Below, piece by piece: positions 1 to 43,320 of a stretch of 43,320 nt of DNA. A program made the translations under genes and the position numbers. The notes under the pieces are model-generated. The model saw nothing but the letters and a program-made list of their open reading frames with translations, was not told the origin of the DNA and did not search any database. Position 1 is the stretch's first letter, and every line of letters begins with the position of its first letter. Source of the stretch: Kiritimatiellia bacterium (GTDB lineage: Bacteria > Verrucomicrobiota > Kiritimatiellia > CAIQIC01 > Lenti-01); contig JAFXQI010000089.1 in assembly GCA_017527155.1 (NCBI GenBank), positions 1-43,320 on the forward strand. The letters run 5' to 3'.

Positions 1-122
1 GCCACATCGAGCCGCGCGAAGACACCGCCCTCCTGCTCGCCCAGCTCGACCTGACCCTTCCCGCCCAGCCTCCCCCGAAAGTCTCGCCCACCCTGTCTCC
101 CCGTATGCACGCCGTCGTGTAG
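1..122 (+). CDS. C-terminal end of an unidentified protein, possibly a transposase (5' truncated by window edge)
   Basis: An open frame enters from the left edge (first full codon at position 3) and ends at TAG 120-122. The 39 visible residues include the segment PREDTALLLAQLDLTLP followed by a Pro-rich tail. The pattern of an acidic/Gln helix, then LxxLxLxLP, resembles the last residues of some IS4/IS1634-type transposases, but this is a weak memory-based resemblance. No terminal inverted repeat can be checked because the 5' part is outside the window. It could equally be the end of an unrelated cytoplasmic protein. Confidence 0.35.
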   Translation, partial: HIEPREDTALLLAQLDLTLPAQPPPKVSPTLSPRMHAVV

Positions 123-241
123 TGAAGACCTACGAGCAAAATCTTAGAAAACTCATGGGTTTTACCCTCGAATATGGAAAGTCGGGCTAGTGCAAGGGGG
201 GGGGCACGGGATTTGCAATCCATGGGCTTTTATCCGCAAAT

Positions 242-262
242 GGACGGGCGAGGCGCCCGTCC
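242..262. repeat. Dispersed intergenic palindrome, family A (copy 1)
   Basis: Stem GGACGGGCG pairs with CGCCCGTCC across a 3-nt loop and is followed by CCCCAGT. The same unit recurs at 3948-3969, 4105-4125 (inverted), 4437-4458 (imperfect), 4684-4705 (inverted) and 4760-4780. Five of the six copies lie in the gap between the surface-protein gene and the oxidoreductase operon. The flanking GCGAATGGA and CCCCAGT segments are conserved in some copies, so the unit is longer than the bare stem. Confidence 0.8.
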
Positions 263-488
263 CCCCAGTCCGCCTTCCGGCAGTGGGGGATGCGGCATCC
301 TGCCGCGTCCTTGCGGATGGAGAGCGGGAGGGAGGTCTACATTGGAAACAATGAAAACCGCTCCGCGGACATTGAAAGGCGGGAGGGGAGTGGGTGGTCT
401 GACTGCGTGGCCCCAGGAAAGCGGAAAACATGCGAAAAAACCAATGTTTTCCTTGATCTCGCGCGGACATCGCGTCTTGGGGGATGGC

Positions 489-573
489 GCGGCAAGATGC
501 CGCACCCCTGGAAGTGGCGCAGAACTTTTTGAAAAAGTGTCGCGTGACTTCCGGAGGTGCGGCTTCCAGCCGC
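489..573. repeat. Short GCGGC-N5-GCCGC palindromes, family B
   Basis: Two perfect 15-nt palindromes are seen, at 489-503 (loop AAGAT) and 559-573 (loop TTCCA). A third lies at 292-306 (loop ATCCT). The stems are identical and the loops differ, which suggests compensated copies of a dispersed hairpin element rather than chance. Confidence 0.65.
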
Positions 574-701
574 GCCCCATCCCGAATCGTCCCGCCACGC
601 GTCGCGTCGCAATTGCGCTTGCGGGCGGGGGGCGGATGGGATAGGGTTTTCCCGTTCCGCCGAACCGGGTCCGCCCGGGAAGTCGGGACCGACATTTTGA
701 C

Positions 702-719
702 GATTTGCATGCGCAAATC
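702..719. promoter_or_regulatory. 18-bp perfect inverted repeat upstream of the surface-protein gene
   Basis: GATTTGC-ATGC-GCAAATC lies about 185 bp before the ATG at 905 and overlaps a TTGACG that could act as a -35 box. No good -10 is placed 16-18 bp downstream. It may be an operator for a dimeric regulator or an RNA hairpin; the function is inferred from symmetry only. Confidence 0.3.
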
Positions 720-818
720 TTTCGTTCCAGAGAAATCTAGCACATTTTGGCAGAACGAAGCTTGCGAGGGCGCCGCACGGCGCTCCTCTCTGCCGATTTT
801 CTGCCAAGGCATTGCTAG

Positions 819-857
819 AGCCTCTCTGGAGAGTCAGCGGAGAGGCTTTCTTTTTGT
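819..857 (+). terminator. Rho-independent-type hairpin in the leader of the LRR protein gene
   Basis: AGCCTCTC (819-826) pairs with GAGAGGCT (840-847) and is followed by TTCTTTTTGT. This has the form of an intrinsic terminator on the plus strand, ending about 48 bp before the ATG at 905. Because no gene precedes it closely, it either ends transcription entering from the left or acts as an attenuator in the leader of the downstream gene. Confidence 0.6.
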
Positions 858-904
858 CCCGGAGGGGCCTCTCCCCCACCAACGGGGACAAGGAGAAGTA
901 CATC

Positions 905-3900
905 ATGGCCAATCGCATTATCCGGCGCATCGCGGGCATCCTCGGCTGGATGCTGGGGCTTGGGCTGGCGACGGCAGGGGCGGAGGAACACTACCATTTC
1001 ACCCTCGGCTATGACGGGCCGTGGCGCTGGCACGAAGTGACGATGACGACCACCGTCCAAGGGGAGTACCCCAACCAGACAACGTACTACAAGGGAACGG
1101 CCAGCATCACAGGGTACGTCGGCAATGCAACGAGCCTCACCATCCCAAAGAAGATTTCCTGGACAGGGAGCGTGTCGACGACGGATGGCTCCGTGGATTT
1201 GACTTATTCCTACGAGGTGGATGTCGTCGGCATCGGGGACAGGGCGTTTTGGGGTAAGAGCAGCTTGACGAGCGTGACGATTCCCAATAGCGTGACGAAC
1301 ATCGGGGTTGCGGCGTTTTGGTGTTGCAGCGGCCTGACGAGCGTGACGATTCCCGACAGCGTGACGGGCATCGGGGTCGGTGCGTTTGAGGCTTGCAGCG
1401 GCCTGACGAGCGTGACGATTGGCAACAGCGTGACGAGTATCGGGGTCGCTGCGTTTGAGGGTTGCTCCGGCCTGACGAGCGTGACAATCCCCGACAGCGT
1501 GACGAGCATCGGGAGCAATGCGTTTGCCAGGTGCAGCGCCTTGAGGAGTGTGACAATTCTGGGGAATGTCACGAACGATTGGCCCACTCGGGAGAGATTT
1601 AGACATGTGCCCTTCTATGGTTGCACGAACATCGAGTCAGTTGTACTGGGTGAGAAGATGACGAAAATCGGTGATTGCATGTTTTACGGATGCTGGGGGC
1701 TGAAATCGGTCACGATTTTAGGCAATGTCACGAATGATTGGCATGGAGCTACTGAGGTGCTTGGAGATGCTGTTTCTAGTTCCCCGTTTTATGGCTGCTC
1801 AAATATTGAGGCCGTTGTTCTTGGAGAAAGAATGACGAAAATCGGTGACCAACTGTTTTACGAGTGTCCCAAAATACAATCCATCACAATCCCCGACAGC
1901 GTTAAGAGCATCGGGTACAAGGCATTTTACGGTTGCAGCGGCATGACGAACGTGACGATTGGCAACGGCGTGACGAGCATCGGATACGCGGCGTTTTTCA
2001 AGTGCACCGGCCTGACGAACGTGGTGATATCCAACAGCGTGACAAGCATCGGGGAGTCTGCTTTTTTCGGTTGCAGCGGCCTGACGAGCGTGACGATTCC
2101 CGACAGTGTAACGAGTATCGAGTGGGGTACGTTTTCCGATTGCAGAGGCCTGACGAGCGTGACGATTCCCGACAGCGTGACGAGCATCGGGGACTATGCG
2201 TTTGAGGATTGCCCGGGTCTGATGAGCGTGTCGATTGGCAACAGCGTGACAAGTATCGGAGATGGTGCGTTTTACGGATGCAGTGGGCTGACGGGAGTGA
2301 CGATTCCCGAGAGCGTGATGAGCACCGGGGACAGGGCGTTTCGCAATTGCAGCGCCTTGGCGAGCGTGACGGTTCTGGGAAATGTCACGAATGACTGGGA
2401 TTCCTACTCTAGGCCGTTTGCCGAGTGCACGAACATTGAGACGATTGTGTTGGGCGAGAGGATGACGAAGATTGGGGACTATATGTTTGCTAACTGTCCC
2501 AAGGTCCAATCCCTCACGATTCCCGACAACGTGACGAGCATCGGAAACTCTGCGTTTTCCTCCTGTTCCGCCTTGGCAAGCGTGGCCGTCGGGGAGAACG
2601 TGGAGAGCATCGGCACAAGCGCCTTCTACAACTGCTACAGCCTGACGCGGTTGGCGTTGCCGGGGAGTCTGCGGACAATCGGAAACATCGCGTTTTCGAA
2701 GTGCACGGCGCTGGCGGAAGCGGAGCTGGGCGGCGTGGAGGAGATTGGGCTCAAGGCGTTCGAGGGCTGCACGGGCCTGCGGGCAGTGTCGTTGCCGGAC
2801 GGCGCGAAGCGCATCGGTGCGGGGGCGTTCAGCGGGTGCACGGCGCTGGCGACGGTGGCGCTGCCGGCGGGGGTGGAGGAGGTGGGGGCGGGGGCGTTCT
2901 CGGGGGCGTCGGTCAAGTCGCTGTACTTCGACAACGCGGAGGGGGCGTTCCTGGAGGCGTTCTCGAAGGAGTCGCTGCGGACGCTGTACCTGGGGGCGAA
3001 CGCGGGCGGGGTGACGGGGGAACGGCTGGGGGACTGCCTGGCGCTGTCCTCGCTGCTGGTGGCGAAGGGCAACGGGGAGTACGCGGTGGATGCGGCGGGG
3101 GCGCTCTTCGACCGGGACTTCACGCGGCTGATCCGGTATCCGGCGGCCTCGCCGGCGGAGCGCTACGCGGTGCCGGGGACGGTCCGCAGCGTGGACGCCT
3201 CGGCGTTCTCGGACGCGACGGCGCTGCGCGAGTTGGCGTTCGGCGGGACGGTGGAGGGGATCGGCGCGGGGGCGTTCGACTGGTGCATCTCGCTGGAGCG
3301 GGTGGTGTTCCCGTCGGGACTGGGGAGCGTGGGCGCGGGCGCGTTCCGGGTCTGCCCCTCGCTGGAAACGCTGCGCTTCGAGGGGACCGGCCACGCCGTG
3401 CCGTCCTTCGAGGGCAATCCGTTCGCCTACGGCAGGCCCGTCGTGCAGATCGAGGAGTCCGAGGCCCCGCGCTGGGAGGAGACGCTCGCACGGCTCGGCC
3501 TCTCGTGGGAACCCATCGCCGACGCCCCCGGCGCGGTGACGACCTCGACGCCCGTCCCCGTCGCGCATTCGTGGCTGGACAGCCGGGCGGCGCGGGCCCT
3601 CTCCGCCGCCGGCGGCGACTACGAGGCGGCGGCGATGTCCACCGCCGCGAACGGCCGCGTGGTGTGGGAGTGCTACGTGGCGGGACTGGACCCGGAGGAC
3701 GGGGAATCCGTCTTCACGGCGGGGATTTCCTTCGACGAAGGCGTCCTCTCCCTCATGGTCTCCCCGAGTCCCGACGACGGCGTCGAGCGCACCTACACCG
3801 TGTACGGCAAGACCACCCTCTCCGACGCGGAACCCTGGACCGACGTGACCCGCCTCCCCGAGTCCCAAAAGCGCCTCTACCGCTTCTTCCGCGTGGGCGT

Positions 3901-3916
3901 CGGCCTGAAGGAATGA
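905..3916 (+). CDS. Secreted BspA-like leucine-rich-repeat (LRR_5) surface protein
   Basis: 1003 aa. The start at 905 is chosen because AAGGAGAA lies just upstream and it gives a clean signal peptide: RIIRR, then a hydrophobic run ending ATAGA-EE. Residues from about 105 to 830 are tandem ~23-aa LRR_5 units of the type CSGLTSVTIPDSVTSIGxxAF, as in BspA/Treponema LRR adhesins. Three longer inserts, each containing LGNVTNDW and a later VLGExMTKIGD, interrupt the array and form a higher-order repeat. The last ~110 residues (SWLD..., VWECYVAGLDP..., YTVYGKTTL) form a distinct tail domain that I associate with exported proteins of Kiritimatiellota/Lentisphaerae; it may be a sorting or anchoring tail. 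The first repeats are near-identical in DNA, while those after ~2700 are more GC-rich and diverged. A role in adhesion or glycan/protein binding is inferred. Confidence 0.88.
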   Translation: MANRIIRRIAGILGWMLGLGLATAGAEEHYHFTLGYDGPWRWHEVTMTTTVQGEYPNQTTYYKGTASITGYVGNATSLTIPKKISWTGSVSTTDGSVDLTYSYEVDVVGIGDRAFWGKSSLTSVTIPNSVTNIGVAAFWCCSGLTSVTIPDSVTGIGVGAFEACSGLTSVTIGNSVTSIGVAAFEGCSGLTSVTIPDSVTSIGSNAFARCSALRSVTILGNVTNDWPTRERFRHVPFYGCTNIESVVLGEKMTKIGDCMFYGCWGLKSVTILGNVTNDWHGATEVLGDAVSSSPFYGCSNIEAVVLGERMTKIGDQLFYECPKIQSITIPDSVKSIGYKAFYGCSGMTNVTIGNGVTSIGYAAFFKCTGLTNVVISNSVTSIGESAFFGCSGLTSVTIPDSVTSIEWGTFSDCRGLTSVTIPDSVTSIGDYAFEDCPGLMSVSIGNSVTSIGDGAFYGCSGLTGVTIPESVMSTGDRAFRNCSALASVTVLGNVTNDWDSYSRPFAECTNIETIVLGERMTKIGDYMFANCPKVQSLTIPDNVTSIGNSAFSSCSALASVAVGENVESIGTSAFYNCYSLTRLALPGSLRTIGNIAFSKCTALAEAELGGVEEIGLKAFEGCTGLRAVSLPDGAKRIGAGAFSGCTALATVALPAGVEEVGAGAFSGASVKSLYFDNAEGAFLEAFSKESLRTLYLGANAGGVTGERLGDCLALSSLLVAKGNGEYAVDAAGALFDRDFTRLIRYPAASPAERYAVPGTVRSVDASAFSDATALRELAFGGTVEGIGAGAFDWCISLERVVFPSGLGSVGAGAFRVCPSLETLRFEGTGHAVPSFEGNPFAYGRPVVQIEESEAPRWEETLARLGLSWEPIADAPGAVTTSTPVPVAHSWLDSRAARALSAAGGDYEAAAMSTAANGRVVWECYVAGLDPEDGESVFTAGISFDEGVLSLMVSPSPDDGVERTYTVYGKTTLSDAEPWTDVTRLPESQKRLYRFFRVGVGLKE
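1250..2620 (+). repeat. Tandem 69-bp-class coding repeats of the LRR array
   Basis: Near-identical DNA units of about 69 bp, each containing a version of GACGAGCGTGACGATTCCCG and AGCATCGGGG, repeat through this stretch. Low nucleotide divergence here, against strong divergence after about 2700, suggests recent unit duplication or gene conversion in the N-terminal half. Confidence 0.8.
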
Positions 3917-4881
3917 CGATCAAGGGGGGGCAATGATCCTTGCACGAGGACGGGCGAGGGCGCCCGTCCCCCCCAGTGCGATGCGCCCCGCGCCGCCTCT
4001 GTTTCATGGGGCTGAGAAGCGTATAAAATGGCATGATTTGTCAACATTTTCCATAATCTCAAAACAGGTAGCGCTCCATTCATTTCGGCTGGCCCGCACT
4101 GGGGGGACGGGCGCCTCGCCCGTCCATTTGCGAATGGAGATGCGCATGTTGGCCGTCTTCCGGGTATCTCGCGGGCGGGACGCCCGCGCCCCGACTGGGA
4201 GGAGGAACAGGTAATGTTGTCAGAGAAAAACCTCCCGATTTTCCGTGCTTCGTCATGGTAGGGGCCGACCTCCGGGCGGCCCGCCATTGCTTCTCCCAAG
4301 GCACGGCCCGCCCGGAGGTCGGGCCCTACCGGCGGGCCAACCAAACGAGAAGGTTTCCACCCGACAACTCCAATGGGGCAATTCCAATTTGTCCCGTAGA
4401 TTCCCTTTCTCTCTCCTCCCACGCCCCTTGCGCTTTGGACGGGCGGGGGCACCCGTCCCCCCAGTGCCGGAGAGCGTTCCTTTCGCTGTTACAGAGACTC
4501 CGTCGAAGGGGTGCGACTCCCAGAGGAGAGGGATTGTGGAAAACGTTGGGGGCGGCAGGGGAAAACTTTGTGGTGCCTGGTGTGTCCGCCTGGTAGGGGC
4601 CGACCTCCGGGCGGCCCGATGCAAGCCATCCAGACGCACGGCTTCAATGTCCGCATTGGTTGTTGGGGTAGAGCAGACTGGGGGGACGGGCGCCCCCGCC
4701 CGTCCTTGTGCAAAAGAAGAGTATGGAACGCGGCATCCATCGGCGTTCCATCCGCGAATGGACGGGCGAGGCGCCCGTCCCCCCAGTGGCGGACCGGCAA
4801 AACTTTATGCCGGACTGGGTACCGGGCGGGTGGAGCGTTGGCGGAGCACTCGGATGAATCGGAGTTTTTCCTTGTCCGGCT
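3917..4881. other. Palindrome-rich non-coding region of about 965 bp
   Basis: No gene is supported. It contains five copies of palindrome family A (3948-3969, 4105-4125, 4437-4458, 4684-4705, 4760-4780) and a 74-bp palindrome (4257-4330) with a half-copy at 4592-4618. It separates convergent genes, the surface protein from the left and the oxidoreductase operon from the right, so transcription from both sides ends in it. I saw no classic U-tract terminator. Confidence 0.6.
4257..4330. repeat. 74-bp palindrome, family C, plus related half-copies
   Basis: A 27-bp arm at 4257-4283 (begins GGTAGGGGCCGACCTCC) is repeated in near-perfect inverted form at 4304-4330 around a 20-bp centre. One arm recurs alone at 4592-4618, and part of it (GCCCGGAGGTCGGGCCCT) at 11151-11168 next to gpmI. 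It is therefore a dispersed element, present both as paired and single arms. Confidence 0.75.
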
Positions 4882-6312
4882 TCAGCCCTGCTTGTGGGCG
4901 GCGGCCCAGGCGCGGGCGTGGTGGAAGACTTTGCGGTTGAGGTCGATGACTTTGTCTTTGCCGGCGAAGTTCATGGCGATGGCGGCTTCGTAGGCGGCGT
5001 CGGGGAGGTCGAGGTTGGGGGCCAGGGCCGCCAGGACGCCGACCATCGCGGTGTTGGTGGCGCGGGCGCTGCCGCCTTCGACGGCCAGGCGCTGGGCGGG
5101 GACGGCCAGCAGGCGGACGCCTTCGGGGGCCGGGTAGTCGCCGATGGATTCGTCGACGAGGATGAGGCCGCCGGGCTTGACGGTGGAGGCGAATTTCTCG
5201 AGGGACGGGCGGTTCATGGCGACGAGGAGGTCGGGGGTGTTGACGACGGGGGAGCCGACGGGACGCCCGGAGACGACGACGCCGCAGTTGGCGGTGCCGC
5301 CGCGCTGTTCGGGGCCGTAGGAGGGGTACCAGGAGACGTATTTGCCCGCGGAGCAGGCGGCGCGGGCGAGGATGATGCCCATGCTGAGGACGCCCTGGCC
5401 GCCGAAGCCGGACATCTTGGCGCCGAAGACGGGCGCCGCGTCGTCGCGGACGGCGTCGGGGGCGAAGTCGGTGTCGAGCTTGAAGAGTTTGTCGAGGGTG
5501 GCCTTGGAGTAGTCGCGCGCGGGGCGGACGATGGGGGCGCATTCGGCGGAACGGTCGCGGAGGACGCCGAGCGGGAATTCTTTTTCCATGAGCTCGGAGA
5601 CGAAGCGGTCGGAGCCGGCGGCGTCGAGTTTGAGGTTGGTGGGGCAGGCCATGAGGACTTCGACGAAGGTGTAGCCGAGGCCGGCCTTCTGGATCTCGAG
5701 GGCCTTGCGGATGACGGTGCGGGCCTTGCGGATGTTGGCGATGCTGGAGAAGGAGATGCGCGCGATGTACACGGGGGCGCGCAGCTGGTTGAGCAGTTCG
5801 GCCATGTGCAGGGGGTAGCCGCAGTGGGCGGGGTCGCGTCCGTCGGGGGTGGTCTCGGTCTTTTCGCCGACGAGGGTGGTCGGGGCCATCTGGCCGCCGG
5901 TCATGCCGTAGACGGTGTTGTTGACGAAGAAGACGGCGAGTTTTTCGCCGCGGTTGGCCGCCTGCATGGTCTCGTTGAGGCCGATGGAGGCGAGGTCGCC
6001 GTCGCCCTGGTAGGAGAGGACGATGGCGTTGTCGCGCGAGCGGGAGATGCCGGTGCCGACGGCGGCGGCGCGGCCGTGGGGGACCTGGACGTTGCCGGTG
6101 TCGAAGTAGTAGTAGGCGAAGACGGAGCAGCCGACGGGGCTGATGACGACGGTGCGGTCCTGGACGTCGAGGTCGGCCAGGGCTTCGCCGATGAGTTTGT
6201 GCAGGGTGCCGTGCTGGCAGCCGGGGCAGTAGTGGGTGGCGGTCTGGGCGGAGCCGCCCTTGCGGGGGAAGGTCTTGTACAGGCCGCGGGTCTTGATGAT
6301 TTTTTCTTCCAT
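4882..6312 (-). CDS. 2-oxoacid:ferredoxin oxidoreductase, beta-gamma subunit fusion
   Basis: 476 aa. Residues ~1-270 are the TPP-binding beta subunit: CPGCQHG near residue 30, SPVGCS, and the Mg-TPP motif GDGDLASIG with later [11 protein letters not shown]. Residues ~295-476 are the gamma (CoA/catalytic) subunit, beginning [12 protein letters not shown] and including [13 protein letters not shown]. In many anaerobes these are two proteins; here they are one. With the alpha and ferredoxin subunits encoded just upstream it would decarboxylate a 2-oxoacid to acyl-CoA while reducing ferredoxin. Subunit sizes fit the 2-oxoisovalerate (VOR) or 2-oxoglutarate (KOR) type rather than pyruvate, but substrate cannot be fixed from sequence. 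It starts 18 bp after the alpha-subunit stop and is the last gene of the operon. Confidence 0.92.
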
Positions 6313-6330
6313 GTTGCGCCTCCTGGAGGG

Positions 6331-7389
6331 TCAGCCGGCCTTGGCCGCGGCGCGGATTTCCGCGAGGACCTGGTCGTGGGTGATGATGTTGCCGCCGATG
6401 CGGCTGACGAGCCGGACCGGGCAGCGGCATTCGGTGTGCAGGCGGATGTCGTCGCGCATCTGGCCGTTGGACATCTCGACGCTGATCAGCTGCTTGCCGC
6501 CGCGCGAGACGAATTCGTTGAGGGCCACCGCCGGGAAGGGGAACAGCGTCTTGGGGCGGAAGAGGCCCGCCTTGATGCCTTCGGCGCGGGCGGCGTCGAC
6601 GGCGCCGTGCGCGATGCGCGCGCTGATGCCGTAGGCGACGAGGCCGATGTCGGCGTCGTCGAGGCGGTAGGATTCGCTGTCCTGCTCCTCGGCGACGACG
6701 CGCGCGTACTTCTCCTGGAGCTCGTTGTTGAAGGCTTCCAGCTGGTCGAAGTCGAGGAAGATCGAGGTGACGCAGTTGGGGCGGGTGGCGGCGGTGCCGT
6801 CGACCGCCCAGGAGGTGTCGGTGGCGGGGGCGAGGGCCTTTTCGGGGAAGCGGAGGGGCTCGATCATCTGGCCGAGCACGCCGTCGGCGAGCACGACGCA
6901 GAGCATGCGCCACTTCTGGGAAAGCTCGAAGGCCTTCATGGTGAAGTCGCACATTTCCTGGACGGTGGCGGGCGCGAGGACGATGTTGCGGTAGTTGCCG
7001 TGGCCGCCGCCCTTGACGACCTGGTTGTAGTCGCCCTGCTCGGGGCCGATGTTGCCCAGGCCCGGGCCCGCGCGCATGACGTCCACGAAGACCGCCGGCA
7101 GCTGGGCGCCCGCGAGGTAGGAGAAGCCCTCCTGCATGAGGCTGGTGCCGGGGCCGCTGGAGGCGGTCATGACGCGGCGGCCGGTGGCGGCGGCGCCGTA
7201 GACCATGTTGATGGAGGCTTCCTCGCTCTCCGCCTGGACCATCTGGCGGCCGGCCTTGGGGAACTGCTTGGCGGCGGCGTGGAGGATTTCGCTGGCGGGG
7301 GTGATGGGGTAGCCGAAGAAGCAGTCGCAGCCGGCGTAGAGGGCGCCGACGATGACCGCGTTGTTGCCTTTGATCAGTTGGGTGGTCAT
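6331..7389 (-). CDS. 2-oxoacid:ferredoxin oxidoreductase, alpha subunit
   Basis: 352 aa. The open frame extends much further upstream, but ATG 7389 is supported by AGGAG 8-12 bases before it and by the family N-terminus ([29 protein letters not shown]). That segment is the pyrimidine-binding domain I signature. [12 protein letters not shown] and [18 protein letters not shown] follow, then a C-terminal transketolase-like domain II ([16 protein letters not shown]). Length matches VorB/KorA-type alpha subunits. It lies 29 bp after the ferredoxin gene and 18 bp before the beta-gamma fusion, so all three are one transcript. Acts in the cytoplasm of an anaerobe in branched-chain or 2-oxoglutarate metabolism. 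Confidence 0.93.
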
Positions 7390-7418
7390 GGATGGGACTC
7401 CTTGGGTGGGCGGGAGGA

Positions 7419-7661
7419 TCAGCCCTTGGCGGGAATGTGGACTTCGATGGCGTTGGGCTCGGGGCAGGCGTAGAAGCAGCTGGCGCAGCCGATGCAGCCC
7501 TCGCCGGTGTACTGCGCGAAGGTGTAGCCGCGGGCGTTGAGTTCGTCGCCCATGCGGATGACCTTCTTGGGGCAGGCGGCGATGCAGCGCCCGCAGGCCT
7601 TGCATTCCAGCGCGTCGATGACCGGATGGGGCCCGGCCGGTTTGGTTTCGTTGTCGCTCAT
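7419..7661 (-). CDS. 2x[4Fe-4S] ferredoxin-type delta subunit of the 2-oxoacid oxidoreductase
   Basis: 80 aa from ATG 7661; a GTG at 7670 is in frame, but AGAGAG is better spaced for the ATG. Two full cluster motifs are visible: [12 protein letters not shown] and [12 protein letters not shown], each CxxCxxCxxxCP. This is the electron-transfer subunit that passes electrons from the TPP site to free ferredoxin. It is the first gene of the three-gene operon, with a promoter-like pair ending about 40 bp upstream of the start codon. Confidence 0.92.
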
Positions 7662-7699
7662 GTCGTTCACTCTCTTTCGCTATCGCAAAATGTCCCGGT

Positions 7700-7728
7700 A
7701 TCCTACTCCGTTTGCCCTGCGCCTGCAA
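7700..7728 (-). promoter_or_regulatory. Promoter of the oxidoreductase operon
   Basis: On the minus strand TTGCAG (7728-7723) and TAGGAT (7705-7700) are separated by exactly 17 bp, giving a start near 7692 and a leader of about 31 nt to ATG 7661. It is the only good match in the 237-bp gap and belongs to the TTGC-type promoter class repeated across this window. Confidence 0.6.
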
Positions 7729-7898
7729 GCTCCCAAATCGTCCCACCATCGACCCATCGGGCGCATCTCCGGTTTGTGCACACATACCGCACATGGCACG
7801 ACGGAAGCCGGATCCGGCAGTCCGTCCTGGCGGCTGCCATGCAAGCAAAGCCAAGGTGTCGGCAACCAAACTCCGGCTCCCAGTCCGCTGCGCCCCCA

Positions 7899-9131
7899 TC
7901 AGGGGCGCACGACGAACAGCGGTACCCGCAGTTCGGCTTCCGAGAGGCCGCCGTGGGTGCCTTTCATCGGGGGCTTCACCGGCTCGCCGGGGACGGGAGG
8001 CACGTTCGCCGGATACGCCAGGGCGTGGCGCGGCAGCGCGCAGAGCACCCAGTCGCCCATCCGGTCCTCCAGCGCGGGATGCGGCTTGCCGGGACCGAGG
8101 ATGCCCGACGCCAGGAAGTCGGCGCGCGACACCGCCACGCACGCGCTCTTCAGCGGCTCCCCGCGGAGCATGCGCAGGAAGTCGCGTTCGCGCGAGGGAC
8201 GCACCAGGCAGTGCGTCATGCGGGCGTCGCCGCTGGGGAGGGTCGAGAGGGTGGAATAGAAGCCGGGCATCTGCGAGAGGTCCACCGTCACGTCCGTCTG
8301 CATGTGGCCGTGGTCGGCGGTGACGAGCAGCAGCGTGTCCGTGCCGCGCAGGGCCCGCTCGATCCGCGCCAGGATGCCGTCCAGAACGCGGAGGTGGTCG
8401 GCCGGTTCGCGGCCTTCGGGACCGAACTCGTGGCAGAGGGAGTCGTACTTCGGCCAGTAGGCGTAGGCGAAATCCGGCCCCTCCGTCTCCTCCTTCGCGA
8501 ACGCCCGCAGGCGCCGCACCAGCCCCTCCAGCGTGGTATACGACCGCCGGTCGTGCCACCAGCCCTGCGCCATCGACGTCCGGCTCGTCGGCAGCCCCCA
8601 CGGCGAAATCAGCACGCGCCGCCCCTTCGTCGTCGCCAGGTGCGACGGCATTTGCAGGTACTTCGCCAGGTCGAACGTATCCTGCGCGATCGGCGTCCCC
8701 GTGCGAGTCACGAACGGCAGGAACGTCCCCTCGATCCCGAGGTCCGCCATGTGCAGGTGCCACCCGAGGATGCCGTGTTCGGCGGGCGAAGCCCCCGTCG
8801 CAAGCAGCGTGACGACCGACGCCGTGGTTGCCGGACAGACGGTGGTGATGACATCGTGCGGATGCCTCCCGAAGAACGCGCTCGGCTCCTTCTCGGCAAC
8901 CATCCAGTCGCGCAACTGCCCAGCCCCGATGCCGTCAAGCAGCAGCAGGACCACCTTGCGGTACCGCTTGAGCTCCGCCACCGGCAAATTCCGCAGCGCC
9001 TCGTGCGGCGACCGCCCGCCCCGCGAGCGGATGACAGACACCATTAGATTGAGCAGGCACCCGCCGTCGTAGTCGGGTTTCGGGAGCCTCCGGAACACCG
9101 CCGGGCCGATCTTGTCGTTGAGTGTCGTCAT
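7899..9131 (-). CDS. Alkaline-phosphatase-superfamily phosphodiesterase/nucleotide pyrophosphatase
   Basis: 410 aa, no signal peptide, so probably cytoplasmic. The metal-site and nucleophile motifs of the nucleotide pyrophosphatase branch are visible in order: [10 protein letters not shown] (metal Asp), CPATTAS (nucleophile Thr region), [10 protein letters not shown] (metal Asp/His), TADHGH (metal Asp/His) and GTHGG near the C-terminus (metal His). Related proteins hydrolyse phosphodiesters or pyrophosphates, but the substrate is unknown. The ATG lacks a clear Shine-Dalgarno sequence. It is co-directional with gpmI, which lies 231 bp upstream and belongs to the same superfamily, so an ancient shared fold rather than shared function links them. 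Confidence 0.85.
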
Positions 9132-9212
9132 TGCGTGCTAAAAGTGGCTGCGCCTCCTAGACCAGAGCGGACTGGGAGATTCCGTGGCTTTCCGGGTGTG
9201 TTCCAACCGCAA

Positions 9213-9277
9213 GGTCGCGCGGAAGCGCGACCCTCCCGGGGCGCTCGCCAAGGGGAGGGACGCGCTTCTGCGCGTCC
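9213..9277. repeat. Two GC-rich hairpins between gpmI and the phosphodiesterase gene
   Basis: GGTCGCGC-GGAA-GCGCGACC (9213-9232) and GGACGCGC-TTCT-GCGCGTCC (9258-9277) are perfect stem-loops of identical geometry (8-bp stem, 4-nt loop) with related stems, so probably two diverged copies of one dispersed element. Neither has a U-tract. Confidence 0.7.
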
Positions 9278-9362
9278 ACCGTGGCAAAGGGCGTCCATGG
9301 TTGGTGCCACAATGGACAGCGGCCACACTGTTTCCCAAACCGCTCTGGCATCCGGCTCAAAA

Positions 9363-11021
<1,659 letters not shown>

Positions 11022-11068
11022 CTTGCTGTTTCCTCTCCGGAGCCCTTCCGGCCCCTGCATTTTTTCCC

Positions 11069-11097
11069 AGTATGCCCCATCCCCGCCCCCGCCGCAA
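11069..11097 (-). promoter_or_regulatory. Promoter of gpmI
   Basis: Minus-strand TTGCGG (11097-11092), 17-bp spacer, CATACT (11074-11069). The predicted start near 11062 gives a ~40-nt leader containing the GAGAGGAA ribosome-binding site. The -10 is imperfect. Confidence 0.5.
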
Positions 11098-11251
11098 GTC
11101 CTTCCCCGCACCGGCTGGCAGGCGGGGCGGGGGGGGGAGAGGGGGTGGGGGCCCGGAGGTCGGGCCCTGGCGGGATCGCAATGGAATGGAAAAAACATTC
11201 CGTGGCGTCCCGGGCATTTTCCCCGGGGAGCCATTGCAAAAGCCGGAAACG

Positions 11252-11273
11252 AAAAAACCCCGCGGGTGCGGGG
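11252..11273 (-). terminator. Original chromosomal terminator of tRNA-His, now displaced
   Basis: On the minus strand CCCCGC-ACCC-GCGGGG is followed by six U residues. It abuts the left 51-bp att repeat. It most likely ended the tRNA-His transcript before integration; now it lies 8 kb from the tRNA, and the element supplies an equivalent hairpin at 19336-19358. Confidence 0.7.
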
Positions 11274-11275
11274 CC

Positions 11276-11326
11276 AAGGGATGGGGTGGACAACGGGATT
11301 TGAACCCGCAACCACTTGAACCACAA
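11276..11326. repeat. Left attachment site (att) direct repeat
   Basis: This 51-bp copy is identical to 19361-19411. It is a truncated tRNA-His 3' half (minus-strand sense). Right of it, from 11327, the sequence departs from the tRNA (GCAAGG instead of TCAAGTG). Confidence 0.93.
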
Positions 11327-11387
11327 GCAAGGGCATATTTTCAAAAAGGCCAATAAAAGCGCATATTCCAAAACAAAAAAACGCCTT

Positions 11388-11427
11388 TTCCAACGTTTTG
11401 TTCCAACTTTACCCTTGCAATTCCAAC
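11388..11427. promoter_or_regulatory. Cluster of TTCCAAC sites inside the left end (candidate integrase arm sites)
   Basis: TTCCAAC occurs at 11388-11394, 11401-11407 and 11421-11427, with a related TTCCAAAAC at 11366. The same heptamer is iterated at the other end of the element (19127-19281). Matching short repeats just inside both ends are the usual arrangement of arm-type sites bound by the integrase N-terminal domain. The third site lies within the spacer of the int promoter, so binding could autoregulate int. Confidence 0.65.
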
Positions 11428-11443
11428 CCCGTCCGGGTAGTTT
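11415..11443 (+). promoter_or_regulatory. Promoter of the integrase gene
   Basis: TTGCAA (11415-11420), a 17-bp spacer, then TAGTTT (11438-11443). The predicted start near 11450 gives a ~36-nt leader with the AGAGGAG ribosome-binding site. The spacer contains a TTCCAAC site. Confidence 0.55.
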
Positions 11444-11485
11444 CGGGAGGCACAAGGTAGAACCGAAAACAAAGAGGAGTTGAAC

Positions 11486-13147
11486 ATGGGCGTTTTCATA
11501 CGGCGGACGGCGAAAGGGGTTGCCCCTTATTGGTTTGGCCTTTGGCAAGTGGACGGCAAGCGGCATGAAACCAGCCTTTGCCGCTGGAAGGGGACACCGC
11601 CCGAACCGGGAGAGAAACGCGGGGACGCGGCTTTCGAGAAATCACGCGGCGAGGCCGAAGCCCTTTTCAAGCGTATCCGGGAGGGGGAAAAGAGCCGGGA
11701 AGAAGAAGCCGCCCTTGTGCAGAAAATCCACGCGGCACGTTACGGCGGCAAGGTTGACCGCTTGAAGCTGGCCGACCTCTCCGCCCGATGGGATGCCCTT
11801 CCCCACAAGGCCGACTTGACGGAAGAGCGGCGGGCGCGGGTTCATTCCGTCTTGTCCCGGTTTGTCGGCTTCATGGCCGACCGCTTCCCGAACGTGAAAG
11901 AGGCCGGGGGCTTGACCGCCGAACACTTCAAAGCCTTTCTTGAGGACGTGGACGGAAGCGGCGTTTCGGCGCGGACGTGGAACGACTACATGGAAACCGT
12001 GCGGAGCGTCTTGCGGAAGGTGGACGGAAACAGCCGGGGGTTCCGGGAGTATCTTGCGAACCTCCCGAAGCGCACGGTTTCCACTGTACACCGCCGCCCG
12101 TTTGACGGGGCCGAACTGGATGCCATTTTCGCCGCCGCCGCCGATACCGATCCCGAACTCCGCCCCGTGCTTGTCGCCGCCGCTTGCACCGCACTCCGCC
12201 GGGGCGACGTGTGCCGCTTGCGGTGGGATGCGGTTGACCTTGCCGAGGGCTTTGTGACGGTGAAAACGGCCAAGACGGGGGAAACGGTGGAAATCCCCAT
12301 CTTCCCTCCCTTCCGGGCCGTGTTGGAGGATGCCGCCGCGATGCGGAAAAAGGGCGTGCCGTATGTTTGGCCGAAAATCGCCCTTGCGTATGCCCGGAAC
12401 CCCTACGGGCTGAACTGGCGGCTTGGGAAGGTGTTGGCGGCGGCGGGGTTCGCCAAGCCCGAACGGGAAGCCAAGGCAAGCCCCCATGAAAACGCCGGGA
12501 AGTATGAAGCCCCGGAGGATGCCGAAGCGGCGGCGGCGATGCTAGAGGACGGCATGGAAAGGGAGGGATGGACGGCCAAGCGGAAAGACAAGGCGCGGCG
12601 CATTCTCGCCTTGCACTTCGAGGGGAAGAACGGGGTGGAAATCGCGGCCGAAATCGGGACGGGGAAGGGCGCGGTGAGTGACTACTTGCACGCGATGGAA
12701 ACGGCGGGCCGGATGGCCCTTGTTTCCGAACCGAAACGCGATACCCCCGCGCGGGCGACGCTGGCGGAAATCGGGGACGGGGAGCAAAGGAAACTCCGCG
12801 GGAGCCTATGCGGCTGGCATTCCTTCCGAACGACCTTTTGCACGCTGGCCCTTGCAAACGGCGTTCCGATGGACATTCTACGGAAAATCACGGGACACCG
12901 AACGGCGGAGATTGTCTTGAAACACTATGACCGCCGGGGCCGGGACGCGATGCGGCGGGCAATCGGGAACGCGATGCCGAAAGCCATTGCCGGGGCCGTC
13001 GCCGCCCCCGCCGTCGCCCCCGATGGGGACGCGCTGGAAGCCGTCGCCCTCCCCGCCGACCTTGCCGGGATGCTGGCCGATGCCGACCCCGCAACGATCG
13101 CCAAGGTTGCCCGCTTGCTCGCCAAGGCGAAAGGGGGCCGGAAGTGA
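11486..13147 (+). CDS. Tyrosine recombinase (integrase) with an inserted HTH segment
   Basis: 553 aa. ATG 11486 has AAAGAGGAG 7 bases upstream; a TTG at 11480 is in frame but overlaps that site. Residues 1-85 look like an arm-binding N-terminus (VAPYWFGLWQVDGKRHETS), 90-190 a SAM-like core-binding domain, and ~205 onward the catalytic domain. Catalytic residues: Arg238 (ALRRGDV), Lys263 (TAKTGE), His445 and Arg448 (WHSFRTT), His471 (ITGHRT) and nucleophile Tyr481 (KHYDRR). Between Lys263 and His445 lie about 180 residues, far more than usual, and residues 377-410 of this insert read as a helix-turn-helix (VEIAAEIGTGKGAVSDYL). An Ala-rich tail follows Tyr481. It catalyses integration at and excision from tRNA-His. 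Its stop overlaps the next gene by 4 bp. Confidence 0.93.
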   Translation: MGVFIRRTAKGVAPYWFGLWQVDGKRHETSLCRWKGTPPEPGEKRGDAAFEKSRGEAEALFKRIREGEKSREEEAALVQKIHAARYGGKVDRLKLADLSARWDALPHKADLTEERRARVHSVLSRFVGFMADRFPNVKEAGGLTAEHFKAFLEDVDGSGVSARTWNDYMETVRSVLRKVDGNSRGFREYLANLPKRTVSTVHRRPFDGAELDAIFAAAADTDPELRPVLVAAACTALRRGDVCRLRWDAVDLAEGFVTVKTAKTGETVEIPIFPPFRAVLEDAAAMRKKGVPYVWPKIALAYARNPYGLNWRLGKVLAAAGFAKPEREAKASPHENAGKYEAPEDAEAAAAMLEDGMEREGWTAKRKDKARRILALHFEGKNGVEIAAEIGTGKGAVSDYLHAMETAGRMALVSEPKRDTPARATLAEIGDGEQRKLRGSLCGWHSFRTTFCTLALANGVPMDILRKITGHRTAEIVLKHYDRRGRDAMRRAIGNAMPKAIAGAVAAPAVAPDGDALEAVALPADLAGMLADADPATIAKVARLLAKAKGGRK

Positions 13148-14337
13148 AACGGGACACGGCAGGACGGACGCCGGACGGCATCGAGGGCCTTGTCGCCCGG
13201 ATTTTGGCCTTGCGGGAATCTTTGGTTGGGCTTGATTGTCTTGACCCCGATGAACCCGACTTTGACCCCGATGGGGACGATGAAGCAGAGCGGGGGCGGA
13301 GGGAGTTGGGGAAACGGATTCTTGAGTTGCAGGGACGCTTGGAGAGGACGCGGCGGCGGAAGGGGTTTCGGGGTTGGACGGCGGAAGAACGGATTGCCTT
13401 TGACTTGCTGGAAGATTTGGAGGGGCCGACCCCCGATATCTTTTTTGACGTTGGGGCGGAATGCAGCGTGCATTTGGCGGGCGCGTTTGCGCGGCTTGGC
13501 GCGGGCGAAGACGCGGCGGCGGTGTACGCCGGAACGCCCTTGGATTTCTTGCGGTGCATGGCGGAACGCACGGAACGGATTGCGCGGTGGAACGCACCCG
13601 CACCCGATCCCGTTGAGGGCTTTGGAATCATGGTGGGGATGCTGGAATGGCTTTGCGGGAAGCCCGCCGGGGAATGGCGGGCAAGTCCGTTTTTGGGATG
13701 GGTGCTGGATGCCGTCGGCGGGTGGCTGGATGGGGCGTGCGAGGGGACGGTGCAAGTGGAGACTTGGCGACGCTGGCGGCGGGTGACGCTGGCGGCAACG
13801 GTGGAGGGGATGGGCGGCGAGGCGCGGCGGAAGTTGGCTATCGGGCTGGCCGCGTATTGTGCGCGGTTGGGCGAGGCGGCGCGGGGCGAAATCCGCACCA
13901 TCCTACAGGGCGAGGAAGCAGAGGCCGAGATTGCGGAAGCGCGGGCGGATGCGCACCATGCGAGGGAAGAGTGGGGGGCAGAGGCGGCGGAGCGCGAAAA
14001 GGCGGAGAATGCACGCCGGAAATTGGTGGTGCAGTTGGAACGCTTGCGCGAGAAACAGGACAAGGCCGGACGCATGGCCGCGGCGGCAGGAATGAAGATT
14101 GACCTTCCCGCCGTTGCGAACTTGCGCGAGCGGGGAGGAAAGACGATTGCCGAAACCGCGCGGGAGTTGAGAGTTTCAGAAAGCACGATCAAGCGGCGTT
14201 GGGCCGACTACCGGGAAAAGACAGGCAGGCGGAAGATTCCGGCAGGGCGACCTGGCTTGAAGATTGCGAACATGGGGACGGAGCAAGCGGAGCGGGAACA
14301 GGCGCGGGGCGGGCGATCCCCGCACCGGGGAACCTAG
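13144..14337 (+). CDS. Unknown coiled-coil protein with a C-terminal helix-turn-helix
   Basis: 397 aa from GTG 13144, overlapping the integrase stop by 4 bp (GTGA), so translation is probably coupled. I do not recognise a family. The N-terminal ~75 residues are acidic then basic. The middle (80-250) is rich in Gly, Trp and Ala (SVHLAGAFARLGAGEDAAAVY, WLCGKPAGEW). Residues ~255-320 are a charged coiled coil. Residues ~333-363 are a clear HTH of recombinase/resolvase type (KTIAETARELRVSESTIKRR). It is probably a DNA-binding protein that acts with the integrase, as a directionality or regulatory factor. The short basic tail after the HTH is low-complexity. Confidence 0.8.
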   Translation: MKRDTAGRTPDGIEGLVARILALRESLVGLDCLDPDEPDFDPDGDDEAERGRRELGKRILELQGRLERTRRRKGFRGWTAEERIAFDLLEDLEGPTPDIFFDVGAECSVHLAGAFARLGAGEDAAAVYAGTPLDFLRCMAERTERIARWNAPAPDPVEGFGIMVGMLEWLCGKPAGEWRASPFLGWVLDAVGGWLDGACEGTVQVETWRRWRRVTLAATVEGMGGEARRKLAIGLAAYCARLGEAARGEIRTILQGEEAEAEIAEARADAHHAREEWGAEAAEREKAENARRKLVVQLERLREKQDKAGRMAAAAGMKIDLPAVANLRERGGKTIAETARELRVSESTIKRRWADYREKTGRRKIPAGRPGLKIANMGTEQAEREQARGGRSPHRGT

Positions 14338-14580
14338 GGGCTGAGCGTGCCGCCGTCCGCGGATGGGGCGCACGGCCCGCCAGATGCCCGCAGGGACGCG
14401 GAAGCCGCCGACCCTCCCTCCCATGCCCCCACCGATGGAAACCCCGCGCACGGTGAAGCGCAGGGGCCGCAGGGCCGACAGCCGCCGACCGGGGGCGGCT
14501 GGCGGCGGGGGCGGTGTGTGGGAGGGCTGGCCGATGCCGGGAAAGGGGAAATGGCCCCACCGGGGCCGACAGCCGCCGGC

Positions 14581-14630
14581 GGCTGGCCGACCGTAGGGCG
14601 GATGGAAACGGGCTTGCCGTCGGGGCCGTA
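14581..14630 (+). repeat. Element-internal repeat, copy 1
   Basis: This segment begins GGCTGGCCGACCG, continues GCGGATGG and ACGGGCT, and ends CCGTCGGGGCCGT. Two further copies lie at 19006-19054 and 19077-19123 at the right end. I did not see it outside the element. Confidence 0.65.
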
Positions 14631-14746
14631 GGGGGCCGCCCCTCCCCCGCAATTTCCTCTTTTCCCAGCATCCGCAGGGCGCAGGAAACCGCGTTTGACC
14701 TAATTTCCAATTGCGTTTTGTCAATGCTGGCGGGCGTTTCGTGCAT

Positions 14747-14776
14747 TTGCATCCCGTGAAACATGACCCAAATAAG
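14747..14776 (+). promoter_or_regulatory. Possible promoter for the second gene block of the element
   Basis: TTGCAT (14747-14752), an 18-bp spacer, AATAAG (14771-14776), about 80 bp before ATG 14864. The spacing is slightly long and the -10 imperfect, but the -35 matches the TTGCA class seen elsewhere in the window. Confidence 0.35.
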
Positions 14777-14863
14777 CGCCCCCTTTGGAGGGTGTGCGCG
14801 CACTTCACAGCCTAGCCCGGATGGGCGGGCGGTGCGCGCGACCTCCCCGAAGAGGAATCAAGT

Positions 14864-15232
14864 ATGATCATCAAACGAGATGAAAAACTGGAAAGCCCGC
14901 TCGCGCGTGCCCGCCGATTGGCCGTTCATGCATTGGCAACCCTAGACGAAGCAAGGACGCTTTTGTGGGGACTGGAAGAAATCTACATGGCCCCCGAAGA
15001 GGCCCCCCCAGAGGATGCGGATACAATCAGGGCAGAATATGCATGGGTGGATCAGGCTGGCGCATGGGGCGACATCCTGAAAAGGCTTGCCAAGACCATC
15101 GAAGCCGATGGAACGGAAAAAGCATTGGGGGGCTTGTACGATACCGTTGCCAAAATGATCCGACACCAGTTGGATGCGGAGGAAGCCGACAGGGAAGCGC
15201 GAAACGCGCGACGGAGGAAAGGCAACGGCTGA
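14864..15232 (+). CDS. Hypothetical element protein
   Basis: 122 aa, with GAAGAGGAA 6-14 bases before ATG 14864. I recognise no family. It is mostly helical and charged (SPLARARRLAVHALATLDEARTLL; later KMIRHQLDAEEADREARNARRRKG), with no membrane segment or Cys. It is the first gene of the second rightward block, 100 bp before the excisionase-like gene. Good ribosome-binding site and balanced composition support it as real. Confidence 0.7.
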   Translation: MIIKRDEKLESPLARARRLAVHALATLDEARTLLWGLEEIYMAPEEAPPEDADTIRAEYAWVDQAGAWGDILKRLAKTIEADGTEKALGGLYDTVAKMIRHQLDAEEADREARNARRRKGNG

Positions 15233-15331
15233 CAGCCGGAACCAGGAGGACGGCGACAGAATGACCGTCCCGCCCTCCCTATCCATTCAAAACGACCAGA
15301 TTCAACCGAAACCCAAAAGGAGTTTACAACA

Positions 15332-15613
15332 ATGAAACCCGAAACCATGAACACCGCCGCCGCCCTGTTGTCGGCTGGCATTGCCGACCCCGCCGAACGC
15401 GCCGAAGCCATTTCCGCCTTGAAAGCGCGCGCCGTCCGTCGTGACAAGATGCTTACCACGGGCGAAGCCGCCGCCTTGGCGGGCGTCCACAGGAAAACCC
15501 TGTTTGCGTGGGAATCCAAGAACTTCTTGCACCCACGCCGTATCACTCCCTCCCGCGTGCGATGGAGCCGGAACGAACTGGAAACCTTCCTTTGCGAAAC
15601 GGCGGAGGGCTGA
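15332..15613 (+). CDS. Excisionase-like / MerR-fold helix-turn-helix protein
   Basis: 93 aa, with AAAAGGAG 9 bases before the ATG. Residues ~40-90 form a winged-helix excisionase/HTH_17-type domain: MLTTGEAAALAGVHRKTLFAWESKNFL, then PSRVRWSRNELETFL, the usual tail in which an Arg-rich strand precedes the last helix. Such proteins bend DNA at att arms to favour excision or act as repressors. In an element with a tyrosine integrase, excision directionality is the simplest role, though a transcription regulator is equally possible. It is followed after 2 bp by the next gene. Confidence 0.8.
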   Translation: MKPETMNTAAALLSAGIADPAERAEAISALKARAVRRDKMLTTGEAAALAGVHRKTLFAWESKNFLHPRRITPSRVRWSRNELETFLCETAEG

Positions 15614-15615
15614 CC

Positions 15616-15888
15616 ATGACCGCGAAAAACCATGTTGCACTCCGCCGCGCCCTTGTCTTGCAGTTTGAGCTTGAAGCCGATCGGAGGGAGGTGAACCGGG
15701 CCTTGTGCGGGGTGCGGTCGGAAATCAAAAACTTGCTTGGGCTGGCGTTGCCGATTGGGGCGCGGGCACAAGAAAGCCGCCGGGCCGGGAAGCAGGGCGG
15801 CAAGTCGAAGCGATCGCCAGCGCGGCGCGTTCCGATGGGTGCAACCATACCCGCCAAGACCCCCGAACGCAAGAGCAAGAGGAAGTGA
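15616..15888 (+). CDS. Small basic hypothetical protein
   Basis: 90 aa from ATG 15616, 2 bp after the excisionase-like stop; the GGAGG within the end of the preceding gene serves as ribosome-binding site. An N-terminal helix (NHVALRRALVLQFELEADRREVNRAL) is followed by a Lys/Arg/Pro-rich tail (KQGGKSKRSPARR, PERKSKRK) typical of nucleic-acid-binding proteins. No family is recognised. It ends 3 bp before the DUF1376-like gene, so the three genes form one translated block. Confidence 0.65.
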   Translation: MTAKNHVALRRALVLQFELEADRREVNRALCGVRSEIKNLLGLALPIGARAQESRRAGKQGGKSKRSPARRVPMGATIPAKTPERKSKRK

Positions 15889-15891
15889 ATC

Positions 15892-16692
15892 ATGGATTGG
15901 TACAAGTTTAGACCCGCCCAATGGTACCGCCAGACGCGGAACATGACCCCCGCCGAAAAAGGGGACTTCATGGACAAGACGGTTGACGCGCTGGAAGATG
16001 AAGCCGAGGGCATAACACCCCTTGCTGACCGTATGCTTGCCGAGGCCCTTTCCTACTCCGAACGCCAGCGGGATTCCGCCCGCGCCCGGTGGAAGGGCGA
16101 AGCCGCCGAGGATGCCAACGCAATGCCGCCGGATGCCAACGGATGCCAGCGCAATGCGAACCGATGCCATAACACACCGACACACCGACAAACCGACACA
16201 CCGACCGACAACACCGACAAAACGGACATTACAACACCGACACACCGACCCGACACACCGACCGACACACCGACCGACCCGCACGCACGCGGGAAAGGGT
16301 CGGGTCGGATAGTCGGGTCGGGCATTGAAGGGGGGAGGGGGGCGGAAACCGTATTCGGCGGCAAGGGCGCGGTGGCGTTGGCGGCGGCGGTTGTGGGGAA
16401 TGGCCCCGCCGATGATTACGAACGCTTGTGCGCAACGAAGGATTGCGACTTGCCAGCGTTTGCAGCGGAGTATTGCCGGGAGGAAAACCCGACACGCGCA
16501 ATGACCGAGTACGGAAAGGCGATGGCGGAAATGGGCGCGGACAAGTTTCGGATTTTGCTGGATGCTTTCATTGGCGACATGCGCACGGGCGAAGAGCCGC
16601 GAAGCCGAGGGGCCGTGTTCATGTCCCGCGTAATGAAAGAGTTGGGGGCCGCAAGGGACGCGAAGCGGCGGAGGGGGTATGGAGAGGCATGA
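15892..16692 (+). CDS. DUF1376-like protein with a Thr/Asp/Pro repeat linker
   Basis: 266 aa with AAGAGGAAG just upstream. The first ~70 residues (MDWYKFRPAQWYRQTRNMTPAEKGDFM, then ALSYSERQRDSARARWKG) resemble DUF1376, a domain found at the N-terminus of phage and element proteins near replication genes. Residues ~90-130 are a low-complexity linker (TPTHRQTDTPTD...) encoded by tandem ACACCGAC units. The C-terminal ~110 residues (DYERLCATKDCDLPAFAAEYC; GADKFRILLDAFIGDMRTGEEPRSRGAVFMSRVMKE) are probably a separate helical domain. A role in element replication is inferred from domain company only; no helicase or primase motif is present. Confidence 0.72.
   Translation: MDWYKFRPAQWYRQTRNMTPAEKGDFMDKTVDALEDEAEGITPLADRMLAEALSYSERQRDSARARWKGEAAEDANAMPPDANGCQRNANRCHNTPTHRQTDTPTDNTDKTDITTPTHRPDTPTDTPTDPHARGKGSGRIVGSGIEGGRGAETVFGGKGAVALAAAVVGNGPADDYERLCATKDCDLPAFAAEYCREENPTRAMTEYGKAMAEMGADKFRILLDAFIGDMRTGEEPRSRGAVFMSRVMKELGAARDAKRRRGYGEA
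16171..16280 (+). repeat. Tandem ACACCGAC microrepeat inside the DUF1376-like gene
   Basis: Units ACACCGAC and ACCGAC repeat about a dozen times with small variations and keep the reading frame. An 8-bp unit is not a multiple of 3, so single-unit changes would shift frame, and the surviving pattern mixes 4-, 6- and 8-bp steps. Confidence 0.75.
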
Positions 16693-17012
16693 AATCCGGC
16701 TGGCGGCGGCGGTGCGGACGGTGCCGCCGTCGCCCCGGCAGCGGAAAGGACAACGGCCCCATGATGCCGGAACATGAACCTTGCCCCGATTGCGAGCTTG
16801 TCCCGCAGGGAGTCTTTCAATATGGCGGGCGGTGGTTTGTCCGTTGCCCCGCGTTGGGTTGCCATAACGTGACGGCGGGGACAACCCGAAAAGGCGAGGC
16901 CGTAGAGACTCCCGAACGCGCTTGGCAGATTTGGGATGCTTGGGCGCGGCGCGAACGGTTGCGCGAACTCCGCAGGGAGCGCGACCGCGACCGGGCGACG
17001 GAAGGGGGTTGA
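16689..17012 (+). CDS. Lar-like zinc-ribbon protein (possible restriction-alleviation family)
   Basis: 107 aa from ATG 16689, which overlaps the previous stop (ATGA). An alternative ATG at 16761 has AAAGGA 10 bases upstream and would give 83 aa starting just before the zinc ribbon. CPDC, then GGRWFVRCPALGC, then a Trp/Ala-rich helix (AWQIWDAWARR), matches the layout of Lar-family proteins (CPFCG...VxCxxCG...AxxxWNxR). Lar proteins of phages modulate type I restriction in favour of modification. If that role holds, this is an anti-defence gene. The Arg-rich tail is odd. Confidence 0.65.
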   Translation: MKSGWRRRCGRCRRRPGSGKDNGPMMPEHEPCPDCELVPQGVFQYGGRWFVRCPALGCHNVTAGTTRKGEAVETPERAWQIWDAWARRERLRELRRERDRDRATEGG

Positions 17013-17178
17013 CGCCGGGGGCGGCGAGGCGGTAGGGTTCGCCCCGTTCCCCGTCGCCGGGGGCCTTGCGGAGCTAGAAGGCCGCGAGCCAACCGAAAAA
17101 CCGTTTGCCCTTCTTGGCGTGTCGGGACGCTTCCGCGTCCCCCTTCTAGCGCGCCGGGAAGGGCTTTTAGGTGGAAGC

Positions 17179-17490
17179 ATGATTAGAATGACAGAAAGCA
17201 ACGGTGCCTTGTGCGTGACCATTGATGGCGAGCAATATGAAAACCTTGCCAAGGTTGCGGCGAGCATGAATCGCCTTGCGTGGACGGATGGGGACAACAC
17301 CCCCCTTTCCGTTTTCCGGAACTTTACCTTTTCACTCCCCGAACAACTGTTGAACGAGCCGGGGGAACTGGCGCAATACGTTTGCGGCGGGATTGCAACG
17401 GGTGAGGGAGGGAAAGACGCACCGCCCCCATTGCATGAACAACGGCTTGCGGAGATGCGGGCGACGTTCCAAGCGGACGGGCTTTGGTAG
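17179..17490 (+). CDS. Hypothetical element protein
   Basis: 103 aa from ATG 17179 (AGGTGGA upstream); a second ATG at 17188 is in frame. The frame is open far upstream, but that part is low-complexity. Readable segments: LCVTIDGEQYENLAKVAASMNRLAW, FRNFTFSLPEQLLNEPGELAQYVCGGI. No family is recognised and there are no membrane segments. It is the last gene of the rightward block and is followed by a strong terminator 30 bp after its stop, which supports its being the operon end. Confidence 0.65.
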   Translation: MIRMTESNGALCVTIDGEQYENLAKVAASMNRLAWTDGDNTPLSVFRNFTFSLPEQLLNEPGELAQYVCGGIATGEGGKDAPPPLHEQRLAEMRATFQADGLW

Positions 17491-17518
17491 AGGCTGGCAA
17501 CCCGTTTCAACTTGTCAC

Positions 17519-17560
17519 GGCCCCCCCTCCCCGCCCCGTGCGGAGGGGGGGGCTTTTGTT
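17519..17560 (+). terminator. Rho-independent terminator of the element's rightward operon
   Basis: A C-rich arm ending CCCCCCTCC pairs with GGAGGGGGG around an 11-nt loop, followed by CTTTTGTT. It lies 29 bp after the stop of the last rightward gene. Confidence 0.8.
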
Positions 17561-18031
17561 GTCGGGGCCGGGAGGGGGATGGAGTTTGACGGGGCCGGAT
17601 TCCGTTGGAGGGTGGGGGCGCGGATGGGATTGGCCGGGGGGATTCCTTTCGGGGAGTGGGGGGGCGGCGAGGTGGTAGGGAACCAGGGCCGGACGGCTTC
17701 CGAACAACACCCCGAAAATCCGACCGCGAAAACGCGAGAAACGCCAAGCGGGGCGGGGCTGGAAATGGTGCGGTGGGATGCGCGCCGGAAGGGGCTGGGA
17801 ACGTTGTTTTGGGGCCGTCCCTTCCAGAGATTGGCGGGGCGGATGCCGTTGGAGGTGGCGGCGCGGCGGAGGTTGCGGTGGCCGGATTCTTGGCGGGGTG
17901 GCGGCCGGCGGTGCGATTGCGGGGCCGAAAGATACCGCGAGACGGCGACGGAGCGGGCCAGAGGTCGGGGCCGGGGGCCGGGAACGTCGCCACAAGACGA
18001 AGTTGGGGCCGTTCGCCCTGTCGGGGCCCTG
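17561..18031. other. G-rich non-coding stretch of the element
   Basis: About 470 bp between the rightward terminator and the leftward HTH gene. Open frames on both strands are Gly/Arg/Pro-rich without recognisable motifs or good ribosome-binding sites. I see no clear repeat family or promoter. It could hold a decayed gene. Confidence 0.45.
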
Positions 18032-18475
18032 CTACGGGGCCGGGGCGGCGGGCGGCGTCCGGGGGCGGCGGGGATGGAGTGCGGCGTAGGCGGCAACCTC
18101 TTCGAGGTTGACAAGGGTAAGCCGTTCCCCAACGCGCCGGGACTGGATTTTCCCCCTGTCCGCCCAACCTAGAAGCGTGGCGAGGTGAATGTCATTCTTT
18201 TTCGCGGCGATGGAGGCGGGCCCCCATCCAGCCGGACGGCCAACGGCCCCCTCTTCCGCGTCAAAGGCGGCGAGGACACGGGCGCGGCGAGTGGCGGAAA
18301 CTCCCTTGTCGGCACGGAGCAGGGCGACAAGTGCGGCGCGAGTTGCCGGGGATGGAGTGGCGGCGGGGGTGCGGGTGCCGCCCTCCCTTCCCCGTGCAAG
18401 TGCATTCCCCAACCTCCCGAACCCGAATCCGCCAACGGCGGACGGAACGCGGCGAAAGCCACCGGACGCCGCCAC
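18032..18475 (-). CDS. Leftward HTH / excisionase-like protein
   Basis: 147 aa from GTG 18475, with a purine-rich AGAGGGGAGG just before; a TTG near 18408 is an alternative start. The C-terminal half is the informative part: WGPASIAAKKNDIHLATLLGWADRGKIQSRRVGERLTLVNLEEVAAYAALHP reads as an excisionase/HTH_17-type domain with recognition helix, wing and final helix. The N-terminal half (AALVALLRADKGVSATRRARVLAAFDAEEG) is helical. It is the only cargo gene on this strand and faces the main operon, so it may be the element's repressor or the true directionality factor. No membrane segment. Confidence 0.6.
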   Translation of the reverse strand: MAASGGFRRVPSAVGGFGFGRLGNALARGREGGTRTPAATPSPATRAALVALLRADKGVSATRRARVLAAFDAEEGAVGRPAGWGPASIAAKKNDIHLATLLGWADRGKIQSRRVGERLTLVNLEEVAAYAALHPRRPRTPPAAPAP

Positions 18476-18988
18476 CCCTCCCCTCTATCCCACCTCCCCA
18501 TCCCCGTCAGCATCCCCACCCATGCCGGAGCGCCAGCGGCGACGGCGACGGGTGCCAGAGGTCGAGGATGCCGCCTTGCCTCTACAAGCCCCGCAGAGCG
18601 GCCAGCGGGCGTGGGCGGTGCGGCGGTCGGGTTGGTGGAGAACCCCACCCCCACGCGGCGCGGGGGCGGCGGGCGGTGCCGTCGGCGGGGGCGGCGGGCG
18701 GCACGGGGGGGGGCGGGGTGCGTAGGTACTACTTGAGGCCGGGGCCCCAGTCGTTCCCGCGCCGTGCCGCGGTCTTTGCGAGAACTGCCATTGGGAAAAA
18801 TTGGTGCCATTGGGAAATGCCCCCTCCCGCCCAATTGCATCTTGTGGCCGCGGGAGGGGCGTTTTCGCTTTGTTTTTCGGCATATTGGCAAACTGCGATT
18901 TCCGGAGGATTCTGCGATTGGGTTGTCATTGGGGGCTGTTTGCTGGCCGACCATGCCGACACCTTCCCCCGATGGGGCCGGGGCCGCA

Positions 18989-19123
18989 GGGCCGACCGTC
19001 GCCGGGGCTGGCCGACCGGGAGCGGATGGGGGACGGGCTGGCCGTCGGGGCCGTCGGGCGGGCCGACCGTCGCCGGGGCTGGCCGACCGTTCGCGGAGGG
19101 TGGAAGGGGATGCCGTCGGGGCG
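18989..19123 (+). repeat. Tandem GC-rich repeats near the right end
   Basis: Identical 30-bp segments at 18989-19018 and 19060-19089, 71 bp apart, each ending GGCTGGCCGACCG. The sequence following each is related and matches 14581-14630. Confidence 0.75.
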
Positions 19124-19126
19124 GTT

Positions 19127-19281
19127 TTCCAACTTTCTTTCCAACACTTTTTCCAACACTTTTTCCAACCCGCCGACCCCTTCCAAGCCTATCCCGCCCC
19201 CGTTCCGCCCCTTCCAAGCCCTTTCCCCTTCCAAACTTTTCCAACGTTTTCTTCCAACTAGACAGTTGGAAAAAGTTGGAA
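19127..19281. promoter_or_regulatory. TTCCAAC iterons inside the right end (candidate integrase arm sites or replication iterons)
   Basis: TTCCAAC starts at 19127, 19139, 19151 and 19163, exactly 12 bp apart, each preceded by a T-run. Diverged or further copies lie at 19181, 19212, 19229, 19239 and 19252, and inverted copies (GTTGGAA) at 19265 and 19275. The same heptamer clusters just inside the left att. Exact 12-bp phasing is unlike random T-rich DNA. Confidence 0.7.
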
Positions 19282-19335
19282 AATCGGGGTGGAATCGGGA
19301 GGAAAACGGGCTTTGACCGTGAAGCAGGAATAACG

Positions 19336-19358
19336 AAAAAGCCCCGGTTTTCCGGGGC
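19336..19358 (-). terminator. Element-supplied terminator for tRNA-His
   Basis: On the minus strand GCCCCGG-AAAA-CCGGGGC is followed by five U residues. It lies just beyond the tRNA 3' end, within the element, and replaces the chromosomal terminator now displaced to 11252-11273. Confidence 0.8.
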
Positions 19359-19360
19359 TA

Positions 19361-19411
19361 AAGGGATGGGGTGGACAACGGGATTTGAACCCGCAACCAC
19401 TTGAACCACAA
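19361..19411. repeat. Right attachment site (att) direct repeat
   Basis: Identical to 11276-11326. It covers the tRNA-His 3' half from the anticodon loop to the CCA and 6 bp past it, so integration restores the tRNA. Confidence 0.93.
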
Positions 19412-19444
19412 TCAAGTGCTCTACCAAGTTGAGCTATGTCCACC
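19367..19444 (-). tRNA. tRNA-His (GTG)
   Basis: 78 nt including encoded CCA. The acceptor has the extra 5' G (G-1) paired with C73, the hallmark of tRNA-His: GGTGGACA pairs with TGTCCACC. Anticodon arm CTTGA-TTGTGGT-TCAAG gives anticodon GTG, and the T-arm is GCGGG-TTCAAAT-CCCGT. Its 3' half is the integration target of the adjacent element. A good promoter lies 16 bp upstream. Confidence 0.97.
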
Positions 19445-19459
19445 AACTCAGTTTCCGTG

Positions 19460-19488
19460 CTTATAGCGTCTTCCGGGGTGGAATGCAA
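19460..19488 (-). promoter_or_regulatory. Promoter of tRNA-His
   Basis: Minus-strand TTGCAT (19488-19483), 17-bp spacer, TATAAG (19465-19460). The predicted start is about 8 nt before the mature 5' end. Confidence 0.7.
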
Positions 19489-19705
19489 TCTTTCATTTCC
19501 GGGGAAGAAGGGGCACCGAAGCGGCGGGCGCATCTCCGCTTTTTGCACGAGTCCCCCCCCGCAAGCGGACAGGAATGACGGGGGAGGCCGGGAAAACTCC
19601 GATTGGTCCGATTTTCCTCCGCTACCGCTCCGGGGAGCGAGGCGTGTCCGGAACCCGTCCTCCATGGGGCGAGAACGCGTGGGGGCGTGTCTGGGCAGGG
19701 AAAAA

Positions 19706-21010
19706 TCAGGGGGCGGGGGAGAGGGAGCGCTTGGGGCGGGCGGGGATGCCGACGGCGAGGGTGTCGGCGGGGATGGAGGTGGCGACGACGGCGCCGGCGC
19801 CGACCACGGCGTGGCGGCCGGTCTGCACGCCGTCGAGGACCACCGCGCCGGCGCCGAGCCAGTTGTCGGGGCCGATGACGGTCGGGCCGCGGACTTCGAG
19901 TCCGAGCTGGTCGGCGAAGGGCGGCGCGCCGGGGGCGAGGTCGTAGCGGCCGCCGCTGAGGAGGTAGACGTAGGCGGCGACGACGGTGCCTTCGCCGACT
20001 TCGAGGTGCTTCCCGGAGAAGAGCTGGCAGTTGGAGGAGATGTTCGCGCGGGCGCCGAGGACGATGTCGCCGTTCTTGCAGTAGACGATGGTGTTGCGGC
20101 CGATGTAGACGCCGGGGCCGATGTCGATGCCGTGGTTGGTGTCGCCCTTGGCGTCGAGGACCACGCCGTCGTCGAGGACCACGCCGTCGCCGAGCGCGAT
20201 TTTCTTCGCGTGGCGCAGGACGAGGTTGCGTCCGAAGACGACGCCGCGTCCGCAGGATTTGAAGAGGGTGGGGTAGAGCCACTTGCGCAGGACCAGGCCG
20301 AGGGCGCCGGGGAGGGGGCCGACGAACAGCGCCAGCAACTCGGCCCAGAGGATGTAGCCGAGGCCGGCGGGGCCGTACTGGATGCGGCGGTAGGCCGCGA
20401 AGGAGCCGCCCTCCGCGCCGAGGGATTTGGTCTTGTAGGATGCCGTCGGATTGGGTTTGTCGTCCATGGTGCCGTGCCTGTCCGCGACGTGGAAATGCCG
20501 CCATGCGGTCCATGCGGCCGCGGCGGCGCCCAGCGTCGCGCTTTCGGTCAACAGGGTATACAAGTGGGACGCCGAAAACAACCCTTCGGAATGGCGGACG
20601 CCGAAAAAGAGAGGGACGGGGGAGGCGAACCGGCGCGGGGCCAGCGGCCAGAGGAGGGGTTCGCCGCGGCCCCAGGTGAGCCAGTCGAGCAGCAGGTGGG
20701 AGGCCGTCAGGAGGAGGGTCCACGCGAAGAGGCGGGACCACGGGATGCGGCGGAAGAGGATGCGTCCGGCCGCGGAGAGGAGAAGGGATGCCGCCAGCGC
20801 GAAAGCGAGGCTGTGGGTGCACTGGTTGTGGTAGTCGGAAAGGCGGGCGGCGTCGGCGAGGAGGCCGATGGGGACGTCGATGTCGGGGAGCGTCGCCGCG
20901 AGGAGGGAGTAAGCGAGGAAGGCGGGCCACGGGATGGGGGATGCGCCCCGGAAACGGGCGCCGCGGGCGATGGCCCAGCCGGCGGCGCAGTGGATCAGGG
21001 GGGAGGGCAT
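19706..21010 (-). CDS. Fusion of a YdjM/DUF457-type membrane hydrolase and a left-handed beta-helix acyltransferase
   Basis: 434 aa. Residues ~1-170 match the membrane-bound metal-dependent hydrolase family (DUF457/YdjM): an N-terminal IHCAAGW with several hydrophobic helices, TLPDIDVPIGL, YHNQCTHSLAFAL and SHLLLDWLTWG supply the conserved Asp/His residues. Residues ~185-434 are a hexapeptide-repeat acyltransferase (GDGVVLDDGVVLDAKGDTN, IGPGVYIGRNTIVYC, WLGAGAVVLDGVQTG), as in O-acetyl or serine acetyltransferase-like enzymes. An in-frame ATG at the junction (MDDKPNPTAS) lacks a ribosome-binding site, so a true fusion is likely, but two separate products cannot be excluded. The 5' end also lacks a clear Shine-Dalgarno sequence. 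A role in envelope polysaccharide acylation is inferred. Confidence 0.8.
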   Translation of the reverse strand: MPSPLIHCAAGWAIARGARFRGASPIPWPAFLAYSLLAATLPDIDVPIGLLADAARLSDYHNQCTHSLAFALAASLLLSAAGRILFRRIPWSRLFAWTLLLTASHLLLDWLTWGRGEPLLWPLAPRRFASPVPLFFGVRHSEGLFSASHLYTLLTESATLGAAAAAWTAWRHFHVADRHGTMDDKPNPTASYKTKSLGAEGGSFAAYRRIQYGPAGLGYILWAELLALFVGPLPGALGLVLRKWLYPTLFKSCGRGVVFGRNLVLRHAKKIALGDGVVLDDGVVLDAKGDTNHGIDIGPGVYIGRNTIVYCKNGDIVLGARANISSNCQLFSGKHLEVGEGTVVAAYVYLLSGGRYDLAPGAPPFADQLGLEVRGPTVIGPDNWLGAGAVVLDGVQTGRHAVVGAGAVVATSIPADTLAVGIPARPKRSLSPAP

Positions 21011-21073
21011 GGGGGGGACAGGCCAGGATCCCGGGAAGCCGGAATCCCGGGTTCCCGGGGGACGGAGGGCGGC

Positions 21074-21688
21074 TCAGGCGGCGTTGTCTTCGGGGAGGAC
21101 GCCGGCGGGGGTGTGGTCGGGGAGGGGGGCGCCGGAGAGGATGGCGTCGAGGTCTTCGCGGACCCATTCGGGGCGGACGTGGCCGGGGTAGTAGCGGATG
21201 ACGGCGCCTTCGGCGTCGAGGAGGTACGCCGTGGGGACGACGCGCAGGGCCTCCGGGGAGCCGAAGGCCGTGATGATGGCCGAGTCGGCGCGCCCGGTCG
21301 GGAACTCCGGCGCGGGCGAGAGGGCCGCCACCAGGGGGCGCAGCTCGGCGACCGGGCGCGGGTCGGGGACGAGTCCGAGGACGGCGAGACCGCGCGGGGC
21401 GTCGTCGCGCTGGAGCGCGTTCCAGTCCTCGATGGCGGCGGCGCAGGCGGGGTCGTCGGGCAGGAAGAAGATCACGAGCTGGGGGTGCCCGGCGTAGTCG
21501 GCGGAGCGGACGTGGCCGGGGAATTCGCCGACGAGGCTCTCCATCGTGAAGTCGTCGACGGCGGCCGGCGGGGGGACGTCGGGATCGGACGCGAGGAGGG
21601 ACTCGGGGGCCTTGTCGCGCTTGCAGGCGGGCAGGAGCGCGGCCAGCAGGAGGACGGCGATGGCGGGGAGGACGATACGGTTTTTCAT
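21074..21688 (-). CDS. Thioredoxin-like (TlpA/ResA-type) lipoprotein lacking the CxxC motif
   Basis: 204 aa. The signal peptide ends in a lipobox, LLPAC with the modified Cys at residue 22, so the protein is membrane-anchored outside the cytoplasm. The rest follows the AhpC-TSA/TlpA fold: FTMESLVGEFPGHVRSADYAGHPQLVIFFLPDDPACAAAIEDW, then VVPTAYLLDAEGAVIRYYPGHV. At the active-site position only one Cys remains (PDDPAC), so it cannot form the usual CxxC disulfide; it may act as a one-Cys peroxidase-like or binding protein. The start overlaps the rmuC stop by 4 bp (ATGA), indicating a two-gene operon. Confidence 0.82.
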   Translation of the reverse strand: MKNRIVLPAIAVLLLAALLPACKRDKAPESLLASDPDVPPPAAVDDFTMESLVGEFPGHVRSADYAGHPQLVIFFLPDDPACAAAIEDWNALQRDDAPRGLAVLGLVPDPRPVAELRPLVAALSPAPEFPTGRADSAIITAFGSPEALRVVPTAYLLDAEGAVIRYYPGHVRPEWVREDLDAILSGAPLPDHTPAGVLPEDNAA

Positions 21689-22893
21689 GGTGGGTTGTCT
21701 CCGGGTTCGGTTGGATCGAGGAAGGACGGGGCGGCGGTTTTGGACGGGTGGATGAAATTCTCTTCGCGGAAGCGTTCCATGCGGCGGACGAGGTTGCCGG
21801 GGCCGGTGGCGAGCTTGCGGAAGGCGGCGCCGTAGGCGTCGGTGGCGCGGGCGAGGGCGTCGGCGATGCCCTGCATGTCGCCGGTGAAGGACGCGTACTG
21901 CTCGTAGATGGCGCGGACTTCGGCGAAGACGTCGCGCGCGGCGCGGTTCTGGTTGCTCTGCCGCCAGAGGAGGGCGATCAGGCGCAGGGCGGTGAGGAGT
22001 CCGCCGGGGCCGACGGGCACGACGTCGCGGCGGGCCGCCAGTTCGAGGAGGCCCGGCCGCTCGGCGAGAGCCAGCGAGAGGGCCGGTTCGCTCGCGACGA
22101 ACAGCAGCACGAAGTCGGGGGAGGAGGGAAGGCCGGGGAGGTCCTGGTAGGCTTTGGCGGAGAGATTCTTGATGTGCGTCTCCAGCGCGGCGGCGTGGCG
22201 GGCGGCGGCGGCGCGGCGGGCTTCGGTGGTGTCGGCGTTGTGGAAGTCGAGGTAGGCCTTGAGGGATAGCTTGGAATCGACGACGACGCAGCGGTCCTCC
22301 GGCATCAGGACCAGGGCGTCCGGCTGGAGGCGGCGTCCGTCGGGGGTGGCGAGGGAGAGCTGGAGGCGGAAGTCGCGGTCCTTCTGGAGTCCCGCCGCTT
22401 CGAGGAGGCGCTGGAGGGAGAACTCGCCCCAGGTCCCGAGGAGCTTGTTGTCGCCGCGCAGGGCATGGGCGAGGCGGTCGGCCTGCGCACCCACGGCGGC
22501 GGACTGGGCGGTGAGCGTCTCGACCTGCCGGCGGAGGGCGCCGCGCTGGGCCGCGTCTTCGGTGTGCACGGCGTCGACGCGGCGGCGGAAGTCCTCCAGC
22601 CGGTCGCCGAGCGGGGAGAGCAGCGCGGAGAGCGCGTCGCGGCCCTGGCGGGTGAAATCGCGGGCCTGCGCGGAGAGGGTGTCGGCGGACAGCAGGCGGA
22701 ACTGGTCGAGCAGGTCCCGGCGGAGCGCGTCCTGGTCGGCGACGCGCGCCTCGGCGCGCAGGGCGGCGGTCTTGGCGCGGGCGATGCGGAAGGAGGCGAC
22801 CAGGGCGGCCAGCAGCACGCCGAACAGAAACCCGGCCGCGGCGGCAAGCAGCGGCGCATGGTACGGGGATTCCTGGAGCCAAGTCGCAAGCAT
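21685..22893 (-). CDS. rmuC: RmuC-family DNA recombination protein
   Basis: 402 aa from ATG 22893. Residues ~15-38 are an N-terminal membrane anchor (LLAAAAGFLFGVLLAALVAS), 40-130 a coiled coil (AKTAALRAEARVADQDALRRDL), and the rest the RmuC nuclease-like domain: LLGTWGEFSLQRLLEAAGL, LQPDALVLMPEDRCVVVDSK, LPSSPDFVLLFVASEPAL, ATGPGNLVRRMERF. RmuC limits inversions between short inverted repeats in E. coli and carries a restriction-endonuclease-like fold. That is relevant in a genome so rich in intergenic palindromes. It overlaps the lipoprotein gene by 4 bp. Confidence 0.92.
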   Translation of the reverse strand: MLATWLQESPYHAPLLAAAAGFLFGVLLAALVASFRIARAKTAALRAEARVADQDALRRDLLDQFRLLSADTLSAQARDFTRQGRDALSALLSPLGDRLEDFRRRVDAVHTEDAAQRGALRRQVETLTAQSAAVGAQADRLAHALRGDNKLLGTWGEFSLQRLLEAAGLQKDRDFRLQLSLATPDGRRLQPDALVLMPEDRCVVVDSKLSLKAYLDFHNADTTEARRAAAARHAAALETHIKNLSAKAYQDLPGLPSSPDFVLLFVASEPALSLALAERPGLLELAARRDVVPVGPGGLLTALRLIALLWRQSNQNRAARDVFAEVRAIYEQYASFTGDMQGIADALARATDAYGAAFRKLATGPGNLVRRMERFREENFIHPSKTAAPSFLDPTEPGDNPP

Positions 22894-23022
22894 GGGGGCA
22901 TCAAAGCACGAACGGGGCGAGAGCGCACGAAAAAAGCGCGGGGCGGCATGGGTGCGCGAGGTGGGGGAGGGGGGGGTGGCCGACGGGGCGGCCACGGGCA
23001 GGACGGGGACAGGGGGGAGGGC

Positions 23023-23967
23023 TCAGGGCCAGGGGATTTTGGCGCCGAGGAGGAGGTCGGTGTCGGGGGGGGAGAAGCGTTCGAGGCCGGAGCCGTGGTA
23101 GAAGGTGAGTTCGCCGAAGTAGATTCGGTTTTGGTGGAGGTAGAGGTCGACGCGGACGTAGGGGAAGGGGGCCGCGAGGGTTTGGGCGAGGGTGAGCATT
23201 TGCTGGAGGAGGGCGGGGGGCGGAGGGGGGACGTCGGGGGCGTGGGGCCAGAGGGGGCGGTCGCCGTCCCATTCGCACCAGAGGAAGGGGAGGGGGCGCC
23301 AGTCGGGGGTGTAGAAGTTGCGGTGGTGGTCGGTTTCGCGCGCGATGTCCACCTGGATGAATTCGGGGCGGCCCGCGAAGCAGTGGAGTTTGTAGTCGAG
23401 CGGAAGGGTGCCGTCGGGGGCCAGGAGGAGTCGTTCGGCCAGGATGAGGGGGCGGATGCCGCGGTAGGGTTGTTCGCAAGAGAGGAGGTAGTGGGAGGTG
23501 TGCATCCAGTCGGAGAGCTGGAGGCGGATGGGGACGAAGTCGGTGGTGGCGGCGTCGCGGACGACGATGTTCTGGCCGGAGCCGTGGTTGACTTTGAGGA
23601 TGAAGGAGGGGGAGGGAATGGCCGCGGGGGTGACGTCGCGGGCGCGGGTGAAGGTGGCCAGGAGCGGGATGAGGTGCTCGGGGCCGATTTTTTCGGCGAC
23701 GTAGGCGCGGACGGCGTGTTTGTCGGCGCAGGTGCGCTGGAGGGGGAGGCGCACGAGGTGCTTCATGCAGTTGAGTTTTTCGTTGAGGGTGCGCGGGGCG
23801 GCCCAGGGGAGGGGGTGGCCGAAGGTGCGGAGGAAGTCGCGGGAGATGCGGACGCGGGGCGGGAGGTAGTGGCCGAGGAGGAGGGACTCGCGGAGGCGGA
23901 GGAGGGGGGAGAGGAGGGCGTGGAAGGCGCCGGAATGGGCGTACCAGTGGCGGAGGAGGCTGCTCAT
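23023..23967 (-). CDS. TupA-like ATP-grasp protein (glycan/teichuronopeptide-type biosynthesis)
   Basis: 314 aa. The pattern matches the ATPgrasp_TupA family: RTLNEKLNCMK near residue 60, CADKHAVRAYV, the ATP-grasp strand FILKVNHGSGQNIVV, LDYKLHCFAGRPEFIQVDI and NFYTPDW, and a C-terminal YVRVDLYLHQNRIYFGELTFYHGSG with the metal-binding Asp/Glu. These proteins join amino acids or other carboxylates to cell-surface glycans and usually sit in polysaccharide loci. The neighbouring acyltransferase fusion fits that theme. The gene is flanked by heptamer repeats upstream of its start. No signal peptide, so cytoplasmic. Confidence 0.88.
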   Translation of the reverse strand: MSSLLRHWYAHSGAFHALLSPLLRLRESLLLGHYLPPRVRISRDFLRTFGHPLPWAAPRTLNEKLNCMKHLVRLPLQRTCADKHAVRAYVAEKIGPEHLIPLLATFTRARDVTPAAIPSPSFILKVNHGSGQNIVVRDAATTDFVPIRLQLSDWMHTSHYLLSCEQPYRGIRPLILAERLLLAPDGTLPLDYKLHCFAGRPEFIQVDIARETDHHRNFYTPDWRPLPFLWCEWDGDRPLWPHAPDVPPPPPALLQQMLTLAQTLAAPFPYVRVDLYLHQNRIYFGELTFYHGSGLERFSPPDTDLLLGAKIPWP

Positions 23968-23970
23968 GGG

Positions 23971-24002
23971 GAGTGACGAGTGACGAGTGACGAGTGACGA
24001 GT
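23971..24002. repeat. Heptanucleotide tandem repeat (GAGTGAC)4.6
   Basis: Four perfect 7-bp units GAGTGAC and a partial fifth lie immediately upstream of the ATP-grasp gene start. Confidence 0.9.
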
Positions 24003-24087
24003 TTGCGGGTGGCCGACGGGGCGGCCACGGCCAGACAGGGATGCTGCGGGGACGGAGGCTGGCGAGGAGGGGGGAGGGGGCATGGGG

Positions 24088-24154
24088 AATTTGAAATTTG
24101 AAATTTCAGGATTTCAGGAATTGTGCATTGTGCATTGTGAATTGTGCATTGCGC
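24088..24154. repeat. Composite short tandem repeats (AATTTGA)n and (ATTGTGC)5
   Basis: AATTTGA is present twice plus one variant at 24088-24108, then ATTTCAGG twice, then five 7-bp units at 24120-24154 (ATTGTGC with single changes). It lies just after the DUF262-AlbA_2 stop (24162, minus strand). Confidence 0.88.
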
Positions 24155-24161
24155 GGGCCCG

Positions 24162-25325
24162 TCAGGGGTGCGCGGGGGGCCAGCGCTTGGAGACGTAGTT
24201 GACGAGGTCGGGGCCGAGCATTTCGACGGTTTGGTTGCCGACGCGGACGTAGAAGCGTTTGTCGATGTAGACGGGTTCTTCGCCGGGACGGACTTTGACC
24301 ATGCAGACGTCGTGGTCTTTGGCGCGGCGGCGCTGGATGGTGTAGAAGAGGATCGGGTTCTTGGTGGAAAGGCGCGAGCGGAGGCGGTTGTTAAGGTAGA
24401 GGGCGTAGCCGTCCCAGTTGGATTTGCCGCGGTCGACCTGCGGGTATTCGTCTTCGATGCCGCGGACGGTGCCGTCGTCGCGCACGCCGACGAGCAGGGT
24501 GCCGCCGGTGGGGGAGTTCATGAAGCCGGCGACGGAGCGGAAGATGCCGAAGGCGCCTTCGGGGAGGCAGTCCTTGGCGCCGCCGCCGGGCTTCTGGGGG
24601 GGCTTGAGGGTGCGTTCCTTGAATTCGACTTCGCGGGATTCGCCGCCGGCGACCAGGGCCATGAGTTCGGGGTCGGCCGCGAAGGCGGTGTATTCCTTGA
24701 GGCCGGTGCGGGTGAATTCTTCGCCGGGGGCGTTGAAGAGTTTGAAGAGGGGATAGGGGTCTTCGTCGCGGTCGAGGAGGAGGGCGACGAAGGTGAAGCG
24801 GTCGGCCAGGGCGGCGGCCGCCGCGCGGAGGCGTTCGGCGGTGGCCCCGCGGAAGGCGTCGCGCGCGAAGTCGCGCGCCCGCAGGAGGTCGCCCCGGGCG
24901 GGGTGGGGACCGCCGCGGACGAGGGCTTCGTAGAGGGCGCGGTCCTTGCGGGGGACGATGAGTTTGAGGGCGTCGTGGCCGTCGGGGCGGGTGTTGAGGA
25001 AGTGGGTGGAGGTGATTTCGCCGGCCAGGGCGGGGTCGGCGCCGGCGGCGGCTTCGTCGCGCAGGGCCAGCAGGATGGCGTGGAGGGTCATGATGCGGTG
25101 GGTGCCGTCGATGAGCAGCCGCTTGGCGCAGCCGTCGGGCGCGGGGGCGAGGTCCATCGCGACGGCGGCCCCGAGGAAGCAGCCGGCGGGCGGGTCGCGG
25201 AAGAGCGCGGCGATGTAGCCGGCGGTGCGCTCGCGCTTCCAGGAGTAGGGGCGCTGGAAGGACGGGGAGACGTATTTGACGCCGGGGGCGAAGAAGTCGC
25301 GCAGGGGAATTTCCTTGGCGTTCAT
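24162..25325 (-). CDS. DUF262 (GmrS-like) domain fused to a Schlafen AlbA_2 domain: candidate defence protein
   Basis: 387 aa. Residues ~1-225 are DUF262-like: SFQRPYSWKRE at 22-32, LIDGTHRIMTLHAI at 71-84 in the place of the usual DGQQRLTTL, and PLFKLFNAPGEEFTRTGLKEYT at 192-213 in the place of the FxxLNxxGxxLxxxE motif. Residues ~228-387 are an AlbA_2/Schlafen-type nucleotide- or nucleic-acid-binding domain: GESREVEFKE, FMNSPTGGTLLVGVRDDGTVRGIEDEY, and RFYVRVGNQT. DUF262 proteins such as GmrSD and SspE hydrolyse nucleotides and drive restriction-type effectors; AlbA_2 domains occur in Schlafen RNases and regulators. The DGQQR Gln pair is replaced by Thr-His. Its start codon has CGAAAGGCTGACCCGCC upstream, a weak ribosome-binding site. 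It lies alone between repeats downstream of malF. Confidence 0.8.
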   Translation of the reverse strand: MNAKEIPLRDFFAPGVKYVSPSFQRPYSWKRERTAGYIAALFRDPPAGCFLGAAVAMDLAPAPDGCAKRLLIDGTHRIMTLHAILLALRDEAAAGADPALAGEITSTHFLNTRPDGHDALKLIVPRKDRALYEALVRGGPHPARGDLLRARDFARDAFRGATAERLRAAAAALADRFTFVALLLDRDEDPYPLFKLFNAPGEEFTRTGLKEYTAFAADPELMALVAGGESREVEFKERTLKPPQKPGGGAKDCLPEGAFGIFRSVAGFMNSPTGGTLLVGVRDDGTVRGIEDEYPQVDRGKSNWDGYALYLNNRLRSRLSTKNPILFYTIQRRRAKDHDVCMVKVRPGEEPVYIDKRFYVRVGNQTVEMLGPDLVNYVSKRWPPAHP

Positions 25326-25356
25326 GGCGGGTCAGCCTTTCGCGGGGGACGGAATG

Positions 25357-25480
25357 GGAAAACAACTCGGGACAACTCTTTTGAAAATCGACAAGGCGGG
25401 CAAACAACGGAGCCCTTCGGGCTCTCCCGCCCGCATCCCATTTGTTTTCGATTGTTTTTGAGTTGTTTGAGTTGTTTTCA
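25357..25480. repeat. About 124-bp imperfect palindrome between malF and the DUF262 gene
   Basis: The left end reads GAAAACAACTC...ACAACTC and the right end is its inverse, GAGTTGT..GAGTTGTTTTC. Inside are the inverted pairs AATCGA/TCGATT, GCGGGC/GCCCGC and a central GAGCCC-TTC-GGGCTC hairpin. Transcription of both flanking genes is leftward, so this would be a long nested RNA hairpin between them. It may be a terminator/processing site or a miniature palindromic element. Confidence 0.7.
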
Positions 25481-25499
25481 GAATGGGTTTCCCTTTCGG

Positions 25500-27029
25500 T
25501 CAGCCTCTTGCGGGGGCCTTGGTCTTGGCGCTGAAGCGGAGCTGCTGCCAGGCGAGGAGCGCCACGACGATGAACAGCAGCGTCGCGACGGCGCTCGCGA
25601 AGCCGAAGCGCGCGGCGCTGTCCTTGAAGGCCATGCGGAAGGTGTAGCTGACGAGGAGGTCGGTGGAGCCGGCGACGGTGGCGGAGCCCGGGATGTCGGG
25701 TTTGCCGCCGGTGAGCAGGTAGATGAGGGAGAAGTTGTTGAAGTTGAACGCGAAGCTCGCGATCAGCAGCGGGAAGAGCGGCGGGAAAATCTGCGGGAGG
25801 GTGATGCGGTAGAAGTTGGTCCAGGGGCCGGCGCCGTCGATGGCGGTCGCTTCGTAGAGGTCGTCGGGGACGGCCTGGAGCATGCCGGAGGAGATGATCA
25901 GCATGTAGGGGTAGCCGAGCCAGGTGTTGACGATGAGGATCATCAGCCGCGCCATCCACGGGTCGGTGAACCAGTGCGGCGAGAGGCCGAAGGCCGACAG
26001 CAGCGCGTTGATCTCGCCGAAGTTTTCGTTGAACAGGCCGCGGAACACCAGGATGGGGATGAAGGCCGGGATGGCGTAGGGCAGGATGAGGAGGGTGCGG
26101 TAGATGGCGCGCCCGCGCAGGGCCTTCCACTGGAGCAGGCACGCGAGCAGGACGCCCACCGCGAAGGTAATCGCCACCGACAGGAACGCGAACGCCACGT
26201 TCCACCCGAAAATCCGCAGGAAGGGGGCACGGAGCGCCGGGTCGGCGAAAAGCGAGCGGAAGTTTTCGCCGCCGACCCACACGCGCCAGCCGGGGCCGAC
26301 GGGTTCGCGGGTGGTGGCGTCGACGTAGTTGCCGAGGGCGTCGTCGGGGACCAGGAGCTGTCCGGTGACGGCGTTGGAGAGGGTGCCGTCGGGGCGCTCG
26401 CTCCAGCGCGGTAGGCGCGGGGCGAGAGCGCGGAGCGACACGGGGACGAGCGGTACCGGTTCGCCCGGCGCCGCGAAGCGGGCCTTGGCGAGCCAGGGCT
26501 GCGCCGCCACGATGTCGCGGATGCCGGCGCGCTCGCCGGAAGGGGGAGTCGTGTTCAGGCCGAGGGGGATGGGCGTGCCGGACGCGGCCTCCTCTTCGGT
26601 GAAGGGACGCGAGACGAGGCGGTTGCGGCCGAACTCGGCGCGGTCGAGGGGGACGACCAGCTGCCATCGGCCCTCGTCGGCGGCGTGGAGGCGGAAGGGG
26701 AGGTAGGTGCCGTCGGCCTCGTAGGTGTCCTGGGCGAACCAGGCGCGCACGCGGCCGCGGTCGAGCAGGTGGGTGCCGGAGAAGTTGGTGAAGGCGATGT
26801 ACACCGTGTAGAGCAGCGGCATCAGCACGAACACCGCGAAGGTCGCCAGCCCGGGCAGCAGGTAGCGGGCCGCGCGCGTGCGGCGCGAGTTGTACACCCA
26901 CGCCGCGAAGAGCGCGGCCGCCGCGAACGCCGCGCCGAGCACCGGCGCGCCGCCGAGGGCCATTCGCCCCGCGAGGGCGAGCGCGAGCAGGACGACGATG
27001 AGCCAGACGGAACGGGAAAAGAACTTCAT
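25500..27029 (-). CDS. malF: Maltose-type ABC transporter permease, MalF
   Basis: 509 aa, matching MalF length. Two N-terminal hydrophobic segments, then PGLATFAVFVLMPLLYTVYIAFTNFS, a long periplasmic P2-type loop (residues ~85-260), and a C-terminal permease core with the coupling-helix motif EATAIDGAGPWTNFYRITLP that contacts the ATPase. It would carry maltose/maltodextrin or a related oligosaccharide through the inner membrane with MalG and MalK. The start overlaps the malE stop by 4 bp. Unusually no malG follows; the next gene downstream is the DUF262-AlbA_2 fusion, beyond a long palindrome. Confidence 0.93.
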   Translation of the reverse strand: MKFFSRSVWLIVVLLALALAGRMALGGAPVLGAAFAAAALFAAWVYNSRRTRAARYLLPGLATFAVFVLMPLLYTVYIAFTNFSGTHLLDRGRVRAWFAQDTYEADGTYLPFRLHAADEGRWQLVVPLDRAEFGRNRLVSRPFTEEEAASGTPIPLGLNTTPPSGERAGIRDIVAAQPWLAKARFAAPGEPVPLVPVSLRALAPRLPRWSERPDGTLSNAVTGQLLVPDDALGNYVDATTREPVGPGWRVWVGGENFRSLFADPALRAPFLRIFGWNVAFAFLSVAITFAVGVLLACLLQWKALRGRAIYRTLLILPYAIPAFIPILVFRGLFNENFGEINALLSAFGLSPHWFTDPWMARLMILIVNTWLGYPYMLIISSGMLQAVPDDLYEATAIDGAGPWTNFYRITLPQIFPPLFPLLIASFAFNFNNFSLIYLLTGGKPDIPGSATVAGSTDLLVSYTFRMAFKDSAARFGFASAVATLLFIVVALLAWQQLRFSAKTKAPARG

Positions 27030-28216
27030 GGCGCGGCCCTCCGGATGCGTGCGGCGGCGTGGTCGAGGGCGGACTGCGGGTCCTCCTGTCCGGCGGTCAC
27101 GTTGGAGAGGGTGGACTCCATCGCGCTCCAGAAGGCGCCCATCTGCGGGATGTTCGGCATCAGCATGCCGGCTTCCACGTTCCGCATCGCGCCCGCGATG
27201 AGCGGGTCGGCGGAGAGTTCCTCGGCGTAGGCCTTGAGGGCGGGGACGCCGAGGGCGACGTGGCGGTTCATCGCAGCCAGGCCTTCGGGCGTGACGAGGT
27301 AGTGTTCGAGGAATTCCTGCGCGAGTTCGAGGTCGGGGCTGGAGCGGTTGTACATCGCGCCGACGATCCCCACGAACGGGCGCGCGGGCTTGCCGTGGAT
27401 GCCCGGGATCGTCGCGACGCCGAAGTCGATCCCGCTCTTGCGCAGGTTCGCCCACGCGAAGGGGCCCGAGATGAACATCGCCAGCCGCCCCGTCGCCATG
27501 CGCTCCTCCGCGATGGAGTAGCTCAGGGCCGACGGCATCGTGCCGTTCCCGATGAGGCCGCGGATGGCGGAGAGCGCTTCGACGGCGCCCGGGGCGTTGA
27601 CGCCGATGTCGCGGACGTCGTAGTCGCCGGCGGCGTCGCGGCCGAAGACGTAGCCGCCGTCGGAGGCGAGGATGCCGAAGGTGAAGTAGCTGTTGTTGTA
27701 GTCCCACATGATGGGGGAGGCGTTCTTCGCGGCGAGGGGCTTGGCGAGGGCCGCGCAATCGGCGAGGTCGGCGGGGATTTCGCCGGGGGAGATGAGGGCC
27801 TTGTTGTAGATCAGGCCGGTGACCTCCATCGCGATGGGATAGCCCCAGAGGCGGCCGCGGTGGGTGAAGCCCTCCCAGGCCTTCGGGTAGATGCGGTTGG
27901 TGAAGGCCGGATCGGGGTCGATCGGCAGCAGCAGCCCCGCGTCCGCCCACTCGCCGAGGCGGTCGTGCGCCCAGATCAGGATGTCGGGCCCGCGGCCGCT
28001 CTTCGCGGCGTTGAAGAACTTGTCGGGCACGCCGTCGGGATGCTCCACGACCACGGGCACGCCCGTGTTCTCCGTGAAGACCTTCCCGATCTCCTCGATG
28101 CCCTGGTACCCCTTGTCGCCGTTGATCCAGATGCGGAGGAGGCCTTCCTCGTCCGCCCGGACCCGCGGCGCGGCCGCCAGCAGCACGGCGGCGGCTACGG
28201 CCCAAAACGATTGCAT
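27026..28216 (-). CDS. malE: Maltose/maltodextrin-type ABC transporter substrate-binding protein, MalE
   Basis: 396 aa from ATG 28216: signal peptide MQSFWAVAAAVLLAAAPRVRA then DEEGLLRIWINGDKGYQGIEEIGKVFTENTG, the classical MalE start. Further motifs: GPDILIWAHDRLGEWADAGLL, PIAMEVTGLIYNK, AMFISGPFAWANL, and the C-terminal MPNIPQMGAFWSAMESTL. ATG 28243 is also in frame and would add an Arg-containing n-region, but it overlaps the -10 (TAGGAT) of a promoter-like pair, so a transcript from it would exclude that codon. Periplasmic ligand capture for MalF. It overlaps malF by 4 bp. Confidence 0.9.
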   Translation of the reverse strand: MQSFWAVAAAVLLAAAPRVRADEEGLLRIWINGDKGYQGIEEIGKVFTENTGVPVVVEHPDGVPDKFFNAAKSGRGPDILIWAHDRLGEWADAGLLLPIDPDPAFTNRIYPKAWEGFTHRGRLWGYPIAMEVTGLIYNKALISPGEIPADLADCAALAKPLAAKNASPIMWDYNNSYFTFGILASDGGYVFGRDAAGDYDVRDIGVNAPGAVEALSAIRGLIGNGTMPSALSYSIAEERMATGRLAMFISGPFAWANLRKSGIDFGVATIPGIHGKPARPFVGIVGAMYNRSSPDLELAQEFLEHYLVTPEGLAAMNRHVALGVPALKAYAEELSADPLIAGAMRNVEAGMLMPNIPQMGAFWSAMESTLSNVTAGQEDPQSALDHAAARIRRAAP

Positions 28217-28241
28217 GGTTCGCGGTGTGTTCACGGGACGC

Positions 28242-28270
28242 ATCCTAGCGTTGCCGGGCGGCGGCGGCAA
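28242..28270 (-). promoter_or_regulatory. Promoter of malE-malF
   Basis: Minus-strand TTGCCG (28270-28265), 17-bp spacer, TAGGAT (28247-28242). Predicted start near 28235 with a short leader to ATG 28216. Nearby the DNA holds GC palindromes but no obvious MalT or LacI-type operator. Confidence 0.5.
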
Positions 28271-28480
28271 ACGAAAAAGGGAGGGGAGGACGTGGCGATC
28301 CCGCCGTCGGCGGGGGGGCGCCCATCGTGGGATGGGTTGTTCCCCGCGCGTCCGTGCCCGTGAGGCGCCAGCCCGGGAGAATCCATCCGCCACCCGACGG
28401 CGGGGCGCCGTCGCTACGCCGCGCGGGCCGGTCTCGTGCCTGTCCTGCGTATCCACGGGGTTCATGCCAATGGATTTTGC

Positions 28481-28509
28481 TTGCCATGGAGGGGGCGGGG
28501 GGATAGGGT
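28481..28509 (+). promoter_or_regulatory. Promoter of tRNA-Arg
   Basis: TTGCCA (28481-28486), 17-bp spacer, TAGGGT (28504-28509), with a predicted start about 11 nt before the tRNA 5' end. Confidence 0.55.
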
Positions 28510-28526
28510 GGACAGCGTTTTGAGAG

Positions 28527-28603
28527 GTGCCTGTAGCTCAATTGGACAGAGCGTTAGCCTCCGGAGCTAAAGGTTGTGGGTTCGACCCCCGCCAGGCACA
28601 CCA
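28527..28603 (+). tRNA. tRNA-Arg (CCG)
   Basis: 77 nt with encoded CCA. Acceptor GTGCCTG pairs with CAGGCAC, discriminator A. Anticodon arm TTAGC-CTCCGGA-GCTAA gives anticodon CCG, for Arg CGG codons. The T-arm has TTCGA. No repeat of its 3' end was seen downstream, so it is not occupied by an element. Confidence 0.96.
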
Positions 28604-28787
28604 TCCTCCCCCAACGGGCTTTTCTCCACGGGTTTTCCACGCCCGCTTTGCCGTTTTCCGCCTTTGGGCAACACTGCACTTGCGATTTTCCCCCGCTCGC
28701 TCCGCGGGGCCGCTCCAGGCGGGCGGGAATGGGGCTTGAAGTGTGTCCGGTACTTGCCACGATGGGGGCAACCAAAGGAGGAAAAGC

Positions 28788-29264
28788 ATGGACCCCATCG
28801 GATTGACCCCAATCGGAACCATCGAAAACGGAAAGGACGGACCGGAAATCGTTCTCGCTCCGGCGTACCGGGCCGGGCTGGAAGGGCTCTCCGCCCACGG
28901 CCACGTGCTGGTGCTCTGGTGGATGGACCGGTGCGACAACCCGCGCGACCGGAACACGCTCGCGGCGGCGAAGCCGTACCGGAAGGGGCCGGAGCGGCTC
29001 GGCGTCTTCGCGATGCGTTCGCCGGAGCGGCCGAACCCCATCGCCGTCTCCACCGCCGCCATCGCGTACGTGGACGAAGCGGCGGGGACGGTCGGGCTGC
29101 ACTGGATCGACGCGTTCCCGGGCAGCGCGGTCCTCGATCTCAAACCCTACACGCCCGGCATCGACCGCATCGGGCGCCCCTCGGTCCCGGCCTGGTGCCG
29201 CCACTGGCCGGGGTCCTTCGAGGAAAGCGCGGACTTCGACTGGGCGGCGGAGTTCAACTTCTGA
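28788..29264 (+). CDS. trmO: tRNA (N6-threonylcarbamoyladenosine37-N6)-methyltransferase-type TrmO/TsaA protein
   Basis: 158 aa with a strong AAAGGAGG 7 bases before ATG 28788. UPF0066/TsaA family motifs: TPIGTIENGKDGPEIVL, HGHVLVLWWMDRC, GVFAMRSPERPNPIAVS (the family's GVFATRSPxRPNPIGLS) and IDAFPGSAVLDLKPYTP. TrmO uses SAM to methylate t6A37 in certain tRNAs. It lies just downstream of a tRNA gene and 11 bp before a GNAT gene, with which it may be co-transcribed. Confidence 0.9.
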   Translation: MDPIGLTPIGTIENGKDGPEIVLAPAYRAGLEGLSAHGHVLVLWWMDRCDNPRDRNTLAAAKPYRKGPERLGVFAMRSPERPNPIAVSTAAIAYVDEAAGTVGLHWIDAFPGSAVLDLKPYTPGIDRIGRPSVPAWCRHWPGSFEESADFDWAAEFNF

Positions 29265-29275
29265 GGAGGCGGACG

Positions 29276-29983
29276 ATGGCATTGGCCGATTACATCGCGG
29301 AAAAGCCCGTGGTCGACACGGCGCGCCTGCGGCTCCGTCCGCTGCGACCGGACGACGTTCCCGCGCTGGAGGAATGGATGGCGGACAAGGCCCTCTACGC
29401 CTACTGGGGCAAGGGGCCGGGCAAGACGGACAAGCAACCCGCGCTGCTTTTCGCGAGGCCCGCGAAGCCGTCGAAGAGCTTCCATCTGGGCATCGAGGAG
29501 AAAGCGGCCGGGAAGGTCGTCGGCGATCTGTGGGTGTACCGGATCGAAAACGACCGGACGGCCACCGTCGCCATCCGCCTCGCCCCGTCCCGGCAAGGCC
29601 GGGGATTCGGGACGGAAGCGCTCTCGGCGATGACCCGCTTCTGCTTCGCTTGCACGGAGCTCCGCCATCTCCGGGCGGAGGTGGACGTCCGCAACGCCGC
29701 CTCCCGGCGCATGCTGGAGAAATGCGGTTACCGCCGGGAAGGCCCCGTCCGCCACGGCAAGATGGTCAGCGTCCGGTGCGACTTCTGCGTGTACGGCATC
29801 CGTTCCGGAACGGCGACGTGCGCGATGGAGTATGGGGTCAGGGATTGGCTTGCAGGGAGATTCGCCGCATGGTATGGTCGGGGCATCATGCGAAGTGGTG
29901 CGACGAAACTGGAACGGAACGGACGCAATGGGCGAGGGGGAGCGGTCCGCCCGCCTCCGTCCCCGTGCCCGGACGAACCGTGA
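29276..29983 (+). CDS. GNAT-family (RimJ/RimL-type) N-acetyltransferase with an odd C-terminal extension
   Basis: 235 aa; GAGGAGG precedes ATG 29276. Residues ~10-180 are a RimJ-like GNAT: RLRLRPLRPDDVPALEEWM, then FHLGIEEKAAGKVVGDLWVYR, the acetyl-CoA loop PSRQGRGFGTEAL, and NAASRRMLEKCGYRREG. After about residue 180 the frame runs on for some 55 residues of low-complexity sequence (ending GGAVRPPPSPCPDEP), which overlies a promoter-like pair for the next gene. The extension is therefore suspect: the ancestral stop was probably lost or frame-shifted near 29810. Acceptor substrate unknown. Confidence 0.85.
   Translation: MALADYIAEKPVVDTARLRLRPLRPDDVPALEEWMADKALYAYWGKGPGKTDKQPALLFARPAKPSKSFHLGIEEKAAGKVVGDLWVYRIENDRTATVAIRLAPSRQGRGFGTEALSAMTRFCFACTELRHLRAEVDVRNAASRRMLEKCGYRREGPVRHGKMVSVRCDFCVYGIRSGTATCAMEYGVRDWLAGRFAAWYGRGIMRSGATKLERNGRNGRGGAVRPPPSPCPDEP
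29850..29878 (+). promoter_or_regulatory. Promoter of the ABC-F gene (inside the GNAT 3' extension)
   Basis: TTGCAG (29850-29855), 17-bp spacer, TATGGT (29873-29878). The predicted start near 29885 gives a ~109-nt leader before ATG 29994. Confidence 0.5.
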
Positions 29984-29993
29984 TGGACCTGCG

Positions 29994-31523
29994 ATGGCCG
30001 ACATCCTCCGATTCGAAACCGTCTCCTACGCCTGGCCCGGCATGGTCGCCCCGCTGCTGGAAGGCCTGAGCGTGCAGTTCGACCGCGGCTGGACGGGCAT
30101 CGTCGGCGCGAACGGCTGCGGGAAGACGACGCTCCTGCGCCTCGCCTCCGGCGAAATCGCCCCGGCCGACGGTACCGTCGCGCGGCCCGCCTCCTGCCTC
30201 TACGTCGTCCAGCGCACCGACGATCCGCCCGAGGGCATGGGGGCCTTCTTCGCGTCCGACGACGCGTCCGCCTGGCAGGTCCGCGCCGACCTCGACATCG
30301 GCGACGACTGGGACGCCCGCTGGGATACGCTCTCCCACGGCGAACGCAAGCGCCTGCAGATCGCCATCGCCCTCTGGCGCGCGCCCGGGCTGCTGGCGCT
30401 CGACGAGCCGACGAACCACCTCGACGCCGCGGCCCGCGACACGCTCCTTGCCGCCCTCCACCGCTACCGCGGCACCGGCCTGCTCGTCAGCCACGACCGC
30501 GCGCTCCTCGACGAGCTGTGCGGGCAGTGCCTCTTCATGACGCCCCCGACCGCGGTGCTCCGTCCCGGCGGCGTCACCCAGGGCATGGAACAGGACCGCC
30601 GCGAACAGACCGCCGCCCGCGCGCGGGACGATGCCGCGAAGCACGCCGCCGCCCGCCTCCGGGCCGCCGCCCAGGAGCGCCGCGAGGAAGGCGAACGCAT
30701 GGCCGCCCGCACCCAGGCCCTGACCCGCAATGCCAAACGCAACCCCCACGACCACGACGGCAAGGAGGTCCGCCGTCTCGCCAAGCTGACCGGCAAGGAC
30801 GCCTGGGCCGGCAAGCAGTCGGCGGCCCTCGCCAAGCGCGCGGCCAAGGCCCAGTCCTCCCGGGCCTCCATCTCCGTGCGCAAGGAATACGCGACGGGCT
30901 TCTGGCTCGACGATGCCGACGTATCCCGCCGCAACGCCCTCCTGCGCATCCCCGCGGGCGAGCTGCCCCTCTCGCCCGGACGCCGTCTCGCCTACCCGGC
31001 GCTCGACATCGCGCCCACCGACCGCATCGCGCTCACCGGCCCCAACGGCGCCGGAAAAAGCACCCTCCTGCGCGCCATCCTGCCGCACCTGAACGTGCCG
31101 GCCGAGCACCTCATCCACATCCCGCAGGAAATCACCGCCGCCGAATCCGTACGGATCCTGGCCGACGCCAAGCGCCTGCCCGAAGCGGTCCTCGGCGACG
31201 TCATGCGCCGCTACTCGCGGCTCGGCTCGCGTCCCGGCCGCCTCCTCGAATCCGCGCAGCCTTCCCCCGGCGAAATCCGCAAGCTGCTGCTCGCGCTCGG
31301 CATCGCGCGCGGCCCGCACCTGATCGTGATGGACGAACCGACGAACCACCTCGACCTGCCCGGCATCCTCTGCCTGGAGGACGCCCTCGCGGCGGCTCCC
31401 TGCGCGATGCTCCTCGTCAGCCACGACGACCGCTTCCTCGCCCGTCTCGCCCGCAAGCGCTGGCACATCGCCGAGACCACCCCCTCCCTCTGCACCCTCG
31501 CCGTCCGCCACGACTATCCCTGA
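29994..31523 (+). CDS. ABC-F family ATPase (ribosome-associated translation/resistance factor)
   Basis: 509 aa with two ABC domains and no membrane segment. Domain 1: Walker A GANGCGKTT, signature LSHGERKRL, Walker B LLALDEPTNHLD, and SHDRALLD. A basic coiled linker (~200-310, ARARDDAAKHAAARLRAAAQERREEGERM) then leads to domain 2: GPNGAGKST, a degenerate signature PSPGEIRKLLL, LIVMDEPTNHLD and SHDDRFL. ABC-F proteins bind the ribosomal E site. Some confer antibiotic protection, others are housekeeping. The linker is shorter than in typical resistance proteins, and the class cannot be decided from sequence. ATG 29994 fits the usual N-terminus; upstream codons of the frame are low-complexity. 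Confidence 0.92.
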   Translation: MADILRFETVSYAWPGMVAPLLEGLSVQFDRGWTGIVGANGCGKTTLLRLASGEIAPADGTVARPASCLYVVQRTDDPPEGMGAFFASDDASAWQVRADLDIGDDWDARWDTLSHGERKRLQIAIALWRAPGLLALDEPTNHLDAAARDTLLAALHRYRGTGLLVSHDRALLDELCGQCLFMTPPTAVLRPGGVTQGMEQDRREQTAARARDDAAKHAAARLRAAAQERREEGERMAARTQALTRNAKRNPHDHDGKEVRRLAKLTGKDAWAGKQSAALAKRAAKAQSSRASISVRKEYATGFWLDDADVSRRNALLRIPAGELPLSPGRRLAYPALDIAPTDRIALTGPNGAGKSTLLRAILPHLNVPAEHLIHIPQEITAAESVRILADAKRLPEAVLGDVMRRYSRLGSRPGRLLESAQPSPGEIRKLLLALGIARGPHLIVMDEPTNHLDLPGILCLEDALAAAPCAMLLVSHDDRFLARLARKRWHIAETTPSLCTLAVRHDYP

Positions 31524-31534
31524 CGGCGCGGACG

Positions 31535-31689
31535 TTTTCCAATGGTTGGAAACTTTTTTTCCAATGGTTGGAAAAATTCGGCCCGTTTTTCCAATGATTG
31601 GAAAAAAATTTCGCCGTTTTTCCAATGATTGGAAAATATTTTCGTGTTTTTTCCAATGATTGGAAAAAAGTTTTCCAATGGTTGGAAAA
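31535..31689. repeat. Array of six phased palindromes, core CCAATG(A/G)TTGG in T/A arms
   Basis: Units at 31535-31552, 31556-31576, 31586-31606, 31617-31636, 31647-31669 and 31671-31689 each read T4-6 CCAATGATTGG (or CCAATGGTTGG) A3-6. Starts of CCAAT are 22, 30, 31, 31 and 22 bp apart, close to whole helical turns and symmetric about the centre. Spacers between the inner units carry CG-containing motifs. The array lies between the ABC-F stop and the metallophosphoesterase promoter. Confidence 0.92.
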
Positions 31690-31732
31690 CGTACCGTGCG
31701 GCGGCGGATGGGGGGTGGCGGGAAGTTTTCCC

Positions 31733-31760
31733 TTGCAACGCGGGGTCGGGCGGCTATGGT
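31733..31760 (+). promoter_or_regulatory. Promoter of the metallophosphoesterase gene
   Basis: TTGCAA (31733-31738), 16-bp spacer, TATGGT (31755-31760). It lies 44 bp after the palindrome array, so a protein bound at the array could control it. The leader to GTG 31895 would be about 128 nt. Confidence 0.5.
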
Positions 31761-31894
31761 GGCAGGGGTGCGGTCGGGCGGTTGGCCGTCCGGCGCACCA
31801 ACCGGCCGTGCCATCCCGGCCTTGTCCGCGGGATGGAAGGGGAGCGCGGGATGACGGGCACAGGCAGGGGGGGAGACAGGAAGGAAGTCCGAAC

Positions 31895-32779
31895 GTGCGC
31901 ATCCTGCATTTCAGCGATGTCCATCTGCCGTTCCCCGAAGGGGCGCTGCGCGATCCGGCGGTGCTGCATCCGAAGCGGCTGCTGGCGCTGGTGAACTTCC
32001 GCCTGCGCCGGAGCGACAAGTACGCGGAGGCCCGGCAGAAGCTGGACGGGCTGTGCGATTTCCTTCGGCAGGAGCCGGTGGACTGGATCCTGTACACGGG
32101 CGACACGATGAACCTGGGTCTGGAGAAGGAGTACATGGAGGACGCGGAGCCCATCGCCCGGGTGCTGGAGATGGCCCGGAAGGGGGCGCTGGCGGTGCCG
32201 GGAAACCACGATCTGTACGCGGGGGCGTCCCTCCGCCATTACCGGCGGCGTTTCGCCAAGCGCTTCCCGAAGAGCGACGTGCCGGAGGCGGCCGTGGGGG
32301 CGAAGGGCTCGCCCGGCGGCTTCCCCTCCGTCCGCTACATGGGGCAGGAGGCGGTGGCGATCGGGATCAACTCGGCGGTGCCGCGGTTCCCGTTCTGGGA
32401 TTCCAGCGGGCGGCTGGATGCGGCCGAGCTGGGGGCGCTGGAACGGTTGCTGGATTCGCCGGCGGTGGCCCGGCGGAAGTGGGTTTTCGTGATGACCCAC
32501 TACCCGTTCCTGGACACCGACTGCCTCCACGGGCTGCGCAACACGGAGCCGTTCTGGCGGTTGGTGGAGGGACGCAAGAACGTGGTGCTGCTGCACGGGC
32601 ACAACCACCGGATCTACCTCAAGCAGGGGCCGGGCGGGATTCCCGTGTTCTGCGCGGGGAGCCTCTCGAAGCGGGGCGCGGAGTCGTTCTGGCTGTTCGA
32701 ACCGTTCGCGGGGTCGCTGAACGCGCGGCGGGGCGTCTGGCGGAACGCGCGGTTCAGCCTCGACCCCGTGGGAGAGTGA
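31895..32779 (+). CDS. Calcineurin-like metallophosphoesterase
   Basis: 294 aa from GTG 31895, with AGGAAGGAAG 8 bases before. Earlier codons of the frame are the palindrome array and are not coding. Metal-site motifs in order: ILHFSDVHL, ILYTGDTMN, AVPGNHDLY, VMTHYPF and LLHGHNHR, which give the full dinuclear metal set. Resembles Icc/cAMP phosphodiesterase-like and 3',5'-cyclic-nucleotide or lipid phosphatase families; substrate unknown. No signal peptide. The gene converges with mutY, the stops being 18 bp apart. Confidence 0.9.
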   Translation: MRILHFSDVHLPFPEGALRDPAVLHPKRLLALVNFRLRRSDKYAEARQKLDGLCDFLRQEPVDWILYTGDTMNLGLEKEYMEDAEPIARVLEMARKGALAVPGNHDLYAGASLRHYRRRFAKRFPKSDVPEAAVGAKGSPGGFPSVRYMGQEAVAIGINSAVPRFPFWDSSGRLDAAELGALERLLDSPAVARRKWVFVMTHYPFLDTDCLHGLRNTEPFWRLVEGRKNVVLLHGHNHRIYLKQGPGGIPVFCAGSLSKRGAESFWLFEPFAGSLNARRGVWRNARFSLDPVGE

Positions 32780-32797
32780 CGGGGCAGCGGCCGGACG

Positions 32798-33961
32798 TCA
32801 GGCGCCGGGGAAGATGTCCTTGAAGCGGACGGGGGACGGTCGGGCGCGCAGGGCCTCGATGATTTTCAGGTCGGCCTTGGAGAAGGGGTAGTCGTCCATC
32901 CGGTCGAGCGTCACCCAGGCGTGCCCCGCGCATTCCAGATGCCGCGGGCGCCCGGAGAGGATGCGCGCGAAATGCGCGTGCAGGGCGATGGTGAAATGCG
33001 AATAGGCATGGTGGACCACCGTCAGCTCCGGCCCCACCTCCAGCTCCAGCCCCATCTCCTCCTCCAGCTCGCGCGCGATGCATTGCGGCATGGTTTCGCC
33101 TTCCTGGATCTTGCCGCCGGGAAATTCCCAGAGGCCCGCCAGCATGCCGCCTTCGGGACGGCGCTGGGCGATCATGATCTGGTTGCGCCGGTTGAGGATC
33201 ACGGCGGCGCCGACGGTTTTGTGGGGTATGTTCATCTTTCTCCTTTTGACCGGATAGGCCTCGGGGCGGCCTTCCCGCCGCGCCCGGCACACGTCTTGCA
33301 TGGGGCACTCCCCGCAGCGCGGTCCGCGCGGCAGGCACACCAGCGCCCCGAGTTCCATCCACGCTTCGTTGCAGGCGGCGGGCCGGTCGCGGAGCAGCAG
33401 CGCGTCCGCCTGCGACCGGAAGCGTTCCCGGACCGACGGCATCGCCACGTCGTCGCCGCAGGCGGAAAGCCGCGACAGGACGCGGATCACGTTCCCGTCC
33501 AGCACCGCCAGGGGCAGCCCGAAGGCGAAGGAGCCGACGGCCGCGACCGTGTAGGCACCGAACCCCGGCAGCGCCGCGAGCGCTTCCGCCGATGCCGGGA
33601 GCCGCCCGCCGTGGTCCTCGACGATCCGCCGGGCGGCGGCCTGCATCTGGCGGGCGCGGGCGTAGTAGCCGAGGCCCTCCCAGCACTTGAGGACGTCCTG
33701 CAACGGGGCGTCCGCGAGCGCGGCCGGCGACGGAAAGCGCTCCATGAAGCGCGCGAAATAGGGGATCACCGTGTCCACCCGCGTCTGCTGGAGCATGATC
33801 TCCGAGACCCATACCGCATACGCCTCCCGCGGCTCTTTCCGCCATGGCAGGTCCCGGCGGTTCGCGTCGAACCACGGCAGCAGACGCCGTGCCATCGCCT
33901 GGCGTACCGCCTGGACGTGCACGCCGGGGCCGTTCCCCGCTTCCTGTTTCCGCATGACCAT
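32798..33961 (-). CDS. mutY: A/G-specific adenine DNA glycosylase MutY with C-terminal NUDIX domain
   Basis: 387 aa. Catalytic domain: WVSEIMLQQTRVDTVIPYF (catalytic Glu), the helix-hairpin-helix LPGFGAYTVAAVGSFAFG, VLDGNVIRVLSR (catalytic Asp), and the [4Fe-4S] motif C-x6-C-x2-C-x5-C in CLPRGPRCGECPMQDVC. The C-terminal part (~235-387) is a NUDIX/8-oxoG-recognition domain with GGKIQEGETMPQCIARELEEEMG, a complete Nudix box, so it might retain hydrolase activity like MutT. Removes A opposite 8-oxoG. ATG 33970 is in frame, but it is part of the -10 TAGGAT; ATG 33961 coincides with the predicted transcript start, so a leaderless start is preferred. Confidence 0.93.
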   Translation of the reverse strand: MVMRKQEAGNGPGVHVQAVRQAMARRLLPWFDANRRDLPWRKEPREAYAVWVSEIMLQQTRVDTVIPYFARFMERFPSPAALADAPLQDVLKCWEGLGYYARARQMQAAARRIVEDHGGRLPASAEALAALPGFGAYTVAAVGSFAFGLPLAVLDGNVIRVLSRLSACGDDVAMPSVRERFRSQADALLLRDRPAACNEAWMELGALVCLPRGPRCGECPMQDVCRARREGRPEAYPVKRRKMNIPHKTVGAAVILNRRNQIMIAQRRPEGGMLAGLWEFPGGKIQEGETMPQCIARELEEEMGLELEVGPELTVVHHAYSHFTIALHAHFARILSGRPRHLECAGHAWVTLDRMDDYPFSKADLKIIEALRARPSPVRFKDIFPGA

Positions 33962-33968
33962 GCCGGCC

Positions 33969-33997
33969 ATCCTACCCGCCCCCCTCCGCCAAGTCAA
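33969..33997 (-). promoter_or_regulatory. Promoter of mutY (leaderless)
   Basis: Minus-strand TTGACT (33997-33992), 17-bp spacer, TAGGAT (33974-33969). The start would fall at about 33961-33962, on the ATG itself. The -35 overlaps the stop codon of the upstream gene. Confidence 0.6.
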
Positions 33998-34923
33998 ACA
34001 TGCGGGGCGGGGGCCTCCCCGGCGGCGGACCGCAGCCAGCGCAGGGCGGCATCGCGCAGGCGGGCGGCCTTCGGCGGCAGTTCCGTTTCGCGCAGGAACC
34101 GGAGGAAGGCGCGGCGGGTCGGTTCGATCCGGGCGGGATCGGGCGCGAGGTGGCGGGCGGGGCCGACGACGATGCCGGACCGGCGGGCCATCCGGCGGCG
34201 GGTCCTCCCGTCGCGGGCGTTGCGGCGGGCCCGGAGGAGTTCGGGGATGCCCAGTGCCGCATCGACGTGCTTGCGCAGGCGGGTGAAATTGGGATGTCCG
34301 CGGAGGAGGCGGGCGAGACGGCGGCGGGCGGCCCAGCAGGGGGCGCGGAGGTCGGACGGGAGGTCGACGGAGGGCGAGGCGTGCGGGAGGATCCATTCGA
34401 GGGGGAGACGGGCGTCGAGCGAGAAGAGAAGGCGGAGGCGCGTCGCGAGGAGCTTGTAGCGCATCAGGGTGGAGTAGGGGACGGGGATGCGGTTGTCGGC
34501 GAGGTAGGCTTTCATGCCGCCGCCGCGGGAGCGGTAGCGTTTGGCGCCGTTGGGGAGTTCGGTGAAGGCGAAGGTGCGGTCGAGCGTGGGGTCGAGGTCG
34601 GCGAGGAGGGAGCCGAGGCGCAGGCGTTCGAGGAGTCGGCGCGGGGTGGCGGCGCAGGCGGCGGCGAGTTCCTGCGGCGTGGGGGTGCCGCGGAGGGAAG
34701 GACTCCCGGGGCGGGGGGCGCGGAGGCGGTGGCGGCGGTGGAGTTCGTCGAGGATCGCGGCGCCGGTCTCGGTGACGAGGAAGGCCGTGAAGGCGGCCGT
34801 GGTCACGGTCAGCGAGAGGGCGGCGTCGACGAGGACCAGGCGGGCATCGGCACGGGCGAGGGCGCCGAAGGTGCCGCGGGCGACGGCGCCGGTCTTGCGG
34901 AGGGCGGGCGAGAGGATTTTCAT
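33994..34923 (-). CDS. Membrane-anchored protein of unknown family (paralog 1)
   Basis: 309 aa. One hydrophobic segment at residues ~28-58 (LVLVDAALSLTVTTAAFTAFLV), then a linker with SLRGTPTPQEL, and a conserved core at 100-180: LRLGSLLADLDPTLD, NGAKR, and VPYSTLMRYKLLATRLRLL followed by DARLPLEW. The core aligns without gaps to residues 107-187 of the protein at 40697-41683 with 47 of 81 identities by my count. Homology continues to a LLRxxP...TRL...LGI block, then basic C-termini diverge. The YSTxMxYKxLATRLR helix recalls DUF3102-like DNA-associated modules, but I cannot assign a family. No Shine-Dalgarno sequence; near-leaderless. It lies between recD2 and mutY. Confidence 0.75.
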   Translation of the reverse strand: MKILSPALRKTGAVARGTFGALARADARLVLVDAALSLTVTTAAFTAFLVTETGAAILDELHRRHRLRAPRPGSPSLRGTPTPQELAAACAATPRRLLERLRLGSLLADLDPTLDRTFAFTELPNGAKRYRSRGGGMKAYLADNRIPVPYSTLMRYKLLATRLRLLFSLDARLPLEWILPHASPSVDLPSDLRAPCWAARRRLARLLRGHPNFTRLRKHVDAALGIPELLRARRNARDGRTRRRMARRSGIVVGPARHLAPDPARIEPTRRAFLRFLRETELPPKAARLRDAALRWLRSAAGEAPAPHV

Positions 34924-34933
34924 GGTGGGGAGG

Positions 34934-34962
34934 AGGATGGCAGAAAGGGGAAAAACGGGCAA
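34934..34962 (-). promoter_or_regulatory. Promoter of unknown paralog 1
   Basis: Minus-strand TTGCCC (34962-34957), 17-bp spacer, CATCCT (34939-34934), with a predicted start 3-5 nt before the ATG. The upstream sequence resembles that of paralog 2 (41691-41719), including the position relative to the start codon. Confidence 0.5.
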
Positions 34963-35025
34963 GAATGAAATAATCTCAAATGCGGGACGGATCGGGGGGG
35001 AGTAGGGGAGAGAGGGGGAGGGAAG

Positions 35026-37335
35026 TCAGGCACCGGGGGCGGCGGGGTCGGTGGAGGAGGGGGGGAGCGGGGCGAGGCCGAAGGCTTCGCGGAGGCGGGG
35101 GGCGAGGGTGGTGTAGCGGTGGAGGGAGCCGGTGCTGCGGACCGCAAGGGCGAGGGCTTTCGGGGTGCCCACCAGGACGACCAGTTTCTTGGCGCGCGTG
35201 ATCGCCGTGTAGAGGAGGTTCCGCTGCAGCATCACGTAGTGCTGGGTGTGCACGGGCACGATCACGCACGGGTACTCGCTGCCCTGGCTCTTGTGGACGG
35301 TGACGGCGTAGGCCGGCGTCAGTTCGTCGAGCTCCTGCAAATCGTAGACGACGCGGCGGTCGTCGAAGCGGACCGTCACTTCGCTCTCCTCCGCGTCCAC
35401 GCGCTCGATGCGGCCGATGTCGCCGTTGAAGACGTCCTTGTCGTAGTCGTTCTCGGTCTGCATCACGCGGTCGCCCGTCCGGTAGCGCCAGCCGAACCGC
35501 TCGATGTCGGTGCCGCGCGGGTTCAGCGCGGTCTGCATGACGAGGTTGAGGTTGCGCGCGCCGAGTTCGCCCTTCTGCATCGGGGTCAGGATCTGGATGT
35601 CCTCCATCGGCGAGAACCCGAACCGCCGCGGTATGGAGTCGCGCGCGAGCTTGCGGACGAGCTCGACGCCGCGTTCGGGGGTCTCGGCGCGCACGAAGTA
35701 GAAGTCGGAGGCGGGCGTGGGGCCGGCGGCGTCGCCCTTTTCGGGGAGCAGGGGCATCTCGCCGCGGTTGACGCGGTGGGCGTTCTCGATGATCGCCGAG
35801 CCGCCGCCCTGCCGGAAGACGTGGTCGAGCCGGTAGACGGGGAGGGTCCCGGAGGCGATGATGTCGCCGAGGACGCGTCCGGGCCCGACGGAGGGCAGCT
35901 GGTCGATGTCGCCCACCAGGATGAGCAGGGCGCCCGGCGGCACGGCGCGGAAGAGGGAGAGGGCGAGCTGGATGTCGAGCATGGAGGTTTCGTCGGCGAC
36001 GAGGACGTCGGTGGCGAGCGGGCGGGAGGCGTCGCGCTTGAAGCCGTTGGTGGCGGGGTCGTATTCGAGGAGGCGGTGGATGGTCTTGGCTTCACGCCCG
36101 GAGAGTTCGGCCATGCGCTTGGCGGCGCGGCCGGTGGGGGCGCAGAGCTGGATGCGCATCTTCTTGGCCGCCAGGACTTCGACGAGCGCCCGCACGAGGG
36201 TCGTCTTGCCGACGCCGGGCCCGCCGGTGATGACGAGCACTTTGTGGCGGAAGGCGCCGGCGAAGGCCGCGCGCTGGCCTTCGGCCAGGACCATGCCGTG
36301 CTTGCGCTGGACCCAGTCGATGGCGGCGTCGACCTTGACCCCGGGGCAGGGGTGGGCGCCCTGCGCGATGGCGGCCAGGCGGGCTGCGGCTTCGCGTTCG
36401 GCCAGGTGCAGGTGGGCGAGGTAGATCCACGTTTCGCCGTCGGTGCCGCGGCCGGGGACGAGGCGTCCGGCCTGGAGTTCGAGGCGGAGGGCCTCCTCCA
36501 GGCGGGCGGCGGGTATGGCGAGCATGGCCTCCGCGCGGTCGAGGAGCAGCAGCTGCGGGCACGCGCAGTGGCCTTGGTCCGAGAGCTCCAGCAGCACGTG
36601 GGAAAGCCCGGCGCGCGCGCGCAGGAGCGAGTCGGCCGGGACGCCGAGGCGCAGGGCGATCTGGTCGGCGGTCTTGAAGCCGATGCCGCGGATGTCGCGG
36701 GCGAGGCAGTAGGGGTCGAGGCGGATGGTCTCGATGGCCTTTTCGCCGTAGCGCTTGTAGATGCGGAAGGCGCGCTGGGTGCCGACGCCGTTCGCGAAGA
36801 GGAAGCCCATGATGTCGCGTATGCTCTTCTGCGCGTTCCAGGAGTCCTTGATGAGGCGGCGGCGGGTGGGGCCGATGCCGTCCACGCGCTCGAGCTCGGC
36901 GGAGCGGTTCTCGATGATGTCCAGGACGTCCTTGCCGAACGCCTTGACGAGCTTGCCCGCGTAGACCGGCCCGATGCCCTTGATGAGGCCCGAGCCGAGG
37001 AATTTCTCGATGCCGGCGAGCGAGTCGGGCACGACGGCCTCCAGGCGGTCGGCGGAGAACTGGCGTCCGTGGGCGCGGTCGAAGACCCAGCGCCCGTCGG
37101 CCTTGATCCACTCGCCGACGTTCACGCGCGGGAGCTTGCCGACCACGGCCACCTGGTCGCGCATCCCCTGCGCCTTGACCTTGAGCACGCAGAAGCCCGT
37201 CTCGACGCTGTGGAACGTGACGAGCTCGACGAGCCCTTCGAGGTGCTCCCCGCCGGATTCGGCCAATGCGGGCGCCGTGCGCGGCGGCCGCGGGGCGTCG
37301 GGGACGGGAGCGGGAATGGGGGGACGGTCACTCAT
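35026..37335 (-). CDS. recD2: RecD2-type ATP-dependent 5'-3' DNA helicase
   Basis: 769 aa from ATG 37335; a TTG at 37344 is in frame. N-terminal OB-like segment, then tandem helix-hairpin-helix motifs (KGIGPVYAGKLVKAFG, VDGIGPTRRRLIKDSW, RDIRGIGFKTADQIALRLG), which define RecD2 as opposed to RecD of RecBCD. Helicase motifs: Walker A VITGGPGVGKTTLVRAL, QLCAPTGRAAKRM, VADETSMLD, LVGDIDQLPSVGPG, and motif VI region YAVTVHKSQGSEYPCV plus LLYTAITRAKKLVVLVG. RecD2 acts without RecBC in replication-fork and mismatch-linked repair. An extended -10 (TGCTACACT) occurs at about 37349-37357 upstream. The Pro-rich tail is low-complexity. Confidence 0.95.
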   Translation of the reverse strand: MSDRPPIPAPVPDAPRPPRTAPALAESGGEHLEGLVELVTFHSVETGFCVLKVKAQGMRDQVAVVGKLPRVNVGEWIKADGRWVFDRAHGRQFSADRLEAVVPDSLAGIEKFLGSGLIKGIGPVYAGKLVKAFGKDVLDIIENRSAELERVDGIGPTRRRLIKDSWNAQKSIRDIMGFLFANGVGTQRAFRIYKRYGEKAIETIRLDPYCLARDIRGIGFKTADQIALRLGVPADSLLRARAGLSHVLLELSDQGHCACPQLLLLDRAEAMLAIPAARLEEALRLELQAGRLVPGRGTDGETWIYLAHLHLAEREAAARLAAIAQGAHPCPGVKVDAAIDWVQRKHGMVLAEGQRAAFAGAFRHKVLVITGGPGVGKTTLVRALVEVLAAKKMRIQLCAPTGRAAKRMAELSGREAKTIHRLLEYDPATNGFKRDASRPLATDVLVADETSMLDIQLALSLFRAVPPGALLILVGDIDQLPSVGPGRVLGDIIASGTLPVYRLDHVFRQGGGSAIIENAHRVNRGEMPLLPEKGDAAGPTPASDFYFVRAETPERGVELVRKLARDSIPRRFGFSPMEDIQILTPMQKGELGARNLNLVMQTALNPRGTDIERFGWRYRTGDRVMQTENDYDKDVFNGDIGRIERVDAEESEVTVRFDDRRVVYDLQELDELTPAYAVTVHKSQGSEYPCVIVPVHTQHYVMLQRNLLYTAITRAKKLVVLVGTPKALALAVRSTGSLHRYTTLAPRLREAFGLAPLPPSSTDPAAPGA

Positions 37336-37449
37336 GGAACGCAACGGAGTGTAGCACCATCCGCCGGGGATGGGGAAGCCAAACCGGACAACGCGTCGGA
37401 AGCGGCGGTGCCGCGGCGGCGGAAATGGGCGGAAACGGGCGGAAAGGGC

Positions 37450-37477
37450 TTGACGGAGCGGGGAAAGCCGATACTAT
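37450..37477 (+). promoter_or_regulatory. Promoter of the exported exonuclease gene
   Basis: TTGACG (37450-37455), 16-bp spacer, TACTAT (37472-37477). This is the best match to the sigma-70 consensus in the window. The leader would be about 90 nt and ends with AAGGAGG before ATG 37575. Confidence 0.65.
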
Positions 37478-37574
37478 GCCGCCAAGCGCTGGACGGGAGA
37501 CCATGCCGGCGCGGCTGCTCCGAGGAACGGCGGAATTCGGCAGCGAGCAACACGGAACCGCAAGGAGGCCGTAG

Positions 37575-38291
37575 ATGAAAACGAAAAAAGGCCGGCAAAT
37601 CGCAGCATTTGCCCTCTCTTTCTGCATCCTGTCCGCCGTGGCCGCCGAATCGACGACCGTCGTGCCGCATCCGTTCCGCATGCCGACGCCGAGCACCAAG
37701 TTCGCGAACATCACGTTCGTGGTGTTCGATACCGAGACGACGGGATTCAGTCCGGTGAAGGACCGCCTGGTGGAAATCGGGGCCGTCAAGATCCGCAACG
37801 GGGAGGTGCTGGGGGAGAAGACCTGGCTGATCAATCCACAGCGCTACATCCCGTACTTCGTGCAGGAGGTGCACCACATCACGCCGGAGATGGTGCGCGA
37901 CAAGCCGGTCTTCGCGGAGGTGTATCCGGAGTTCCTGGAGTTCATCGACGGGGCGGTCCTGGTGGCGCACAACGCGCCGTTCGATGTGCGGTTCATCGCG
38001 GCCGAGGCGCTGCGGAACGGCTTCCCGGTGCCGAAGAACGCGGTGCTGGATTCGCTGACGCTGTTCAAGCGGTGGCACCCGGACCTGAAGTCGCACACGG
38101 TTTCGTCACTGATCGACATGTTCGGAATCGACACGGAGGGGTTGCAGGCGCACCGGGCGACGGACGACTCGATTTTCGTGTACCGCGCGATCCAGGCGGA
38201 GCTGGAACAGCGCGGGGAGGAGCCGCGGTTCGGCGAACTCATCGAGTGCGTGGGCAACCTCATCCGGTTCTCCAGTTCGCAGGAGTACTGA
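37575..38291 (+). CDS. Exported DnaQ-like (DEDDh) 3'-5' exonuclease
   Basis: 238 aa with AAGGAGG 7 bases before the ATG. The N-terminus is a standard signal peptide: MKTKKGRQ, hydrophobic AAFALSFCILSAVA, cleavage after AVA or AAE. The exonuclease domain follows: FVVFDTETTGFSPVKDRLVEIGAV (Exo I, DxE), VHHITPEMV, LVAHNAPFDVRFI (Exo II) and LQAHRATDDSIFVYRAI (Exo III, HxxxD). All DEDDh residues are present, so the enzyme should be active. The fold is that of DNA polymerase III epsilon, but export outside the cytoplasm would mean degrading extracellular or periplasmic DNA/RNA, for nutrition or defence. It is followed 72 bp later by an exported carboxypeptidase. Confidence 0.88.
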   Translation: MKTKKGRQIAAFALSFCILSAVAAESTTVVPHPFRMPTPSTKFANITFVVFDTETTGFSPVKDRLVEIGAVKIRNGEVLGEKTWLINPQRYIPYFVQEVHHITPEMVRDKPVFAEVYPEFLEFIDGAVLVAHNAPFDVRFIAAEALRNGFPVPKNAVLDSLTLFKRWHPDLKSHTVSSLIDMFGIDTEGLQAHRATDDSIFVYRAIQAELEQRGEEPRFGELIECVGNLIRFSSSQEY

Positions 38292-38327
38292 GGGGGCGGA
38301 AAAGGGGGGACGGGGCGGGGTTGGGCG

Positions 38328-38356
38328 TTGCATTCCGGGGGATTCGGGGGTAGATA
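38328..38356 (+). promoter_or_regulatory. Promoter of the D,D-carboxypeptidase gene (leaderless)
   Basis: TTGCAT (38328-38333), 17-bp spacer, TAGATA (38351-38356). The ATG lies 8 nt after the -10, so the transcript would start at or next to the start codon. Confidence 0.55.
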
Positions 38357-38363
38357 GGAAGGC

Positions 38364-39467
38364 ATGAAGAAACGACTGACAACCCTCCTCGCCCTGGCCG
38401 CCGTGGCCGGGCTCGCGCTGGCCGCCTCCGCCGCGCCGATTTCCAAGAACCCCTACGTCGGCGCGATCGCCGTCGACGCGCGCACGGGCGCGGTGCTCTT
38501 CGAGGACAACGCGGATTCGCCCGCGTACCCCGCGAGCATGCTCAAGCTGGTGGACATGTTCCTGCTGCTCGACCGCATCCAGCAGGGGAGCCTGCGGCCG
38601 GACGACATGGTGCGGGTCAGCAAGGAAGCCGCCGACATGGGCGGGTCGCAGGTATGGCTCGACGTGCGCGAGAGTTTCACGGTCGACGACCTCATGTACG
38701 CGCTGATGATCCAGTCCGCCAACGACGCGGCGGTCGCGCTGGCCCTGCATGCCGCGGGCACGCGCGAAGCGTGGGTGGACCAGATGAACGCGAAGGCGCG
38801 CGAGCTGGGTCTGTCGAGGGTGACGCGCTTCCAGTCGCCGCACGGGTTGCCGCCGGGCAAGGGGCAGCGACCGGACATGACGACCCCGCGCGACTTCGCG
38901 AAGCTCTGCCAGGCGCTGCTCGCGGCGCACCCGGAGGTGCTGAAGTACACGTCGACGACCTTCCGGCTGTTCCGTCCGGATTCGAAGAATCCGCTCGAGA
39001 TGCGCAACCACAATCCGCTGCTGCGCGGGCAGAGCGGCGGCCTCGACGAATGCGACGGACTCAAGACGGGCTACTTCAAGGACGCCGGCTACTCCATCGC
39101 GCTGACCGCCGAACGGGACGGCGCGCGGGTCATCGTCGTCATCATGGGCTGCGCCGACAAGAAGGTCCGCAACGCCAAGGGCGCCGAGCTGCTGCGCTTC
39201 GCGCTCTCCAAGGCGTCCCGCGCGCCGGCCGCGCCGGTTGCCGTCGCGGCGCCCGTCGTCGCCGCGCCCGCGGTGGCGGCGGCGGCCGCCGCCGCCGATC
39301 CCGCCGCCGAAGAAGCCGACGACGGCGCGGAAGGCGAAGCGGAAGCCGCCGAAGCCCCCGCCGGACCGGAGAGCCACACATGGCGGACGGTCGGTATCGT
39401 CGTGCTCGTGCTGTTCCTCGGCGCGGTCGCCGGGATGGTGGTCCAGCGCCGCCTGCTGCTGAAATGA
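38364..39467 (+). CDS. Serine-type D-alanyl-D-alanine carboxypeptidase (peptidase S11) with a C-terminal membrane anchor
   Basis: 367 aa. Signal peptide MKKRLTTLLALAAVAGLALAASA. Catalytic triad motifs of penicillin-binding proteins: SMLK (SxxK), SAND (SxN) and LKTGY (KTG). Typical spacing to PHGLPP and DMTTPRDFAKL supports the S11 family. After residue ~275 comes a long Ala/Pro then Glu-rich linker, and a final hydrophobic helix (VGIVVLVLFLGAVAGMVV) with RR after it. That is a C-terminal anchor in place of the amphipathic helix of DacA. It trims peptidoglycan pentapeptides in the periplasm. The stop overlaps the queA start by 4 bp. Confidence 0.92.
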   Translation: MKKRLTTLLALAAVAGLALAASAAPISKNPYVGAIAVDARTGAVLFEDNADSPAYPASMLKLVDMFLLLDRIQQGSLRPDDMVRVSKEAADMGGSQVWLDVRESFTVDDLMYALMIQSANDAAVALALHAAGTREAWVDQMNAKARELGLSRVTRFQSPHGLPPGKGQRPDMTTPRDFAKLCQALLAAHPEVLKYTSTTFRLFRPDSKNPLEMRNHNPLLRGQSGGLDECDGLKTGYFKDAGYSIALTAERDGARVIVVIMGCADKKVRNAKGAELLRFALSKASRAPAAPVAVAAPVVAAPAVAAAAAAADPAAEEADDGAEGEAEAAEAPAGPESHTWRTVGIVVLVLFLGAVAGMVVQRRLLLK

Positions 39468-40516
39468 ACACCTCCGATTTCGATTACGAGCTGCCCCCGG
39501 AGCGCATCGCCCAGGAGCCGCCGAAGGAGCGCGACGGGGGGCGCATGATGGTCCTCGACCGCGCCGCGCGGAGCATCCGCCACGCGCGCTTCACCGACCT
39601 GCCCGATTTCCTCGACGCCGGCGACCTCGTGGTCGTCAACGACACGCGCGTCATCCCGGCGCGCGTCTTCGGGCGCAAGGCCCGGCCCGGTACCGGCGGC
39701 AAGGTCGAGCTGCTGCTCCTCGAAGACCTCGGCCGCGGCGAATGGGACGTCCTCATGCGCACGCGGCGGCGTCCGGAACCCGGCGAGCAGATCATCCTCG
39801 GCGACGGCGCCGCGACCGCGACGCTGCTGGAGGACGGCGAACTCGGGCGCGCCCGCGTGCGGATCGAATCCGAGCGCCCCTTCCTGGAAGTCCTCGACGG
39901 CATCGGGCTGACGCCGCTCCCGCCGTACATCCAGCGCAAGGCGGAGCAGGGCGGGTTGCGACCCGAGGACAAGCTCCGCTACCAGACCGTCTACGCGCGC
40001 GAGCCGGGTGCGGTCGCGGCGCCGACCGCGGGACTCCATTTCACGCCCGCCGTTTTCGAGCGGCTCGCCGCGAAGGGCGTCGGCAAGGCGGAGGTCACGC
40101 TGCACGTCGGCATCGGCACGTTCCGGCCCGTCAAGGCGGACCGCGTCGAAGACCACCGCATGGACGAAGAGCGCTGGTGGATTCCCGAAGAGACCGCCCG
40201 CCGCATCGCCGAGACCAAGGCCGCAGGGCACCGGGTCGTCGCGGTCGGCACCACGACCTCGCGCACGCTCGAAAGCGCCGCCGCGCGCCCGGAGGGATTC
40301 GGCGCGGGGCACGGGCGGACGGACATCTTCATCTACCCGCCGTACCGCTTTCGCATGGTGGACGCGATGGTCACGAACTTCCACCTCCCCAAGTCCACGC
40401 TCATCATGATGATCAGCGCCTTTGCCGGCCGCGAGTTCGTGTTGAAGGCCTACCGCGAAGCCATCGGGGCGGGGTATTTCTTCTACAGCTACGGGGACTG
40501 CATGCTGATCCTGTGA
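39464..40516 (+). CDS. queA: S-adenosylmethionine:tRNA ribosyltransferase-isomerase
   Basis: 350 aa, full family length, coupled to the preceding gene by an ATGA overlap. Typical motifs: DFDYELPPERIAQEPP at the start, LVVVNDTRVIPARVFG, PLPPYIQRK, DKLRYQTVYAREPGAVAAPTAGLHFT, HVGIGTFRPVKADRVEDHRMD, FIYPPYRFRMVDAMVTNFHLPKSTLIMMISAFAG and YFFYSYGDCMLIL. It makes epoxyqueuosine in tRNA from preQ1, using the ribosyl part of SAM. Cytoplasmic. No other queuosine genes are in the window. Confidence 0.97.
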   Translation: MNTSDFDYELPPERIAQEPPKERDGGRMMVLDRAARSIRHARFTDLPDFLDAGDLVVVNDTRVIPARVFGRKARPGTGGKVELLLLEDLGRGEWDVLMRTRRRPEPGEQIILGDGAATATLLEDGELGRARVRIESERPFLEVLDGIGLTPLPPYIQRKAEQGGLRPEDKLRYQTVYAREPGAVAAPTAGLHFTPAVFERLAAKGVGKAEVTLHVGIGTFRPVKADRVEDHRMDEERWWIPEETARRIAETKAAGHRVVAVGTTTSRTLESAAARPEGFGAGHGRTDIFIYPPYRFRMVDAMVTNFHLPKSTLIMMISAFAGREFVLKAYREAIGAGYFFYSYGDCMLIL

Positions 40517-40696
40517 CGGGGGAGGGGGAAGGGGGGAGGGGGGCCAGGGAAGCCGGTGGGATGGTGCATCCTGTTGTGTTCCGCTGGCAGTCGACGGGGG
40601 GCGGCGTCGCCGCGCAGATGGGGCAGGTGCCGGGCACAGCCCACCGTTCATTCTTTCGGAGCTTCGGGAAATTTGGTGGATGGGGAGGCCCGCGCC

Positions 40697-41683
40697 CTAT
40701 CTCCGCCGGTTCCGCCGCGCCGCCAGCGGCGCGTTCAGCCAAGCCCGGATGTCCGATTGTAGTTTCCGCGTCTCGGCATCCGGATTCCGCTCCCCCAGCA
40801 CCTTTCGCAACGCCTCCCAGAACGCCCTCTCCCGCTCCTCCCCCGCCCCCACGCTCACCCCCGCCCCCACCACTCGCGATATCAAGGGATTCTCGGACTT
40901 TTCCTTCGATTTTCCACGTCGCCCCCGCCCTGGCTTTGGCGGCTGGATCCGCCGGATCGTCACCATCCGCATGATCCCCAGCTTCGATTCCACCGCCCGC
41001 GTCAGCCGCGTCACCTTCGGGTTCTCCTCCAGCAGACGCAACAGCTTCGCCCTCGCCTTTCCTGCCGCCGCCCGCTCGTCCGGCGGCAGGGCGGCGAGTT
41101 CCTCCGCCCCCTCCTCGCTGTCCGGCAGTAGCCACTCCAGCGGGATGCGTGCGTCCAGTCCCACCAGCTGGCGCAGCCGCGTCGCCAGCTTCTTGTAATG
41201 CATCGCCGTCGAGTACTTGACCGACGGCACGTTCTTCTTCATCCACCCCTTCAGACCCGGTTGCCGTGCGCAGATGCGCTTCGAGCCGTTCCGGGCCTTC
41301 TTGAAGACGAACCGCGAATCGAGCGTCGGCTCCAAGTCCGCCAGGCGCGACCCGATGCGCAGGCGGCCGCAGAGCGTCCGCGGATCGATGTTCCAGACGT
41401 CGTCGATCTCCTCCGGCTCGGGCACGCCGCGCAGGGACACGGCCTCGCGCGGTGCCGCCGGGACCGTGATTTCCGGCGGCGCGACGTGGCGGCGGAGGCG
41501 CGCGAGGAGCTTGCGGCCGCCGTAGAAGGCGAGATGGAGCGCGATGGCGCCGGTGCAGGCGACCAGCCCGATGGGGAGGAGGAGCTGGTCTTCGAGGCGC
41601 GGGTAGCGCCGGTCGAGGCAGGGGAGGAAGAGTTCGCCAAGGCCTTTGAGGTAGCCGGGAGGGAAGAGAGGGTCGGTTTTCAT
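40697..41683 (-). CDS. Membrane-anchored protein of unknown family (paralog 2)
   Basis: 328 aa. Hydrophobic segment at ~34-56 (LLLPIGLVACTGAIALHLAF), SLRGVPEPEEI at 83-93, and core 107-187: RLRIGSRLADLEPTLD, NGSKR, VKYSTAMHYKKLATRLRQL, DARIPLEW. These align ungapped to paralog 1. A LLRLLEENPKVTRLTRAVESKLGI block is also shared. The C-terminus then becomes basic (PKPGRGRRGKSKEKS) and ends RRNRRR. The topology suggests a single N-terminal anchor with a soluble, possibly nucleic-acid-binding domain. The promoter gives a leaderless transcript at ATG 41683. It is convergent with queA, the two stops lying 180 bp apart. Confidence 0.75.
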   Translation of the reverse strand: MKTDPLFPPGYLKGLGELFLPCLDRRYPRLEDQLLLPIGLVACTGAIALHLAFYGGRKLLARLRRHVAPPEITVPAAPREAVSLRGVPEPEEIDDVWNIDPRTLCGRLRIGSRLADLEPTLDSRFVFKKARNGSKRICARQPGLKGWMKKNVPSVKYSTAMHYKKLATRLRQLVGLDARIPLEWLLPDSEEGAEELAALPPDERAAAGKARAKLLRLLEENPKVTRLTRAVESKLGIMRMVTIRRIQPPKPGRGRRGKSKEKSENPLISRVVGAGVSVGAGEERERAFWEALRKVLGERNPDAETRKLQSDIRAWLNAPLAARRNRRR

Positions 41684-41690
41684 GCGCGGA

Positions 41691-41719
41691 ATGATGGAGG
41701 AAAACAATGGGAAAGGCAA
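41691..41719 (-). promoter_or_regulatory. Promoter of unknown paralog 2 (leaderless)
   Basis: Minus-strand TTGCCT (41719-41714), 17-bp spacer, CATCAT (41696-41691). The predicted start falls on or next to ATG 41683. It shares sequence and placement with the promoter of paralog 1. Confidence 0.5.
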
Positions 41720-42067
41720 GTATTTTCTTTGATATCGCAAGTGGTCGGGGCGGCGTGGTGGGCAAGGGGGGACAAAAGGAGAAAACCACTGGGACGCAAA
41801 TGCGGGGATGACGGAGCGTGCGCAAGCATCCGCCCCTTTGTTCTTTGCATGCGCGGGATTCCAAAGTTGGTTCCACCATATTCCCCGAAGAACCATTCTT
41901 ACGCACTTTCTTTGGGCGCGGCGGCGAGTCCCTTTTGCGCCGTGTGCCTGCCAAGCGCATGGAAAGCGCACCGTTTGCCTTTGTTTCGATGCCATTTCGC
42001 GCGGCGGGCAGGGGACTGCCCGCCCTACCCATCCAGGCAAATGCGAATGTTTCGAGTTTGCGATGGA
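41720..42067. other. Intergenic region with one perfect hairpin
   Basis: No gene is supported. GGCGGGCAG-GGGA-CTGCCCGCC (42003-42024) is a perfect hairpin without a U-tract, downstream of the minus-strand glycosylase gene. It may be a transcription end or another dispersed palindrome. The rest is comparatively AT-rich sequence with no motif I can name. Confidence 0.5.
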
Positions 42068-42538
42068 CTAGGGGAGGGCGAGGGCGGCGTGCCAGGGGGC
42101 GGGGGTGAAGCGGGGGTTGGCGGGGCTGGTGGAGGGGAGGTAGAGGGCGAGGGGGGCGAGGCGGGGGCAATGGGCCAGGAAGAGGGATTCGGCTTTGCGG
42201 CCGTTGAGGAGGATGCGGGCGATGGGGGCGCGGCGGAGCAGGGGGGCGAGGTCCACGGTGCGGATGTCGCGGAGGTCGCTGTCCATGGAGCCTTCGACGG
42301 AGCATTCGGCGGCCATGTCCCAGAGGGCGATGCGGGCGCGGGCGAGAAGGGCTTTCTTTTCGGGGATGGTGGCCGGGACGGGTTCGCCGCGGAAGGCGGC
42401 GAGGGTCTTCCAGAAGCGGTTCTGCGGATTGCCGTAGTAGAAGCCCTGGGCGCGGGACTGGACGCTGGGGAAGCTGCCGAGGATCAGGATGCGGCTGTCG
42501 GGACGGATGAAGGGCGGAAAGCCGTGGTGGCGGGACAT
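42068..42538 (-). CDS. Hypoxanthine-DNA glycosylase (UDG superfamily)
   Basis: 156 aa. Motifs of the short hypoxanthine-DNA glycosylase group: RILILGSFPSVQSRAQGFYYGNPQNRFWKTL (motif 1, with Asn in GNPQNRFW), ALWDMAAECSVEGSMDSDLRD, RILLNGRKAE, and motif 2 LYLPSTSPAN. It excises deaminated adenine (hypoxanthine) from DNA in base-excision repair. No Shine-Dalgarno sequence; an (AGTGAAA)n heptamer repeat lies just upstream of the start. The other repair genes in this window are not contiguous with it. Confidence 0.88.
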   Translation of the reverse strand: MSRHHGFPPFIRPDSRILILGSFPSVQSRAQGFYYGNPQNRFWKTLAAFRGEPVPATIPEKKALLARARIALWDMAAECSVEGSMDSDLRDIRTVDLAPLLRRAPIARILLNGRKAESLFLAHCPRLAPLALYLPSTSPANPRFTPAPWHAALALP

Positions 42539-42547
42539 GGGGGAGGG

Positions 42548-42575
42548 AGTGAAAAGTGAAAAATGAAAAGTGAAA
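42548..42575. repeat. Heptanucleotide tandem repeat (AGTGAAA)4
   Basis: Four 7-bp units, one with a single change (AATGAAA), 10 bp upstream of the glycosylase start. It is a third instance of 7-bp tandem repeats in short intergenic gaps. Confidence 0.85.
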
Positions 42576-42600
42576 AGTTCGAGGTGGGAGGTGGCAGGAA

Positions 42601-43320
42601 TCAGGGGGCGGCAGGGATGCGGACGTCGATGCCGGAGCCGGCGAGGAGGTCGGCGACGCGGCGGACGGGGGTGGCGCCGTAGTGGTAGGGGACGAGGACC
42701 TTGGGGCGGAAGGAGAGGGCGGCGGCGGCGGTCTGCTCGGGCGTCATGGTGTAGGGGAGGTTGCAGGGAAGGAAGGCGAGGTCGATGTCGCGGAGGTCGG
42801 CCATCTCGGGGATGTCTTCGGTGTCGCCGGCGACGTAGAGGCGGAAGCCGCCGAGGGTGAGGACGTAGCCGTTGTCGCGGCCCCTGGGGTGGAATTTGAG
42901 GCGCTCGGGGGTGGTGTTGCAGGCGGGGACGGCTTCGATGGCGACGTCGGGGCGCAGCTGGAGGCGGTCGCCGTTGGCGAGGGCGGTGCCGCTGCCGAGC
43001 ATGGCGTGGACGGCGGGGTTGGCGATGAGGACGGTGCCGTCCTTGGTGAGGGTGTCGATGGCGGCGCGGTCGAAGTGGTCGAAGTGTTCGTGGGTGACGA
43101 GGACGAGGTCGGCCTTGGGATAGGCGGCGTAGTCGGTGGCGGGCGGGATGCCGGTGGAGACGGGGTCGACGTGGATTTCGAGGTCGGCGTAGCGGATGTG
43201 GAGGGTGGCGTGCTTGAGGCAGGTGACGGTGACGGGCGGACCGTCGGGGGTGGGAAAGTCGGTGGAAGGGAAGAGGGTGGGGGAGGCGGCGGCCAATGCG
43301 GGGGTGGCGGCGAGGGCGAC
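42601..43320 (-). CDS. Exported metallo-beta-lactamase-fold hydrolase (5' end beyond window)
   Basis: The frame is open to the window edge. The residues nearest the edge (VALAATPALAAA) look like the end of a signal peptide, so the start lies outside. UlaG/YtxH-like metallo-beta-lactamase features: HIRYADLEIHVDPVS, LVLVTHEHFDHFD (metal HxHxDH), YVLTLGGFRLYVAGDTEDI (Asp), and LVPYHYG (His). The family (UPF0173-like) hydrolyses phosphodiester or lactone bonds; the substrate here is unknown. Export is unusual for the family's cytoplasmic members. At least 239 residues are visible. Confidence 0.85.
   Translation of the reverse strand, partial: VALAATPALAAASPTLFPSTDFPTPDGPPVTVTCLKHATLHIRYADLEIHVDPVSTGIPPATDYAAYPKADLVLVTHEHFDHFDRAAIDTLTKDGTVLIANPAVHAMLGSGTALANGDRLQLRPDVAIEAVPACNTTPERLKFHPRGRDNGYVLTLGGFRLYVAGDTEDIPEMADLRDIDLAFLPCNLPYTMTPEQTAAAALSFRPKVLVPYHYGATPVRRVADLLAGSGIDVRIPAAP

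Follow-up and report, generated by a model that had tools for sequence, protein, structure and literature searches.

Helically phased arrays of short palindromes as candidate protein-binding platforms in a Kiritimatiellia bacterium and its relatives

A window of 43,320 nucleotides, the whole stretch of contig JAFXQI010000089.1 analysed here, contains six similar palindromes between two genes, which raises the question of what such an array does and whether it is peculiar to this locus. The first-pass annotation of the window had suggested that a dimeric protein binds cooperatively along one face of the helix, serving chromosome organisation, partition or promoter control. Binding of a putative dimeric protein along one helix face is still the best reading of the array sequences, and the three suggested purposes fared differently, as described below.

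Structure of the arrays in the window and in the genome

The array in the window consists of six TTTCCAATGRTTGGAAA sites, each an 11-mer, and the site coordinates (Table 1) confirm both the positions and the centre spacings (22, 30, 31, 31, and 22 bp) given in the first-pass annotation. The two halves are perfect in sites 3–5 and one base off in sites 1, 2, and 6. With up to one mismatch, CCAATNATTGG had seven matches in the window, six of which lie within the array; 100 dinucleotide shuffles of the window contained 0.65 such matches on average and five at most. Both neighbouring genes lie outside the element, and the stop of the upstream gene is approximately 12 bp 5′ of the array. The pair of motifs previously called promoter-like (TTGCAA at 31733–31738 and TATGGT at 31755–31760) received no promoter score in a consensus scan. 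Rfam returned 18 matches at E ≤ 1, mostly to eukaryotic microRNA models and none reaching the gathering score of its family, and these were read as low-complexity noise. As the units are short palindromes with gaps of 10–20 bp between cores, a CRISPR array was rejected here as well.

Table 1. Positions of the array, its sites, and the neighbouring genes in the window
Feature	Position	Strand	Centre	Remarks
Entire array of six palindromes with T/A arms	31535..31689	.		155 bp
Site 1, CCAATGGTTGG	31539..31549	+	31544	
Site 2, CCAATGGTTGG	31561..31571	+	31566	22 bp from site 1; spacer nearly A/T-only
Site 3, CCAATGATTGG	31591..31601	+	31596	30 bp on; spacer with G/C core TTCGGCCCG
Site 4, CCAATGATTGG	31622..31632	+	31627	31 bp on
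Site 5, CCAATGATTGG	31653..31663	+	31658	31 bp on
Site 6, CCAATGGTTGG	31675..31685	+	31680	22 bp on; spacer nearly A/T-only
Upstream neighbour, ABC-F type ATPase gene	29994..31523	+		Family from reading the translation, not from a domain search
Downstream neighbour, metallophosphoesterase-like gene	31895..32779	+		Family from reading the translation

In the genome from which the window derives (G000; 3.2 Mb in 114 contigs), the core CCAATNNTTGG has 364 forward matches and its reversed control none, and triplets with a 22-bp spacing followed by one of 30 or 31 bp number 80 + 71. A sample of approximately 680 kb, consisting mostly of DNA chosen for its arrays, contains 280 sites, which fall into 63 groups; arrays of at least two sites make up 57 of these groups. 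Extrapolation from this partial sample gives an estimated 90–110 arrays in the genome. The 217 spacings in the sample measure 21 (n = 6), 22 (87), 24 (1), 29 (3), 30 (57), and 31 bp (63). Hence 216 of them fall at 21–22 or 29–31 bp, one at 24 bp and none at 25–28 bp, in agreement with the earlier view that the spacings are near whole helical turns. Nearly all intervals in three lineages are 21–22 or 29–33 bp. The Rayleigh resultant of the spacings is 0.80–0.99 at 10.5 bp, with p values that treat intervals of shared ancestry as independent, and the summed within-array offsets fit best at 10.3–10.4 bp.

Flanked by T/A arms, nearly all sites take the form CCAATGATTGG, CCAATGGTTGG, or CCAACGATTGG; no site showed the double variant CCAACGGTTGG, against 8.6 expected from independent halves. 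Three classes of spacers were distinguished: A/T-rich spacers at the 22-bp spacing, spacers with a G/C core at 30 bp (51 of 57 distinct), and spacers with an asymmetric AAAAATTTT-CGGC core at 31 bp (50 of 63 distinct). With the centre base used to set the orientation, the spacings of most arrays follow the order 22-30-31(-31)(-22), indicating that the arrays have a direction. The mirror symmetry described earlier is thus real in the window array, which is a single case, and does not extend to arrays in general. Only six decayed sites were found beside the 280 intact ones. Some arrays occur in pairs 1–2.5 kb apart (L215, 3736–6240; L185, 4983–6187; and L231, 5380–6907); the pair in L215 flanks an apparent tandem gene duplication that is absent from the sister species G076.

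Distribution among relatives and variation of the core

Among the matches listed in the collection scan, the records belong to Kiritimatiellae, Lentisphaerae GWF2_57_35, Verrucomicrobia, Spartobacteria, and the uncultured bin-1020, with a few single matches outside this group. Pairs of the strict core occur in 46 of the 146 genomes of the class. Each of the 17 family genomes sampled has pairs of the looser pattern TTCC-N7-GGAA, as do about half of those sampled from the class (probably Kiritimatiellae) and 78 of 388 genomes of the phylum, mostly of the same class; the other classes have 0–2 pairs, with seven in one genome. Reversed-pattern controls gave zero in all but a few genomes. The first-pass annotation had looked to further arrays in the genome as a pointer to a nucleoid or segregation role, and had named their absence from the genome and its relatives as grounds for refutation. 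Arrays are found in both, and the annotation thus survived this check. Copy numbers range from 0 to more than 1000 pairs per genome (1048 in G006 and 1385 in G089).

The outer TTTTCCA...TGGAAAA is broadly common to these genomes and the middle bases vary by genus: the core is CCAAT in the genus of G000, CCACA, CCATA, or CCACG in sister genera, and CCAAG in another family. At three loci in families f31 and f19 (L336, L344, and L327), many single TTCC-N7-GGAA palindromes surround tilS with no regular spacing, a layout that differs from the phased arrays. A search of phages and plasmids for arrays gave no matches. An 18.9-kb IMG/VR contig (L359), viral according to the collection only, has a three-site array at 3420–3530, close to the 3′ end of a stretch of coding DNA; on visual inspection, the reading frame seems to continue from it into coding sequence.

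Arrays within genes

A small minority of all arrays lie within genes; the identities of tilS and of the permease and lipoprotein genes described here come from reading the sequences. The tilS array (L205) is the only one of the G000 set that was called inside a gene, and reading frames are open through it. In a search with the L205 protein stretch, 14 of 16 family genomes had palindromes at the tilS locus, at least two sites being present in 12 of the 16, each locus with the core of its own genus. In an alignment of 11 tilS sequences, most inserts lie between the same two conserved segments, in a region that aligns poorly and with a doubtful upstream frame in L319. The sites of one tilS array often have an identical core, indicating that local duplication contributes to their sameness. 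The tilS genes of other families mostly contain no palindromes, and L332 has two weaker sites. In-frame arrays are also found at the same place of a permease gene in G000 (five sites), G076 (five), and G047 (three), which belongs to another genus, and at the start of a lipoprotein gene in G000 and G047, each carrying its own genus core.

Comparison between sister species

Across five arrays that are orthologous between G000 and G076, no changes were found in 200 bases of CCAA/TTGG, compared with 20 of 145 in the spacers and 20 of 472 in clean flanks (Fisher p = 1e-8 against spacers and 0.001 against flanks), indicating that the sites are kept. The spacers vary more than the flanks (p = 0.00016), a difference that would suggest exchange between arrays. 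Some homology blocks stop at array borders, and in two cases an array is present in one sister species and absent from the other. Such gain or loss and the breaks of homology at borders fit a mobile or recombining repeat; selection for binding is in keeping with the small number of decayed sites and with positions that persist from genus to genus while their cores change.

Binding platforms or dispersed repeats

On the sequence evidence, the arrays may be binding platforms for a putative dimeric, sequence-specific architectural protein, a reading that we favour tentatively. One such dimer would occupy each TTTTCCA-N5-TGGAAAA palindrome, and spacings of two (22 bp) or three (30–32 bp) turns would bring successive dimers, perhaps bound cooperatively, to almost the same side of the helix. 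The job of the protein would be architectural, i.e. chromosome folding, bridging or insulation, and not the control of particular genes; a nucleoid role is plausible. The genus-specific cores could be explained if the specificity of the protein drifted between genera and the arrays changed along with it, with the outer half-site and the spacing staying as they were. A bolder form of this reading, to which we give less credence, is a lineage-wide chromosome-organising system in which a putative protein acts on arrays whose recognition code shifted between genera while their positions persisted, some of them in a normally essential gene such as tilS. Against a platform stand the gain and loss of arrays between sister species, the enormous variation in copy number, and the failure of the chromosomal ParB to track the arrays.

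Close behind comes the possibility that the arrays are dispersed non-autonomous palindromic repeats of the REP/BIME or RPE type that a transposase or recombination has spread, that gene conversion and local duplication have made uniform, and that serve no host function. Rickettsia palindromic elements (RPEs) are approximately 100–150 bp long, and some lie in frame inside protein-coding genes. Compared by description, the present elements are similar in size, palindromic nature, and occasional in-frame position in ORFs, but each is a phased array built from many short palindromes, most lie between genes, and the phylum is another one. Presence or absence at otherwise homologous flanks, homology that ends at array borders, the excess of spacer over flank divergence, the repetition of units within arrays and the array on one viral contig would likewise be expected of such repeats. 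Y1_Tnp genes are also somewhat commoner in array-bearing genomes (p = 0.0004, uncorrected for phylogeny or genome size). However, the four Y1_Tnp loci of G000 (approximately 3.2 kb each) contain no TTCC-N7-GGAA and no array site within approximately 1.5 kb, and G046 has approximately 100 pairs and no Y1_Tnp matches. With transposase loci devoid of sites and a count difference that is weak and confounded, a RAYT-driven REP system was rejected.

REPs are defined as palindromes with a GTAG or CGTC tag at one end and are sometimes intragenic (PMC3733652). The arrays resemble REPs and BIMEs in being dispersed, mainly extragenic short palindromes in many copies, in forming mosaics with a few spacer types, and in favouring no one class of genes. 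They differ in their shorter units (19–25 bp), their helically phased spacings, the lack of an adjacent RAYT gene, and the change of core per genus at conserved positions; moreover, inspection of the 57 arrays revealed neither tag, the arrays ending in TTT/AAA arms. The scarcity of decayed copies, the retention of positions across genera although all cores differ, and phasing that is strict despite slippage-prone A/T runs also speak against repeats of this type. The two readings are not exclusive, since the features of both would be expected in a domesticated repeat.

If a protein does bind the arrays, they would constitute a natural experiment in the joint change of a DNA-binding protein and hundreds of sites, traceable across genera at orthologous sites (tilS, the permease gene, and alaS), and could bring to light a factor that organises the chromosome in a bacterial class little studied at the molecular level. 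If they are selfish repeats, strict helical spacing and tolerance in frame within genes make them an unusual family, in which the uniformity of the cores calls for an explanation. Under either reading, the array sequence can be used directly as bait in a pulldown. A search of the open-access literature found CCAATNATTGG in no paper, one of four core 11-mers in 17 papers with unrelated titles, and nothing on palindromes of Kiritimatiellae; an earlier description of the arrays may exist elsewhere.

Genomic context and chromosomal distribution

Gene contexts in G000 were taken from the 680-kb sample with a simple codon-usage gene caller, which called 75% of the DNA as coding and missed some genes. 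By these approximate calls, 32 arrays lie between tandem, 13 between convergent, and 7 between divergent genes, with 1 in a gene and 3 at an edge. In bin-1020, the counts for arrays are 60 tandem, 21 divergent, and 11 convergent, compared with 116, 34, and 19 available intergenic spaces of at least 80 bp, and the use of the three kinds of space matches their availability. The direction of the array is the same as that of the nearest upstream gene in 20 cases and opposite in 16. On the single contig of the complete genome G081, with parB as a proxy for the origin, 63 clusters are evenly spread (Rayleigh p = 0.91; gap variation 1.15, near Poisson). This even spread, together with the indifference to gene direction and the lack of a regulon, makes an architectural role the most likely one for a protein bound to these platforms. 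In G081, two regions (C1, 2576504–2586680 and 2945777–2954875) contain the same two kinds of arrays approximately 9–10 kb apart, which suggests a large duplication.

Operators of a global transcription regulator are an improbable alternative. Some arrays do lie 50–200 bp 5′ of gene starts, and an array is kept 111–129 bp upstream of alaS (AlaS was named by Pfam) in both G000 and G047, but arrays also occupy convergent spaces and coding regions. Among 29 proteins scanned, the 28 encoded by array neighbours have mixed functions with no common theme (AlaS, gyrase A, elongation factor G, malic enzyme, transporters, and kinases among them), and a transcription-factor regulon was rejected for want of a coherent target set. 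The promoter control proposed in the first-pass annotation is likewise at odds with arrays that lie between convergent genes or inside ORFs, beside unrelated genes.

Bidirectional transcription terminators or mRNA-stabilising hairpins appear less probable still. RNA from either strand of the window array forms a much more stable fold than shuffled sequences do (z = −10.6 and −8.0), and in tandem spaces the array is nearer the upstream stop in 23 of 32 cases in G000; the corresponding figure in G076 is, however, only 5 of 13, divergent spaces are used as often as others, and arrays occur inside ORFs. The scan found two terminator-like hairpins in the array region, near the chance level (0.9 ± 1.0 in shuffles). 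In G047, the inner pair of the palindrome can be T-G when read on one strand and C-A when read on its complement, and the pairing-competent (wobble) strand agrees with the upstream gene in 9 cases and disagrees in 10, which argues for a role as double-stranded DNA despite the strong RNA fold. An RNA hairpin function was rejected on these orientation tests, and an intrinsic terminator, which the first-pass annotation had also discounted, on the use of divergent spaces and the lack of strand specificity. The least probable alternative is that the arrays are signals for DNA uptake or recognition that come in lineage dialects: lineage-specific cores with a common outer part, the high density in G006 and G089 and the homology blocks that sometimes end at arrays would suit them, but known uptake words do not resemble phased arrays of palindromes, and G000 has only approximately 100 arrays.

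Several known chromosomal and plasmid systems share single features with the arrays. The sites of Noc (NBS), SlmA (SBS), and MatP (matS) are many short palindromes over the chromosome for one protein, but they are single and unevenly spread, whereas the present sites form phased arrays with an even spread in G081; a positional signal of the matS or parS type was rejected on the latter ground. In sopC, parC, and plasmid iterons, repeated sites at whole helical turns are bound cooperatively, as might be the case here, with one array per replicon in contrast to approximately 100 per genome. A partition-like site, also suggested in the first-pass annotation, is not borne out, given this number, the even spread, and a ParB independent of arrays. 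One high-scoring ParB per genome was found in 50 genomes with or without arrays, with weaker extra hits in both groups, and a Noc/ParB-like system was rejected as well.

Other rearrangements and elements

In comparisons of the two sister species (L270–L289 with L180–L237), short blocks of approximately 1–6 kb share 94–99% identity, with gene order broken between them, and some of the breakpoints, only a part of the total, lie at arrays. In the window itself, an ORF of 555 amino acids at 11480–13147 resembles, by reading, a tyrosine recombinase/integrase. The adjoining stretch, up to 19.4 kb, has no confident gene call and ends at a tRNA-His gene (19367–19443); together they are possibly an integrated element.
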